A stretch of DNA of 64,000 bases from Serratia quinivorans (GTDB taxonomy: Bacteria; Pseudomonadota; Gammaproteobacteria; Enterobacterales; Enterobacteriaceae): contig NZ_CAMKGL010000003.1 of assembly GCF_946227985.1 (NCBI RefSeq), positions 186,001 to 250,000 of the forward strand. Reading direction: 5' to 3'. Below, piece by piece: positions 1 through 64,000 of the stretch. Both the position numbers and the translations under genes were made by a program. The notes beneath the pieces were generated by a model, which worked only from the letters and a program-made list of their open reading frames with translations, was not told the DNA's origin and made no database searches. Every line of letters starts with the position of its first letter. Positions within the stretch are counted from its first letter, which is position 1.

Positions 1-53
1 TCCGTCGTCCAGATGCTTACCATCTAGATAATGAATTTAGAGAGCCGATTGCC

Positions 54-755
54 ATGATTACATGCAGAACAGCACAACAATGCGGGCAAGCTGACTTTGG
101 TTGGCTGCAGGCTCGTTACACCTTTTCTTTTGGACACTACTTCGATCCCAAGCTGATGGGCTATGCCTCATTGCGGGTGTTAAATCAAGAAGTGCTGGCA
201 CCGGGCGCATCGTTCCAGCCACGTACCTACCCCAGCGTGGATATCCTGAATTTAATCCTGCAGGGTAAAGCGGAATACCGCGACAGCGAAGGCAACACGG
301 TGAGCGCCAAGGCCGGTGAGGCTTTGCTGCTGGCCACTCAACCAGGGCTGAGCTACAGCGAGCAGAACATCAGCAGTGATACGCCGTTAACCCGCTTGCA
401 ACTGTGGCTGGATGCCTGCCCAGAGCGCACCAACGAACGCGTACAGCGTCTGATGCTGCCAGAGGCCGGTCTGACCCTGCTGGCCTCGCCAGACGGTGCT
501 CAGGGCAGCCTGCAACTGCGTCAACAGGTGTGGATCCACCATCTGGATTTACAGCCCGGTGAGCAACAAACGCTGGCGTTGAACGGACCCCGTGCCTATT
601 TACAGTCGATCCACGGCACCATTGAAGCCCATGGCGAACGTCACGACGGCCAACGGCTAACCTGCGGTGATGGGGCGTTTATCCATGAGGAGAACCGTCT
701 GACTGTCCGCGCCGAAACACCACTGCGCGCGCTGCTGATCGATTTGCCGGTGTAA
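54..755 (+). CDS. yhaK: Pirin-like bicupin protein YhaK
   Basis: A 233-residue protein that matches E. coli YhaK almost end to end (begins MITCRTAQQCGQADFGWLQA, ends LRALLIDLPV). It has the pirin layout of two cupin barrels; the N-terminal one carries the family stretch TFSFGHYFDP (about residues 23-32). YhaK is a cytosolic pirin homologue without an established physiological reaction; redox sensing and quercetinase-like activity have been suggested for the family. It is monocistronic, ends 16 bp before a bidirectional terminator, and faces the rnpB gene tail to tail. The 53 bases upstream hold only its leader. Confidence 0.93.
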   Translation: MITCRTAQQCGQADFGWLQARYTFSFGHYFDPKLMGYASLRVLNQEVLAPGASFQPRTYPSVDILNLILQGKAEYRDSEGNTVSAKAGEALLLATQPGLSYSEQNISSDTPLTRLQLWLDACPERTNERVQRLMLPEAGLTLLASPDGAQGSLQLRQQVWIHHLDLQPGEQQTLALNGPRAYLQSIHGTIEAHGERHDGQRLTCGDGAFIHEENRLTVRAETPLRALLIDLPV

Positions 756-771
756 TGGGCATCCAGAAAGG

Positions 772-810
772 AAAAAACCCCGCGTAACTTGCGTTACGCG
801 GGGTTTTCTT
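772..810. terminator. Bidirectional terminator between yhaK and rnpB
   Basis: A perfect 11-bp stem (778-788 pairing with 793-803) with a 4-base loop is flanked by an A-run on the left and a T-run on the right. It can therefore end yhaK on the plus strand and rnpB on the minus strand. Confidence 0.9.
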
Positions 811-816
811 TATAGA

Positions 817-1192
<376 letters not shown>

Positions 1193-1199
1193 GGCGCGG

Positions 1200-1228
1200 A
1201 TAGTAGCGTTGCGCTCACTGCAGGTCAA
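1200..1228 (-). promoter_or_regulatory. Promoter of rnpB
   Basis: On the minus strand TTGACC (1228-1223), a 17-bp spacer and TACTAT (1205-1200) lie 7 bases before the RNA start inferred from homology. It sits in the 41-bp gap after the rsmI stop codon, so rsmI readthrough would also enter rnpB. Confidence 0.85.
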
Positions 1229-1233
1229 CCGCT

Positions 1234-2097
1234 TTACTGTTCTTGTTGCTCTAAAGCATATTTATACAACGCATTTTTCTTCACGCCGTGGATCTCCGCC
1301 GCCAGTGCCGCCGCCTTTTTCAACGGCAGTTCTTTTTGCAGCAACGCCAGGGTTCGCAGCGCCTCCAGCGGCAATGCGTCCTCCTGCGCCTTGTGGCCTT
1401 CAACGATCAGTACCATTTCGCCACGGCGTCGGACTTCGTCTTCCTGCACCCAGGCCAGCAGTTCGCCAACCGGCGCGCCGGTAATGGACTCCCAGGTTTT
1501 GGTCAGCTCGCGCGCCAGCACCACATAACGCTGCGGCCCCCAGACGGTGACCATGTCCTGCAAACTTTCCAGCAAACGGTGGGTAGATTCGTAGAAAATC
1601 AACGTGCGCGGTTCCTCTGCCAGCGCCATCAGCGTATCCTTACGCCCCTTGGTTTTCGCCGGCAGGAACCCTTCGTAACAGAAGCGGTCTGAAGCCAAAC
1701 CGGCGGCACAGAGTGCGGTAGTTGCCGCACAGGCACCTGGCAGCGGCACCACGCGGATGCCGGCTTCGCGGCAACGGCGCACCAGGTGATAACCCGGATC
1801 GTTGATCAACGGCGTACCCGCATCGGAAACCAGCGCAATGCTCTGGCCTTCCTGCAGTTTCGCCAACAGTTGATCGGCCTTTTGTTGTTCGTTATGGTCA
1901 TGCAGCGCAAACAACCGCGCGCTAATCGCAAAGTGTTGCAACAGCAACCCGGTATGGCGCGTGTCTTCGGCCGCAATCAGATCAACGCTTTTCAGTACCT
2001 CTAACGCACGGTGGGTAATATCCCCTAAATTGCCGATTGGGGTGGGCACCACATACAGCGTTGATGCAGAAATGACTGATTGTTGGTGTTGATTCAT
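1234..2097 (-). CDS. rsmI: 16S rRNA 2'-O-ribose C1402 methyltransferase RsmI
   Basis: A 287-residue cytosolic enzyme that 2'-O-methylates C1402 in the decoding centre of 16S rRNA, using SAM. It shows the tetrapyrrole-methylase fold with [10 protein letters not shown] near residues 19-28 and the [12 protein letters not shown] loop near 91-102. The C-terminal [20 protein letters not shown] segment is the small helical RsmI RNA-binding domain. Length is normal for the family. It is divergent from lpoA, with 62 bp between the start codons, so their promoters share that gap. rnpB follows on the same strand. Confidence 0.95.
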
Positions 2098-2159
2098 TGT
2101 TTCATCCGGGTTGCCGATTTAATATTGAGCATCTTGAAAAAAACATCACTGGATACAGT

Positions 2160-4184
2160 ATGCTTTCCTCAACATTCGTTCGTACCAAAGCAGGGCGTTC
2201 AAAGCCTGTCCGACTTACCGCAGTTATCGCAGCAGCCCTTTTCCTTGCAGGCTGTCCGAGTCAGGCCCCGCAGACGCCGCCTGCCAATATACAGGACGAA
2301 GCGAGCGCCAGTTCCGATTACTATCTGCAGCAGTTGCAGCAAAGCAGCAATGATAACAAGGCTGACTGGCAATTACTTGCTATTCGCGCGTTGTTACGTG
2401 AAGGGAAACTGCCGCAGGCCAGTGAACAACTGAACCAACTGCCGAAAAACCTCAGCAACGTGCAGCAGGTGGAAAGCCAGTTGCTAACCGCAGAACTGCA
2501 GGTGGCGAACAAAAGCTACGTCAGCGCGCGCAGCACACTGGGCCATCTCGATAGCGGCTCGCTATCAGCCAATCAGCTGGTGCGCTTCTACCAGGCGCAG
2601 ATCGCGGCCAATCAGGGTAAACCTTCCCTGCCGCTAATCCGCGCTTACATTGCCCAAGAGCCACTGCTGACCGGCAAGGCACATCAAACCAACCTCGATC
2701 AAACCTGGCAGTCGCTGCTGCAGCTGACGCCACAGGACATGAACAGCCTGGTGATCAACGCCAATGAAAATGTGCTGCAAGGCTGGCTGGATCTGCTGCG
2801 GGTGTATCAGGACAACAAACAGGATCCTGACCTGCTGAAGGCCGGGATTAAAGACTGGCAGAACCGCTATCCGCAGAATCCGGCGGCAAAAACGTTACCG
2901 ACCCAGTTGAACCAGGTGCTGAACTTTACCCAGGCTTCCACGTCGAAAATCGCCCTGCTGCTGCCGTTGAACGGCCAGGCCAAAGTGTTCGCCGATGCGA
3001 TCCAAAAAGGCTTTGAAGCGGCTAAAAATGGCGTGACGCCTTCCACACCGGTTCAGCAACAGCAACCCGCCAGCGTACCTGAGCAGGCAGCGCAGCCTGC
3101 ATCAACCGATCAAAACGCCAATGGGGCGGTCAGCACCTCAGCACCAGATGCGGCCCCGGTAACCGCCGCCCAGCCGTCTGCGCCTTCTACTGCGCCAATG
3201 ACACCGCCGCAGGCCGCTAACGCACAGATTAAAGTGTATGATACCTCCAGCCAGCCGCTGGCCGCGTTGCTGACGCAGGCACAGCAGGATGGCGCGACCC
3301 TGGTGGTCGGTCCGTTGCTGAAAGAAAACGTCGACCAACTGGCCGGCAGCACCACTACGCTGAACGTGCTGGCGCTCAATCAACCGGAAACGCCAAAAGA
3401 TAACCCGAATATCTGTTACTTCGCCCTTTCTCCGGAAGACGAAGCACGTGATGCAGCCCGTCACATTTGGGAACAGCAGAAGCGGCAGCCGCTGTTGCTG
3501 ATCCCACGCGGTGCCTTCGGCGATCGCGTTGCCAAAGCCTTTAACCAGGAGTGGCAGAAACTCGGTGGCCAAACCGTGCTGCAGCAAGGCATTGGTTCCG
3601 CCAGTGAACTGCGCCAGATGGTCAACAGCGGTGGCATTCGCATGTCCGGTACGCCAATCTCCGCAGCACCGGCGCCGCAGGCGGTGACCATTGCCGGGCT
3701 GACTATTCCGGCACCACCAAGCGATACGCCTGCAACCAGCGGTGGCAGCGTAGACTCGGTCTATATCGTCGCCACCCAGTCTCAGTTGACGCTGATCAAA
3801 CCGATGATCGACATGGCGACCAACTCGCGCAGCAAACCGGCAATGTACGCCAGTTCCCGCAGCTACCAGGCCGGTGCCGGTCCGGACTTCCGCCTGGAAA
3901 TGGAAGGCCTGCAGTTCAGTGATATTCCGTTGTTGGCCGGCGCTAACCCGCAGTTGTTGCAGCAGGCAAGCAGCCAGTTCCGCAACGATTATTCGCTGGT
4001 GCGTCTGTACGCAATGGGGATGGATGCCTGGACATTGTCCAACCACTTTGCTGAAATGCGCCAGTTGCCTGGCTTCCAGGTCTCTGGCACTACTGGTGTA
4101 CTCACCGCCGCGCCAGGCTGTGTGATCAACAGAAAGCTGCCTTGGCTGCAATACCGTCAGGGCACGGTCGTTCCGGTCTCTTGA
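2160..4184 (+). CDS. lpoA: Penicillin-binding protein activator LpoA (outer-membrane lipoprotein)
   Basis: LpoA is an outer-membrane lipoprotein that reaches through the periplasm to activate the transpeptidase PBP1A. The chosen start gives [12 protein letters not shown], then a hydrophobic signal and the lipobox LAGC; an in-frame upstream ATG at 2097 would bury the signal and is rejected. The N-terminal TPR-like domain (to about residue 255) is followed by the LppC/LBP-like fold ([20 protein letters not shown]). That fold is interrupted by a Q/A/P/S-rich insert near residues 300-350, a variable segment also present in other enterobacterial LpoA proteins. The C-terminus ([17 protein letters not shown]) is intact. 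yraN starts inside its last codons. Confidence 0.95.
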
Positions 4185-4534
4185 GTCAACGCGCCATAGG
4201 GGCGGGCTATGAGTTACAGGCCCGCCACTATCTGGAACGCGCCGGGCTCACCTTCTGCGCCGCCAATGTGGTGATGCGCGGCGGTGAGCTCGATCTCATC
4301 ATGCGCGATGGTCAAACCTGGGTGTTCGTTGAAGTCCGCTACCGCCGCAGTGACGCTTTTGGTGGTGCGGCTGCCAGCGTCACTTATCGCAAGCAGCAGC
4401 GGTTGCTGCATGCCGCCGCCGTGTGGCTGGCGGGACGCGGAGCCAGTTTTGACACATCGTCTTGCCGTTTTGATGTTTTGGCCATCACCGGTAGCCAGTT
4501 AGAATGGATACCCAACGCCTTCAATGCGGATTAA
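4142..4534 (+). CDS. yraN: YraN, UPF0102 endonuclease-like protein
   Basis: A 130-residue member of UPF0102. The core [11 protein letters not shown]...VFVEVRYRR (about residues 47-68) is the E-x-D and E-V-K/R pattern of a restriction-endonuclease-like fold, as in Holliday-junction-resolvase-type nucleases; no reaction is established for it. The start is a TTG that overlaps the end of lpoA by 43 bp, the same arrangement as in E. coli, which implies translational coupling. The C-terminus IPNAFNAD matches the family. Confidence 0.9.
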
Positions 4535-4585
4535 TCGTGATTTACCGGTGCAGACCGGCCCTTTGACTTAGTGGATTAATACAAC

Positions 4586-5176
4586 GTGCTGGATAGAATT
4601 AAAGCCTGTTTTACCGAAAGCATCCAAACCCAGATTGCGGCAGCGGAGGCCTTGCCCGACGCCATTTCGCGTGCTGCGATGACGCTGGTTCAATCCTTAC
4701 TTAACGGTAATAAAATTCTGTGCTGCGGCAACGGCACCTCGGCAGCCAACGCGCAGCATTTCGCCGCCAGCATGATCAATCGCTTTGAAACCGAGCGCCC
4801 AAGCCTGCCGGCCATTGCGCTGAATGCCGATAACGTGGTGCTGACGGCGATCACCAACGATCGGCTGCACGACGAAGTTTATGCCAAACAGGTGCGCGCG
4901 CTCGGCCATGCCGGCGACGTATTGCTGGCGATTTCCACCCGCGGCAACAGCCGTGATATTGTGAAAGCGGTCGAAGCCGCAGTGACGCGCGACATGACGA
5001 TCGTCGCACTGACCGGCTATGACGGCGGTGAACTGGCCGGCTTGCTCGGCCAGCAGGATGTCGAGATCCGCATTCCATCACACCGCAGTGCACGTATTCA
5101 GGAAATGCATATGCTTACCGTAAATTGCCTATGCGACCTGATTGATAGTACGTTGTTTCCCCACCAGGACGAATAA
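4586..5176 (+). CDS. diaA: DnaA initiator-associating protein DiaA
   Basis: A 196-residue SIS-domain protein nearly identical to E. coli DiaA, including the [20 protein letters not shown] phosphosugar-like loop (about residues 46-65) and the C-terminal [20 protein letters not shown]. DiaA tetramers bind several DnaA molecules and promote ordered DnaA assembly and timely initiation at oriC. The start codon is GTG at 4586, which gives the family length. It lies between yraN and dolP on the same strand, 9 bp ahead of dolP. Confidence 0.95.
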
Positions 5177-5185
5177 GGAACTGAA

Positions 5186-5761
5186 ATGAAGCTGAGAGCC
5201 ACATTTGCAGTGCTGTCCAGCGCCCTGCTGTTACAAGGCTGTATTGCAGGCGTTGTCGTTGGCAGCGCCGCCGTAGCCACCAAAACTGCCACCGACCCAC
5301 GTAGCGTCGGGACTCAGGTAGACGACGGCACGCTGGAAGCCCGGGTTGAAAACGCCCTGAGTAAAGATCAGCAGTTGAAAAAAGATGCCCGGGTGGTTGC
5401 GACCGCCTATCAGGGTAAGGTGTTACTGACCGGCCAGGCGCCGAATACCGATCTGGCCGCCCGCGCCAAGCAGATCGCGATGGGTGTTGAAGGCACTACC
5501 GAAGTGTATAACGAGGTCCGTCAGGGTACGCCGGTCAGTCTGAGCACTGCGTCTTCCGACACCTGGATTACCACCAAGGTGCGTTCACAATTGCTCGCCA
5601 GCGATGCAGTGAAGTCTTCCAATGTGAAAGTCACCACCGAAAATGGTGAAGTGTTCCTGCTGGGTCTGGTCACGCAACAGGAAGCGCAGTCTGCGGCGCA
5701 GACTGCCAGCCAGGTCGGCGGCGTGAAACACGTTACCACCGCCTTTACCTATGTAAAATAA
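5186..5761 (+). CDS. dolP: Division/outer-membrane-stress lipoprotein DolP (YraP), dual BON domains
   Basis: A 191-residue outer-membrane lipoprotein with lipobox LLLQGC (Cys19), then two BON domains (about residues 48-115 and 125-190) built on the repeated pattern EARVENAL...VLLTGQ and TKVRSQLL...VFLLGL. DolP sits at the division site, binds anionic phospholipid and supports outer-membrane integrity and BAM function. The ATG at 5186 is preceded by AAGGAA. It closes the lpoA-yraN-diaA-dolP block, and hairpins follow the stop codon. Confidence 0.95.
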   Translation: MKLRATFAVLSSALLLQGCIAGVVVGSAAVATKTATDPRSVGTQVDDGTLEARVENALSKDQQLKKDARVVATAYQGKVLLTGQAPNTDLAARAKQIAMGVEGTTEVYNEVRQGTPVSLSTASSDTWITTKVRSQLLASDAVKSSNVKVTTENGEVFLLGLVTQQEAQSAAQTASQVGGVKHVTTAFTYVK

Positions 5762-5767
5762 CAGCTT

Positions 5768-5832
5768 GCCGGGGGAGATAGCTTCAGCGCTGTCTGATGC
5801 TCTCGCCCCGGCCCTCTCCCACTGGGGAGAGG
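5768..5832. repeat. Two intergenic hairpins after dolP (possible REP-like unit)
   Basis: The gap between dolP and mtgA (convergent genes) contains a bulged GC-rich stem (5769-5778 with 5801-5811) and a perfect 8-bp stem (5813-5820 with 5825-5832). Neither has a clear T-run on either strand. Stems of this CCTCTCCC/GGGAGAGG type recur between genes in many proteobacteria, so this may be a repeat or a 3'-end stabiliser. I cannot count copies from one window. Confidence 0.45.
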
Positions 5833-5842
5833 AAAAGCTGAC

Positions 5843-6574
5843 TCAATCCAGATTATTTTCTTTCAGAAACCCTTCGCCACCCAACTGACGCATCTGGCGC
5901 ATGATCCACTGCTGCCGTTGTACCACGTAGCCGGAAGGCGCATTGGCTTTGAAGCGATGCGGGTTGGGCAATACTGCCGCCAGCAATGCCGCCTCTGAGG
6001 CCGTCAGACGTTTGGCCGGTTTATTGAAAAATCGCTGTGACGCTTCCTCCACACCGAAGACACCGTCGCCGAACTCCACGATATTCAGATAAACCGTCAG
6101 GATCCGTCGCTTGGTCCACACCAGCTCAATACCCGATGTCAACCCGGCTTCCAACCCTTTACGCAGCCAACTGCGGCCATCCCACAGGAACAGGTTCTTC
6201 GCCGTTTGCTGGGACAGCGTAGAGGCACCACGGATACGCGTGGGCCGCCGCTCGTTGTGGCTAAACGCCTTTTCGATCGCCGCCACGTCAAATCCCCAAT
6301 GTTCCGGGAACTTCTGATCTTCCGCCGCCATCACCGCCAATGCCATCTGCGGGGATATATCGTCCATTGATACCCAATCGGAATGCGCCACATAGCCAAA
6401 GTCGCCCCTCAACCAGGCGCCGACCTGCCGTTCAACCATCACCGCAGAAAAAGGCACTGGCAGAAAGGCGAAGACGACGATCCCCAGTAGCCACGCGCCG
6501 ACCAACGCAATTAATCCACGTTTCAGCCAAAACCAGGGCCGGGAAAATATCGATTTGCCCGCAGATTTTCTCAT
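5843..6574 (-). CDS. mtgA: Monofunctional peptidoglycan glycosyltransferase MtgA
   Basis: A 243-residue inner-membrane glycosyltransferase (GT51) that polymerises lipid II into glycan strands without transpeptidation. One N-terminal membrane segment (about residues 17-39) precedes the GT51 domain, with [14 protein letters not shown] carrying the catalytic Glu, then [16 protein letters not shown] and [24 protein letters not shown]. The ATG overlaps the elbB stop codon (ATGA), so the two are translationally coupled in one minus-strand operon. Confidence 0.96.
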
Positions 6575-7224
6575 TCAGTCAAATCCAGCACCCGTGAAAC
6601 CAGCTTATCAATTCCGCTGGCCGCCTCACCGATCGATTTCGCCAGCATATAGGCCGGCGTAGTCACCACTTTGTTCTCAGCATCCACTACGATGTCGTCA
6701 ACCGGACAAATCACTGGCTCACCGCCCATGGCATCAATCACTTCACCAAGGTCAGGATCGTTGCCAATGGTCAGCCGCACTTGTTGATCCAGCAACTTCG
6801 GCAGCAAGGCAGGCGCAATGCACATAAAACCGATTGGTTTATTTGCCTTATGCATTTGCTGCGTTAACTTAGCCAGATCCTTATCAATCCAGCATTCCGC
6901 ACCTTCACTGGCAAAACTGCTGAGGTTCTTTGCCGCACCAAAGCCACCGGGGACGATCAGGGCATCGAGTTGGCTGGCGTCGGCCTGCGAAAGCGGCTGG
7001 ACGTTGCCTCTGGCAATGCGTGCAGACTCCACTAAAACATTGCGACTCTCCGGCATTTCATCGCCAGATAAATGATTAATAACATGAAGTTGAGATTTAT
7101 CAGGGGCAAAGCACACCGCCTGCGCCCCCGCCCGGTCCAACGCCAGCAGCGTCAGGACGGCTTCATGGATCTCCGTACCGTCATAAACCCCACAGCCACT
7201 CAGCACTACGCCAACGTTTTTCAT
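6571..7224 (-). CDS. elbB: ElbB, DJ-1/PfpI-type glyoxalase
   Basis: A 217-residue class I glutamine-amidotransferase-like protein of the DJ-1/PfpI superfamily, starting [20 protein letters not shown]; the longer upstream frame lacks homology. The nucleophile region is [11 protein letters not shown] with Cys near residue 135. E. coli ElbB has weak glyoxalase activity and was once linked to isoprenoid synthesis; its true role is unclear. It lies upstream of mtgA with a 4-bp overlap and downstream of arcB, with the ArcZ sRNA antisense-oriented in the gap. Confidence 0.94.
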
Positions 7225-7344
7225 CACCCTTCCTCCCGTCGCTACTGTCAACTGGTAAGTGCTCTGAGTTGACAAACACTAATCTACATCACACATTTTA
7301 ATGAATCTTCTAACAAGAGCGCTTACATTTGCTATGTTGTTGGC

Positions 7345-7471
7345 TGTATGATGTTTAGGAATTCTCTACAACCTGCTCGACCAGAACATTAAAACCAATA
7401 CGCAGGTTCACAATTTCCCTGGTGTTGGCGCAATATTCGCGCACCCCGGCCTAGGTCGGGGTCATTTTTTT
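7345..7471 (+). ncRNA. arcZ: ArcZ (RyhA/SraH) Hfq-dependent small RNA
   Basis: Located exactly as in E. coli, between elbB and arcB on the opposite strand. The 3' half, from about 7411, matches the processed, active part of ArcZ: the seed-containing ATTTCCCTGGTGTTGGCG block, GCAATATTCGCGCACCCC, then the terminator hairpin CCCCGGCCTAGGTCGGGG and eight T residues at 7465-7472. ArcZ activates rpoS translation and represses many mRNAs; in E. coli its gene is repressed by ArcA~P while ArcZ lowers arcB mRNA. A -10-like TATGTT at 7333-7338 supports a start near 7345, good to about 5 bases. The terminator overlaps the arcB stop codon. Confidence 0.87.
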
Positions 7472-9801
7472 TCAGCTTCCGCTACCCACTCACGCAGTAC
7501 CTGCACATCGTTGCGCCATTCCTGCTTCAACTCATCAACCCAATCTTGCACGTTATCCCACCACGCCGGCAGCGTCGGGGTTTGAATTTGCTGTGCAATC
7601 TGTTGCAGATGGCGCAGGCCAACCGAGCCGGCGGCACCTTTGATTTTATGCCCCTCTTCCGTGATGCCTTTCTGGTCGCGCGCCGTCATATTGGAATCCA
7701 GCACCGCCAGATAACCCGGCATCATCTGCTCAAACATCTCCAGGCTCTGATGAATCAACTGCGGCCCCACCAGGTCCATATACTGTTCCAGCATGGTGGT
7801 ATCCAGTAAAGACTCATTAATCTTCATCGTCTTTTGCTCCGTTTTCTTTGTGGTGTGAGAGGGTTGATGATCCCAGTACTGTTTAATCACCCTGGTCAGC
7901 GCCGGTACCGACAGCGGCTTGCTCAGCACATCGTCCATTCCCGCGTCCAGGTACTCTTTTTTATCTTTCAGCACGTTGGCAGTCAGCGCAACCAGCGGCG
8001 GCAACGCCTGCCCGGCATAGCGCTCACGCAGTATCCGGGCGATATCCAGCCCGGTCATATCCGGCAGTTGGATGTCCAACAGCACCAGATCGAACTCGTC
8101 CGGATCAAACATGGCCAGCGCATCCTGGCCGTTCATCGCCACTTCAACGCTGTTACCCAGCTTCTCCAGCACCGAACGCGCCACAATCACGTTCAGCTCA
8201 ATATCTTCCACCAGCAGGATATGCAGCGCCGGCAATGGCAGTTCCTCTTCGACTGCCGTTTCACTTTCAGCTTCCAGCACCGCCGGTGCCTTGATGGATA
8301 AGGTGAAGCAAGAACCCTGCCCCTGTACGCTGTTGACGGTGATATCGCCGCCCATGCTCTGCGCCAGACGTTTGGAAACCGCCAGCCCAATACCGGTGCC
8401 GGTGGCCGGACGGCCGCCGTGCTGATCCTTCACCTGATAATACATGGCGAAAATCTTGTCCTGTTCATCCTGCGGAATGCCCATACCGGAGTCTTCCACT
8501 TCAAACACCAGTCGATCCTGATCTTCACGCCGCACACGCACCACAATTTGCCCCTGCGGAGTAAACTTCACCGCGTTGCCGATCAGATTCCACAGGATCT
8601 GCCGCAGACGGGTGCCATCGGCGATGATTTGCTGCGGCAGCGGTTGCTGCGGCTCCATCACAAACTGCAATCCTTTCGGCTGCACCAGCAGGCCGGAGAG
8701 GTTTTCCAGATCGGCCAGGAAGCCGGTAAAGTCCACCGGTTGATTGTCGAGCTGCACTTTACGGCGCTCGAGTTTGTCCATCTCGATAATGTCATTGAAG
8801 ATATTACCCAGCGTGATGGCGCTGACATGGATGGTTTTGAGGTATTTCAGCTGTTCGTCGTTTAACTCGGTGTCGAGGAGGATGCGACTCAGGCCGACGA
8901 TGCCGTTAAGCGGCGTACGAAGCTCGTGGCTGATCGTTGAGATGAAGGTGGTCTTGTCCCTGCTGGCATTCTCCAGCGCGTCCTGATAGCGCTTACGTTC
9001 GGTTATATCGCGACCAAAGCCCATAAGGCCGTGGCGTTTGCCCACGCGGTCATAAAACGGCACCTTGCGCAGCTCAAAACAGGCCTTGCGACCATCCGGG
9101 TAAACCAGCCACTGTTCGTAGGTCAGTGAGACGTTGTGACGGAACACTTTCTCGTCGGTTTCAATGACCTTCTCGGCAATTTCCTGACTATAGACGTCAA
9201 AGGGGGTCAGACCGATCAGCTGCTTTTCGCTTTTGCCGGTCAGCAGTTCCATCGCCCGGTTACAGCCAGAGAACTCTTTGTCTTCATTGCGGTAATAGAC
9301 CAGATCCGGTGAAGCATCGAGGAAGGAACGCAATAACGCCGACTGCTGACCCAGTTCGATCTGCGCCAGTTCGCGCTGCTCCATCTCACCCGTCAGTTTG
9401 TCCATCACCTGCTGACGTTCTTCTTCCGCCTTGATACGGTCGGCAATTTCCTGATTCAGTTGGCTGATGTTGTCCTTGAGCTGTTGGTTAAGCTCCAGGT
9501 CGCGGTGGCGCATCTCTTCGAGCTTATCCACCAGCCGCGTCAGGCGCTGGCGTGACTCCTCAAGCTGCTCGACCACCACCGACAGAAAGTAGACCGCCCA
9601 TGGCGTAATCAGCAGGCCGAAGAAGATTGAACGCACCACGTCGATGCTTTCTACTTCCCCGCGCAGCAGCATGGTGACCGCCATCTGTACCACCATCGCC
9701 AGCACCACCAGCGCCGATGCCAGCAGCAGCGAAAAGCGCACCAGCCCCAGTTTTACCATTAAATCAACGTAGTACTGGGCTAACACCCGGATTTGCTTCA
9801 T
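7462..9801 (-). CDS. arcB: Aerobic respiration control hybrid sensor kinase ArcB
   Basis: A 779-residue tripartite inner-membrane kinase that phosphorylates ArcA when quinones are reduced. Two N-terminal membrane helices (about 23-47 and 57-77) precede a coiled-coil linker, a PAS domain with redox cysteines Cys180 and Cys241, the histidine kinase core (STISHELRTPLNG, His292; ATPase G boxes to about 505), a receiver (LVLLDIQLPD, Asp576) and an HPt domain (EEGHKIKGAAGS, His718). The start used is MKQIRVLAQYYVD; four extra codons upstream are ignored. The linker near residues 120-150 and the receiver-HPt spacer differ from E. coli, as expected for non-catalytic parts. The 3' end overlaps ArcZ. 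Confidence 0.97.
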   Translation of the reverse strand: MKQIRVLAQYYVDLMVKLGLVRFSLLLASALVVLAMVVQMAVTMLLRGEVESIDVVRSIFFGLLITPWAVYFLSVVVEQLEESRQRLTRLVDKLEEMRHRDLELNQQLKDNISQLNQEIADRIKAEEERQQVMDKLTGEMEQRELAQIELGQQSALLRSFLDASPDLVYYRNEDKEFSGCNRAMELLTGKSEKQLIGLTPFDVYSQEIAEKVIETDEKVFRHNVSLTYEQWLVYPDGRKACFELRKVPFYDRVGKRHGLMGFGRDITERKRYQDALENASRDKTTFISTISHELRTPLNGIVGLSRILLDTELNDEQLKYLKTIHVSAITLGNIFNDIIEMDKLERRKVQLDNQPVDFTGFLADLENLSGLLVQPKGLQFVMEPQQPLPQQIIADGTRLRQILWNLIGNAVKFTPQGQIVVRVRREDQDRLVFEVEDSGMGIPQDEQDKIFAMYYQVKDQHGGRPATGTGIGLAVSKRLAQSMGGDITVNSVQGQGSCFTLSIKAPAVLEAESETAVEEELPLPALHILLVEDIELNVIVARSVLEKLGNSVEVAMNGQDALAMFDPDEFDLVLLDIQLPDMTGLDIARILRERYAGQALPPLVALTANVLKDKKEYLDAGMDDVLSKPLSVPALTRVIKQYWDHQPSHTTKKTEQKTMKINESLLDTTMLEQYMDLVGPQLIHQSLEMFEQMMPGYLAVLDSNMTARDQKGITEEGHKIKGAAGSVGLRHLQQIAQQIQTPTLPAWWDNVQDWVDELKQEWRNDVQVLREWVAEAEKK

Positions 9802-9893
9802 AGCCGCTCCCATCAGACAGAATCTTGTAAATCATACCGTAAAACCCCGAGGAGATAAGAAAGCAAACGCCGAAGTGTGGGAAAGATTGCAAA

Positions 9894-10832
9894 TCAAAAC
9901 AGTGCGCAAGGGCGATATTGCTGCTTTTCTGCCAATGCGCTGCCCTGGCCGCCATGGCGCTGCAGATAGCCCCCCACCGCCTGCATGCCGTTCCACCGGT
10001 TTTCGCACCATAATGGTGCCAACAGCGTCGGTCGGCGTGCGCTGGCAGAGATACGGTGATACACCACCTCTTTCGGCGTATGGCGGATCATCTCGCCGGC
10101 GCTGCAGGCATACTCTTCGAGCGCCAGCTCTGGCAAGCGCCCAGCCTGCCAGGCCCGCGCCAGGGTGCTGCCGGTCACGATATGCAGCGGGTGCAGCTTG
10201 ATGCCGTCCACGCCGCTGTCCACCACCTGTTGCAGGGTCGCCAGATGGTCGGCGGCCGTTTCCCCGGGCAGCCCGACAATCAGGTGGCTGCAGACCTTCA
10301 ACCCGCGTTCACGTGCCAGCCGGGCGGTGTGCTGATAACAGGAGAAATCATGGCCGCGATTGATACGTTTCAGAGTTTTATCGTGCGCGGTTTGTAGCCC
10401 CAACTCCAGCCACACCTCATAGCCCTGTTCAAGGTAACCTGCCAACAGATCCAGCGCGGTGGGCGGCACACAGTCCGGGCGCGTGCCGACGCAGATCCCG
10501 ACCATATCCGCCTGCGCCAGCGCCTGCCGATACATCTGCGCCAGCAGGCTCACTTCGGCATAAGTACTGGTATAAGCCTGGAAATAGGCCAGATAGCGCT
10601 TGGCGCGATTGACCCTGACCGCCTGCAGCGCCAACTGCTCGGCGATACTTTGCTGCTGCATCTGTTCATCGGCGAAAGAGGCCACATTGCAAAAGGTACA
10701 GCCGCCGCGCCCAAGCGTGCCATCGCGGTTCGGGCAACTGAAACCGCCATGCAGCGTGAGTTTATGGATCTTTTCACCGTAGCGGCGCTGAAGATCGGCG
10801 CCAAACATATTGACTAATTGCGGCAACTGCAT
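9894..10832 (-). CDS. yhcC: TIGR01212-family radical SAM protein YhcC
   Basis: A 312-residue radical SAM protein starting MQLPQLVNMFGADLQRRYGE; an upstream in-frame start adds 32 residues without homology and is rejected. The cluster motif is CPNRDGTLGRGGCTFC (Cys at about residues 33, 46 and 49), the spaced cysteine pattern of this Elp3-like subfamily. The HPLHIV and HRISASARRPTLLAPLWCENRW segments are family hallmarks. The reaction is unknown; tRNA modification is often suspected from the Elp3-like fold. It is upstream of arcB on the same strand and divergent from gltB, as in E. coli. Confidence 0.93.
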   Translation of the reverse strand: MQLPQLVNMFGADLQRRYGEKIHKLTLHGGFSCPNRDGTLGRGGCTFCNVASFADEQMQQQSIAEQLALQAVRVNRAKRYLAYFQAYTSTYAEVSLLAQMYRQALAQADMVGICVGTRPDCVPPTALDLLAGYLEQGYEVWLELGLQTAHDKTLKRINRGHDFSCYQHTARLARERGLKVCSHLIVGLPGETAADHLATLQQVVDSGVDGIKLHPLHIVTGSTLARAWQAGRLPELALEEYACSAGEMIRHTPKEVVYHRISASARRPTLLAPLWCENRWNGMQAVGGYLQRHGGQGSALAEKQQYRPCALF

Positions 10833-11525
10833 AATCTTGGGAGTCTCTGTGCTCAAAGCCCGTGATGCTAATAAGAAACGGCTTTTCCCGCGATGACAGA
10901 GATCAACGCTTTCCCCGCAAGGCTTCACCAGGCATAACTATTCATTATAAATGCAAATAAAATCACTCCGGCCAAGATGAATTTTTCTTATCCTCACGCA
11001 ACCGTTCACGTCAATATGACAAAGCGATGAAAAATAGTTATAAACAACAAAAAAGAATGACTTATTAGAATAAAACTCTGACATTCCCACCCGCACTAGC
11101 ATGGTGCAGAGATTCAGGCGTTGCACTATAGTGAGACAGCTCACATTTCTCCGGGGGTTACTGCTCTCCTGCACAAGCTCAAAAACTGATATAACATGTT
11201 AAATATCAATTAATTGACCGTAAGAAATCCCATAAGAAACCCCCTTAGGCCTATAGTTGACCTGCGTATTCTTTCTCGCTAAGTTGGAAGTCCGCTGGAA
11301 GCTTTCTGGACGGGCAAACGTCTCGTCATATTTATGCAGTAATTTAAGACTCCCTCTTAAAACAAGTCATTTACCACTTGTGAGAACCGTCACGAGAGGC
11401 CATTAACGGAGGGCGGAAAAGCAGATCGGCGCTATTAACCTTGCTGATTGGACTTCTGCCTGAAATTAAGAAGCCGCTCGCAGTGGGTTGTGAGAGTCAC
11501 GCAGAGCCTGGGGAGGTTCACTGAT
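10833..11525 (+). promoter_or_regulatory. gltB control region with CRP-like site and candidate promoters
   Basis: This is the long (about 690-bp) non-coding gap between yhcC and gltB. It is AT-rich in its left half. A near-perfect CRP palindrome, AGTGA-N6-TCACA, lies at 11130-11145 (centre 11137.5). A -10-like TATAAC at 11190-11195 would place a start near 11202, putting the CRP site near -65, which resembles my recollection of the E. coli gltB layout. A second candidate is TTGACC (11257-11262), 17-bp spacer, TAAGTT (11280-11285). A strong GGGGAGG ribosome site precedes the ATG at 11526. The start site is not determined. No coding sequence in the gap is convincing. Confidence 0.55.
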
Positions 11526-17415
<5,890 letters not shown>

Positions 17416-17436
17416 TCTTCCGCCAGCTTTTCCCCA

Positions 17437-17474
17437 AAGGGCCCGCAGGTGATCTGTCGGGCCCTTCGTTTTTT
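17437..17474 (+). terminator. gltBD terminator
   Basis: A 9-bp stem, AAGGGCCCG (17437-17445) with CGGGCCCTT (17458-17466), is followed by a T-rich tail at 17469-17474. Confidence 0.9.
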
Positions 17475-17597
17475 CCGCCGCATCCACACGCTTTGTAACA
17501 ACCTCCCCCACAGCGCAACGCCTGAAGCGCTATAGTATTCAGTCAGCATCACTGAGAGGCGCGGTCGTGCCTGATATTTTGATAAGGATAGTTCACC

Positions 17598-18077
17598 ATG
17601 AAATTGCCTATTCCCTTGTTAACCGGCGCACTGCTGGTTGTCAGCTTCAACTCACTGGCTTCATCACTGGATCCGCAAGAAGTGGGTTACAATATTGAAG
17701 CACGCGGTGCGGCACCGGTCGTCGCCCAACTGGCCAAGTCTGGTCAACTGGCGGCGGTAGAAAACAGCATAAAACTGGGTGACGACAGCTGGATCGCGCT
17801 GGCTCCCAAACTGGCCAATGGCGGCAACCCCGCCTTCACCACCGGCATTAAATCCGCCCTGTCCTTTGCATTGGCCTACAACCCGGCCGCGGTGCTGCAT
17901 GCTCTCGACAAGGGCAATAACCTGCCAATCAACGACATCTGTACCGCTCCCCCTGAAGTGCAAGGCGACACAGCCATTACCTCGTTTAAACAGCGCGCGA
18001 CCCACGCACTCACCACGGTGCGTATCGGTGACCTCAGCGCCCCGCGTGATGCCTGTATTGCGTCACTGAAAAGCTGA
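17598..18077 (+). CDS. Uncharacterised exported small protein
   Basis: A 159-residue protein that I do not recognise. It starts with a clear Sec signal peptide (MKLPIPLLTGALLVVSFNSLAS, cleavage near residue 22). The mature chain is alpha-helical in character, with A/L-rich stretches (APVVAQLAKSGQLAAVENSI, SALSFALAYNPAAVLHALDK) reminiscent of helical repeats. It has two cysteines, Cys near 114 and near 153 (NDICTAPP and RDACIASL), which could pair in the periplasm. It is monocistronic, with TATAGT at 17531-17536 as a possible -10 box and a bidirectional terminator behind it. It sits between gltD and sspB. Confidence 0.85.
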   Translation: MKLPIPLLTGALLVVSFNSLASSLDPQEVGYNIEARGAAPVVAQLAKSGQLAAVENSIKLGDDSWIALAPKLANGGNPAFTTGIKSALSFALAYNPAAVLHALDKGNNLPINDICTAPPEVQGDTAITSFKQRATHALTTVRIGDLSAPRDACIASLKS

Positions 18078-18100
18078 GGATTTCCCGGAGCGCAAGCCAT

Positions 18101-18127
18101 AAAAAAAGGTCGCCGAAGCGACCTTTA
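18101..18127. terminator. Bidirectional terminator between the exported protein and sspB
   Basis: The hairpin AAAGGTCGC-CGAA-GCGACCTTT is flanked by a long A-run on the left and Ts on the right, so it can serve both convergent genes. Confidence 0.88.
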
Positions 18128-18145
18128 CTGTTCACCGCTGCGGGA

Positions 18146-18643
18146 TTATTTCACCACGCGCAGTGCCGGGCGGCCACCACGTGGTGGCGGTGGCGGCTCA
18201 TCGTCCGGATCGTTACCTTCATCCAGATCGGGGCGATCGCCATCAATCACCGACATCAGGCTTTCCGAAGGGATCGTCTCATTGTCCAAACCTTCAAACG
18301 TGCCTTCCGCTTCATAAGCGGCTTCCGGTTCGAACATGGTGCCTGCGCCGTTCTCACGGGCATAAATCGCCAGCACCGCAGCCATTGGCACCGAGACTTC
18401 ACGCGGTACGCCACCGAAACGTGCGTTGAAATGCACTTCGTCGTTACCTAACTCCAGGCTGCCCACTGCACGCGGCGCGATGTTCAGAACGATCTGACCA
18501 TCACGGGCGAATTCCATAGGCACCAGTACGTCAGGACGTGTCACATCCACCACCAGGTGCGGTGTCAACTGATTGTCCAGCAGCCAGTCATAGAACGCTC
18601 GCAGCAGATACGGACGGCGCGGAGTCATCTGAGACATATCCAT
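18146..18643 (-). CDS. sspB: ClpXP protease specificity-enhancing factor SspB
   Basis: A 165-residue adaptor that delivers ssrA-tagged and other substrates to ClpXP. The folded substrate-binding domain (residues 1 to about 115, with PRRPYLLRAFYDWLLDNQLTPH and IVLNIAPRAVGSLELGNDEV) is followed by an acidic, low-complexity linker and the conserved C-terminal ClpX-docking tail GGRPALRVVK. It is 5 bp downstream of sspA in the usual sspAB operon. Confidence 0.97.
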   Translation of the reverse strand: MDMSQMTPRRPYLLRAFYDWLLDNQLTPHLVVDVTRPDVLVPMEFARDGQIVLNIAPRAVGSLELGNDEVHFNARFGGVPREVSVPMAAVLAIYARENGAGTMFEPEAAYEAEGTFEGLDNETIPSESLMSVIDGDRPDLDEGNDPDDEPPPPPRGGRPALRVVK

Positions 18644-18648
18644 AACGC

Positions 18649-19290
18649 TTAGCCCCGAGTCTGCAGGCGCATTTCGCGCTCGGCTTCGGTCAGGGAGGCC
18701 AGGAAGGCGTCACGCTCGAATACGCGAGTCATGTAGCCTTTCAGCTCTTTGGAACCGGCACCGCTCAGTTCAATGCCCAACTGCGGCAAACGCCACAGCA
18801 GCGGCGCCAGGTAGCAATCCACCAGGCTGAACTCTTCGCTCATGAAGTACGGAGTCTGACCAAAGATAGGGGCAATCGCCAGCAGTTCTTCGCGCAGTTG
18901 ACGGCGAGCTGATTCAGCTTCCTGGCCGTTGCTCTGCTCGATTTTGTACATCAGCGAATACCAGTTTTTCTCGATACGCAGCATCATCAGGCGGCTCTCA
19001 CCACGAGCAACCGGGTAGACCGGCATCAATGGTGGGTGCGGGAAACGCTCATCGAGGTATTCCATGATGATACGGGATTCATACAGGGTCAGTTCGCGAT
19101 CGACCAGGGTAGGCACCGTCTGGTACGGGTTGAGGTCAATCAGATCCTGCGGCAGGTTATCCAACTCAACCTGCTCAATCTCAACGCTGACACCTTTCTC
19201 CGCCAGTACGATACGTACTTGATGGCTAAAAATGTCGGTCGGGCCAGAGAACAGCGTCATTACCGAACGTTTGTTGGCAGCGACAGCCAT
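18649..19290 (-). CDS. sspA: Stringent starvation protein A SspA
   Basis: A 213-residue glutathione-S-transferase-fold protein that binds RNA polymerase and supports acid and stationary-phase survival, partly by lowering H-NS. It starts MAVAANKRSVMTLFSGPTDI; four upstream codons are excluded. The surface motif around residues 84-86 (PHP in DERFPHPPLMPVYPVARG) is intact. It heads the sspAB operon, and the 335 bp between it and rpsI hold its promoter and the rpsI terminator. Confidence 0.97.
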   Translation of the reverse strand: MAVAANKRSVMTLFSGPTDIFSHQVRIVLAEKGVSVEIEQVELDNLPQDLIDLNPYQTVPTLVDRELTLYESRIIMEYLDERFPHPPLMPVYPVARGESRLMMLRIEKNWYSLMYKIEQSNGQEAESARRQLREELLAIAPIFGQTPYFMSEEFSLVDCYLAPLLWRLPQLGIELSGAGSKELKGYMTRVFERDAFLASLTEAEREMRLQTRG

Positions 19291-19565
19291 GAAAACCTCC
19301 AAGTTATCTAGAAAATACTGCGAATAGCCAACTGACAGGCTGCTATCCTGAATGATCTTGACCGCAGGCCAGCAACTTGCAGCGAAACCTTAGGTCATAA
19401 AAACGGCCTCGGAGGTAGACTGATAACTGCTGCATGGCGAACAGGCGCAAAAGTGGATGATAGTTTACCAGATTTTGCTTGTTTTGTGGGGGCTGTGCGG
19501 TGATTTCGTATTGAATTGTCTGATATACCAAAGATTTTAGTAGCGACAAGTTGATTTTCAGGCAT

Positions 19566-19596
19566 AAAAAAACCCGGTGAAGCACCGGGTTTTTGG
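19566..19596 (-). terminator. rplM-rpsI terminator
   Basis: The stem AACCCGGTG/CACCGGGTT (19571-19579 with 19583-19591) has A and T runs on both sides, so on the minus strand it ends the rplM-rpsI transcript 30 bp after the rpsI stop codon. Confidence 0.9.
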
Positions 19597-19626
19597 CGTA
19601 AATTCCACTGCCGAGGCAGTAAAAAA

Positions 19627-20022
<396 letters not shown>

Positions 20023-20034
20023 CTATAATCCCGA

Positions 20035-20638
<604 letters not shown>

Positions 20639-20700
20639 GAGAAGTCGCTCACAAAGATCGAACGCTTTTTGAATAGAAACGCAATTAAACGCCAATGGCA

Positions 20701-20734
20701 GAAAACCGGGGACGCCAGTGGCCTGGGTCCCCGG
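20701..20734 (-). terminator. zapE terminator
   Basis: On the minus strand CCGGGGAC pairs with GTCCCCGG (20734-20727 with 20713-20706), with a second inner stem in the loop and TTTT after it. It lies 4 bp past the zapE stop codon. Confidence 0.85.
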
Positions 20735-20738
20735 GACG

Positions 20739-21866
20739 TCACGGCAGATGCGGCAACTTCAGATACTCCTCGCTCTGCATTTCTTGCAGCCGCGACAGAC
20801 AACGCTGGTACTCGAACTTCAACCGCTCGCCCTGGTAGATATCGAACATCGAGGCTTCAGCAGCGATCACCAGTTTGACGTGACGTTCGTAAAATTCATC
20901 GACCAATGCCAGGAAGCGACGCGCGGTATTTTCCTTCAGCGGCCCCATCACTCGCACATTATACAGGATCACACTGTGGTACAGGCGCGACAGTGCAATA
21001 TAGTCCAACTGGCTACGTGCCTCTTCGCACAACGTGTGAAAATCGACCGCCAGCACGCCGTCTACCGCGTTGATCGCCTGCAACGGCCGATGATTGATCT
21101 GTAATACCGGCGCCGCCTCCCCTTGCTTGCCGGCCAGCCTCACAAACATCCGGTCCATGGTCAGCTGGGTCTGTTCATCAAGCGGCGTCAGATACAAATG
21201 CGCCTGGGTCAAGGTGCGCAGGCGATAATCAATGCCGGCGTCGACGTTCATCACGCCACAGAATTCGTTAATCAGATCGATCGCCGGCAGGAAGCGCGCC
21301 CGCTGCAGGCCGTTACGGTACAAATCGTTCGGCGGAATATTGGAGGTTGCCACCAGCGTAATGCCTCGGGCAAACAGCGCCTGCAACAATGTAGCCAACA
21401 GCATCGCGTCAGTGATATCGGAAACGAAAAACTCGTCGAAACACAGCACGTCGGTCTGCGCCTTAAATCCATCAGCGATGATTTCAAGTGGGTTTTCCTG
21501 CCCCTGCAGTTCGGTCAGCTCTTCGTGCACCCGCAGCATAAAGCGGTGGAAATGCAGCCGCAGCTTGCGCTCCCCCGGCAGGCTATAGAAGAACATGTCC
21601 ATCAGCCAGGTCTTGCCGCGCCCAACGCCGCCCCACATATATAAACCCTGGACCGGACGCTGCTGAGTCGTTTCACTTCTCTTGCCCAGCCAGCGGTTCA
21701 GTTTGCCGCGCAGGCCCCCGGCCGGCGCACCGACAGCGGGCGTCTGCTGCAATGCCTGATAGATATGATCCAGTTGAGTCACGGCCTTCAATTGGACCTC
21801 ATCGGCCTGGTATTCTCCCGCAGCAAGCAGCCGCTGGTAGCGTGATAACGGTGATTGTGCCTGCAT
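20739..21866 (-). CDS. zapE: Cell division ATPase ZapE (AFG1/YhcM family)
   Basis: A 375-residue AAA-type ATPase that joins the division site late and destabilises FtsZ polymers in the presence of ATP. Walker A is GGVGRGKT (residues 79-86) and Walker B is DVLCFDEFF (about 139-147), with the AFG1-type Arg-containing SNIPPNDLYRNGLQRARFLP further on. Length and termini match E. coli. It is divergent from zapG. Confidence 0.96.
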   Translation of the reverse strand: MQAQSPLSRYQRLLAAGEYQADEVQLKAVTQLDHIYQALQQTPAVGAPAGGLRGKLNRWLGKRSETTQQRPVQGLYMWGGVGRGKTWLMDMFFYSLPGERKLRLHFHRFMLRVHEELTELQGQENPLEIIADGFKAQTDVLCFDEFFVSDITDAMLLATLLQALFARGITLVATSNIPPNDLYRNGLQRARFLPAIDLINEFCGVMNVDAGIDYRLRTLTQAHLYLTPLDEQTQLTMDRMFVRLAGKQGEAAPVLQINHRPLQAINAVDGVLAVDFHTLCEEARSQLDYIALSRLYHSVILYNVRVMGPLKENTARRFLALVDEFYERHVKLVIAAEASMFDIYQGERLKFEYQRCLSRLQEMQSEEYLKLPHLP

Positions 21867-22097
21867 CTGTTCGATGTTCCTTCACAACGCTTAGAAATTA
21901 TTTAGCCCATTTTCGCGGCAACTTTGGGTGGCTTCGCGCCCTTATCGCTACAAATACCCGCTCAAGGAGGCGCTAAAAACCCTGAAGAAATCAGGTCATG
22001 GCTCATCAGGATTCCACTCGGACAAGGTTAACGGTTATAGTGGATATTATTAAGTGAAAAATCCCTGCGGAACAACGAAGTCAAAATAGGAGTCATC

Positions 22098-22499
22098 ATG
22101 ACCTGGGAGTATGCGCTGATTGGTTTGGTGGTCGGTATCGTCATTGGTGCGGTAGCGATGCGTTTTGGTAACCGTAAATTACGTCAACAACAAGTTTTGC
22201 AGAACGAGTTGGACAAGAGCAAAACCGATCTTGAAGAGTATCGCCAAGAGCTGGTCGGCCACTTTGCCCGCAGTGCTGAACTGCTGGACAATATGGCACG
22301 CGACTATCGTCAGCTGTATCAGCACATGGCGAAAAGCTCCAACAACCTGCTGCCGGACTTGCCAATGCAGGAAAACCCGTTCCGCTATCGCCTGACCGAA
22401 GCCGAAGCGGATAACGATCAGACGCCGGTAGAGATGCCGCGCGATTATTCTGAAGGCGCATCAGGCCTGCTGCGTGGCGAACGTCCGCGCCGCGACTAA
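22098..22499 (+). CDS. zapG: Z-ring/envelope protein ZapG (YhcB, DUF1043)
   Basis: A 133-residue inner-membrane protein: one N-terminal membrane helix (YALIGLVVGIVIGAVAMRF, about 4-22), then a long charged coiled coil (RKLRQQQVLQNELDKSKTDL onward) and a disordered tail. YhcB/ZapG links cell-wall synthesis and division in E. coli. AGGAG before the ATG sets the start. A strong terminator follows. Confidence 0.95.
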   Translation: MTWEYALIGLVVGIVIGAVAMRFGNRKLRQQQVLQNELDKSKTDLEEYRQELVGHFARSAELLDNMARDYRQLYQHMAKSSNNLLPDLPMQENPFRYRLTEAEADNDQTPVEMPRDYSEGASGLLRGERPRRD

Positions 22500-22511
22500 A
22501 CGCTGTTCTTC

Positions 22512-22540
22512 GCCCGTGGGCCAGTCCCACGGGCTTTTGC
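22512..22540 (+). terminator. zapG terminator
   Basis: The perfect stem GCCCGTGGG/CCCACGGGC (22512-22520 with 22526-22534) is followed by TTTT. Confidence 0.9.
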
Positions 22541-22694
22541 TCCCCCATGCTTTTTCTTCTCCATGCCGAGCTATCCTTAAAGCTGGCGCCTGAGTGAACT
22601 TTTCGCGCAAATTCACGGTCTTACCCTTCACTATGGTATTGCTGCTGCATTATCATCACCCTTTCACCGGCAGGTATTGAGAGAGTTATAATCA

Positions 22695-24065
22695 ATGAAT
22701 AAAAAGTCGTTAATTCTTAGTGCATTGGCAATGAGTATTGGCCTCACACTGACCTCCGTACCGGCAGCCAACGCGGCGATGCCTGTCGCCGTGCAGGGGC
22801 AGCAGTTGCCAAGCCTGGCGCCGATGTTGGAAAAAGTATTGCCCGCTGTCGTCAGCGTGCATGTTGAAGGCACCCAGGTACAGCGGCAACAGCTCCCGGA
22901 AGAGCTCAAACGCTTCTTCGGCCCCGGCGGCCCTGGGCAGCAGCAAAGCTCACGCCCGTTTGAAGGGTTGGGCTCTGGCGTAATCATCGACGCCGCCAAA
23001 GGCTATGTGCTGACCAACAACCACGTGATCAACAACGCCGACAAAATCAGCGTGCAGTTGAATGACGGGCGTGAAGTGGATGCCAAGTTGTTGGGACGTG
23101 ACGAACAGTCCGACATCGCCCTGTTGCAACTCAGCGATGTGAAAAATCTGACCGCGATAAAAATGGCGGACTCCGATCAACTGCGGGTCGGCGACTTTGC
23201 CGTGGCCGTCGGCAACCCATTCGGCCTCGGCCAGACTGCGACTTCCGGTATTATCTCTGCACTGGGTCGTAGCGGTCTGAACCTGGAAGGGTTGGAAAAC
23301 TTCATTCAGACCGATGCTTCCATCAACCGCGGCAACTCCGGTGGCGCACTGGTTAACCTCAACGGTGAGTTAATCGGCATCAACACCGCCATTTTGGCAC
23401 CAAGCGGCGGCAATGTGGGTATCGGCTTTGCCATCCCGAGCAACATGGCGCAAAACCTCAGTCAGCAATTGATTGAATTTGGCGAAGTGAAACGCGGCCT
23501 GCTTGGCATTAAAGGCAGTGAAATGACCGCCGATATGGCCAAAGCCTTTAATACAGATGCCCAGCGTGGCGCCTTCGTCAGTGAGGTCCTGCCGAAATCT
23601 GCCGCTGCCAAGGCCGGTATCAAAGCCGGTGACATTCTGGTTTCTGTCGATGGCAAGTCGGTCAGCAGCTTCGCCGAACTGCGTGCCAAGGTCGGTACCA
23701 CAGCTCCTGGCAAAACCATCAAGGTTGGCTTGCTGCGCGACGGTAAGCCGCAGGAAGTTTCCGTCACCCTGGATAACAGTGAAGGTGCTTCCACCAATGC
23801 CGAAACGCTTTCTCCGGCTCTACAGGGCGTTTCACTGAGCAACGGAGCCATTCCAAGTGGCGACAAAGGCGTGAAGATCGACAGAGTCGATAAAGGTTCT
23901 GTAGCCGCGCAGGTCGGGTTGCAGAAAGACGATGTGATCATTGGCGTCAACCGTCAGCGCGTTGAAAACATCACGACCTTACGCAAGGTGCTGGAAGCCA
24001 AACCACCGGTGATGGCACTGAACATCGTGCGCGGCGGCGAAACCATTTATCTGCTGTTGCGTTAA
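22695..24065 (+). CDS. degQ: Periplasmic serine endoprotease DegQ
   Basis: A 456-residue HtrA protease with a signal peptide (cleavage after about residue 27, AANA) and catalytic triad His110 (LTNNHVINN), Asp140 (QSDIALLQL) and Ser215 (RGNSGGAL). Two PDZ domains follow (about 260-350 and 370-456). It degrades and chaperones misfolded periplasmic proteins. The loop after the first strand (QQLPEELKRFFGPGGPGQQ) is of DegQ length, shorter than in DegP. degS follows after about 95 bp on the same strand, as in E. coli. Confidence 0.97.
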   Translation: MNKKSLILSALAMSIGLTLTSVPAANAAMPVAVQGQQLPSLAPMLEKVLPAVVSVHVEGTQVQRQQLPEELKRFFGPGGPGQQQSSRPFEGLGSGVIIDAAKGYVLTNNHVINNADKISVQLNDGREVDAKLLGRDEQSDIALLQLSDVKNLTAIKMADSDQLRVGDFAVAVGNPFGLGQTATSGIISALGRSGLNLEGLENFIQTDASINRGNSGGALVNLNGELIGINTAILAPSGGNVGIGFAIPSNMAQNLSQQLIEFGEVKRGLLGIKGSEMTADMAKAFNTDAQRGAFVSEVLPKSAAAKAGIKAGDILVSVDGKSVSSFAELRAKVGTTAPGKTIKVGLLRDGKPQEVSVTLDNSEGASTNAETLSPALQGVSLSNGAIPSGDKGVKIDRVDKGSVAAQVGLQKDDVIIGVNRQRVENITTLRKVLEAKPPVMALNIVRGGETIYLLLR

Positions 24066-24083
24066 TCGGTAATTTGTTTAAAA

Positions 24084-24112
24084 ACCGGGCTCGGTGACAT
24101 ACTGCGCCCGGT
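24084..24112 (+). terminator. Weak hairpin between degQ and degS
   Basis: The stem ACCGGGC/GCCCGGT is followed only by ATTCT, so it may be a weak terminator or a 3'-end stabiliser for degQ mRNA. Confidence 0.45.
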
Positions 24113-24161
24113 ATTCTCATGCTATCCTCCGTGTATCTTTCATCTCACGTACTAAAACTCC

Positions 24162-25220
24162 ATGTTTGCTAAGCTCTTGCGTTCCATCGTTATTGGTTTA
24201 ATCGTTGCCGGCCTGCTGCTGGCCGCTCTGCCCGTGCTACGTTCTTCCAATACCCTGTTCGCAGAAAAACATGAAAGTACCCGTGATGAAACGCCGGTCA
24301 GTTACAACAAGGCGGTGCGCCGCGCCGCGCCTGCCGTGGTGAACATCTACAACCGCAATATGAATGGCGCCGCCAACGTTCTGTCTCTGGGATCTGGCGT
24401 GATCATGAATGAGCGCGGTTATATCCTGACCAATCGGCACGTAATCAAAGATGCGCAGCAAATCACCGTGGTATTGCAGGATGGCCGCCGCTACGAAGCG
24501 TTGCTGGTCGGCTCTGACAGTCTGACCGATCTGGCGGTGCTGAAGATAGATCCGGGCAACCTGCCGGTGATCCCCTACAACGATGCCCGCACCGCGCACG
24601 TGGGTGACATAGTGCTGGCGATCGGCAACCCCTATAATCTCGGCCAGACCGTCACTCAGGGGATCCTCAGTGCCACCGGTCGCATCAGTATGAGCACCAC
24701 CGGTCGCCAGACCTTTCTGCAGACCGATGCCTCGATTAACCGCGGCAACTCGGGCGGTGCGCTGGTCAACTCGCTGGGCGAGTTAATCGGCATCAATACC
24801 CTGACCTACGATAAAATCACCGACGGGGAAACGCCGGAAGGTTTGGGCTTCGCCATTCCCATCGAGCTGGCCACCAAGATTATGGACAAACTGATCCGTG
24901 ACGGCCGTGTCATCCGCGGTTATTTCGGTATTCAGGGTAAAGAGATTATCCCCCTGCGTTCGTCCAATTCCGGCATCGATCGCCTGCAGGGCATTATCGT
25001 GACTGAAATTACACCGAATGGCCCGGCAGGCAACGCCGGCTTCCATACCAACGACGTGATTATCAACGTCGATAACAAACCGGCCGTATCGGTGCTGGAA
25101 ACCATGGACCAGGTGGCGGAGATCCGCCCAGGCACTGAAATTCCGGTGATTGTGTTGCGCGAAGGCAAACGCATCACGTTGAAGATGACCGTGGGTGAAT
25201 TCCCGGAAGACAGCAATTAA
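24162..25220 (+). CDS. degS: Site-1 protease DegS (sigma-E stress sensor)
   Basis: A 352-residue inner-membrane-anchored HtrA protease that cleaves RseA when unfolded outer-membrane proteins bind its PDZ domain, starting the sigma-E cascade. The N-terminal helix (about residues 5-25) is an uncleaved anchor. The triad is His93 (LTNRHVIKD), Asp123 (LTDLAVLKID) and Ser197 (RGNSGGAL). A single C-terminal PDZ domain distinguishes it from degQ. It is convergent with murA. Confidence 0.97.
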   Translation: MFAKLLRSIVIGLIVAGLLLAALPVLRSSNTLFAEKHESTRDETPVSYNKAVRRAAPAVVNIYNRNMNGAANVLSLGSGVIMNERGYILTNRHVIKDAQQITVVLQDGRRYEALLVGSDSLTDLAVLKIDPGNLPVIPYNDARTAHVGDIVLAIGNPYNLGQTVTQGILSATGRISMSTTGRQTFLQTDASINRGNSGGALVNSLGELIGINTLTYDKITDGETPEGLGFAIPIELATKIMDKLIRDGRVIRGYFGIQGKEIIPLRSSNSGIDRLQGIIVTEITPNGPAGNAGFHTNDVIINVDNKPAVSVLETMDQVAEIRPGTEIPVIVLREGKRITLKMTVGEFPEDSN

Positions 25221-25245
25221 AAAGGGCCCGGCAACGCCGAGCCCT
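25219..25245 (-). terminator. murA terminator
   Basis: On the minus strand a stem built of AGGGC/GCCCT and CGGC/GCCG with one mismatch is followed by TTTTT. It ends murA about 50 bp past its stop codon and touches the degS end. Confidence 0.75.
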
Positions 25246-25292
25246 CCAATACTGCATTGCGCCGGGGTAACCAACCCCCGGCATCCAACAGA

Positions 25293-26570
<1,278 letters not shown>

Positions 26571-26607
26571 CTAAACTGACGCTGCCCGCCCCGCTGGGCA
26601 AACAGCC

Positions 26608-26862
26608 TTAAAATCCGTTGAGTTTGCGGTCTCGCTGCCACTCTTCTGGGGTGTACGCCTTGATCGACAAGGCATGGATCCGGTTGTCCGCAATGTATTC
26701 CATCAGCGGTGCATACACCGCCTGTTGTTTCTTGACGCGGCTCATGGCGGCAAACAGCTCGCCGACCACGATCACCTGAAAGTGGCTACCGTCACCGGTA
26801 ACATGTGCTTCATCCAGTGCCAATGCTCGCATCAGCACGTCTTTAATCTCGTTATTTTCCAT
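26608..26862 (-). CDS. ibaG: BolA-family protein IbaG
   Basis: An 84-residue BolA-family protein starting [14 protein letters not shown]; a longer frame upstream runs into the leader and is rejected. It keeps the BolA class II core [31 protein letters not shown], with His near residue 26. IbaG binds Fe-S clusters together with the monothiol glutaredoxin GrxD and is tied to acid stress. It sits 55 bp upstream of murA. Confidence 0.95.
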
Positions 26863-26937
26863 AGTATCCAGTTCTGCATCAAAAGGATCATAATCAGCCT
26901 GACATCTTAGTGGAATCAGACGTTTTCTTAAACTAAA

Positions 26938-26967
26938 GAAAAAGCCCCTGTCCAACAGGGGCTTTTT
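26938..26967 (-). terminator. mla operon terminator
   Basis: The stem AGCCCCTG/CAGGGGCT (26943-26950 with 26956-26963) has flanking A and T runs and separates mlaB from ibaG on the minus strand. Confidence 0.9.
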
Positions 26968-27002
26968 GCGGAAAAACCGTCTTTGGCCAGTCGAAAGTCG
27001 GG

Positions 27003-27305
27003 CTAACCAGCGGTATCGACAGGCATTATTGCTTGCAGGTTGTACAGCGTGATCAAGGTTTTCAGGCGATCGCCGGCACCAGAAATTTTTAATTCCACGC
27101 CGCGCTGACGCTGCTGTTCACGCAGATGTACCAGCAATGCCAGCCCGGAAGAATCCACACGCTGCAATTGCGTAACGTCGAGGACAGTTTTATCCGCCAG
27201 CAACGTTTCCCGCTGTTCCCACAGCGGCAACAGAGTTTCCCGATCCAGTTCACCGCGCAGGATCAGAGTCTGCTGCTGCGATTCAAAGCTGAGTGCGGTG
27301 GTCAT
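27003..27305 (-). CDS. mlaB: Phospholipid ABC transporter STAS subunit MlaB
   Basis: A 100-residue STAS-domain protein that binds MlaF and stabilises the MlaFEDB complex on the inner membrane. The core [20 protein letters not shown] (about residues 45-64) holds the conserved Ser of anti-sigma-antagonist folds. Its start overlaps the mlaC stop codon by one base, so translation is coupled. Confidence 0.95.
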
Positions 27306-27934
27306 CAGTTTTTCTGATCCAGCGTGATAGGACGCTGTGCCGCCGCCTGCAGTTGTTTGGTCAGGCCGTCAATCCCTTGGGTACGCAGTGTAGATGCCCA
27401 CTCGTTTTGTTTGGTGGTGATCATGCTGACGCCTTCGGCGATCATGTCATACGCCTGCCAGTAACCGGTCTTGCTGTTTTTGCGCCACTGGAAGTCCAGA
27501 CGCACCGGCGGGCGACCGCCCTGGTCAATGATGGTCACGCGGATGGCGACGATATCGGCATTATCCAGCGGCTTTTCAGGTTCGATTTGGTAAGTCTGGC
27601 CGTGGTACATCGCCAACGCCTGGCCGTAGGCCTGTTCCAGATAGGCCTGGAATGCGGTGAAGTAAGCTTCACGCTGCGCCGGAGTCGCTTCTTTGTAATA
27701 ACGGCCCAGCACTAGCGCGCCGGCGTATTTAACCTGTACAAACGGCATCAACTCCTGATGCACCACGGAACGCAGGTAGTTGGGATCCTGCTTGATTTTC
27801 GGCTGCTCGGTTTTCAGACGGGTAAAGGTCTTTTGAGCCGCGTCCTGCATCAGGCTGTAAGGATTGGTTTGATCGACCGCATTCGCCAGCGGCGCAACCA
27901 CCAGCAGAGCAACCATAAGTAAACGTTTAAACAT
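27305..27934 (-). CDS. mlaC: Periplasmic phospholipid-binding protein MlaC
   Basis: A 209-residue soluble periplasmic shuttle that carries one phospholipid between MlaA at the outer membrane and MlaFEDB. A signal peptide is visible ([19 protein letters not shown]). The MlaC/Ttg2D fold runs from about residue 30, with [19 protein letters not shown] and [20 protein letters not shown] typical of the family. Confidence 0.96.
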
Positions 27935-27948
27935 GCAGGCTTCCTCTC

Positions 27949-28500
27949 TTAATGAATGGGGGCAGCAGGTTGCGGCGCAGTACCGGCAGCCGGGCTAGTA
28001 GCCGCGTCTCCCGCTTTATCTGCGTTATCCTGGCCGCTGCTCTTATACAAGAACTGGCCGATCAGGTCTTCCAGAACCATGGCTGATTTGGTGTCTTGAA
28101 TGGTACCACCGTCCTTCAGAATGGTGGTGCCCATATCCGGGTCTTCAAAACCGACGTTCAATGCCAGATATTGCTCCCCCAGCAGGCCGGAGGTACGGAT
28201 CGCCAGTGAACTGGTATCCGGTATCTGGTTGAATTTATCCTGGATGTCCAGGGCAACGCGCGGCGTATAAGTTTTAGGGTCGAGCGAGATTTCGGCCACC
28301 CGGCCAATCATCACACCGCCGATTTTCACCGGTGAACGCGCCTTCAGACCGCCGATGTTATCGAAAGTCGCATAAATGCGGTAGGTCGGCTCGTTACCGA
28401 TCGACTTAATGTTCGCCACTTGCAGGCACAAAAACACGATAGCGCACAGCGCAATCAGCATAAATGCCCCAACCCAGATCTCACTCTTCTTCGTTTGCAT
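27949..28500 (-). CDS. mlaD: Phospholipid ABC transporter MCE subunit MlaD
   Basis: A 183-residue inner-membrane MCE protein starting [11 protein letters not shown]; five upstream codons are excluded. One membrane helix (about 8-28) precedes the MCE domain ([20 protein letters not shown], residues about 40-115). Six copies form the ring above MlaE through which lipid passes. The C-terminal tail is A/P-rich and variable. It starts 4 bp after the mlaE stop codon. Confidence 0.96.
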
Positions 28501-28504
28501 CGAA

Positions 28505-29287
28505 TCAATTCCCAAACATCAGTGCTGTCAGCACGAAATCCAATCCCAACACCGCCAGTGACGAATGTACCACGGTACGGGTCGTTGCCCGGCTAATCCC
28601 TTCAGAGGTCGGTACCGCATCATAACCGTTGAAGATGGCAATCCAGGTCACGGTGATGGCAAATACCACGCTCTTGATCAGGCAATTGAGCAAGTCTTTT
28701 TTCCACTCTACGGCACCCTGCATGGCCGACCAGAAGAAGCCGCTGTCAATGCCCTTCCAATCCACGCCGACCACCGAACCACCCCAGATGCCCAGCGCGA
28801 CAAAGATCAGCGTCAGCAGTGGCATGCTAATTAAACCGGCCCAGAAGCGCGGCGCGACAATACGCCGCAGTGGATCGACCGCCATCATTTCCAGGCTGGA
28901 GATTTGCTCGGTTGCCTTCATCAGACCAATTTCGGCCGTCAGGGCGGAGCCGGCGCGGCCGGCAAACAGCAGTGCGGTGACCACCGGCCCCAGTTCACGC
29001 AGCAACGATAAGGCCACCATCATACCCAGACTGGCTTCGGCGCTGTAGGTGGTGAGCACCAGGTAACCCTGCAGCCCCAACACCATGCCGATAAACACCC
29101 CGGAAACCATGATGATCAGCAGCGACTGCACGCCCACGCTATGCATTTGCTTGAGCAACAGCGGCCACTGCTTGCGCGGCTCAGGCCGCCCGACCAACGC
29201 GTTGAACAGCATCAATCCGGCGCGCCCAAAGCTGGCGCTGGTGTTGATGCCACGGCGTCCTAACGACGCTAACGCCTGTAATAACAT
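28505..29287 (-). CDS. mlaE: Phospholipid ABC transporter permease MlaE
   Basis: A 260-residue multi-spanning permease of the MlaE/YrbE family. It keeps the coupling region [40 protein letters not shown] (about 94-133), which contacts MlaF, and the C-terminal helix with [17 protein letters not shown]. It lies 4 bp after mlaF and directly before mlaD. Confidence 0.97.
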
Positions 29288-29291
29288 CAGC

Positions 29292-30107
29292 TTATTTACT
29301 CCCTAAACCTAACAACTCGGCCTGATAATCGCCGGCCGGATAACGGAAAGGCACCGGCCCATCGGCAATACCATCCAGGAACTGGCGCACGCGTGCATCA
29401 GGATTGTTCTGTAATTCTTGCGCCGTGCCTTGGGCAATCACCCGATGATCGGCAACAATGTACGCGTAGTCGGCGATGCTCAGCACCTCCGGTACATCGT
29501 GCGAAACCACAATGCAGGTGATGCCCAGCGCGTGATTGAGCTCATCAATCAGCTTCACCAGCACGCCCATGGTGATCGGATCCTGACCGACGAAAGGCTC
29601 GTCGAACATGATCATCTCTGGGTCAAGCGCAATTGCCCGCGCCAACGCCGCACGCCGCGCCATACCGCCTGACAACTCATTGGGCATCAGCTCGGCCGCG
29701 CCACGCAGTCCGACCGCCTCCAGTTTCATCATCACCGTGCTGCGCAGGATCGGTTCCGGCAAACGGCTGTGTTCACGCAGGGGATAAGCCACGTTTTCAA
29801 ACACCGTCAGATCGGTAAACAGCGCGCCTGACTGGAACAACATGCTCATTTTCTTACGTGCTTCATACAGCTGATGGCGGGACAACGCGGGAATGTTATC
29901 GCCATCAAACCAGATCTCACCGCTGTCCGGCGCCAACTGGCCGCCAATCAGACGCAGCAGCGTCGTTTTACCAATACCGGACGGCCCCATGATCGCCGTC
30001 ACCTTGCCACGGGGAACCGTCAGGTTGATGTCTTCGAATATGAGTCGATCGCCACGCGAGAAAGTCATGTCGCGAACTTCGACCAGATTCTCTGCCTTCT
30101 GGTGCAT
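29292..30107 (-). CDS. mlaF: Phospholipid ABC transporter ATPase MlaF
   Basis: A 271-residue ABC ATPase that powers MlaFEDB. Walker A is GPSGIGKT (41-48), the signature is [14 protein letters not shown], and Walker B is [14 protein letters not shown]. The C-terminal extension that contacts a neighbouring MlaB is present. The start [13 protein letters not shown] at 30107 is chosen by homology; an upstream frame adds 25 residues without match. It heads mlaFEDCB; yrbG is divergent, with a repeat element between them. Confidence 0.96.
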
Positions 30108-30225
30108 GTTAATGGATCCTTTGCGGCTTATTTTTGCCAAATCTACCCGCGATGTTAAAGCAACGGGCGCAATGCGTCTCATCTTTACAAAAACTTACCG
30201 GCATTTCGTTACCAATGGTGCGCTA

Positions 30226-30490
30226 AGGCTGTGCTTCTCCTTGTGCGTGGCACCGTCGCAGACCCAAAAGTCCGTAATCAAGGCGGAGGGTGATGGACAT
30301 AGTGGACCTACGTTCAAGCCCGACAACGCAGAGTACGGGCTTTTGGGGCGCGACCCTAAGGGCTGGGGCCATTTGAGCGCGCCCCTGTGTTACGAGCCGC
30401 TTATTTGGCACACCAAATCTCACGACTCGCGCCTTGCTGCGCACTCAAATTGCCACCAGCGGTGTTCACGCACAAGGAGAAGCACAGCCT
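30226..30490. mobile_element. 265-bp non-coding element with perfect 24-bp terminal inverted repeats (MITE-like)
   Basis: The outer 24 bases at 30226-30249 are an exact reverse complement of 30467-30490. The inside is also structured: CCCAAAAGTCCGTAATC pairs imperfectly with the segment ending GTACGGGCTTTTGGG, GGGGCGCG pairs with CGCGCCCC, and a longer imperfect arm links GGGCTGGGGCCATTTGAG to CTCAAATTGCCACCAGC. It therefore folds into several arms, and no transposase or other protein is encoded. It lies between the divergent mlaF and yrbG promoters. A target duplication is not certain; TA occurs next to the left end and over the right end. It is longer than the roughly 126-bp ERIC, and I do not recognise it as one. 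Confidence 0.75.
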
Positions 30491-30674
30491 AATTTTACTT
30501 TTACGCGCCACCCGGTCAAAATTGGCACCATAACGAAAAAAACGAAAGTGTTCATATATTAGCCGGGAAATCCCGTTGCTGCGGCTTTAGCCTGCGCAAC
30601 GGAGGGCAAAGCAAGATAGCCGAATTACGGCTTTTAACCAACGAACCGGGATAATTCCCAACAAAGGACCCTGC

Positions 30675-31652
30675 ATGTTTCTCGCGATAGTTTTATTAAT
30701 CGTTGGTTTATTTTTACTGGTGTATGGCGCAGACCGCTTAGTTTACGGTGCTGCGGTGATTTCTCGTTCCCTTGGTGTGCCACCGCTGATTATCGGCATG
30801 ACTATCGTCGGCATCGGCACTTCGCTGCCGGAACTGTTTGTTTCGACCACCGCCGCGCTGAACGGGCAGATAGATATGGCGGTGGGAAACGTAATAGGTT
30901 CCAACATCACCAATATTCTATTGATCCTTGGCGTTGCCGCGCTGATCCACCCGCTGGCTGCACGTTCTGAAGTATTGCGCCGCGAACTGCCGCTGATGTT
31001 GGCGGTCACAGTATTGTGCGGTTTCGTGCTGATGGACGGCACGCTAAGTCGGCTGGATGGCGTGTTGCTGTTGGCCGCCGCAGCCGTCTTCATTCTGCTG
31101 ATGTTGAAAATTGCCCGGCTGGCACAGCGTGAAGGCAACGATAGCCTGACCGTGGAACAAATGGCCGAGCTGCCGCAGGACAGCAGCAACACCGTGGCGG
31201 TGCTGTGGCTGGTGCTGGCGTTTATCATTCTGCCGCTGTCCTCCAAAATGGTGGTCGATAACGCCACGGTGATCGCGCACTTTTTCGGTATGAGTGAGCT
31301 GGTGGTCGGTCTGACCCTTATCGCTGTCGGCACCAGCCTGCCGGAGCTGGCCACCTCCATCGCCGGAGCACTAAAGGGTGAGGATGATATGGCCATTGGC
31401 AATATCATCGGCTCCAACATTTTCAATACGGTGATAGTGCTGGGTGTCCCCGCCCTGCTGTCCCCTGGCAGGGTCGATGGCGCCGCCTTCCACCGCGATT
31501 ACTGGGTGATGCTGGCGGTCAGCATTGTGCTCACCGCCTTGTGCGTTGGGCGTAAACATCGCATCGGTCATCTGGCAGGGGCTCTGTTATTATGTGGCTT
31601 TATTGCGTATCTTGCGGTGCTGTTTTTTAACCCTTTCAGTACTTTCGGCTAA
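30675..31652 (+). CDS. yrbG: Calcium/sodium antiporter family protein YrbG
   Basis: A 325-residue inner-membrane protein of the CaCA superfamily. The two alpha repeats are clear: GIGTSLPELFVSTTAALNGQ with GNVIGSNITN (about 51-85), and AVGTSLPELATSIAGALKGE with GNIIGSNIFN (about 216-255). They form the inverted two-fold ion site. About ten membrane helices are seen. The E. coli homologue is non-essential and its physiological ion is not settled. It precedes kdsD on the same strand with a 14-bp gap. Confidence 0.93.
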   Translation: MFLAIVLLIVGLFLLVYGADRLVYGAAVISRSLGVPPLIIGMTIVGIGTSLPELFVSTTAALNGQIDMAVGNVIGSNITNILLILGVAALIHPLAARSEVLRRELPLMLAVTVLCGFVLMDGTLSRLDGVLLLAAAAVFILLMLKIARLAQREGNDSLTVEQMAELPQDSSNTVAVLWLVLAFIILPLSSKMVVDNATVIAHFFGMSELVVGLTLIAVGTSLPELATSIAGALKGEDDMAIGNIIGSNIFNTVIVLGVPALLSPGRVDGAAFHRDYWVMLAVSIVLTALCVGRKHRIGHLAGALLLCGFIAYLAVLFFNPFSTFG

Positions 31653-31666
31653 ACCGAGGGGCGGGA

Positions 31667-32659
31667 ATGAGTATGTCGAACATTCAGTTGCAACCAGGCT
31701 TTGATTTTCAGCAGGCAGGCAAAGAAGTGCTGCAGATTGAGCGTGACGGGCTGGCCCAGCTCGATCAATACATCAATGCAGACTTTACCCGCGCCTGCGA
31801 GCTGATCGCCGAATGCACCGGTAAAGTGGTGGTGATGGGCATGGGTAAATCCGGCCATATCGGCTGCAAGATTGCCGCCACCTTCGCCAGCACCGGCACG
31901 CCTTCGTTCTTTGTTCACCCTGCGGAAGCCAGCCACGGTGATCTGGGCATGGTGTCTGCGCAGGATATTGTGCTCGCCATCTCCAACTCCGGCGAGTCCA
32001 ACGAAATCCAGGCGCTGATCCCGGTATTGAAGCGCCAGCAAATCCCGTTGATCTGCATGACCAACAACCCGGAAAGCTCAATGGGCAAGACCGCGGATAT
32101 TCACCTGTGCATCAAGGTGCCACAGGAAGCCTGCCCGCTCGGCCTGGCACCGACCACCAGCACCACCGCCACCCTGGTAATGGGCGATGCGTTAGCCGTT
32201 GCCTTGCTGAAAGCCCGCGGTTTCACGCCGGAAGATTTTGCGTTGTCACATCCTGGTGGCGCTTTGGGCCGCCGACTGCTGTTGCGCGTGAGTGATATCA
32301 TGCACAGCGGCGATGAAATTCCCCATGTCAGCCCCGATGCATCGCTACGCGACGCGCTGCTGGAAATCACCCGCAAAAATCTGGGCATGACGGTCATCTG
32401 TGACGATCTGATGAAGATCGCCGGTATCTTTACCGATGGTGACTTGCGCCGGATTTTTGATATGGGTATCAATCTCAACGAGGCCAGGATCGTCGATGTT
32501 ATGACGCTCGGTGGCGTGCGAGTACGTCCGAACCTGCTGGCGGTCGACGCGCTGAACCTGATGCAGCAACGTCATATCACCTCAGTGCTGGTTGCCGATG
32601 GCGACCAGTTGCTGGGTGTGGTACATATGCATGACATGCTGCGCGCCGGCGTCGTTTAA
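31667..32659 (+). CDS. kdsD: D-arabinose-5-phosphate isomerase KdsD
   Basis: A 330-residue isomerase that turns ribulose-5-phosphate into arabinose-5-phosphate, the first step to Kdo for LPS. The SIS domain (VVVMGMGKSGHIGCKIAATFASTGTPSFFVHPAEASHGDL, about 48-87) is followed by two CBS domains (from about 210, with DIMHSGDEIPHV and HITSVLVADGDQLLGVVHMHD). A second ATG at 31673 would give MSNIQLQPG, closer to the E. coli start; the choice is open. Confidence 0.96.
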   Translation: MSMSNIQLQPGFDFQQAGKEVLQIERDGLAQLDQYINADFTRACELIAECTGKVVVMGMGKSGHIGCKIAATFASTGTPSFFVHPAEASHGDLGMVSAQDIVLAISNSGESNEIQALIPVLKRQQIPLICMTNNPESSMGKTADIHLCIKVPQEACPLGLAPTTSTTATLVMGDALAVALLKARGFTPEDFALSHPGGALGRRLLLRVSDIMHSGDEIPHVSPDASLRDALLEITRKNLGMTVICDDLMKIAGIFTDGDLRRIFDMGINLNEARIVDVMTLGGVRVRPNLLAVDALNLMQQRHITSVLVADGDQLLGVVHMHDMLRAGVV

Positions 32660-32676
32660 TTATGGAAGAGAACTCA

Positions 32677-33231
32677 ATGAGTCTGGTTGAAACCTGCTAC
32701 GGGCCTGTAGAACAAGACGTCATGGCTCGCGCCGGTAAAATCCGCCTGCTGATTTGTGATGTCGATGGCGTGCTGTCAGACGGCCTGATTTTCATGGGCA
32801 ACAACGGTGAAGAATTAAAGGCGTTTAACGTACGCGACGGTTACGGCATTCGCTGCCTGAAAACCTCGGATATTGAAGTGGCAATTATTACCGGCCGCTC
32901 CGCCAAACTCCTGGAAGACCGCGCAAATACCCTCGGTATTACCCACCTTTATCAGGGGCAATCCGATAAGCTTTTGGCCTTCCGCGAACTGTTGGATACA
33001 CTGTCGCTAACGGCAGATCAGGTAGCCTATATCGGTGACGACCTGATCGACTGGCCGGTGATGGCCCAGGTTGGCCTGGCAGTCGCGGTAGCAGATGCAC
33101 ATCCTCTGTTGCTGCCACGAGCCCACTATATTACCCGCATTGCCGGCGGCCGCGGTGCGGTACGCGAGCTGTGTGACATTATTCTTTTGGCTCAGAACAA
33201 GCTGGAGGACGCCAAAGGGCTGTCGATATGA
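32677..33231 (+). CDS. kdsC: 3-deoxy-D-manno-octulosonate 8-phosphate phosphatase KdsC
   Basis: A 184-residue HAD phosphatase that makes free Kdo for lipid A. Asp28 and Asp30 (CDVDGVLSDG) are the nucleophile and acid/base; GDDLIDWPVM holds the Mg-binding aspartates. I chose the ATG at 32677 because GGAAGA lies 8 bases before it; an in-frame ATG at 32662 (5 residues longer) has no ribosome site. The stop codon overlaps lptC by 4 bp. Confidence 0.95.
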   Translation: MSLVETCYGPVEQDVMARAGKIRLLICDVDGVLSDGLIFMGNNGEELKAFNVRDGYGIRCLKTSDIEVAIITGRSAKLLEDRANTLGITHLYQGQSDKLLAFRELLDTLSLTADQVAYIGDDLIDWPVMAQVGLAVAVADAHPLLLPRAHYITRIAGGRGAVRELCDIILLAQNKLEDAKGLSI

Positions 33232-33806
33232 GTAAAACCAAACTTTGGATCACCATCCTGCTGGCGGTGATCGCATTGGCGCTGATTGGCTGGAACATGA
33301 CGGATGTCAATGATGATGCCACGCCGGGGCCGGTTAACAGCCAGGACCCGACTTATCAGAGCCAGCATACGGTCACCATAGTGTACAATCCGACCGGCAA
33401 GCTGAGCTATAAGCTGGTGGCGGAAGACGTAAAGTACTATGAGGCCGACGAATTAAGCTGGTTTACCCAGCCAGTGATGACGCTGTTTGATGAAAACGCG
33501 ACGGCCACCTGGTCAGTTCGCGCCGATCGCGCCAAACTGACTAAAGACCGGATGCTGTATCTTTACGGCCATGTCGAGGTGAACAGCCTGACCACCACCT
33601 CACAGCTGGAAAAAATTAAAACAGACAATGCTCAGGTGAACCTGGTGACCCAGGATGTGGCTTCGGATGACGAAGTGACGCTCTATGGGACGAACTTCAC
33701 CTCTAACGGCATGAAAATGCGTGGGAACCTGCGGGCCAAAACCGCTGAGCTGATTGATAAGGTTAAGACCAACTATGAAATTCAGAACCAACAAACAAAG
33801 CCGTAA
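33228..33806 (+). CDS. lptC: LPS export bitopic protein LptC
   Basis: A 192-residue bitopic inner-membrane protein. One N-terminal helix (about 7-24) inserts into LptFG and is followed by a periplasmic beta-jellyroll that hands LPS to LptA. It keeps VAEDVKYYEADELSWFTQPVMTLFD and the C-terminal KTAELIDKVKTNYEIQNQQT. It overlaps kdsC by 4 bp and lptA by 32 bp, so the genes are tightly coupled. Confidence 0.96.
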   Translation: MSKTKLWITILLAVIALALIGWNMTDVNDDATPGPVNSQDPTYQSQHTVTIVYNPTGKLSYKLVAEDVKYYEADELSWFTQPVMTLFDENATATWSVRADRAKLTKDRMLYLYGHVEVNSLTTTSQLEKIKTDNAQVNLVTQDVASDDEVTLYGTNFTSNGMKMRGNLRAKTAELIDKVKTNYEIQNQQTKP

Positions 33807-34314
33807 TCTGTTGATCGGCAGCTTGATTTTGGCCGCCAGCGCCCCCGCCTGGGCCCTGAAGTCCGACTCCAGCCAACCGGTAAGCATCGACTCGCTGAAA
33901 CAGTCTCTGGATATGCAGAGCAACGTCAGCACCTTTACCGATAACGTGGTGATCAAGCAAGGCACTATCGATATCAAGGCAGACAAGGTTGTGGTGACCC
34001 GACCAGGCGGCGATCAGAACAAAACTTATATCGAAGCCTTTGGCAACCCGGTGACTTTCTATCAGATGCAAGACAACGGCAAGCCAGTGAAAGGCCACGC
34101 GCAGAAGGTCCGTTACGATGTGGCGTCGCAGTTGGTGACCCTGACCGGGAACGCCTATCTGGAACAGCTCGACAGCAACGTAAAAGGCGATCGCATCACC
34201 TATCTGGTGCAACAGCAGCAAATGCAGGCGTTTAGCGACAAAGGCAAACGCGTGACTACGGTTCTGGTACCGTCGCAGTTGCAAGACAAAAACGGGCAAA
34301 AGAAGAGTAACTAA
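33775..34314 (+). CDS. lptA: LPS export periplasmic bridge protein LptA
   Basis: A 179-residue periplasmic protein with a signal peptide (MKFRTNKQSRNLLIGSLILA...APAWA). The OstA-type jellyroll shows SLKQSLDMQSNVSTFTDNVV, ADKVVVTRPGG and ITYLVQQQQMQAFSDKGKRV. Oligomers form the bridge from LptC to LptD. The start MKFRTNK inside lptC is chosen by homology; seven upstream codons are excluded. In E. coli this gene is sigma-E controlled from inside kdsC; I did not resolve that promoter here. Confidence 0.95.
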   Translation: MKFRTNKQSRNLLIGSLILAASAPAWALKSDSSQPVSIDSLKQSLDMQSNVSTFTDNVVIKQGTIDIKADKVVVTRPGGDQNKTYIEAFGNPVTFYQMQDNGKPVKGHAQKVRYDVASQLVTLTGNAYLEQLDSNVKGDRITYLVQQQQMQAFSDKGKRVTTVLVPSQLQDKNGQKKSN

Positions 34315-34320
34315 TCACTT

Positions 34321-35046
34321 ATGGCTACACTCATCGCAGAAAACCTGGCGAAAGCCTACAAGGGCCGCAAAGTTGTTGAAGACGTCAGCCTGAAAGTGAA
34401 ATCCGGCGAGATCGTCGGCCTGCTGGGGCCAAACGGCGCCGGCAAGACCACCACCTTCTACATGGTGGTGGGTATCGTTCAGCGTGATGCCGGGCGTATC
34501 GTGATTGACGAAGAAGACATCAGCCTGTTGCCGCTGCACGCCCGTGCGCGTCGTGGCATCGGCTATTTGCCGCAGGAAGCCTCAATCTTCCGCCGCCTCA
34601 GCGTGTATGACAACCTGATGGCCGTGCTGGAGATCCGTGAAGATCTCAGCAGCGAGCAGCGCGCAGACCGTGCGGTAGAGCTAATGGAGGAATTCCATAT
34701 CACTCACCTGCGCGACAACCTGGGCCAGGCGCTGTCCGGTGGTGAACGCCGCCGCGTCGAGATCGCCCGTGCGCTGGCGGCTAACCCGAAATTCATCCTG
34801 CTGGATGAGCCGTTCGCCGGGGTTGACCCGATTTCCGTTATCGACATAAAAAAAATTATCGAGCACTTGCGTGACAGCGGCCTGGGCGTGCTGATCACCG
34901 ACCATAACGTGCGCGAAACGCTGGACGTGTGTGAACGCGCCTATATCGTCAGCCAGGGCAAACTGATTGCCCACGGCACGCCGGATGCTATTCTGGCCGA
35001 TGAGCAGGTGAAACGCGTTTATCTGGGCGAAGAATTCCGCCTCTGA
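34321..35046 (+). CDS. lptB: LPS export ABC transporter ATPase LptB
   Basis: A 241-residue ABC ATPase that powers LptB2FGC extraction of LPS from the inner membrane. Walker A is GPNGAGKTT (36-44), the signature [19 protein letters not shown], and Walker [14 protein letters not shown]. It is 6 bp after lptA and 49 bp before rpoN, the conserved enterobacterial order. Confidence 0.98.
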
Positions 35047-35095
35047 GTGCCAGCGCGTCCTGATGGACGACTGTTAACGGAAGTAGACTGAAGAT

Positions 35096-36529
35096 ATGAA
35101 GCAAGGTTTGCAACTCAGGTTTAGCCAACAACTGGCCATGACCCCCCAGCTCCAGCAGGCGATTCGCCTGCTGCAGTTGTCCACGCTTGAGCTCCAGCAG
35201 GAGATACAGCTGGCGTTAGAGAGCAACCCATTGCTTGAACAGAGCGACCTGCACGAAGAAGTCGACGCCAAAGAAACTGTCGAAACCGAAGGTTTGGATA
35301 CCCGCGAGGCGTTGGAACAAAAGGACATGCCCGAAGAGCTGCCGCTCGACGCCACCTGGGACGAAATCTACACCGCAGGCACGCCGTCCGGTACCCGCAC
35401 CGATTACAGTGACGATGAGCTACCGGTTTATCAGGGCGAGACCACCCAGACCCTGCAGGATTACCTGATGTGGCAAGTGGATCTGACGCCATTTTCTGAT
35501 ACCGATGCCGCTATTGCCACCTCGATTGTCGACGCCGTTGATGACACCGGCTATCTCACCGTGCCGCTGGAAGACATTCTGGAGAGCCTGGGTGACGAGA
35601 ATGTGACAATGGACGAAGTCGAAGCGGTATTGAAGCGCGTACAGCGTTTTGATCCGGTTGGCGTTGCCGCGCGCGACCTGCGCGATTGTCTGCTGGTTCA
35701 GCTTTCCCAGTACGCTAAAGACACGCCCTATCTGGCTGAAGCACGCCTGATCATCAGCGAGCATCTGGACCTGCTGGCTAACCACGACTTTCGCAGCCTG
35801 ATGCGAACAACGCGCTCAAAAGAAGATACACTGAAAGAAGCGATGATGCTGATCCAGTCACTGGATCCTCGTCCGGGTCAGTCGATCAACACCGGCGAAT
35901 CCGAATATGTGATCCCGGACGTGCTGGTGCGCAAAGTGCAGGATGTCTGGACGGTCGAGCTCAACAGCGACAGCATTCCACGCTTGAAGATCAACCAGCA
36001 GTACGCCGCGATGGGCAATAGTGCACGTAACGACAGTGACGGGCAGTACATCCGCAGCAATTTGCAGGAAGCGAAATGGCTGATCAAAAGTCTGGAAAGC
36101 CGAAACGACACTCTGCTGAAAGTTTCGCGCTGCATCGTCGAGCAGCAACAGGCGTTCTTTGAACAGGGCACAGAATTTATGAAGCCCATGGTGCTGGCAG
36201 ATATCGCCCAGGCCGTGGAGATGCATGAATCGACAATTTCACGCGTGACCACGCAAAAGTTTTTGCACAGTCCGCGCGGCATTTTCGAATTGAAATATTT
36301 CTTCTCCAGCCATGTGAATACCGACAGCGGGGGCGAAGCCTCCTCTACGGCGATCCGGGCAGTGGTCAAGAAAATGATCGCGGCGGAAAACCCCGCCAAA
36401 CCGCTCAGCGACAGCAAGCTGGCTACCCTGCTCTCCGACCAGGGGATCATCGTGGCGCGGCGCACCGTCGCCAAGTACCGAGAGTCTTTGTCCATCCCGC
36501 CGTCCAACCAACGTAAACAGTTGGTTTGA
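35096..36529 (+). CDS. rpoN: RNA polymerase sigma-54 factor RpoN
   Basis: A 477-residue sigma factor for nitrogen and other activator-dependent promoters. The Q/L-rich region I ([20 protein letters not shown], about 5-50), acidic region II (about 55-110), core-binding domain, helix-turn-helix ([20 protein letters not shown]) and the C-terminal RpoN box [10 protein letters not shown] are all present. It is followed by hpf, ptsN, rapZ and npr. Confidence 0.98.
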
Positions 36530-36552
36530 CCTCTATTGAGAAGGAAGACATT

Positions 36553-36840
36553 ATGCAGCTCAACATTACCGGACACCACATCGAAATCACCGAACCTTTG
36601 CGCGAGTTCGTGAACACCAAGTTCGCCAAACTCGAACAGTATTTTGACCGCATAAATCAGGTGTATGTCGTTCTTAGTGTGGAAAAAGTGCAGCAGATTG
36701 CGGAAGCGACGGTGCACGTGAATGGAGGCGAGTTGCACGCCACCTCGGAAGACGAGAACATGTATGCTGCAATTGACTCCCTGATCGACAAACTGGCGCG
36801 TCAATTGAACAAACATAAAGACAAACTGAAACAACACTGA
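36553..36840 (+). CDS. hpf: Ribosome hibernation promoting factor HPF
   Basis: A 95-residue short HPF (YhbH) starting MQLNITGHHIEITEPL, with AAGGAAG just upstream; nine earlier codons are excluded. The beta-alpha-beta-beta-beta-alpha fold binds the 30S mRNA/tRNA channel and promotes 100S dimers in stationary phase. The basic C-terminus ARQLNKHKDKLKQH is typical. About 285 bp separate it from ptsN, partly filled by a repeat. Confidence 0.97.
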   Translation: MQLNITGHHIEITEPLREFVNTKFAKLEQYFDRINQVYVVLSVEKVQQIAEATVHVNGGELHATSEDENMYAAIDSLIDKLARQLNKHKDKLKQH

Positions 36841-36904
36841 CATTCTGGGCCGTTTCCGTCAGCGGATACGGCTCAAACGTAGCCTCGGCCATCGGCGCGT
36901 TACC

Positions 36905-37035
36905 TGTATTACCTTAGATAATTGGAGTTGCATCAAGGCGGCAAGGGAACTTATCCCAATGAGCTTACTCAGGTAAGTGATTCGGGTAAGTGATCGCAGC
37001 CAACACAGAGGCGGCTTCAAGTATGACGGGTATGG
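36905..37035. repeat. Palindromic intergenic repeat (about 130 bp) between hpf and ptsN
   Basis: An imperfect palindrome: the left end, ATTGGAGTTGCATCAAGGCG, mirrors the right end, GAGGCGGCTTCAAGTATGACGG (read in reverse). The centre is the stem-loop TCCCAATGAGCTTAC/GTAAGTGATTCGGG. The right-hand text, with CGCAGCCAACACAG and AAGTATGACGGGTAT, looks like a dispersed short repeat I recall from intergenic DNA of Serratia, Yersinia and Photorhabdus. The exact edges and copy number cannot be fixed from one copy. Confidence 0.6.
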
Positions 37036-37125
37036 GTACGCGCCGATAAGCCATCAAGGTTAAACAAGGCGAAAAATCACCTCACAAGCCTCCTGCTTGC
37101 TGGTGTGGTTTTAAGTGAAGATGAG

Positions 37126-37587
37126 ATGAACAACGAAACAATGCAATTAAGCTCGGTGTTAAACATCGAGTGCACCAGAAGCTCCGTCCATTGCACCAGC
37201 AAGAAACGGGCTTTGGAAATTATCAGCGAACTGGCCGCAAAGCAGCTCAACCTGTCATCACAGGTCGTGTTTGACGCGGTTCTCACCCGCGAGCGCATGG
37301 GCAGTACCGGTATCGGCAATGGTATCGCTATTCCCCACGGCAAACTGGAAGAGGACACACTGCGGGCCGTTGGCGTGTTTATCCGTCTCGACCAACCTAT
37401 CGCCTTTGACGCCATTGATAACCAGCCGGTCGATCTGCTGTTTGCCTTACTGGTACCTGCCGACCAATGTAAAACCCATTTGCATACTCTGTCGCTGGTC
37501 GCCAAACGCCTGGCCGACAAAACCGTATGCCGCCGCCTGCGTGCGGCGCAAAGTGACGAAGAACTTTACCAAATCATCACCGAGTAA
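37126..37587 (+). CDS. ptsN: PTS-Ntr EIIA protein PtsN
   Basis: A 153-residue EIIA-Ntr. The phosphorylated histidine is His71 in NGIAIPHGKL, and the protein ends EELYQIITE, slightly shorter than E. coli. PtsN accepts phosphate from EI-Ntr through NPr and controls K+ transport and other targets rather than sugar uptake. The start MNNETMQLSSV follows GAAGATGAG; a GTG seven codons upstream has no support. Confidence 0.96.
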   Translation: MNNETMQLSSVLNIECTRSSVHCTSKKRALEIISELAAKQLNLSSQVVFDAVLTRERMGSTGIGNGIAIPHGKLEEDTLRAVGVFIRLDQPIAFDAIDNQPVDLLFALLVPADQCKTHLHTLSLVAKRLADKTVCRRLRAAQSDEELYQIITE

Positions 37588-37718
37588 CGCCCGGCTGGCG
37601 TGACTTCCAGCCCAGATAACGATACTGTTTAGCCACGATGGATCCCGGCTCGTACAGGGATCCTAAAGTTTCTAACGGTGGCGATAAACGCCACTGAGAT
37701 GCCAGGGGGAGTTGCCAC

Positions 37719-38573
37719 ATGGTGCTGATGATTGTCAGCGGCCGTTCCGGTTCAGGGAAATCCGTCGCCTTGCGGGCGCTGGAAGACATGGGTTTTTACT
37801 GCGTTGATAACCTGCCCGTGGTACTGCTGCCGCAGCTTGCCAATACGCTGGCGGAACGCAATAGCTCCGCTGCGGTAAGCATCGACGTACGTAACATGCC
37901 GGAATCGCCGGAAGTGTTTGAATATGCGATGACCCAACTGCCGGACAGCTTTTCGCCACAGTTGCTGTTCCTCGATGCCGACCGTAATACGTTGATTCGC
38001 CGCTACAGTGATACTCGCCGTCTGCATCCGCTATCGAGCAAGAACCTGTCGCTGGAAAGCGCCATCGATGAAGAGAGCGACCTGCTTGAGCCACTTCGCT
38101 CCAGGGCCGATCTGATCATCGATACCTCAGAAATGTCAGTGCATGAACTGGCCGAAATGCTGCGTACCCGCCTGTTGGGCAAACGCGAGCGCGAACTGAC
38201 CATGGTGTTCGAATCCTTTGGTTTCAAGCACGGTATTCCAATCGACGCCGATTATGTCTTCGACGTACGCTTCTTGCCTAACCCGCACTGGGATCCGAAA
38301 CTGCGCCCGATGACCGGTCTGGATAAACCCGTCGCCTCGTTCCTCGATCGCCACACTGAAGTGCACAACTTTATCTACCAGACCCGCAGCTATCTCGAAC
38401 AATGGTTGCCTATGCTGGAAACCAACAACCGCAGCTACCTGACGGTCGCCATTGGTTGTACCGGCGGTAAGCACCGTTCAGTCTACGTGGCAGAACAGCT
38501 GGCCGACTACTTCCGCTCACGCGGCAAAAACGTGCAGTCACGCCATCGCACGCTGGAAAAACGCAAACAATGA
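37719..38573 (+). CDS. rapZ: RNase adapter protein RapZ
   Basis: A 284-residue protein with Walker A GRSGSGKS (8-15) and a C-terminal RNA-binding domain ending [11 protein letters not shown]. RapZ binds the sRNA GlmZ and presents it to RNase E, which tunes GlmS and so glucosamine-6-phosphate supply. The central [21 protein letters not shown] is highly conserved. A 4-bp overlap couples it to npr. Confidence 0.97.
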
Positions 38574-38842
38574 CGGTCAAACAAACGGTTGAAATCAAAA
38601 ACAAGCTGGGTATGCACGCACGCCCGGCGATGAAGCTGTTTGAGCTGGTGCAGAGCTTTGATGCCGAGGTGATGCTACGCAACGACAGTGGCACCGAGGC
38701 CGAGGCCAGCAGCGTGATTGCGCTGCTGATGCTGGACTCCGCGCAGGGGCGTCATATCGAAGTGGAAGCCACCGGCCCGGATGAAGCGAAAGCACTGGCG
38801 GCGGTGATCGAATTGATCAATTCCGGTTTTGACGAAGACTAA
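38570..38842 (+). CDS. npr: PTS-Ntr phosphocarrier NPr (PtsO)
   Basis: A 90-residue HPr-like protein with phosphorylatable His16 ([10 protein letters not shown]) and the expected Ser region further on. It relays phosphate from PtsP to PtsN. It overlaps the rapZ end by 4 bp and is followed by a terminator. Confidence 0.97.
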
Positions 38843-38847
38843 AGAGT

Positions 38848-38873
38848 CAGGTGCGCTACATGCTGCGCACCTG
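38848..38873 (+). terminator. Hairpin terminating npr
   Basis: The perfect 9-bp stem CAGGTGCGC/GCGCACCTG (38848-38856 with 38865-38873) lies in the short gap between convergent genes. The T-run after it is short (CTTTA), so efficiency may be modest. Confidence 0.65.
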
Positions 38874-38897
38874 CTTTACAACACATCATTCCTGCAG

Positions 38898-40814
38898 CTA
38901 TATCCGGCTTAAACAGTCCAGCGCCACCGCCTTGAAGCTGTCGAAATTGTCACTGCCCAACAGGCGACTCATCGAACGTTCGCGCACAAAGGTGACGAAC
39001 AGATCGTAGATTGCCATCGCCTCTTCGTAATCGCTCTTACTGATCGCCAGCAGGAAAATCACGTGAGCAATTTCACCCTCCCCCCAGACCACCCCCTGTG
39101 GTGCCAGCAGCGTCACCACGACGGTTTTTTTCGCCAGCAACCCCAGCGAGTGCGGCAATGCTATCCCTTCACCCAGCAGGGTGGAAACAATCGCCTCGCG
39201 CTCCACCACCGAAGGATAAAAATCATCGCCAACATAGCCTTCGCGTTCAAGCTGGCCGCACACCTTCTGGAACAATTCCGCCTGGGTCAGCGGCTCGTTG
39301 ACCAACATAAAATGCTCGGCGTCGAAGAACTTCTCCAGCATATAGGGCTTGGTGCGATCCACCAGCACCAGTTTGCCGAGCTGTTCGAGCTGGTATTCGG
39401 TCGGGAACGGCGACATGACCACCACCGGCTTGTTCTTTTCGCTAACCCGCGCATTGGAAATAACGAAGTCTTCGTCGATATGGCTGAGTACCTCGTAATC
39501 ACGCAGTGAAACGATGCGCGTCATCACCAACTGCGGGTATTTGCGTGCGATCTGCGCCTGGATCATCCGCACCGTCGAGTTACCGGTATCGCACACCAGC
39601 ATCACCTGCGGATGTCGCTCATAGCCGATGTTGTAATGCCGCTCCAGCCCAACGCCAATGTGCAGTACCAGATAACCAATCTCGTTTTCACTCAGGGTGT
39701 AAGGCGTGTATTTCCCCCAGCTGGAGACCGCGGCCAACGTCACGTCATAGGCCATCGGGTAGTGCTGTTTAATGTTCGCCAGCAGCGGGTTGGGGATATT
39801 AATCTGGTATTTCACCCGGGTGATCATGGTCTTGATATGGGTCAGCAGATCGGCACGCAGCTGCTTGTCACCCTGCAGATTGTAGTTATAGTGCGCATTG
39901 ATATACGACAGAATGTAATCTACCAACGCTTCTTCATCGTCGGCATTGATCTCGGTCGGTTGCACCTCCTGCACCCGCCGCGCGGCGATGTTCACCCGCA
40001 GGTAGGCCTCTTCCGCTATCGATATCTCTTTGCCACTGGCTTTGCGCAGTTCCCCGGCCAGCCAGGTCGAAACCTTGCGCACCGCGTCATCCCCGTCCTC
40101 TACGTCAAAGTCCGGCAGCGGATAACCATCGGTAATACGTCGCAGCGCCACTGCACAATAGAAAATCAGATACTGCTCACCTTCGTCCGTCAAACGAATG
40201 GCATATTGCGACAGCAACGGATGCAGCAAACCGGCAAAGGTCACCACCTGCGGTTGCCGCAGGATCTCATTGTTGAGCAGCGGATTTTCGGCATCGGCCA
40301 GATGCAATTGGAATAACAGATCGGTCAGACAGGCGCGGATCGCCATCTCCGAACCAAACAGCTTCATGCCGTAGCGCGGTTTGGTTTCAATGGTCAATTG
40401 GTAGTGCGCCAGACGCTCTCTTACCTCAGCCATGTCGTTTTGCAGCGTGCCACGGCTGACAAACCATTCATCGGCTAAATCTTCAAGTTTCAGAGAAAAG
40501 GCTGAGGTCAGAAAACGAATCAGCAAATAGTGCACCCGTTCCTGCGCGCTGCGTGGCGTGGCGTGTTTTTTACGTTCCTGATGTTGCAGGGCGCTAAACA
40601 GTACGGCGTCATCGACCTGCAGGCGATAACCCGCCCCACGGCTATGCACAAAGTGGGCACCATAGTTTTCCAGAATATCGTTCAGCGCGGTGATGTCGGT
40701 GCGCACGGTTCGGGTGGAAACAGCGAAGCGCTTCGCCAGCTCTTCCTGTGGCAAAGTCTCTGACTGCAAAGCATCAAACAGATAGGCCAAACGCGGGTAG
40801 GGAAATCGCACCAT
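38898..40814 (-). CDS. MtlR/LicR-type PRD transcriptional regulator with EIIB and EIIA domains
   Basis: A 638-residue regulator. An N-terminal HTH (EELAKRFAVSTRTVRTDITA, about 24-43) and a second HTH/Mga-like unit (LADEWFVSRGTLQNDMAEVR, about 113-132) are followed by PRD1 (about 180-280), PRD2 (about 290-400), a GatB-like EIIB domain with Cys408 (VCDTGNST) and a fructose-type EIIA domain with His555 (GIALPHS). PRD2 has both phosphorylatable histidines (His326, His385). PRD1 reads YCAVALRR where a His is usual, so it may not be phosphorylated at that site. It is last in the catabolic operon, 50 bp after the lactonase, and is its likely PTS-responsive activator. Confidence 0.9.
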   Translation of the reverse strand: MVRFPYPRLAYLFDALQSETLPQEELAKRFAVSTRTVRTDITALNDILENYGAHFVHSRGAGYRLQVDDAVLFSALQHQERKKHATPRSAQERVHYLLIRFLTSAFSLKLEDLADEWFVSRGTLQNDMAEVRERLAHYQLTIETKPRYGMKLFGSEMAIRACLTDLLFQLHLADAENPLLNNEILRQPQVVTFAGLLHPLLSQYAIRLTDEGEQYLIFYCAVALRRITDGYPLPDFDVEDGDDAVRKVSTWLAGELRKASGKEISIAEEAYLRVNIAARRVQEVQPTEINADDEEALVDYILSYINAHYNYNLQGDKQLRADLLTHIKTMITRVKYQINIPNPLLANIKQHYPMAYDVTLAAVSSWGKYTPYTLSENEIGYLVLHIGVGLERHYNIGYERHPQVMLVCDTGNSTVRMIQAQIARKYPQLVMTRIVSLRDYEVLSHIDEDFVISNARVSEKNKPVVVMSPFPTEYQLEQLGKLVLVDRTKPYMLEKFFDAEHFMLVNEPLTQAELFQKVCGQLEREGYVGDDFYPSVVEREAIVSTLLGEGIALPHSLGLLAKKTVVVTLLAPQGVVWGEGEIAHVIFLLAISKSDYEEAMAIYDLFVTFVRERSMSRLLGSDNFDSFKAVALDCLSRI

Positions 40815-40864
40815 TCACTTTCCGTCATTAAGGTGCCCGCCTGGGGAATCAGGCAGGCAAAGGG

Positions 40865-42079
40865 TTACTTCACCACCGGCAAGAACACCATTTGCGAAGG
40901 GCTGCCCACCGGCGTATAGCCTTCAACAAAGCTGAGTTTACCGCTGGCCTTATCCACGCCAAAGCGGGTGACGTTATCGCTGCGTTGGTTCATTGCATAC
41001 AGATAATGGCCGTCCGGGCTTAGCGTCAGGGATCGTGGATAATCGCCGCGCGTCCAGGTTTCCGCCACCGCGTGCAACTCGCCATCGCTGCCGACGCTGA
41101 ACTGCGCGATGCTGTTATGTAGCCGGTTGGCAACATACAGATTTTTGCCGTCTGCGCTCAGAACCAGCCCGGCGGCGAAGTTGGTACCCTTATAATCGGC
41201 AGGCAGCGAAGAAACAACATGTAACTGTTTCAGAGTCCCTTTTTTGCTGTCAAAACGGTAGCTGGTCAGCGTAGAGGCCTCTTCATTCACCAGCAGCACA
41301 GTTTTGCCGTCCGGATGGAAGACAAAGTGACGCGGGCCGGCACCAGCAGAAGATGCGGCGACCCACGGTGGATCGTTCGGCGTCAGTTGGCCACTGGCAT
41401 CGTCAAAGCGCCACTGGTAGATCCGATCCAGCCCCAGATCGGTAGAAAACACAAACTTGCCGCCAGGATCGCTGGCGATCATATGCGCATGCGGCCCGTT
41501 GTGATCGCTGATGGCAAAACTGCCTTCCACCGCACCTTCCGGCTTGCCGGCACCTGCGGGCCCTTGCTGTTGCTGTACCGAGCTGGCGTTACCCAGCTTA
41601 CCGTCACTCTCCAGCGGGAAGGCCGCCACGGTGCCACTGACGTAGTTCGCTACCAGCAGATAACGGCCATTGGGCGTCGGAGAAAGATAAACCGGCCCCG
41701 CGCCTTGTGAATCGACCTGATTAAGCTGCGTCAGGCCGCCATCGGACGGATTGATATGGTAGGCAATAATGCCGCCGTGTTTGGTGCCGTTAAAATCCGC
41801 CACTTCACTGGCAACATACAGCGTCTGACCTTTGGCATCCACGGTAAGCTGTGCCGGATTGGCCTGCTTGCTGACCAGCGTTCTGGCGCTTAACGCACCG
41901 CTGGCCGAATCAACCTGCACCCGGTAAACGCCTTCACCGTTGGGGTTGTAGGTACCGATATAAGCAAAATGAGATGACGTAGATTTCATTGCATCCTCAG
42001 CATGCAGCACCGGGCTGGTCATCGCCAGTAGCGCCAGGGTTAACGCGGTGCGTAGGGTTGGAGACTGCCAGTTTCGCAT
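40865..42079 (-). CDS. Exported lactonase-family beta-propeller protein
   Basis: A 404-residue protein with a signal peptide (MRNWQSPTLRTALTLALLAM...VLHA, cleavage near residue 27) and the seven-bladed propeller of the 6-phosphogluconolactonase (Pgl/YkgB) family. Blade repeats include FAYIGTYNPNGEGVYRVQVD, ISDHNGPHAHMIASDPGGKF, GAGPRHFVFHPDGKTVLLVN and DYPRSLTLSPDGHYLYAMNQ. Cytosolic Pgl has no signal peptide, so this copy should act in the periplasm, probably on an unphosphorylated sugar lactone. Its place behind the aldolase suggests it opens the lactone form of the operon's substrate; that is inference. Confidence 0.85.
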   Translation of the reverse strand: MRNWQSPTLRTALTLALLAMTSPVLHAEDAMKSTSSHFAYIGTYNPNGEGVYRVQVDSASGALSARTLVSKQANPAQLTVDAKGQTLYVASEVADFNGTKHGGIIAYHINPSDGGLTQLNQVDSQGAGPVYLSPTPNGRYLLVANYVSGTVAAFPLESDGKLGNASSVQQQQGPAGAGKPEGAVEGSFAISDHNGPHAHMIASDPGGKFVFSTDLGLDRIYQWRFDDASGQLTPNDPPWVAASSAGAGPRHFVFHPDGKTVLLVNEEASTLTSYRFDSKKGTLKQLHVVSSLPADYKGTNFAAGLVLSADGKNLYVANRLHNSIAQFSVGSDGELHAVAETWTRGDYPRSLTLSPDGHYLYAMNQRSDNVTRFGVDKASGKLSFVEGYTPVGSPSQMVFLPVVK

Positions 42080-42101
42080 AGTTATCCTTATGATAGAAAG
42101 C

Positions 42102-42120
42102 GGCGCGGAATGCCCGCGCC
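42102..42120 (-). terminator. GC-rich hairpin between aldolase and lactonase genes
   Basis: The stem GGCGCGG/CCGCGCC with a 5-base loop lies in the 92-bp gap, followed on the minus strand by GCTTTCTATC. It could reduce readthrough into the lactonase and regulator genes or protect upstream mRNA. Confidence 0.4.
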
Positions 42121-42171
42121 TGTGGATACAGAGCCTGTCGCCTCCCTGCCTTACGTCATCCGATAATGCGT

Positions 42172-42912
42172 TTACCCGACCAGTTTTTTGGTGATTGCCA
42201 GCAGAGTTTTAACGTCCTGCGGGCGAGTGTTGCCAGTAGCGGAGTCGATGATGGAGCTGTAGATATGTGGGATCACCCGTTTCACACCCGCAGCCAATGC
42301 GATCTCGACGATCGGCTCGAAGTTTTCCAGATCGATGCCGCCGGTCGGTTCCAGCATAAAGTCATGTTCGGCGCAGGCCTGGGCCACATACTGGTATTCT
42401 TCTTTGCATGCCAACCCGCCCATCGGGAAATATTTGATTGAGCTGCCGCCCATGTCTTTTAACAGGGCAATGGCGGTTTCCACAGGCACAATGCCGTCCG
42501 GTGCCGCTGCACTCAGCGGGCCGGTTGAGATCTTCACCCAGCCAACGCGGCCGGTAGGCGATACCAGGCCGTTGACCACGCTGTCATTTTGGCCCAGCAG
42601 CGCACGGCTGGCACCGACACCGGTAAACACCTGGTTTACGTGTTGCGGCTGCACCTGCTGAGAAATCAGGCTGACCATCGCCGATTGTTTCGGATCCCCC
42701 GCGCCCAGCCCCACTGACAGCGCATTTTCAATCAGCCGCGCATAGCGCTGCATGTCTGCCACCGCGCTGTCGACGTCCGGGTAGTTCTTGGACAGAACGC
42801 CCACCAGCACATGCCCTTCCGCCGCCGAATAAATGTCCTGCGCATTGTCTTTCGAGCCGGCCAATACGTTGAGGCACACGCGATCGCGATAGTAGTTAGG
42901 GTGCAGCTTCAT
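42172..42912 (-). CDS. KDGP aldolase (DgaF-like, EF_0839 family)
   Basis: A 246-residue aldolase-barrel protein related to DgaF, which splits 2-keto-3-deoxygluconate-6-phosphate into pyruvate and glyceraldehyde-3-phosphate. The likely Schiff-base lysine is Lys160 (GGSSIKYFPMGGL), and FMLEPTGGID and AAGVKRVIPHIYSSIID match the family. It overlaps the ammonia-lyase gene by 4 bp, so the keto acid made by that enzyme is probably its substrate. It differs from the usual Eda trimer family in length and N-terminus. Confidence 0.87.
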   Translation of the reverse strand: MKLHPNYYRDRVCLNVLAGSKDNAQDIYSAAEGHVLVGVLSKNYPDVDSAVADMQRYARLIENALSVGLGAGDPKQSAMVSLISQQVQPQHVNQVFTGVGASRALLGQNDSVVNGLVSPTGRVGWVKISTGPLSAAAPDGIVPVETAIALLKDMGGSSIKYFPMGGLACKEEYQYVAQACAEHDFMLEPTGGIDLENFEPIVEIALAAGVKRVIPHIYSSIIDSATGNTRPQDVKTLLAITKKLVG

Positions 42913-44027
42913 GCTTGTTTCTCCGTGAACAGATTTTTAATACAGGTGAAGACGGTCATCAGCTGTTGCTGATCAACGCTGCGCACATCCACTTCAATCT
43001 TGCCTTCGTTAGCCTTATAGCCGCGGAAGTAGATGGCGATAGCGCCGGTTTTCAGCGCCTGCACGATGTCGTAGGTCGAATGCCCCAGCACCGCTTCGTC
43101 AAAGGTGATCTCTGCCCGCGCAATATCACGGCCGGCACTGTCCCAGACGGTTTTAGCGCTGATACCGGTCAGGGTGTTCAGGCTGTCGATAAACGGCGTC
43201 ATTCTTTCCACCATTTGTTGACCGGTGGTTTTTTCCAACGTCAGATAGCTTTCGATCGCCTGCGTCAGGCCGAGAATGCCTTCTTTGCCCACTTTCATCG
43301 CCCGGCCGATGCCGCCGGACTGCAGCTTCACCCACTCGACGTATTGCTTCTTGCCGATCACCAACCCGCTGGTGGGGCCTTCGATGGCTTTGGCACCGCT
43401 GTAAATAACCAGGTCGGCCCCCATCTGGTAGTAGCACAGCAAATCTTCTTCCGCGGCGGCGTCGACGATCAGTGGCAGGTTATGCTTACGCGCCACCACC
43501 ACCGCCTGCTCAACGGAAAGAATGCTTTTCTGCACGCAGTGGTGCGACTTGATATAGAGAATGGCGGCGGTCTGCGGCGTGATGCAGGCTTCGAGCTGCT
43601 CGGCAGAACACTCGTTGGCATAACCCGCCTCGACCACTTTGCCGCCCCCCAGCGCCACCATGGTGTCGACCGGTGCGCCGAAGTTGACGTTATGGCCACG
43701 CGGCAACACGATTTCCCGCGGTACGCTAATCGGCGCAGAGTGCAAATTCACCAGCAGGTTGGCGTTGTCTTTAACGATCAGTGCCGCCACCGACTGGGCG
43801 ATACCTGCCGAGGCGCAGGAAACGATCACCGCATCTTCGACATTCAACAGATTGGCGATATAGGCCCCGGTCTTGTCGACCAGATCCTTGATTTCAAAAT
43901 AGTGATTCAGGCCGTAGTCAACCGCGTCAATGACGTCCTGACGCGGCGTGGATACGCCAAGCATGGTCATGCGACCTGACGTATTAATGACCTGTTTTAA
44001 ATTATATTTTTCATAAATCGAAGACAT
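42909..44027 (-). CDS. PLP-dependent DgaE-type ammonia lyase (SelA-related)
   Basis: A 372-residue fold-type I PLP enzyme of the SelA-like family to which DgaE (D-glucosaminate-6-phosphate ammonia-lyase) belongs. The PLP lysine is Lys213 (YSGAKAIEGPTSG), with Asp189 in LIVDAAAEED upstream and the SCASAGIAQS phosphate-binding region near 70-79. By family it deaminates a 2-amino-2-deoxy-aldonate-6-phosphate to KDGP. The ATG at 44027 has AAGGGA ahead; an upstream ATG at 44045 is possible. It overlaps the amidohydrolase gene by 17 bp. Confidence 0.87.
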   Translation of the reverse strand: MSSIYEKYNLKQVINTSGRMTMLGVSTPRQDVIDAVDYGLNHYFEIKDLVDKTGAYIANLLNVEDAVIVSCASAGIAQSVAALIVKDNANLLVNLHSAPISVPREIVLPRGHNVNFGAPVDTMVALGGGKVVEAGYANECSAEQLEACITPQTAAILYIKSHHCVQKSILSVEQAVVVARKHNLPLIVDAAAEEDLLCYYQMGADLVIYSGAKAIEGPTSGLVIGKKQYVEWVKLQSGGIGRAMKVGKEGILGLTQAIESYLTLEKTTGQQMVERMTPFIDSLNTLTGISAKTVWDSAGRDIARAEITFDEAVLGHSTYDIVQALKTGAIAIYFRGYKANEGKIEVDVRSVDQQQLMTVFTCIKNLFTEKQA

Positions 44028-45150
44028 GAGCGGCTTTCCCTTCATCGGTTAATAGGATTTCCCCGGCCACCACCGCGGCCAGCGGAACCAGCAACTGTTG
44101 GCCGGCTGCCGATTGCCCTTCTGAATCGGCAAAAACCTGCGGCCCCTGGCGGAGATCAAAAAGGGTGAAATCGGCGTCGCAACCCACTTCGAGCCGGCCC
44201 TTATTGACCAGGCGTAGCGCCGACGCGGCATTCTCAGTCACGCAGGCGATCACCTGCGGCAGCGACAGCCCGACGCTGAAGAATTTGGACATCACCGTCG
44301 CCAGGCTGTGTACCGGCCCGGCCATACGGTTGCGGCAGTAAATATCGGAACTGATGGTATGTGGCAAAATGCCCAAGGCAATCGCCTGCCGGGCGACCTC
44401 AAAGCTGAAGCTGGCGGTTCCGTGGCCAACGTCGAGCAACACACCGCGCTGCAGCGCACGCTGAATAGACTCACGCAGCGTGCCCGCCGGAGTCAGGATA
44501 CGGTTTGGCTTGCCGTTGTAGCAGTGGGTGATAATGTCGCCACGGGTCAGCAGATCGGCTATCTCATCGAGATCCGGTGGGTTATTGCCGATATGCACCA
44601 TCAGCGGCAATTGGTTATTTTCCTGTTGGATCTCTTTGGCAAGCACCAGCGGCCGGGTGCCATTCTGGCCGACCACGCTGCTGCTCATGCGCGCCTTGAT
44701 GCCAATGATAAAACCCGGGTGTTCGCCTATCGCCTGGCTGACTTTCTGCTTGTCGATATCGGCCAGGTCTGCCAGTTCGTTCTGTCGCAGCAGACCGATG
44801 CGCGAAATATTCAGGAAGGCAAAAACGTTGGTTTTCGCACGGCGCGTCAGTGCATAAAACGTATCGACATCGTCAGTGCCGGTGCTACCGGCGTCGACCA
44901 CCGTGGTGACGCCACAGGCGGTGCCGACCAAATCCGGTTCGTCATGGTAAATCGGCGAAGAGGGGTAGCAATGCACGTGGGAGTCGATCCAGCCGGCACT
45001 CAGGTGGTGATTGCCCGCCAGATCCCATTGCCGATGAGCGCGAACGTCTTCAGCCAGTTGCCCGACCTCGGCAATCTTGCCGTCCTGAACCGCCAAATCG
45101 ACCAGTCGGTCATCCGCCAGTCTGGCGCGTCTGATTACTAAGTCATACAT
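44011..45150 (-). CDS. Amidohydrolase/deacetylase-family metallohydrolase (EF_0837 type)
   Basis: A 379-residue amidohydrolase-superfamily enzyme. The binuclear metal ligands are visible: His58 and His60 (DSHVH), the carboxylatable Lys152 (IIGIKARMSSS), His186 (LMVHIGNNP), His209 (IITHCYNG) and Asp269 (ISSDIY). This set fits the dihydroorotase/N-acyl-amino-acid deacylase branch. By context it should remove an acyl group from the amino sugar acid before deamination. It is upstream of and overlapping the ammonia-lyase gene. Confidence 0.87.
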   Translation of the reverse strand: MYDLVIRRARLADDRLVDLAVQDGKIAEVGQLAEDVRAHRQWDLAGNHHLSAGWIDSHVHCYPSSPIYHDEPDLVGTACGVTTVVDAGSTGTDDVDTFYALTRRAKTNVFAFLNISRIGLLRQNELADLADIDKQKVSQAIGEHPGFIIGIKARMSSSVVGQNGTRPLVLAKEIQQENNQLPLMVHIGNNPPDLDEIADLLTRGDIITHCYNGKPNRILTPAGTLRESIQRALQRGVLLDVGHGTASFSFEVARQAIALGILPHTISSDIYCRNRMAGPVHSLATVMSKFFSVGLSLPQVIACVTENAASALRLVNKGRLEVGCDADFTLFDLRQGPQVFADSEGQSAAGQQLLVPLAAVVAGEILLTDEGKAAHVFDL

Positions 45151-45212
45151 ACTGCGTCACTCCTTTTCAAGCCGGGGAGCGGCATACCGCTCCCCAACAA
45201 TCACAATCGCAT

Positions 45213-45866
45213 TTAAGCGATGGCTACCGGGAAAATAGCCCCTAACAGCATCGCCCCGAGGATCGCCCCACCGGTGATTGGCTTATTCCAGATATAGAAC
45301 AGCAGTGCGCCGAGCAGTGAACCAATGCCAATCGGAATCGAAGCGGTCATCGCCGACAGAATGATCAACGGCCCCAGGAAACGCCCGGAAGAGTTACCGG
45401 CCCCCATCATCACGTCCGCCCCGTAGGTGGAATTGCTTTGGTTGATGGTAAATTTACGCGCCAGAATGATCAGGTAGCCAATCGCCAGACCAATCACCAG
45501 GCCGGTGATGAGTGAAGCGGCAAAGTTGGCAACCGGGAAGATAATGCCGGCCCCGAGCAACAGTGCCGGCACTCCCAGACCTACACCGGTCTGGATTGCA
45601 CCGCCGATGTCCAGGATCCCCACCAGTGAGCCTTCGATGATGCGCGCAAACAGGAAGCTGGCACCGAATGCCGCTACCGCACCATAAACGCCGGTATCCA
45701 TTCCGGCCCGCAGCATGGAAACGAAGGCCACTTCGTTAAAGGCACCGATGCCGTACAGGTAGTACATGTGGGTCCCGGCGAACACGCCGGACGAGAGCAG
45801 GCCAACAAAAATCGGGAATGACCAGTCGGCATACCAGAAGCCTTTTTGGGTTTGTTCTTCCATCAT
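45213..45866 (-). CDS. DUF4310 membrane protein (EF_0833/AHA_3914-like)
   Basis: A 217-residue polytopic protein with about six membrane segments (FPIFVGLLSSGVFAGTHMYY, FGASFLFARIIEGSLVGILD, VPALLLGAGIIFPVANFAAS, LITGLVIGLAIGYLIILA and two near the C-terminus). It carries glycine-rich turns (GAGNSSGRFLGPL). I recall it as part of a conserved neighbourhood of unknown function; a transport role is inferred. Two adjacent ATGs are possible (45866 and 45863); GGAG spacing favours the second. It lies 8 bp after the DUF4311 gene. Confidence 0.85.
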   Translation of the reverse strand: MMEEQTQKGFWYADWSFPIFVGLLSSGVFAGTHMYYLYGIGAFNEVAFVSMLRAGMDTGVYGAVAAFGASFLFARIIEGSLVGILDIGGAIQTGVGLGVPALLLGAGIIFPVANFAASLITGLVIGLAIGYLIILARKFTINQSNSTYGADVMMGAGNSSGRFLGPLIILSAMTASIPIGIGSLLGALLFYIWNKPITGGAILGAMLLGAIFPVAIA

Positions 45867-45874
45867 CCAGCTCC

Positions 45875-46651
45875 TTATTTACCGCTCAGGGTATTGTGAA
45901 TGGCATCCAGCCAGCCCGGCACGCCAAGGCTGAAGGACTCGAGGACTTTCATGTCGAAGCCGCGGAAGAAACCGCTCAGCACGAACAACAGCACGATCAC
46001 GGCCATCATGATCTTGGTGATTTTGTTCCAGCCGCTCTCTTCCACGCCTTTACCGATCAGGATGCCCAGCACCAGACCCGGTACGGCGTTGCCCATGATC
46101 AGCTGCGCCAAACCGCCAAAGATGGTGCCCCAGAAACCGGAGCGACGCCCGGCGTCGATCGCCGCCAACCAGAAAATCACCGGCATCACGGTGTTCACCA
46201 GCAGGTTAGCCGCCGGTACCAACACTTTAATCGCCGTGACTTGCAGTGCAGCAGGCACTGCTGAAGCGGTGGTGTTAAGGAAAGCCACCACCAGCATGCC
46301 AATGATGCCGCACGCGATAGCCATTTTTTTCGGATCGTGCAGCGTTTGCGCCAGGTTGCGGTTTTTGACCATCAGCGCTGCCGCACCCCAGTGTGGGATA
46401 ATGCGGTGGTCAACGTCCTGCGTGAAGGCACCTGCCGCCACGGAAGACGCCCAGGCGTTGAAGAAGAAGCCCAGACCGAATGAGAAGTGGGAAGCCGGAT
46501 CGCCCTCGCAGGAGTTCAGCTCGCCCAAGGTACGGAAAGCGCCCATGCCCTGGGTGGTCGGGGCATGGAACATGCGTGCGGCGCCGGCCCCTACGCCAAC
46601 CCCCACCAGTCCGCCGATAATAAGCGACTTAAATAAGATGATTAAAAACAT
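45875..46651 (-). CDS. DUF4311 membrane protein (EF_0832/AHA_3913-like)
   Basis: A 258-residue polytopic protein. The N-terminal helix LFKSLIIGGLVGVGVGAGAA is followed by the loop RMFHAPTTQGMGAFRTLGEL, then several helices (MAIACGIIGMLVVAFLNTTA, LLVNTVMPVIFWLAAIDAG, MMAVIVLLFVLSGFFRGFD). The loop NSCEGDPASHFSFGLGFFFN is polar between two hydrophobic parts and may line a substrate path. It probably pairs with the DUF4310 protein as the permease of the operon. No similarity to a classical PTS EIIC was recognised by eye. Confidence 0.85.
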   Translation of the reverse strand: MFLIILFKSLIIGGLVGVGVGAGAARMFHAPTTQGMGAFRTLGELNSCEGDPASHFSFGLGFFFNAWASSVAAGAFTQDVDHRIIPHWGAAALMVKNRNLAQTLHDPKKMAIACGIIGMLVVAFLNTTASAVPAALQVTAIKVLVPAANLLVNTVMPVIFWLAAIDAGRRSGFWGTIFGGLAQLIMGNAVPGLVLGILIGKGVEESGWNKITKIMMAVIVLLFVLSGFFRGFDMKVLESFSLGVPGWLDAIHNTLSGK

Positions 46652-46681
46652 CAGTATACCCTTTGATTTATGCTAACGTTT

Positions 46682-46978
46682 TTATTTCGTGACGAAGACA
46701 ACTTTTTCTGTGTTGATGATTGTCACGTTCACGGTTATTTCCAGAGTAACGGAGTAGTTTTTTCTTTCGCGCGGAAGAAAGAAAAAAAGAAACTTTTCTT
46801 TTGTTATTTTCTCTTCCGCTTTTAATACGCTGACATCCTGCGGTTCAATACGCAGCAGAATATTACTGGTGGATTTTAATACCGCGCCCTGCACGTTGGC
46901 CAAAGCGGAAGCAAAAGCTTTCGCTTTGCTGTCGCCTTTACCCTCCACCTTTACCGACGTTGTATAGTGTTCTTTCAT
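46682..46978 (-). CDS. DUF4312 small soluble protein (EF_0831/AHA_3912-like)
   Basis: A 98-residue cytosolic protein without a signal or membrane helix. It alternates helix (SKAKAFASALANVQGAVL) and strands (ILLRIEPQDVSVLKA, NYSVTLEITVNVTIIN) and has a basic, aromatic patch (KEKFLFFFLPRERKNY) in the middle. Function unknown. Its start overlaps the stop codon of the SFCGS gene by one base, so the two are made together, probably as partners of the DUF4310/4311 permease. Confidence 0.85.
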   Translation of the reverse strand: MKEHYTTSVKVEGKGDSKAKAFASALANVQGAVLKSTSNILLRIEPQDVSVLKAEEKITKEKFLFFFLPRERKNYSVTLEITVNVTIINTEKVVFVTK

Positions 46979-47343
46979 TACGGATTGCCGTGTTTTTTAA
47001 CGTAGGCCTCAACCAACCTTTGTCCCAGCTCTTCTTTATCCATAAAACCGAAACCTAATACGGTGCAGCCTTCGTTAATTGCCGTCACGCCTTCATCAAT
47101 CGAGCGCATGCCGTATTTAGCTTTATAACCGTATTTGGTCTGAGCGGTAATTGCCCCTGCACCGCCGCTGCCGCAGAAAGAAATGCCCAACTGCGCGCCT
47201 TCCGCTTTCATCACGTCGCCCAGCTTCATATCCGCCGCCACGCCAGGGATAACAATGGCTTTTCCGCCTGCATTTTCAATGCCCTGACCTACTTTCTGAC
47301 CTTTACCCAAACGATCGCCAATCACTACAGTAATCTGACCCAT
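46978..47343 (-). CDS. SFCGS glycine-rich protein (EF_0830/AHA_3911-like)
   Basis: A 121-residue soluble protein with an N-terminal Rossmann-like strand-loop (MGQITVVIGDRLGKGQKVGQ) and the family motif ISFCGSGGAGAITAQ with Cys57. A cysteine followed by a glycine/serine-rich loop recalls the phosphocysteine loop of PTS EIIB domains, but here it is mid-protein, not at the N-terminus. Function is unknown; a phosphocarrier or ligand-binding role is only a hypothesis. It is second in the operon. Confidence 0.86.
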   Translation of the reverse strand: MGQITVVIGDRLGKGQKVGQGIENAGGKAIVIPGVAADMKLGDVMKAEGAQLGISFCGSGGAGAITAQTKYGYKAKYGMRSIDEGVTAINEGCTVLGFGFMDKEELGQRLVEAYVKKHGNP

Positions 47344-47378
47344 GGTATTTTCTCCTGATTAAATTAGTTCGTTAACAG

Positions 47379-47726
47379 CTATTGGTTATTATCTTTTGCC
47401 ACTTCAAAATGCACGGAAAGTAAATAAGCTTCTTCGATAGGTAAAGTTGCAAACTGCCCCACTACCCGCTCGGCCATTTGCATTGATTCCGCCGAAATTT
47501 CATCAAACAGTGATTTATCGACTTCCGGTAATGGCTCACCGGTTATTGAACGTAGCACCATGGCACGAATATGCGACTCCAGCATCTGTTGCTGTACCGC
47601 GTTGGTATAAATACCCTCGGCGTTTAGCATCTCGGTAATACCTGCCAGCACCTGTTCGGTGATTGTCCCGGCCAGGCTGACATCGGGTTGCTCACTATTT
47701 TCTATCGCAACAGATCCATCATTCAC
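47379..47726 (-). CDS. Stand-alone PRD-domain protein (EF_0829/AHA_3910-like)
   Basis: A 115-residue protein consisting of little more than one PTS regulation domain. The two PRD histidines are present: His53 (MLESHIRAMVLRS) and His109 (EEAYLLSVHFEVA). There is no DNA- or RNA-binding domain. It is the first gene of the operon, while a full PRD regulator is the last, so it may buffer or relay phosphorylation to that regulator. Function unproven. Confidence 0.83.
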   Translation of the reverse strand: MNDGSVAIENSEQPDVSLAGTITEQVLAGITEMLNAEGIYTNAVQQQMLESHIRAMVLRSITGEPLPEVDKSLFDEISAESMQMAERVVGQFATLPIEEAYLLSVHFEVAKDNNQ

Positions 47727-48149
47727 TTTTCAGTACCCCTAGATCCAAACATGATTCGGTCAATTGCACGGCATCACCTGAATAACCCGCCTTCTCTGAT
47801 GCCTTTACCCTAACCCCGGGGAGATTTTCTGTGTAGCCTGTTTTTTTCCAGTTGGAAGTGGAAATTCAGTGACCGTCAGGGATCCATTTCGCAAAATAAG
47901 CATTTGCCAGATAATTCAATTAAATTACAAAAAGATAACGCCACAAAGTGTTTCCAGCTCGCCCGGCGACGGTGAAAAGCTTCGTGATCGGGATCTCTTT
48001 CTTTTCCCCGCTTAACCGCCTACTATCGGTAAGACAATTCGACATCAACAACACCCCCGCTCCTCTGGCGCGGGGGTGTTGCTTTTGTGCTGTTTTTCCG
48101 AATTTATGGGCGCGTAACCTGACGCCCTTTGATTTGACTGGAGAGTGGA
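47727..48149. promoter_or_regulatory. Divergent control region between the catabolic operon and rnk
   Basis: This 423-bp region holds the presumed minus-strand promoter of the ten-gene operon and the plus-strand promoter of rnk. An inverted repeat TTTCCA-N8-TGGAAA at 47845-47864 is a possible operator. A loose plus-strand promoter is TTGCCA, 16-bp spacer, TACAAA, near 47905-47932. A strong plus-strand terminator lies at 48049-48085 (separate entry). I found no convincing CRP or sigma-54 site. Confidence 0.4.
48049..48085 (+). terminator. Strong terminator upstream of rnk with no recognised gene before it
   Basis: A perfect 12-bp stem, CAACACCCCCGC (48049-48060) with GCGGGGGTGTTG (48070-48081), is followed by CTTTTG and a later TTTTT run. 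It sits about 70 bp before rnk on the same strand. It could end a small RNA starting near 47935 or act as an attenuator in the rnk leader. Confidence 0.75.
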
Positions 48150-48560
48150 ATGACCAAACCAACCATTACTATTAATGAGCTGGATGCGGAGCGCCTGGAT
48201 GCGCTATTGGCACAACCGGCCTTTGCCAACACCGATGTCGCCACTGCGCTGAACATCGAGCTGGATCGCGCCGAAATTCTGCCGCCGTCCCAAATCCCAG
48301 CCAACGTGGTAACCATGAACAGCCGCGTGCGTTTCCGCGACCTGCATACTGCAGAAGAACACGTGCGGACGCTGGTTTACCCGGCTTCGCTGAAGGACAG
48401 CCACGAACAGCTTTCGGTTATGGCACCTTTGGGCGCAGCCCTGCTGGGCATGCACATAGGTAACCAGATTACCTGGCAGTTGCCGAACGGTGAGGAAGCA
48501 CATATCGAGGTGCTGGAACTGTTGTACCAGCCGGAAGCGGCAGGTGAATACCACCGCTAA
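48150..48560 (+). CDS. rnk: Nucleoside diphosphate kinase regulator Rnk
   Basis: A 136-residue protein matching E. coli Rnk ([68 protein letters not shown]). The N-terminal short coiled coil and C-terminal FKBP-like GreA/GreB domain let it bind RNA polymerase. It affects nucleoside diphosphate kinase levels, and its short coiled coil lacks the catalytic acidic tip of Gre factors. GGAGAG before the ATG sets the start. Confidence 0.95.
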
Positions 48561-48599
48561 GCGGTTATCAGGGCGGTACCCTGCCGCCCTTTCTGTGCC

Positions 48600-49388
48600 T
48601 TACAAACTGATGGCGATCAAAACCAGGATCAGCAGCAATATATAAATTCTGGCATGCCACCTGTCGTTAACCTTCGGCAGCCATCTTTTGGCAAACGCTA
48701 TCCCCGCAATACCCGCCACCACCAACATACCCAGCAGGGTGAGATTGACATAACCCAGATATTGCGGCCCGGTCATTTCCCTCCAGCCCAATCCGATATA
48801 CATCAATGCACCAATGACGGCGACCGGGATCGACAACGGATTGGCCGCGCTGACGCAATGCTTCATTTCGTAGCCATGCCGACGCAATAAAGGCACGGTC
48901 AGCACGCTCCCCCCGACACCGAGTAAGGTCGCAATCACCCCGATTACCGGACCACCGACCCACAAGGTCGTTTTTGACAGCCCTGCACGGGCCGGCTTGA
49001 CTAAAAAACCCTGTCTGAACAGACAATCTGCGATCGTCACCAGCATATAAAGAATAAACAGCAGCCGAACCACTGCGTCCTCAAGAAAACTGGAGGCAAA
49101 AGCCCCCAATGCAGCGCCAATGCCGATAAAATAAACCAACGGGACAATGGTTTCACGCAGCAGGTTACCGCTGCGCCAGTTGGTGAAGGTGGCATAACCC
49201 GAATTCAGGATCATTACCGCCGTCGAGGTCGCTACCGCGATATGCATCGCCTGACCAGGGTGTTCGCCCGAAGCCGCAACCAGATGATAAACAAAGGGAA
49301 CCACCACAAAACCACCGCCAAAACCGAACAAAATGGTGGTAATGCCGGTAATAAACCCGGTTAACAATACGAGAATGATATCTGCCAT
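48600..49388 (-). CDS. TSUP-family (TauE/SafE) membrane transporter
   Basis: A 262-residue inner-membrane protein with about eight helices and the two TSUP repeats, seen as GFITGITTILFGFGGGFVVVP (about 11-31) and GPVIGVIATLLGVGGSVLTVP (about 146-166). TSUP members move sulfite, sulfonates or other small anions; the substrate here is not readable. The start MADIILVLLTG is chosen by family length; a frame 27 codons longer is poorly supported. It is divergent from an AraC regulator that may control it. Confidence 0.88.
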   Translation of the reverse strand: MADIILVLLTGFITGITTILFGFGGGFVVVPFVYHLVAASGEHPGQAMHIAVATSTAVMILNSGYATFTNWRSGNLLRETIVPLVYFIGIGAALGAFASSFLEDAVVRLLFILYMLVTIADCLFRQGFLVKPARAGLSKTTLWVGGPVIGVIATLLGVGGSVLTVPLLRRHGYEMKHCVSAANPLSIPVAVIGALMYIGLGWREMTGPQYLGYVNLTLLGMLVVAGIAGIAFAKRWLPKVNDRWHARIYILLLILVLIAISL

Positions 49389-49510
49389 AGCCTCAAGTCC
49401 CCCCTGAGTAAAAATGTCGGAGGGCAGAATAAAACGATGGCTATTGGCTTGCTTCATATGAAAGGCCAACTATCATTGCGTTTCGGCCAAACTGCTCAAT
49501 AACAGGTTTT

Positions 49511-50296
49511 ATGCGTAACTTACGTATTGATGACCTCGACCACGTGCCCAGACCGGTGATTGCCATAGGTACCGACTATCCTTCAGGCCATCTGTTGCCC
49601 ATGCATAGCCACCGGCGTGCCCAGCTGTTGTATGGCGCTACCGGCGTGATGCACGTATTCACCCGCCAGGGGAACTGGCTTGTGCCACCGCAGCGAGCGG
49701 TATGGCTACCGCCACAGATGCCGCATGAGGTGAGAATGGTCGGCGTCACTACCCGCAGCCTGTACATTGAGCCTGCAGCGCTGCCGGCCGCTCAGCCACA
49801 GGTTTGCCAGGTGGTTAGCGTGACACCGCTGCTGCGCCAACTGTTGATGGCGGCGGTCGATATGCCACTGGAGTATCAGCAGCAAGGCCGTGACGGCGCA
49901 TTGGTCAGTCTGTTATTGCATGAGATTGCCCACCTACAATCTCTGCCACTGCACATCCCACTGCCTGCCGACCGGCGACTGGAGGAACTGTGCCAACGTT
50001 TTCTGCAGCAACCTGACGCGCACGACTCGCCGCAGGCCTGGGCTAAACGCCTGTATATGAGTATCCGCAGCTTCAGCCGCTTTTTCCGGGATCAAACCGG
50101 CATGTCATTTTCACAATGGCGTCAACGGGCCTGCGTAGTGTTGGCGTTGGCCCGGTTGGCTGAAGGTAGCAGTGTGACTCAGGTAGCGCTGGAAATGGGT
50201 TATGAAAGCAGCGCGGCGTTTGCAACCATGTTTCGCCGCGTACTGGGGCAGGCGCCGTCCTGTTATCTGGCCTCAGAACGGCGCGAAAGGGTTTAG
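49511..50296 (+). CDS. AraC-family transcriptional regulator with cupin sensor
   Basis: A 261-residue regulator. The N-terminal cupin domain (GHLLPMHSHRRAQLLYGATG and LVPPQRAVWLPPQMPHEV, about 23-80) is followed by the double-HTH AraC domain (about 160-258; WAKRLYMSIRSFSRFFRDQT and VTQVALEMGYESSAAFATMF). This is the metal-less AraC cupin subfamily often found next to efflux or permease genes. It is divergent from the TSUP gene, 122 bp start to start. Its 3' end overlaps cybC by 4 bp on the opposite strand. Confidence 0.9.
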   Translation: MRNLRIDDLDHVPRPVIAIGTDYPSGHLLPMHSHRRAQLLYGATGVMHVFTRQGNWLVPPQRAVWLPPQMPHEVRMVGVTTRSLYIEPAALPAAQPQVCQVVSVTPLLRQLLMAAVDMPLEYQQQGRDGALVSLLLHEIAHLQSLPLHIPLPADRRLEELCQRFLQQPDAHDSPQAWAKRLYMSIRSFSRFFRDQTGMSFSQWRQRACVVLALARLAEGSSVTQVALEMGYESSAAFATMFRRVLGQAPSCYLASERRERV

Positions 50297-50679
50297 CGGA
50301 ATTTCTTGTGGTTGGCGTCGCGGGTTTGCTTGAAACCCTGGGCGACCTGTTTGGCTTCTGCCAGCTTGCCCTGATTAGCCAACGCCAGCGACTGATCGAT
50401 CTGGCCAATCAGCGTATCCAGCCCGTGATGGAAATCTTTTATCTCTGGGCTATCGTTGGCTTTGTCCTCCATTTTTGGCGGCTTGCTTTGCTTGGCATCC
50501 ACTGCCGCGGCACGCATATTCTGCAAGCTTTGTTTGAAGGTATCGGTAGAGTCGGTGCTCAGCACCTTTTTGTAATTGCCTGCGATGGTATCCATATCGT
50601 CGGCCAGATCGGCCGCGACCGCCAGTGAACTGGCACCCAATAATGCCAACGCCAACAGCGCTTTCAGTTTGTTCGACAT
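50293..50679 (-). CDS. cybC: Soluble cytochrome b562
   Basis: A 128-residue periplasmic four-helix-bundle haem protein. A signal peptide (cleavage after about Ala22) gives a mature chain beginning ADLADDMD, so Met29 is haem ligand Met7; the His in TRDANHKKFR is the second ligand (His102 of E. coli). No CXXCH motif is present, so haem b is bound non-covalently. The physiological electron partner is unknown in E. coli too. It lies downstream of pmbA on the same strand, as in many enterobacteria. Confidence 0.95.
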   Translation of the reverse strand: MSNKLKALLALALLGASSLAVAADLADDMDTIAGNYKKVLSTDSTDTFKQSLQNMRAAAVDAKQSKPPKMEDKANDSPEIKDFHHGLDTLIGQIDQSLALANQGKLAEAKQVAQGFKQTRDANHKKFR

Positions 50680-50830
50680 ACTTGCTCACCTTCCAGTTAT
50701 CGTTTTATTTGACCCAGCCTAACCATAGGCAAGGGGACTGAAAACCGAAACCGAAGATTTGTAAGCAAGGTTAAAACGGGGAAGGGGAAGTGATGCGGCT
50801 GGCAACCGGAGCGGCCAGCCGTAAGCAGAT

Positions 50831-52171
50831 TTACTGACCGGCGATTTTCATGTCCGGCAACAACACGGAACCACACTGGATGTTGCTGCGGGTTTCGATA
50901 TCGCTGCCCACGCTGACGATATTGCGCAGCATATCTTTCAGGTTACCGGCAATGGTTACCTCGCTGACCGGATATTGGATCTCGCCATTTTCCACCCAAA
51001 AACCAGCCGCGCCGCGTGAGTAGTCACCGGTAATACCGCTGACGCCCTGCCCCATCAGTTCGGTGACCACCAGGCCGGTCCCCAACTGTTTCAACATGCC
51101 GGCAAAGTCATTACCCTGACCGGCAATACGCCAGTTATGGATGCCGCCCGCATGGCCAGTACTGTGCATGCCGAGCTTACGCGCCGCATAGCTGGTCATC
51201 AGCCAGGTTTGCAGCACGCCGTCTTTGACAATGTCACGCCGTTGAGTACGCACGCCCTCGCTGTCGAACGGCGTGGAAGCCAGCCCTTTCAGCAGATGCG
51301 GATGCTCTTCGATGGTCAGCCACTCCGGCAGGATCTGCTTGCCCAGCGAATCCAGCAGGAAAGTCGATTTACGGTAAACGCTGCTGCCGCTGATGGCGCC
51401 AACCAGGTGGCCGAACAAACCGGTCGCCACTTCAGAGGCAAACAGCACCGGTGCGGTCATGGTCGACAGCTTGCGCGGAGACAGGCGTGACAAGGTGCGA
51501 CGGGCACATTCCTGCCCCACCCATTCAGGGCTTTCCAGATCGCTCATCGCACGGCCGATGGTATAGGCGTAATCACGCTCCATATCCCCCCCCTGCTCGG
51601 CGATCACACAGCTCGACAACGAATGTCGGCTGGAACAATAGCTTTGCAACATGCCGTGGCTGTTGCCGAACACTTTAATGCCGTAGTGGCTGTTAAAGCT
51701 GCCGCCTTCGGTATTGGTGATGCGCTTGTCCGCCGCCAGGGACGCCTGTTCGGCGCGGGCAGCCAGCTCAATACCGCGATCGGCATCCAGCTCTGCCGGG
51801 TGGAACAGATCCAGGTCCGGCGCGTCAAATGCCAGCAGGTCTTTCTCCGCCGGGCCGGCATGAGGATCCACCGAGGTATAACGGGCGATATCCAGCGCCG
51901 CCTGCACGGTGCGAGCAATAGCGTCCGGGCTGAGATCGGTAGATGAAGCGCTGCCTTTACGTTGCTGGTGATAGACGGTAATACCCAACGCGCCATCGCT
52001 GTTGAATTCAACGTTCTCCACCTCGCCAAAGCGGGTGCTGACGCTGATACCGGTAGATTTGGTCACGGCAACTTCTGCCGCATCAGAACCGGCGCGCGCC
52101 AGTTCCAAAGCCTGTGAAACGGCCTGTTCCAGCGCCTTGCGCTGCTGTGCAACTTGAGTGACTACTTTCAT
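50831..52171 (-). CDS. pmbA: Metalloprotease subunit PmbA/TldE
   Basis: A 446-residue partner of TldD. It keeps the TldE pattern ([52 protein letters not shown]) and lacks the HEXXXH zinc motif, as expected for the non-catalytic half. The TldD/E complex degrades unfolded peptides and matures microcin B17 and CcdA-type substrates. ATG at 52171 is used; the codon before it is TTG. tldD lies about 10 kb away in this same window. Confidence 0.96.
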
Positions 52172-52348
52172 CAATCTGCCATACTTAATCAGAAAATCGT
52201 TGAGAAAAGTGCCGTGGCGGCGTGGTTGCGCGTGGAGTCACACGCAAAAATCATGAGATTTATACTTTTGAGTCTAACAGGAACCGCGTGGAATTTCGCA
52301 TAAAGCCGGCAACCTGTTAGGATTAGCCTCTTTTTAACGGAGCCTACC

Positions 52349-52897
52349 ATGAACAAACAGCCTGAAGACTGGCTCGACGATGTCCCGGAGAACATTGACG
52401 AGGAAGATGACGAGATTATCTGGGTCAGTAAAAGTGAAATTAAACGTGATGCCGAAGCGCTGAAAGACCTGGGTGTTGAACTGGTCGAGCTGGGCAAGAA
52501 CGCGCTGGAACGTATCCCGCTGGATGAAGATTTGCGCGCTGCGATTGATCTGGCGCAGAAGATCAAAAAAGAAGGTCGCCGCCGTCAGCTGCAGCTGATT
52601 GGCAAGATGTTGCGCGCCCGCGACGTAGAGCCGATTCAGACTGCGCTCGACAAGCTGAAGAACCGCCATAACCAACAGGTTTCGCTGTTCCACAAGCTGG
52701 AAGCATTACGTGACCGCCTGGTCGAAGAAGGTGATGACGCGATCCCGCCGATTTTGGCGCTGTATCCGGAAGCCGATCGCCAGCAGCTGCGCTCACTGGT
52801 GCGTAACGCACAGAAAGAGAAGGCCGCTAACAAGCCGCCGAAAGCTTACCGTCAAATCTTCCAGTACCTGCGCGATCTGGCCGAGACCGCAGAATGA
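52349..52897 (+). CDS. darP: Ribosome biogenesis factor DarP (YjgA, DUF615)
   Basis: A 182-residue helical protein matching E. coli YjgA ([66 protein letters not shown]). It joins late 50S assembly intermediates and helps form the peptidyl-transferase centre. It is divergent from pmbA, the usual pair. Confidence 0.96.
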
Positions 52898-52908
52898 TCG
52901 CCGCCGTC

Positions 52909-52941
52909 ACCACGGGATGAACCCAGTTCATCCCCGGTGAT
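52909..52941. terminator. Hairpin between darP and the barstar gene
   Basis: The stem GGGATGAA/TTCATCCC with outer CACC/GGTG pairing lies between the convergent genes. There is no T-run, so it is a 3'-end structure rather than a sure terminator. Confidence 0.4.
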
Positions 52942-53227
52942 GTGCAGGTTCACCGCTGCTTTCACGGATATTGAAACGCAGGCTGCCTTCCAGCTCTTCC
53001 TCCGCCTCTTCGAACAACAGGATAATCGCGCCAAAGCGACGTTTGCTGCGGGCATTGAGATGGGTAAATTCTATCTCCACCGGCAAACCTATGTCCGCCG
53101 TCACCACGTCCCACAGTGCATCCAGATTGGCACCAAAGGCCTCATCCAGCGCAAACTTATGCGCGAAGTCGCGGTAAAAAGCCGGCAAATCGTTAATCTG
53201 ATTAAAATCGAACTCTACTTTTGCCAT
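52928..53227 (-). CDS. Barstar-family ribonuclease inhibitor (YhcO-like)
   Basis: A 99-residue barstar-fold protein. FGANLDALWDVVTADIGLPV keeps the barnase-binding aspartates of barstar (Asp36 and Asp40, equivalent to 35 and 39), and an acidic helix follows (LFEEAEEELEG). E. coli YhcO is the orphan homologue at the same locus. Here the gene starts 5 bp after a barnase gene, so it should be the cytosolic immunity protein. ATG at 53227 with GGAG 9 bases upstream is preferred to a GTG three codons earlier. Confidence 0.92.
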   Translation of the reverse strand: MAKVEFDFNQINDLPAFYRDFAHKFALDEAFGANLDALWDVVTADIGLPVEIEFTHLNARSKRRFGAIILLFEEAEEELEGSLRFNIRESSGEPAHHRG

Positions 53228-53232
53228 CAAGC

Positions 53233-53682
53233 TCACTCCACCCGAATGAAGTTTTTATAATGGTCACGCGTGACAAAAATCAGGCCATCGCTGGAATACA
53301 GCAAACGATCGGCGCCGCGCCGGCCGCATTGATAATTGATATCCGCCTCATGCCATACCCGATTGCGGGCCGTGGGCAGTTGCCCTTCACGGTTTGAGAA
53401 ACGATCGCCGCCAATCGCTTTGCCCGGCAACGCCGAACACAGATTGCCGTTACGTGCATCCCATCCCTGTTCACGCGCCTGCTTCTTGGTGATGTAATAG
53501 TCCGGCAGCCGCTGATGCTGCTGCAGGTAGCTCACCACCCTTTGCTGCTGCGTCAGTTGGTCAATACTCTGACCCTCGGCTACCGCCGGTACGTTGGCAA
53601 TCACCCGATCGTTACTGCGCAGTGCATTAAAACCGGCTATCACAACGGCGATAACGATCGCCACGAGGATCCGCTTGTTCAT
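53233..53682 (-). CDS. Barnase-type guanyl-specific ribonuclease with N-terminal signal/anchor
   Basis: A 149-residue protein: a hydrophobic N-terminus (KRILVAIVIAVVIAGF, about 3-18), a spacer, then a complete barnase domain from about residue 45 (VVSYLQQHQRLPDYYITKKQ). Catalytic residues align without gaps to barnase: Glu112 (HEADINY; barnase Glu73), Arg126 (ADRLLYSS; Arg87) and His141 (TRDHYKNF; His102), with KAIGGDRFSNREGQLP as the guanine-binding region. Cys82 and Cys119 fall at barnase positions 43 and 80 and should form a disulfide after export. It is likely an exported RNase toxin or nutrient nuclease, made with its barstar. Confidence 0.93.
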   Translation of the reverse strand: MNKRILVAIVIAVVIAGFNALRSNDRVIANVPAVAEGQSIDQLTQQQRVVSYLQQHQRLPDYYITKKQAREQGWDARNGNLCSALPGKAIGGDRFSNREGQLPTARNRVWHEADINYQCGRRGADRLLYSSDGLIFVTRDHYKNFIRVE

Positions 53683-53873
53683 TGCTGTCCCTGATTTATG
53701 GCCGACAGGAGTGCATCAGCACCCATGCTGGTTGGATTTATAGATGAAAAGGATGAAGCAGAGATGACTGGCATGTAACGTTTTCACTTCAGGGAAAGCG
53801 TGCCGTACAACCTGCATCACCCGTTCAAGCTAATCATGCCATTTTGCAGCCGGTCAGGCACTCAGTGCAACTC

Positions 53874-53907
53874 TGAAACGGGGCTATCTCAGGCAAGTAT
53901 AGCCCCG
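53874..53907 (-). terminator. Terminator after aaeB
   Basis: On the minus strand CGGGGCTAT pairs with ATAGCCCCG (53907-53899 with 53887-53879), then TTTCAG. It separates aaeXAB from the barnase gene; the 190 bp after it hold the barnase promoter. Confidence 0.65.
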
Positions 53908-53925
53908 GCAAGAGTATTTGAGGTA

Positions 53926-55893
53926 TCAGTCAATCAGGGCGTGGCGGTAGCGGTACAGCATGTCGGCCAGACGTTTTACCGGCCCGGTGACGCTGAGCGG
54001 GGCCTGATAATCCACCAGTTTCTGCTGATAATCGTTCATTTCACTCAACAGCCGATCGTAATAATAAGCACGTTTTACCTCGTTTTTCGCCGAGACCATG
54101 TGGTCGGCGGTACTGCGGATCTGCTTATGGAAAGCCGAAAGCTCCTCGCTGACCGGGATCTCAGCTCGCTGCATACGCTGGTGAGCGATGATCAGATTCA
54201 GCGCCAATCGGTACTTGGCAATATCGTTCGGGAACATCATCAACAGTTGATTCAACTGCTGATACAACGCCGGCAGGTGGTTTTGCTGACGGCGTGAGGC
54301 CTTGGTGGTCAACGCCGATACCGCGCTGCCGACAAACTGGTTCAGCAAGGTGCGACCGGTACGTTCACGCGAGTTATCGCGGATCAGCAGCAGCACCATC
54401 AGGCCCACACAGCTGCCGAGGAACTGGCCGAGCGCGCCATCGAGGAACTGCGTGACGTTGAACTCCATCGGGTTGCTCAATACCAGAATATTGATGGTCC
54501 CCGCCAGCAGGCCGAGCGAGCCCAACCGTCGTTTCTGCACTTCGATACCGATGAAAAACGCCAGCAGGCCCAGACTGAGGCACAGCAGTAAAATACTTTG
54601 CTGAGTCGCCGGCAGGATCACCATAAAGTACAGTGAGCCAACCGGGATCGCCGCCAGCATGCCCAGGATAAAGTCCATCGCCACCATGCGCGGTGCCGGA
54701 GTGCGCATCGCCAGGGAGGTGATCACCGCAATAATCACCATAAAGCCGCTGCCGGAGGTCCAGCCGGTCCACAGCCACAGCAGGCTGCCAAAGGCCGTCG
54801 CTACAAAGGTGCGCAGACCGTTAATCATCGCGTGGTGTCTTTCCGCCGAGGTCGGTTTAACCACCACCTCACTGCTCAACACCCCTTCTTCTACCGAACT
54901 GATACTGCTGTTGGTGTGTACACCTTTGGCCAGCAGCAGGTAGCGAGTGGCCGCCCCCACCCAACTGGTGATAGTCACTAATGTCTCGTCGGTACGATTG
55001 GTGGTCAGCACCTGCCGCAACAACTTCATGCGTTTATGGATTTCCTGCGGCGTTTGGGCCGGTACCATCAGCAATTCACGAATGTTTTCTTTCAGCGCGT
55101 CCGGGTGGTTCAACAGGATTAAATAGGTCTCGCAGGCCTGGGTAATCAACGTCAGCGAAAGCGTATGCAGCGCCAGAATGCGGCGATTCGCCTTTTGCCA
55201 GCGTGATGACTCCATCATCAGGTTGCTGCGCATGCCGTTCAGCGCAGTGGTGCTCTTCACCAAATTGCTCCAGGCGCGGTCGATATCTTCTTTCTCGGCA
55301 TTGCTGATGCACATCTGCATCAACAGGTATTGATCCACCAGCAGTTTATCCACCGCCCGGTCGATATCCTGCTTGATTGAACGCGGCGAGAACAGCAAGT
55401 CTGCCAGCACGGCGCTGACGATCCCCAGCACGATCTCGCTACAGCGCTCAATAGCGAACTGCGGCGCTTCCAGCAGATGCGCTTCACTGCTGGCAACGGT
55501 GACAATAATGATCAACGCGGTATAACCCGCCAGGCCCCAGGCATAGGAGTTTTCAACTTTAACCAGGGAGGAAAGCCAGGTGCAGAAGCCGGCCCAGATG
55601 CAGCACAGCAACAACATCACCACCGGCGCACGTGCCGTAGTGACGATAATCGCTATGCCGACAAAGCAGCCGATAAATGTGCCGATAATACGCAGCCAAC
55701 CGCGATGGCGAATAGCGCCGGAAAACGGCTCGCCGCCCGCGGCAAAGGCCGTGCCGGCGGCCACGATGGCGGCGGTCATCGCCGACCAACGTGGAGTTTC
55801 CAGATTGAGATGGAAGCCGACAAACAGCGCAAACACCACCGCAAAGCTGAGCTTGAAGGCAAATCTCAGCCGGATAAAGGTTGGGTTATTCAT
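53926..55893 (-). CDS. aaeB: p-Hydroxybenzoic acid efflux pump subunit AaeB
   Basis: A 655-residue inner-membrane protein of the aromatic acid exporter (FUSC/ArAE) family: two sets of about six helices separated by a cytosolic domain (about 170-350). AaeB exports hydroxylated aromatic acids together with Aae[21 protein letters not shown] at the start and [20 protein letters not shown] in the second half are family landmarks. Its ATG overlaps the aaeA stop codon by one base. Confidence 0.95.
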
Positions 55894-56828
55894 TAACCGA
55901 ACTCACGCAGCCGATGCATCAAGCGAACAAAAGGCGAACCGCTGTCGGTAGCGCGGTCATTCTTGCCGGTGATCACCACGGTGGCGGTGGTGCCAGCCGG
56001 GTACGGGTGCAATTGGTCTTTGTCATCCAGCAGGATTTTCACCGGCACGCGCTGCGCCAGACGCACCCACTCCAGGTTGCTGTCGATCGACGCCAGCCCT
56101 TTGCTGTTCACGGTGCTGCTGCTGTTGTTGACGGCGGCGGCCACGCTATCGACGGTGCCATGCATAATGCGGTTGCTACCCAACGGGGTGATTTCCGCGC
56201 GGTCGCCTTTGTTCAGGCCATTGAGCTTGGTTTCTTCCAGATAGGCCAGAATGTAGAAACTGTCTTTCTTCACCAGCGCCACGGCGACTGAACCCCGGGT
56301 GATATATTCACCGGCGTGCACGTTCAGGTTGGTGATCCAGCCGTCGGCCGGTGCGCGTACCGTGGTGCGTTCCAGATCCAATTTAGCCAGTTCACGGGTC
56401 GCTACGGCCTTCGCCAACTGATGCTCTACGGTTTGCAAAACGTTATTCGCCTGGTCTATCTCTTCCTGCGACATCGCCTGCACGCCGAGACGCACACGGC
56501 GCCCGGCTTCACGCCTTTTTTCTGCCGCCAGCGTCTGGTAGTAGGCGACATCGGCATTGGCTTCTGCCAGGGCCTGTTGGTAGCGCGGCTGGTCGATAAC
56601 CAGCAGTACCTGCCCTTTCTTCACCAGTTGGTTATCCACCAGAGGGACATCGGTCAACAGACCGGTAACGTCCGGGGCGATCGCCACCACGTCGGCGGTA
56701 AACTTGGCGTCACGCGTCCAGGGGGATTCCGTGTAGAACACCCAGGCCTTGAATATGGCGACGATCCCCAGCAGGACCAGAATCAGAGTGATCGCGATTC
56801 GGGTTATTTTTATTGAAAAATTTTTCAC
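55893..56828 (-). CDS. aaeA: p-Hydroxybenzoic acid efflux pump adaptor AaeA
   Basis: A 311-residue membrane-fusion protein: one N-terminal helix (about 10-32), then the biotinyl-lipoyl and barrel domains ([40 protein letters not shown]) with a helical hairpin between. It links AaeB to the periplasm. It lies 7 bp after aaeX. Confidence 0.96.
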
Positions 56829-56835
56829 AGCGACC

Positions 56836-57039
56836 TCAAACGAAAAGACAGGTAATCAGATAGAACAAACAGCAGTACAGCGCGGTATTAAACAGCGCTG
56901 GATGCCAGACAAAATCGTAAATCCCGGTGGGTTGCAGCAGGCGGCGCAGCAAAAAAAACAACGCCAGCGAGAGCAACAACTCAAAAAATATCGGGGGAAA
57001 CGACAGTCCAAAAATGACCATAACCGGAAGCAAACTCAT
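56836..57039 (-). CDS. aaeX: AaeX small membrane protein
   Basis: A 67-residue protein starting [20 protein letters not shown] with two membrane helices, matching E. coli AaeX. Seven upstream codons are excluded. Its molecular role in the aaeXAB operon is not established; it is not needed for pump activity in E. coli as far as I recall. Confidence 0.93.
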
Positions 57040-57347
57040 CAATTTTTCCTTATTGTTCACTGCACCGGGCGTAGAGACCTATATCCATTCACATTCTCTT
57101 TACATTTTAGCTGACACGCACCACAAATTCAGGCCCAGACAGGTCAGGAACCTGAAATAAGAGTAAACTCTGGAGCGTACATCCGCGATAGGGACTGCGA
57201 GGATATCGGAGGGATCGGCCACCATGGCGCTGCCGATCGCACTCGCGCGTTAGTAAGGTCTTTTCGCCCGACCTGTTTATATTAGCGTGCTTACTATCAA
57301 GTCATCAACAATCTGTGATCTAAATCACTTTTAAGCCAGAGTGAATA
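57040..57347. promoter_or_regulatory. aaeX-aaeR divergent control region with CRP-like site
   Basis: In this 308-bp gap a near-consensus CRP palindrome, TGTGATCTAAATCACTT, lies at 57314-57330 (TGTGA-N6-TCACT), 18 bp before the aaeR ATG. A -10-like TATATT (57278-57283) is upstream of it; if that promoter drives aaeR, CRP would sit downstream and repress. An AaeR operator is expected here but I could not assign one. Nothing coding is seen. Confidence 0.6.
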
Positions 57348-58259
57348 ATGGAAAGACTAAAACGGATGTCGGTATTCGCCAAAGTGGTTGAATGCGGGTC
57401 ATTTACTGCGGCAGCGCGCCAGTTGGATATGAGCGTTTCATCTATCAGCCAGACCGTCTCCAAACTGGAGAATGAGCTGCAGGTCAAGCTGCTCAACCGC
57501 AGCACGCGCAGCATTGGCCTGACGGAGGCCGGAAAAATCTATTATCAGGGCTGTCGCCGCATGCTGCTGGAAGTCAGCGAAGTGCATGAGCAGCTGTACG
57601 CGTTTAACAATACGCCGACCGGCACGCTGCGCATTGGTAGCTCATCCACCATGGCACAAAACATGCTGGCAACCATGACCGCAGATATGCTTAAAGAGTA
57701 CCCCGGCCTGACGGTGAACCTGGTGACCGGCATCCCGGCACCGGATCTGATCGCAGACGGGCTGGATGTGGTGATCCGCACCGGCGCGCTGCAGGACTCC
57801 AGCCTGTTCTCCAAACGCCTGGGCTCAATGCCAATGGTGGTGTGCGCTGCCAAAAGCTATCTCAGCCAGCACGGCACGCCACTAAAACCAAGCGATATGG
57901 TCAATTTTTCCTGGCTGGAATACAGCGTGCGGCCAGACAGCGAGTTCGAGCTGATCGCGCCGGAAGGCATCAGCACGCGCATCTCGCCGCAGGGACGCTT
58001 CGTCACCAACGATTCACAGACCATGATCCGCTGGTTGAAAGCCGGAGCCGGTATCGCCTATGCGCCGCTGATGTGGGTGATCGAGGAGATCAAACGCGGA
58101 GAGATCGAGATCCTGTTCAAAAACTACCATTCGGATCCTCGCCCGGTGTACGCGGTATACACCGAGAAAGATAAGCTGCCGCTCAAGGTACAGGTGTGTA
58201 TCAATTATCTGACCGAGTACTTTAAGCGCGTGGGGGAAGTCTATCAGGGCTATCGCTGA
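57348..58259 (+). CDS. aaeR: LysR-type regulator AaeR
   Basis: A 303-residue LysR regulator that activates aaeXAB in response to aromatic carboxylates. The HTH is VVECGSFTAAARQLDMSVSS (about 13-32), and the effector domain (about 90-295) has GTLRIGSSSTMAQNMLATMT. It is divergent from aaeX. Its last 38 bp overlap a convergent gene on the minus strand. Confidence 0.93.
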   Translation: MERLKRMSVFAKVVECGSFTAAARQLDMSVSSISQTVSKLENELQVKLLNRSTRSIGLTEAGKIYYQGCRRMLLEVSEVHEQLYAFNNTPTGTLRIGSSSTMAQNMLATMTADMLKEYPGLTVNLVTGIPAPDLIADGLDVVIRTGALQDSSLFSKRLGSMPMVVCAAKSYLSQHGTPLKPSDMVNFSWLEYSVRPDSEFELIAPEGISTRISPQGRFVTNDSQTMIRWLKAGAGIAYAPLMWVIEEIKRGEIEILFKNYHSDPRPVYAVYTEKDKLPLKVQVCINYLTEYFKRVGEVYQGYR

Positions 58260-58599
58260 GCAGCACACGACGCGCCAAGACGCCAAGCACCAGTAATGCC
58301 AGCATGCCCAGCCCCCAGATCAGCCAGACGACATACTTCACCCAGATGAGCAACTGTGGGAAAGACCCCGCCAGCCAGTTGCCCAGCTGCTGCAACTGCG
58401 GCAGCCAAGTGTCCAATAGCGCCTGTGGCACCAGGCTGAGCACCCCGGTAAGCTGCGGTGCCAACTGTGCCGACCCACTCTGCGCCAGCCCCGTCAGCGC
58501 AGGCAACCAACCCAATATGCCAGAAACACCCCAGGCCAGCAGCGTCCACACTGCCATTGCCGCCAACAGCACTGCCACACTCCATCCGCGTTTTGTCAT
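58222..58599 (-). CDS. Uncharacterised two-helix membrane protein
   Basis: A 125-residue protein that I do not recognise. It has a hydrophobic N-terminal segment (SVAVLLAAMAVWTLLAWGVS, about 7-26), a mostly polar middle rich in Q and L (about 35-85), and a second helix (VVWLIWGLGMLALLVLGVLA, about 89-108). It follows a zinc-ribbon protein gene after 2 bp, so they are probably co-translated. Its 3' end runs antisense into aaeR for 38 bp. Confidence 0.75.
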   Translation of the reverse strand: MTKRGWSVAVLLAAMAVWTLLAWGVSGILGWLPALTGLAQSGSAQLAPQLTGVLSLVPQALLDTWLPQLQQLGNWLAGSFPQLLIWVKYVVWLIWGLGMLALLVLGVLARRVLLSDSPDRLPPRA

Positions 58600-58601
58600 G
58601 G

Positions 58602-58880
58602 CTATCCCCCGTTAGCGGCCTTGCCGCATTGCTGACAAAAACGACTGCCTGGCGGCAAGGGGGCGGAACATTCGCTGCATTGTGCCGCCGCCTCAAAAGG
58701 CTGACCGCAACGATGGCAATAACGGGCGCCTGGCTTGTTGGCCGCCTGACATTGCAGGCATTGCGGCCCCCGATCGCCGTGCTGGTTATAGCGGTTGCCA
58801 TGGTGGCCAGTGCGATGCCCTGAGCGTTGATACCCGCCGCCAATACCGCCTTGCCCCAAGAGCTTTTTCAACAGACTCAT
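58602..58880 (-). CDS. Double zinc-ribbon protein
   Basis: A 92-residue protein: a G/R/H-rich N-terminus (about 10-38), then two zinc ribbons, CLQC...CHRC (about 41-59) and CSEC...CQQC (about 68-86), each with the CxxC-x(n)-CxxC pattern. Such ribbons mediate protein or nucleic-acid contacts; no enzymatic role is implied. It forms a two-gene unit with the membrane protein gene behind it. Confidence 0.8.
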   Translation of the reverse strand: MSLLKKLLGQGGIGGGYQRSGHRTGHHGNRYNQHGDRGPQCLQCQAANKPGARYCHRCGQPFEAAAQCSECSAPLPPGSRFCQQCGKAANGG

Positions 58881-59092
58881 CGCGCTTCTCCTCTGTGCTT
58901 TACGCCGGGTGACAGAATAAACCCTGGAGTAAACTCCAGGGTAAAGCGCGGCGAGGGAGATTTACGTTTAATTACACCGTCATACCGGCAACACTTTGAT
59001 GTGGTTAACAAAAAGCATTATCGGCCATTACCCCGCCTGCTAGCGGTGCGCTATGCTGCGCTGACCTCTCCCTGCATCAGGAATAACTAAAA

Positions 59093-60037
59093 ATGAAAAA
59101 AATCATACTGGACTGCGATCCGGGACATGACGATGCGATCGCTATGCTGCTGGCCTGGGGCAACCCGCAGATCGATCTGCTGGCCGTAACCACCGTGGTG
59201 GGCAACCAAACGCTGGAGAAGGTCACCCGCAATGCGCTGGCCGTCGCGCGCATCGCCAATATTACCGGAGTGCCCTTTGCTGCTGGCTGCCCACGGCCGC
59301 TGGTACGCCAGATAGAAGTCGCACCCGATATCCATGGCGAATCCGGCCTGGATGGCCCGGTATTACCGGAACCAACGCTGGCGCTGGAACCCTGCCACGC
59401 GGTAGATCTGATTATCGATACCATCATGGCTCACCCGCCGGGCAGCGTGACGCTGGTACCGACCGGTGGCCTGACCAACATCGCCATGGCAGTACGCAAA
59501 GAACCACGCATTGCCGACCGGGTGAAGGAAGTGGTGCTGATGGGCGGCGGTTACCACGTGGGCAATTGGAGCGCGGTGGCCGAGTTCAATATCAAGATCG
59601 ATCCGGAAGCCGCACACATCGTATTCAATGAGAAGTGGCCACTGACCATGGTTGGACTGGATCTGACCCATCAGGCACTCGCCACGCCAGAAGTCTGTGC
59701 CCGCATTGCCGCTATCCAAACCGGACCAGCCAGGTTTGTCGGCGAACTGCTTGAGTTCTTTGGCAAGATGTATCAGCAGGCGCAGGGCTTTAGCGCCCCG
59801 CCGGTACACGATCCTTGCGCGGTGGCCTATGTGATCGACCCCGAAGTGATGACTGTCCGTAAAGTCCCGGTGGATATTGAACTGACCGGTACCCTGACGC
59901 TGGGAATGACGGTGGCCGACTTCCGCGCCGCGCCGCCGCCGGACTGCCACACTCAGGTGGCGGTAAAACTGGATCAAGATAAGTTTTGGGATTTGGTGGT
60001 GGATGCACTGGAGAGGATTGGGGAAGTGAAGGTTTAA
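59093..60037 (+). CDS. Inosine/uridine-preferring nucleoside hydrolase (Rih family)
   Basis: A 314-residue nucleoside N-ribohydrolase that splits ribonucleosides into base and ribose. The calcium-binding motif DCDPGHDDA (7-15) and the C-terminal PVHDPCAVAYVIDPEVM complete the site, with the NVG-type loop VVGNQTLEKVTRNAL near 45-59. It is closest by eye to RihA/RihB, but I cannot assign the subgroup. It is monocistronic in the variable island between aaeR and tldD. Confidence 0.92.
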   Translation: MKKIILDCDPGHDDAIAMLLAWGNPQIDLLAVTTVVGNQTLEKVTRNALAVARIANITGVPFAAGCPRPLVRQIEVAPDIHGESGLDGPVLPEPTLALEPCHAVDLIIDTIMAHPPGSVTLVPTGGLTNIAMAVRKEPRIADRVKEVVLMGGGYHVGNWSAVAEFNIKIDPEAAHIVFNEKWPLTMVGLDLTHQALATPEVCARIAAIQTGPARFVGELLEFFGKMYQQAQGFSAPPVHDPCAVAYVIDPEVMTVRKVPVDIELTGTLTLGMTVADFRAAPPPDCHTQVAVKLDQDKFWDLVVDALERIGEVKV

Positions 60038-60065
60038 GCTGCGGCTTATAAAGGCGGTATTGATG

Positions 60066-60106
60066 GGCCGGGTGGCTTTTGGACTGCCGCCCGGCCTGAT
60101 TTTATC
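60066..60106 (+). terminator. Terminator after the nucleoside hydrolase gene
   Basis: The stem GGCCGGGTGGC/GCCGCCCGGCC (one G-T pair) is followed by TGATTTTA. Confidence 0.7.
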
Positions 60107-60118
60107 GCGGAGGAGAAA

Positions 60119-60796
60119 CTAGCGCTTTAGTAATGCGGTTAATTGCCCATCCAACTGGCCAAGGCAGTCATCCATATATTCCGTGGTGACCTGCTTCACC
60201 ATCGCATAATCACTGGCTTGCCACTGTGTCAGTGATGCCGAACGCGGGGTTGGGCTGCATTTGAATTGGTCGAAGGCTGAGAACATGCTTCCACCTTCCG
60301 GCCGCTTATAAAAGGTAACGGCGTAGCGCAGTTCGAATGGAGTATCACTTTTCGCTAGCTCCTGATACACCAGCAGCCATCTGGCGGGGGTGATATTCAA
60401 ATTATTCTTGTAACTGTAACCGGCGCCGTTCTTTTGCAACCAGTCGGCGATAACAACCTTGGCTTTAGGCACCAGATAACTTTTAGTCGGTTCCGGCAAC
60501 GTATCTACGCTGCTGCCTTTCAACGTGTCCTTGCTGAAAGTATTGGCGGAAAGACCACCGGTAAGTGCAGAGGTTAAAACCTGTAGCCCCACACCTACGC
60601 CGGTATTGGTCTGTGTGACAATACGCAGCCTGGTTTCGGCATATTGATTATTGTTATTTTCAGGTAGAGCAAAGAAAGTCTTCACACCAATGCTACTACC
60701 ATTAGCGGCGGTGACCTTTTCTACATTATTAGTGGATGAACAGGCGGTTAATAACAACATGCTGCTCGCCATGTAAACACACAGAACTTTTTTCAT
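60119..60796 (-). CDS. Uncharacterised lipoprotein (paralogue 1)
   Basis: A 225-residue lipoprotein with lipobox LLTAC (Cys19). Family unknown. Shared landmarks with its upstream neighbour are LRIVTQTNT, TFSKDTLKGSSVDTL, the lysine-rich VVIADWLQKN segment and a C-terminal WQASDYAMVKQVTTEYMDDC. Two further cysteines (KCSP and DDCLG) could form a disulfide. Base composition is close to the core genome, unlike the paralogue. It lies 52 bp downstream of it. Confidence 0.82.
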   Translation of the reverse strand: MKKVLCVYMASSMLLLTACSSTNNVEKVTAANGSSIGVKTFFALPENNNNQYAETRLRIVTQTNTGVGVGLQVLTSALTGGLSANTFSKDTLKGSSVDTLPEPTKSYLVPKAKVVIADWLQKNGAGYSYKNNLNITPARWLLVYQELAKSDTPFELRYAVTFYKRPEGGSMFSAFDQFKCSPTPRSASLTQWQASDYAMVKQVTTEYMDDCLGQLDGQLTALLKR

Positions 60797-60848
60797 TACT
60801 GCTCCTTGTTAGTAACATTCCAACTTCATGTTGGGTTTTTATTTATTT

Positions 60849-61574
60849 TTAAGATCTTCCGTTTTTCATGGCTTCTAAATCTGAAGCCAACAACCTCAAA
60901 TTGCTTTCTTTGCCAAACTCAATAATACATCCATCAAGTTTACTTTTAACGATATCTTTCACTTTCTGATATTCACCCAATGACCACTCATCTAGTTGAT
61001 GGGACCCAGTTGTAAATGAACAGTCAAATTTATACTTACCTGGATTTGATGTGGAAACATTCATCGTGTAAATGAGTTCATAATTACTACCTCCGGCTAG
61101 TTCAGTATATACCAAGTAAAATTTCAAATACCTTACACTCAGTGGATAGTTTTGGTAGTCAGCATTATCTTTAACATAAAGACTATCTTTTATCACCCTA
61201 TTAACATTAGGTAAAAAATAATCAACCGACGGATTCTCAACGGAATTTATTTTACTCCCTTTTAATTCATGTTTACTAAACGTTGATTGTGACGTATTAC
61301 CTCCCAATAAAGCTGTTAGAACAAAACTAGTAGCTTTAGCTGCCACCACACTTGAAGTATCGCTCTTAGTAATGACTCGCAATACAGTATCTGATGGAGC
61401 CTGATAGTCAGTCTCTAAAAGCTGAAAACTTTGAGTCTTAACATAACCACCTGATTTTAACTTGATAACCTCCTCATTACTTACTTTACTTAATGGTTTT
61501 TCCGGCCCTGTATTGGCGCAACCGAACAAAAGAAACGTTAATAAAAAAACAGATTTTGCATTTCCATATTGCAT
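60849..61574 (-). CDS. Uncharacterised lipoprotein (paralogue 2), AT-rich
   Basis: A 241-residue lipoprotein with lipobox LLFGC (Cys19). It aligns with paralogue 1 through LRVITKSDT, STFSKHELKGSKINSV, the VIKDSLYVKDN segment and WSLGEYQKVKDIVKSKLDGC. The matching cysteine pair is kept (FDCSFT and DGCIIE). It is strikingly AT-rich compared with everything else in the window, which suggests recent transfer from a low-GC donor. No function is known; outer-membrane or periplasmic display is inferred. Confidence 0.82.
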   Translation of the reverse strand: MQYGNAKSVFLLTFLLFGCANTGPEKPLSKVSNEEVIKLKSGGYVKTQSFQLLETDYQAPSDTVLRVITKSDTSSVVAAKATSFVLTALLGGNTSQSTFSKHELKGSKINSVENPSVDYFLPNVNRVIKDSLYVKDNADYQNYPLSVRYLKFYLVYTELAGGSNYELIYTMNVSTSNPGKYKFDCSFTTGSHQLDEWSLGEYQKVKDIVKSKLDGCIIEFGKESNLRLLASDLEAMKNGRS

Positions 61575-61785
61575 AAATCATCCTTATTGAAACAATATAA
61601 TAAAAACCTATAAAAAACCCTTGCTTAATATTATCCCACACCAACTAACAAACCACTAAATCTCTCAACTATAATTATTAACGGTATTTATTTTAGAATA
61701 AAGAACCCAACCCACACACTTTTTATTTCAGGATCTCAAAGACGCATTTATAGACTATATCGCCAATCAACTGCGCCTGCTTCAG

Positions 61786-62425
61786 TCAACTTTGCTTTTT
61801 CTCATTATAAAATATCGACCCAATGCAGCCATTGGTGTTCTCGGTATCCCGGCTCAGTTGATTAACATCCTGCTGCTGGTTGGCCTGGTCCCGAATGAAC
61901 ATGCTACCGCCTGACACCGCCACTGACGCTGATCTGTTTACCCACGCCAATACTGACGCCGACATTACCGCCGCGACTCTTGTTGCTGTCCTCGGTCTTC
62001 TGCGTATTGGCCACGCCCAACAGCAATACATCCCGCTCGGCATTCAGGGTGGTGTCACCCCCTGCTTTGAGCTGGCTGCCGGCCACGGCAATATCGCCAC
62101 TATCGGCCGTGTTACCCTTGCCGGTCGCCGTCACCTGCAAATGATTACCGCCGTTGAGCGTTGAACCGGTAACGGTAGCTTGCTCCTGATGCTGTTTCGA
62201 CGACGGTTGCTATGCCCCCAGCGAAATGCTGATGCCCACCATGCTGCCTTCTTCAGTATCGGTATTGCCCAGTGTGGCCTGTTGCCCCGCCTGAAGTGCC
62301 TACACACCGGATAAGGCCGCTCTGCGCCCGTACCGCGTTGTCGATCAACTGCTGCATCTGCGCCAGATCGGAGCCAACGCCGTTAAGATAGTGCTGGTCG
62401 GTTTGTCTGAGCATCCGTGTGTTTT
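61786..62425 (-). pseudogene. Remnant of a CdiA/filamentous-hemagglutinin-type exoprotein
   Basis: On the minus strand, broken frames encode typical CdiA/FhaB repeat-region text: DQHYLNGVGSDLAQMQQLID, then after a frame change LGNTDTEEGSMVGISISLGA ending in an in-frame TAG, then [40 protein letters not shown] and [16 protein letters not shown]. Neither the N-terminal secretion domain, the C-terminal toxin, nor a CdiB/CdiI partner is present. It is therefore a decayed fragment of a two-partner or contact-dependent inhibition locus. Confidence 0.75.
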
Positions 62426-62647
62426 TTTGGGCGTTTTAACGACAGAACGGTAAATGTAACAAGATACGAACCATTAGCCACGGCCCTGATTTGGTCATTT
62501 AAGAAAGAACATTCCTAAAGCAGGCAGCAGAAAATCATCTGAAAATAGTAGAGTTAGCTTATTGATTTGCACTGGCAGAAAAAAACAGTGAATCGCTTTT
62601 TATTTCAACAAAACCAGAAAGTTGCCGCTAATGCGATGAGTGCCGCA
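62426..62647. other. Non-coding stretch between the CdiA remnant and tldD
   Basis: AT-richer sequence with no gene, promoter or repeat that I can support; a 151-residue frame crossing it lies antisense to tldD and is a shadow. It probably belongs to the decayed island. Confidence 0.5.
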
Positions 62648-62682
62648 GAAAAAGCTAACAGGGGCCGTGAACCGGCCCCTGG
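62648..62682 (-). terminator. tldD terminator
   Basis: On the minus strand AGGGGCCGG-TTCA-CGGCCCCT is followed by GTTAGCTTTTT, 11 bp past the tldD stop codon. Confidence 0.85.
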
Positions 62683-62692
62683 GGAGTATGGA

Positions 62693-64000
62693 TTACGCAG
62701 TACCACCGACGGTCAGGGTGTCCAGCTTCAGAGTCGGTTGACCGACACCTACCGGCAGGCTTTGCCCCTCTTTACCGCAGACACCGACGCCTTTATCCAG
62801 CGCCAGATCGTTGCCCACCATCGAGATTTGCTGCATCGCCTCAATACCCGAGCCGATCAGCGTAGCGCCTTTCACCGGCTTGGTGATGCGGCCTTTTTCG
62901 ATCAGGTAGGCTTCGGTGGTGGAAAACACAAACTTGCCGGAGGTGATATCCACCTGGCCGCCACCAAAGTTCGGCGCGTACAGGCCATATTCGACGCTGG
63001 CGATGATCTCTTCCGGTGTTGACTTGCCCGCCAGCATATAAGTGTTGGTCATGCGTGGCATTGGCAGGTGCGCATAGGACTCGCGGCGGCCGTTACCGGT
63101 CGGCGCAACGCCCATCAGACGCGCATTGAGTTTGTCCTGCATATAGCCCTTCAGGATACCGTTCTCAATCAACATGTTGTACTGGCCAGGTACGCCTTCG
63201 TCGTCGATCGCCAACGAACCTCGTAACCCCTGCAAAGTGCCGTCATCGACCACGGTGCAAAGCTCGGAAGCCACCAACTGGCCCATCTGACCGCTGAAGA
63301 CCGAAGTACCACGACGGTTGAAGTCACCTTCCAGCCCGTGCCCCACCGCTTCATGCAGCAGCACGCCAGGCCAGCCTGCGCCCAGCACCACCGGCATATT
63401 GCCTGCCGGAGCCGCCACCGCAGAGAGGTTAATCAATGCCATGCGCACCGCTTCTTTGGCGTAAGCATCGGCACGGACTTCACCATCGGCGATTTCCAGG
63501 AAATAGTCATAGCCGAAACGACCACCGCCGCCGCTGGAGCCGCGTTCACGCTTGCCGTCTTGTTCCACCAGCACGCTGACGGATAAACGTACCAACGGAC
63601 GAACGTCCGCCGCCAGGGTGCCGTCGGTGGCGGCTACCAGAATTTGTTCATACACGCCGGTAATGCTGGCGCTGACCTCTTGCACCCGTTTATCGGCCGC
63701 GCGGGCCACCTTGTCAACACGGTGCAACAGAGCGATTTTCTCTTCCCGCGGCAGGCTTTGCAACGGATCGAGCAGGGGATACAACGCCTTATGGCTGATT
63801 TCACCCAGGGTATGCACCTGACCATTCCCGCTGTCACGGACTATGCTGCGCGCGGCATGGGCACTTTGCTGCAAGGCGTTCAGGGTGATTTGATCGGCAT
63901 AGGCGAAGCCGGTTTTCTCGCCGCTAACGGCGCGTACCCCAACCCCTTGATCGATATTGTAAGAGCCATCCTTGATGATACCGTCTTCAATCACCCAGGC
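62693..64000 (-). CDS. tldD: Metalloprotease TldD (5' end outside window)
   Basis: The C-terminal 436 or so residues of the catalytic half of the TldD/E protease, entering the window from the right edge at the equivalent of E. coli residue about 47. The zinc motif HEAVGH ([20 protein letters not shown]) is present, as are the glycine-rich [13 protein letters not shown] and the C-terminal [16 protein letters not shown]. About 45 N-terminal residues are missing because of the window end, not a deletion. Its partner PmbA is encoded about 10 kb to the left. Confidence 0.97.

Follow-up and report, generated by a model that had tools for sequence, protein, structure and literature searches.

The operon at 38898-47726 of the window, the 64,000-nucleotide stretch of Serratia quinivorans DNA analysed here, encodes probable enzymes of amino-sugar-acid breakdown beside membrane proteins of families named without a function, which raises the question of what it imports and how the substrate acquires its phosphate. 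The initial annotation had described ten closely packed genes on the minus strand, and the ORF check of the window found all ten, separated in gene order by 35, -1, 30, 8, 62, -35 or -14, -4, 92 and 50 bases, the alternative values corresponding to two possible starts of the PLP enzyme gene (Table 1). An NCBIfam search with the ten proteins placed eight above the curated cut-offs of TIGR03577-03583 or TIGR01437. These eight are adjacent, in agreement with the annotation's view of a cluster recurring elsewhere, and the window is a member, with all eight families, of the TIGRFAM cluster EF_0829-EF_0839 / AHA_3910-3917. The names of that cluster give no function; the fold of SFCGS, the accessory status of the lactonase and the swapping of the importer are added here.

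Table 1. Features of the operon and its flanks
Feature	Position	Strand	Basis
Upstream motif TTTTGCGAAATGGATC, candidate control site	47881..47896	-	common to relatives
Small stand-alone PRD (EF_0829/AHA_3910 family), first gene	47379..47726	-	TIGR03582, 128 bits vs cut-off 69
SFCGS protein, minimal RpiB/LacAB fold, invariant Cys57	46978..47343	-	TIGR03577
DUF4312 small protein	46682..46978	-	TIGR03578, PF14189
DUF4311 integral membrane protein, candidate translocation subunit	45875..46651	-	TIGR03580, PF14188
DUF4310 integral membrane protein, candidate translocation subunit	45213..45866	-	TIGR03579, PF14187
Amidohydrolase (EF_0837 family), proposed N-deacylase	44011..45150	-	TIGR03583, 539 bits
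DgaE-family PLP ammonia-lyase	42909..44024 (start 44045 or 44024)	-	TIGR01437, 591 bits
KDGP aldolase, DgaF type	42172..42912	-	TIGR03581 and NF047796, above cut-off
Terminator-like stem between aldolase and lactonase	42102..42120	-	consensus scan
Exported 7-bladed lactonase, accessory	40865..42079	-	PF10282, 344 bits
PRD-EIIB-EIIA regulator	38898..40814	-	Pfam HTH_11, Mga, PRD, EIIA_2
Terminator-like stem 3' of regulator	38848..38873	-	consensus scan

Neighbourhood conservation, proposed earlier as a check, held: nine core genes were together in 77 of the 78 loci that reached both the aldolase and the regulator. Two records from Bartonella and one each from Klebsiella and Enterococcus also carry the full nine-gene set, indicating that the grouping is not due to chance. 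In the E. faecalis version the regulator comes first and three extra genes are inserted. The lactonase, which by eye appears to have a Sec signal, had been taken as an integral pathway step; it was present in only 34 of the 78 loci and lies behind the 92-base gap that contains a terminator-like stem. The operon unit is thus eight genes plus the regulator, with a facultative lactonase. Residue conservation was scored on tblastn hits with at least 75% query coverage and a length within 25%, from which sequences with internal stops and identical sequences were removed (64 to 164 sequences, depending on the gene). When compared with Bartonella and E. faecalis, SFCGS, DUF4311 and DUF4310 showed 68-77% identity and the enzymes 45-67%.

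The enzyme families and the conserved Arg triad of DGL upheld the proposed catabolism of an N-acylated amino-sugar acid through KDGP to pyruvate and glyceraldehyde-3-phosphate. The amidohydrolase matched PDB entries 8wzy (577 bits) and 2ics (350 bits), and H58, H60, K152, H186, H209 and D269, which we take to be the residues expected for a binuclear metal site, were present in at least 98% of 82 sequences. Atu3266-type relatives reportedly cleave acyl-(R)-acids, which bears on the stereochemistry of the substrate. The PLP enzyme, first described as DgaE-like, belongs to the DgaE family but is not DgaE itself, scoring 369 bits against the 600 bits of the equivalog NF047797. In the alignment to 7lc0 its R303, R334 and R348 match Arg301, Arg332 and Arg346 of the DGL phosphate site (residue roles from PMC9529869). 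Arg occupied all three positions in 81 of 81 sequences, and the two active-site His of DGL were kept in 80/81 and 81/81; two ABC-linked homologues from Rhizobium have Cys at the third Arg position. The aldolase matched PDB 3lm7 (425 bits) and exceeded the DgaF equivalog NF047796 (389.5 vs 300 bits), which points to a KDGP-type substrate.

The operon shares with the dga operon (DgaABCDEF, D-glucosaminate utilisation in Salmonella) the tandem of a DgaE-family lyase, its DGL Args included, and a DgaF-type aldolase. The two differ in that the PLP enzyme of the window stays below the DgaE equivalog, the amidohydrolase is an addition that was undetected in two dga-type loci, the regulator is of the PRD type instead of LevR-like, and DUF4310-4312 with SFCGS stand in place of the mannose-PTS IIABCD. 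Mannose-family IIABCD were absent from the ten window proteins in the Pfam search, and IIC and IID from 80 related loci. One genome (G166) carried both a dga and a window-type operon.

The SFCGS protein had been regarded as a small partner in import and perhaps phosphorylation; the family assignment was confirmed, while the protein is now recognised as having the RpiB/LacAB sugar-phosphate-isomerase fold, a new assignment. The top structure matches listed were RpiB/LacAB, and a classical EIIB did not appear among them. In the alignment Cys57 falls on the catalytic cysteine of RpiB (Cys66 in the E. coli enzyme), and it was kept in 163 of 164 SFCGS sequences, the remaining one having a gap. SFCGS thus shares the fold and the Cys position with RpiB, LacA and LacB, but is shorter and encoded with membrane genes. 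His99 of RpiB, which we assume to be catalytically relevant, aligns to the variable N90, so that SFCGS has no equivalent, and the chain ends in the alignment before the C-terminal Arg region, taken here as phosphate-binding. Many residues beyond the Cys loop are conserved, as in an enzyme, which counts against a role as phospho-carrier.

As for the membrane proteins, the AF2 model of DUF4311 was helical (pLDDT 73) and gave no fold match, and among the matches listed with E values of 1 or lower no PTS family appeared for either DUF4311 (87 members) or DUF4310 (82 members). Neither a fold relative of DUF4311 nor a family relative of either protein was found. Relationships to mannose-PTS IIC/IID, to YhfT or between the two proteins were rejected, as hhalign returned nothing (best E 0.06), and a DUF4310-YhfT score (E 0.0019, probability 14.5%) was lost with a broader alignment. 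DUF2232 matches, given by 77 of the 87 DUF4311 members (best 0.0017), and a single TrpP match (0.0024) look like effects of membrane composition. Of two weak partial DUF4311 matches in other genomes, the one at L093 was a DjlA-like protein by eye. DUF4312 had no conserved His or Cys in 77 sequences and was 48% identical to the Bartonella and 47% to the E. faecalis protein. DUF4310 and DUF4311 with DUF4312, and with SFCGS as a small cysteine-bearing partner, most likely form an importer of no known family.

Import of the acid gained support from clusters in which the deacylase-lyase-aldolase trio occurs with another importer. In Priestia a gluconate:H+ symporter of the GntP type takes the place of the membrane genes, and in C. 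difficile and Niallia the trio occurs with a lactose-type PTS and MupG. The small PRD, SFCGS, DUF4310-4312 and the regulator were undetected in all three; with neither the small PRD nor SFCGS in any of them (0/3), both appear to travel with the importer. The E. faecalis cluster combines the DUF genes with an EIIC and MupG. A PfkB kinase was encoded in the Priestia, C. difficile, Niallia and E. faecalis clusters, its best models being KDG-kinase types below their cut-offs, and the Niallia kinase being typed by 75% identity to that of Priestia. The lack of a kinase in the window, singled out by the initial annotation as the key gap, proved real and informative: no KDG-kinase-like gene lay beside the 92 DUF-only sequences screened (the window plus 91 loci, some of which are truncated by the end of a contig), and none was found in two mannose-PTS dga loci. 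The swapping of the trio's importer together with the gain of a KDG-kinase-like gene is a new observation. Phylum is a confounder of this kinase pattern, as the four kinase-bearing clusters seen are all from Bacillota and the DUF-only clusters seen all from Pseudomonadota; the sole control, a single mannose-PTS cluster from Bacillota, has no kinase. Bacillota carriers of DUF4311 besides E. faecalis exist.

Taken over Serratia, Enterococcus and bat Bartonella, the common gene set most likely serves to take up an amino-sugar acid, remove its acyl group and degrade it. As a tentative reading, held at somewhat under even confidence, we propose a PTS-fed phosphorylating importer operon for an N-acyl 2-amino-aldonic acid, with N-acetyl-D-glucosaminate as the likeliest candidate. 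Gene content, families, the SFCGS fold, the conservation of candidate phospho-acceptor residues and the swapping of importers with gain of a kinase come from the computation, and transport, phosphorylation with its route, and substrate are what we infer. The exported lactonase, where present, would open a lactone in the periplasm, and DUF4311, DUF4310 and DUF4312 would form the membrane importer. HPr would phosphorylate the small PRD at His52, and the PRD in turn Cys57 of SFCGS, an RpiB-fold protein acting as an EIIB-like carrier, so that the acid would arrive as the 6-phosphate. The amidohydrolase would then take off the acyl group, the DgaE-type enzyme form KDGP by release of ammonia, and the DgaF-type aldolase split KDGP into pyruvate and glyceraldehyde-3-phosphate, with the PRD-EIIB-EIIA regulator sensing the phosphorylation state. 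His52 and His106 of the small PRD were both present in 78 of 78 distinct sequences. The protein is otherwise among the least conserved of the operon (37% identity to Bartonella, 30% to E. faecalis), which weighs against it as phospho-donor. EI was over the cut-off in 16 of 16 genomes, which makes phosphorylation from PEP through EI and HPr possible and goes no further. On two Bartonella plasmids, 98.9% identical and counted as one observation, an HPr-EI fusion (domains checked in one) directly follows the operon, which is likewise a new observation. This fusion could be regulatory only, and the EI and PRD parts in general could serve regulation alone.

Such a purely regulatory use of the PTS parts belongs to a possible, if doubtful, alternative in which DUF4310-4312 and SFCGS form a secondary or otherwise energised transporter, deacylation and deamination act on the free acid and chromosomal KdgK phosphorylates late. 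KdgK was over the cut-off in 12 of 15 carriers, DUF4311 and DUF4310 showed no sequence relation to EIIC, and the KDG-kinase-like genes of the four sister clusters imply that these enzyme families are compatible with late phosphorylation. Against it, two carriers rated 100% complete (G418 and G458) had intact operons but no KdgK over the cut-off, the DGL phosphate-site Args are conserved, and the HPr-EI fusion lies beside the Bartonella operon, even if possibly for regulation. The Arg triad was dropped as proof of early phosphorylation: it is equally kept in the PLP enzymes of the kinase-bearing C. difficile, E. faecalis and Priestia clusters and thus does not date this step. It is improbable that SFCGS is instead a soluble RpiB-type isomerase or C2 epimerase using Cys57 as base on the imported acid, with transport left to DUF4310-4312. 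The fold, the position of the Cys and the invariant polar residues suit such an enzyme, but the His99 position is variable, the C-terminal Arg region is absent, SFCGS was undetected with the trio under other importers (0/3), and it is as conserved as the membrane proteins.

The substrate may also differ. We consider it somewhat unlikely that it is a different acid with an N- or O-acyl group, or a disaccharide containing such an acid, derived for instance from peptidoglycan or glycosaminoglycan. Such a source would suit MupG, of the 6-phospho-N-acetylmuramidase family, which accompanies the trio and a PTS EIIC in three Bacillota clusters. It would also suit the listing of ef0834, assigned by position as the EIIC of the E. 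faecalis operon, as a direct target of the GlcNAc antiterminator NagY or a gene in the operon of such a target (PMC12502629); the NagY regulon includes hylA. This listing of ef0834 also counts in favour of the main reading. The DgaF equivalog match argues for a KDGP-type substrate instead, and the GntP symporter points towards a monomeric aldonate. Chitin LPMO as the source of the substrate was not supported in a comparison of 148 genomes, LPMO_10 being found in 6 of the 14 that carry DUF4311 and in 32 of the 134 that do not (Fisher p=0.19).

The E. coli yhf operon offers a comparison. The small PRD is a homologue of YhfY, and YhfU (DUF2620) with YhfT likewise pairs a small protein whose invariant Cys lies in a glycine-rich loop with a membrane gene. 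The SFCGS-YhfU relation is weak (hhalign E 0.0038, probability 9%), no relation of YhfT to DUF4311/4310 was found, and the other enzymes differ. It is rather unlikely, though worth stating, that DUF4310/4311/4312, SFCGS and the stand-alone PRD represent a new, independently evolved PEP-dependent group translocation, with an RpiB-fold phosphocysteine (EIIB) carrier and a PRD phosphohistidine (EIIA) carrier, and YhfT/YhfU/YhfY as a second, orphan example. If the phosphorylating reading is true, the system would be a phosphotransferase permease of a new type. Partner genes instead of sequence would identify a recurrent importer, and a role would be assigned to five families that carry only DUF, glycine-rich or PRD names in Serratia, Klebsiella, Yersinia, Pantoea, Aeromonas and Enterococcus. 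N-acetyl-glucosaminate is predicted to serve as carbon and nitrogen source, and the orphan yhf operon becomes testable with the same assay.

The regulator carries an EIIB-like CDTGNS motif at Cys408 (by eye), and H326, H385 and C408 were present in 79 of 79 sequences and H555 in 78. It thereby keeps the conserved PRD/EIIA His and EIIB Cys of MtlR/LicR-type regulators, which we take to be phosphorylatable at these sites. The EIIA His is missing from the E. faecalis regulator, which counts against the main reading. The terminator scan found 21 sites in the region against 11.4 expected in shuffles, and 12-mers of TTTTGCGAAATGGATC with at most one mismatch occurred in 10 of the 23 upstream regions compared.

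The stretch 38898-47726 was occupied by ten open reading frames, all on the minus strand, and eight of the ten proteins scored above curated cut-offs for families that make up the EF_0829-EF_0839/AHA_3910-3917 cluster, confirming the ten-gene operon proposed in the initial annotation. The distal genes and terminator-like stems are listed below.

Distal genes and terminator-like stems of the operon
Feature	Position	Strand	Description
Lactonase	ninth gene	minus	PF10282; apparent export signal by eye
PRD regulator	tenth gene	minus	Mga, EIIB-like and EIIA_2 parts
Terminator-like stem	38848-38873		3' of the regulator
Second terminator-like stem	between aldolase and lactonase		

An HPr-family gene (38570-38842; match G000:C3:224576-224821 in the window's genome) ended just short of the regulator, facing it. 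By eye, this gene comes after rpoN, hpf, ptsN and rapZ, like NPr.

The neighbourhood conservation across genomes that the initial annotation had proposed to examine was borne out. Among the loci of the best 80 of 494 confirmed DUF4311 relatives (by record title nearly all Enterobacterales, two betaproteobacterial), two ended at a contig edge before the enzymes, and 77 of the 78 counted carried all nine core genes together; the exception, L045, begins inside SFCGS. The lactonase lay between aldolase and regulator in 34 of the 78. DUF4311 was 100% identical in five relatives (S. grimesii, S. liquefaciens, Serratia sp. and two S. proteamaculans). DUF4311 exceeded its cut-off in 14 of the 148 genomes of the order, and the DgaE model matched above 360 bits in 15, namely these 14 and G403, whose locus (L131:7284-11158) was a decayed remnant of the operon with no detectable membrane genes. 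In G166 the DUF4310-4312 operon coexisted with a true dga operon that includes mannose-PTS genes, which suggests that the two are not interchangeable. Extra reading frames separated aldolase and regulator at L025:14669-15991 (opposite strand to the operon) and L136:4168-6383 (operon's strand), and the aldolase gene start was partly duplicated upstream of the intact copy at L135:7397-7468. The S. rubidaea NCTC12971 copy (L018:10786-17500) gave many split matches, reflecting sequencing errors or decay.

The window aldolase scored above the DgaF equivalog cut-off, and the amidohydrolase retained HxH, Lys, two His and Asp. A close orthologue of this amidohydrolase (44011-45150) has a solved structure, 8wzy, named dihydroorotase (577 bits), and 8t7j is a second DgaE-family structure; a text search of the accessible literature found no mention of either code. 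The position of the third phosphate-site Arg of the D-glucosaminate-type ammonia-lyase was Cys in two ABC-transporter-linked Rhizobium homologues, and the other two positions were not. The enzyme set fits deacylation, deamination and then aldol cleavage, and we infer that the acid may be N-acetyl-D-glucosaminate. The catabolic pathway initially proposed is plausible and strengthened. The window PLP enzyme falls within the DgaE family but outside the DgaE equivalog.

The trio of amidohydrolase, DgaE-family enzyme and aldolase was also found with other importers: with lactose-type IIB, IIA, EIIC and MupG in C. difficile, with IIB, EIIC and MupG in Niallia, and with a GntP gluconate:H+ symporter in Priestia. 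The small PRD, SFCGS, DUF4310-4312 and the regulator were undetected in the compared stretches of all three clusters, and DUF4311 was absent from the plasmid records of swapped-importer clusters. The E. faecalis operon combines the DUF genes with EIIC and MupG. Identities to the window proteins (Bartonella/E. faecalis) were 77/72% for SFCGS, 74/68% for DUF4311, 73/71% for DUF4310, 65/56% for the PLP enzyme, 57/45% for the amidohydrolase, 49/22% for the regulator, 48/47% for DUF4312 and 37/30% for the small PRD; the aldolase showed 67% to Bartonella (E. faecalis not counted). The E. faecalis record carries no annotation for its KDGP aldolase, whose reading frame is interrupted (L084:18582-19325). 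We read the high identity of SFCGS, DUF4311 and DUF4310, and the fact that the swapped clusters lack both PRD and SFCGS, as a sign that these last two belong to the importer; the low identity of PRD and DUF4312 disfavours a tight role. The DUF4311 model (pLDDT 72.9) matched none of the solved folds, and neither DUF4311 nor DUF4310 convincingly matched another Pfam family.

Phosphorylating import was the leading mechanism, though unproven. His52 and His106 of the small PRD were kept in 78 of 78 sequences, and the regulator retained both of its PRD His residues and its EIIB Cys in 79 of 79; the EIIA His was kept in 78 of 79, missing from E. faecalis. A ptsP-annotated EI gene directly followed the regulator on two Bartonella plasmids (L082:8047-10062 and L083:15405-17420), which count as one observation because they are 98.9% identical over 9,900 bases; a domain scan of one identified an HPr-EI fusion. 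EI exceeded its cut-off in 16 of 16 genomes, as expected for the order. On both of these bat Bartonella plasmids the EI gene adjoins type VI secretion genes.

A KDG-kinase-like PfkB kinase was found in only four of the 98 sequences screened (the window and 97 loci), those of the C. difficile, Niallia, Priestia and E. faecalis clusters, and in none of the 92 DUF-only sequences or the two mannose-PTS dga loci, where the amidohydrolase was also undetected. The kinase thus accompanies importers that would deliver the acid unphosphorylated, and is missing next to those of the DUF-only or mannose-PTS kind. This pattern is confounded with phylum, as the kinase clusters seen were all Bacillota and the DUF-only clusters all Pseudomonadota; the control is one Bacillota mannose-PTS cluster, and among the existing Bacillota DUF4311 carriers the comparison covers only E. 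faecalis. The three kinases scanned were closest to KDG-kinase models, with scores below cut-offs, and the Niallia kinase was 75% identical to that of Priestia. KdgK exceeded its cut-off in 12 of 15 carriers; the three with no KdgK over the cut-off were G418 (a single contig), G458 and G392 (75% complete). The operons of G418 and G458 matched all nine genes near full length, each in a single piece. G403 also lacked KdgK over the cut-off.

By title, no paper in the accessible full text (few subscription journals) was about DUF4310, DUF4311, DUF4312 or SFCGS, and TIGR03577, TIGR03579, TIGR03580, PF14187, PF14188 and PF14272 were not found in it. In the accessible portions of three papers, EF0839 and EF2975 are discussed as eda-like genes that may relate to amino sugars and fitness (PMC7701990), the ef_0839 or ef_2975 promoter was picked up in urine (PMC2912369), and ef0834 is named either as a direct target of NagY or as an operon partner of one, under N-acetylglucosamine induction (PMC12502629); those portions assigned no operon function. 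Judged by its position, ef0834 encodes EIIC in the E. faecalis operon.

The E. coli yhf system is a possible cousin of the window module on sequence comparison. YhfY matched the small-PRD family model (1.6e-6) below the family cut-off and the small PRD in profile comparison (4.2e-7); His52 was kept in six of six YhfY sequences, but His106 was not. YhfU, with Cys52 invariant in 17 of 17 sequences, aligned along its length with SFCGS, but weakly (E 0.0038, probability 9%), and nine of the 17 matched PRK09273 (best 0.0019). YhfT, considered as a relative of DUF4311/DUF4310, showed no relation by these tests. No functional study of YhfU, YhfT or YhfY appeared, by title or abstract, among the matches listed. 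A Listeria cluster (L160:892-8431) encoding an antiterminator, an ascorbate-type PTS, a phosphotriesterase, a creatininase, a distant KDGP aldolase and a sugar isomerase was reminiscent of the yhf gene set.
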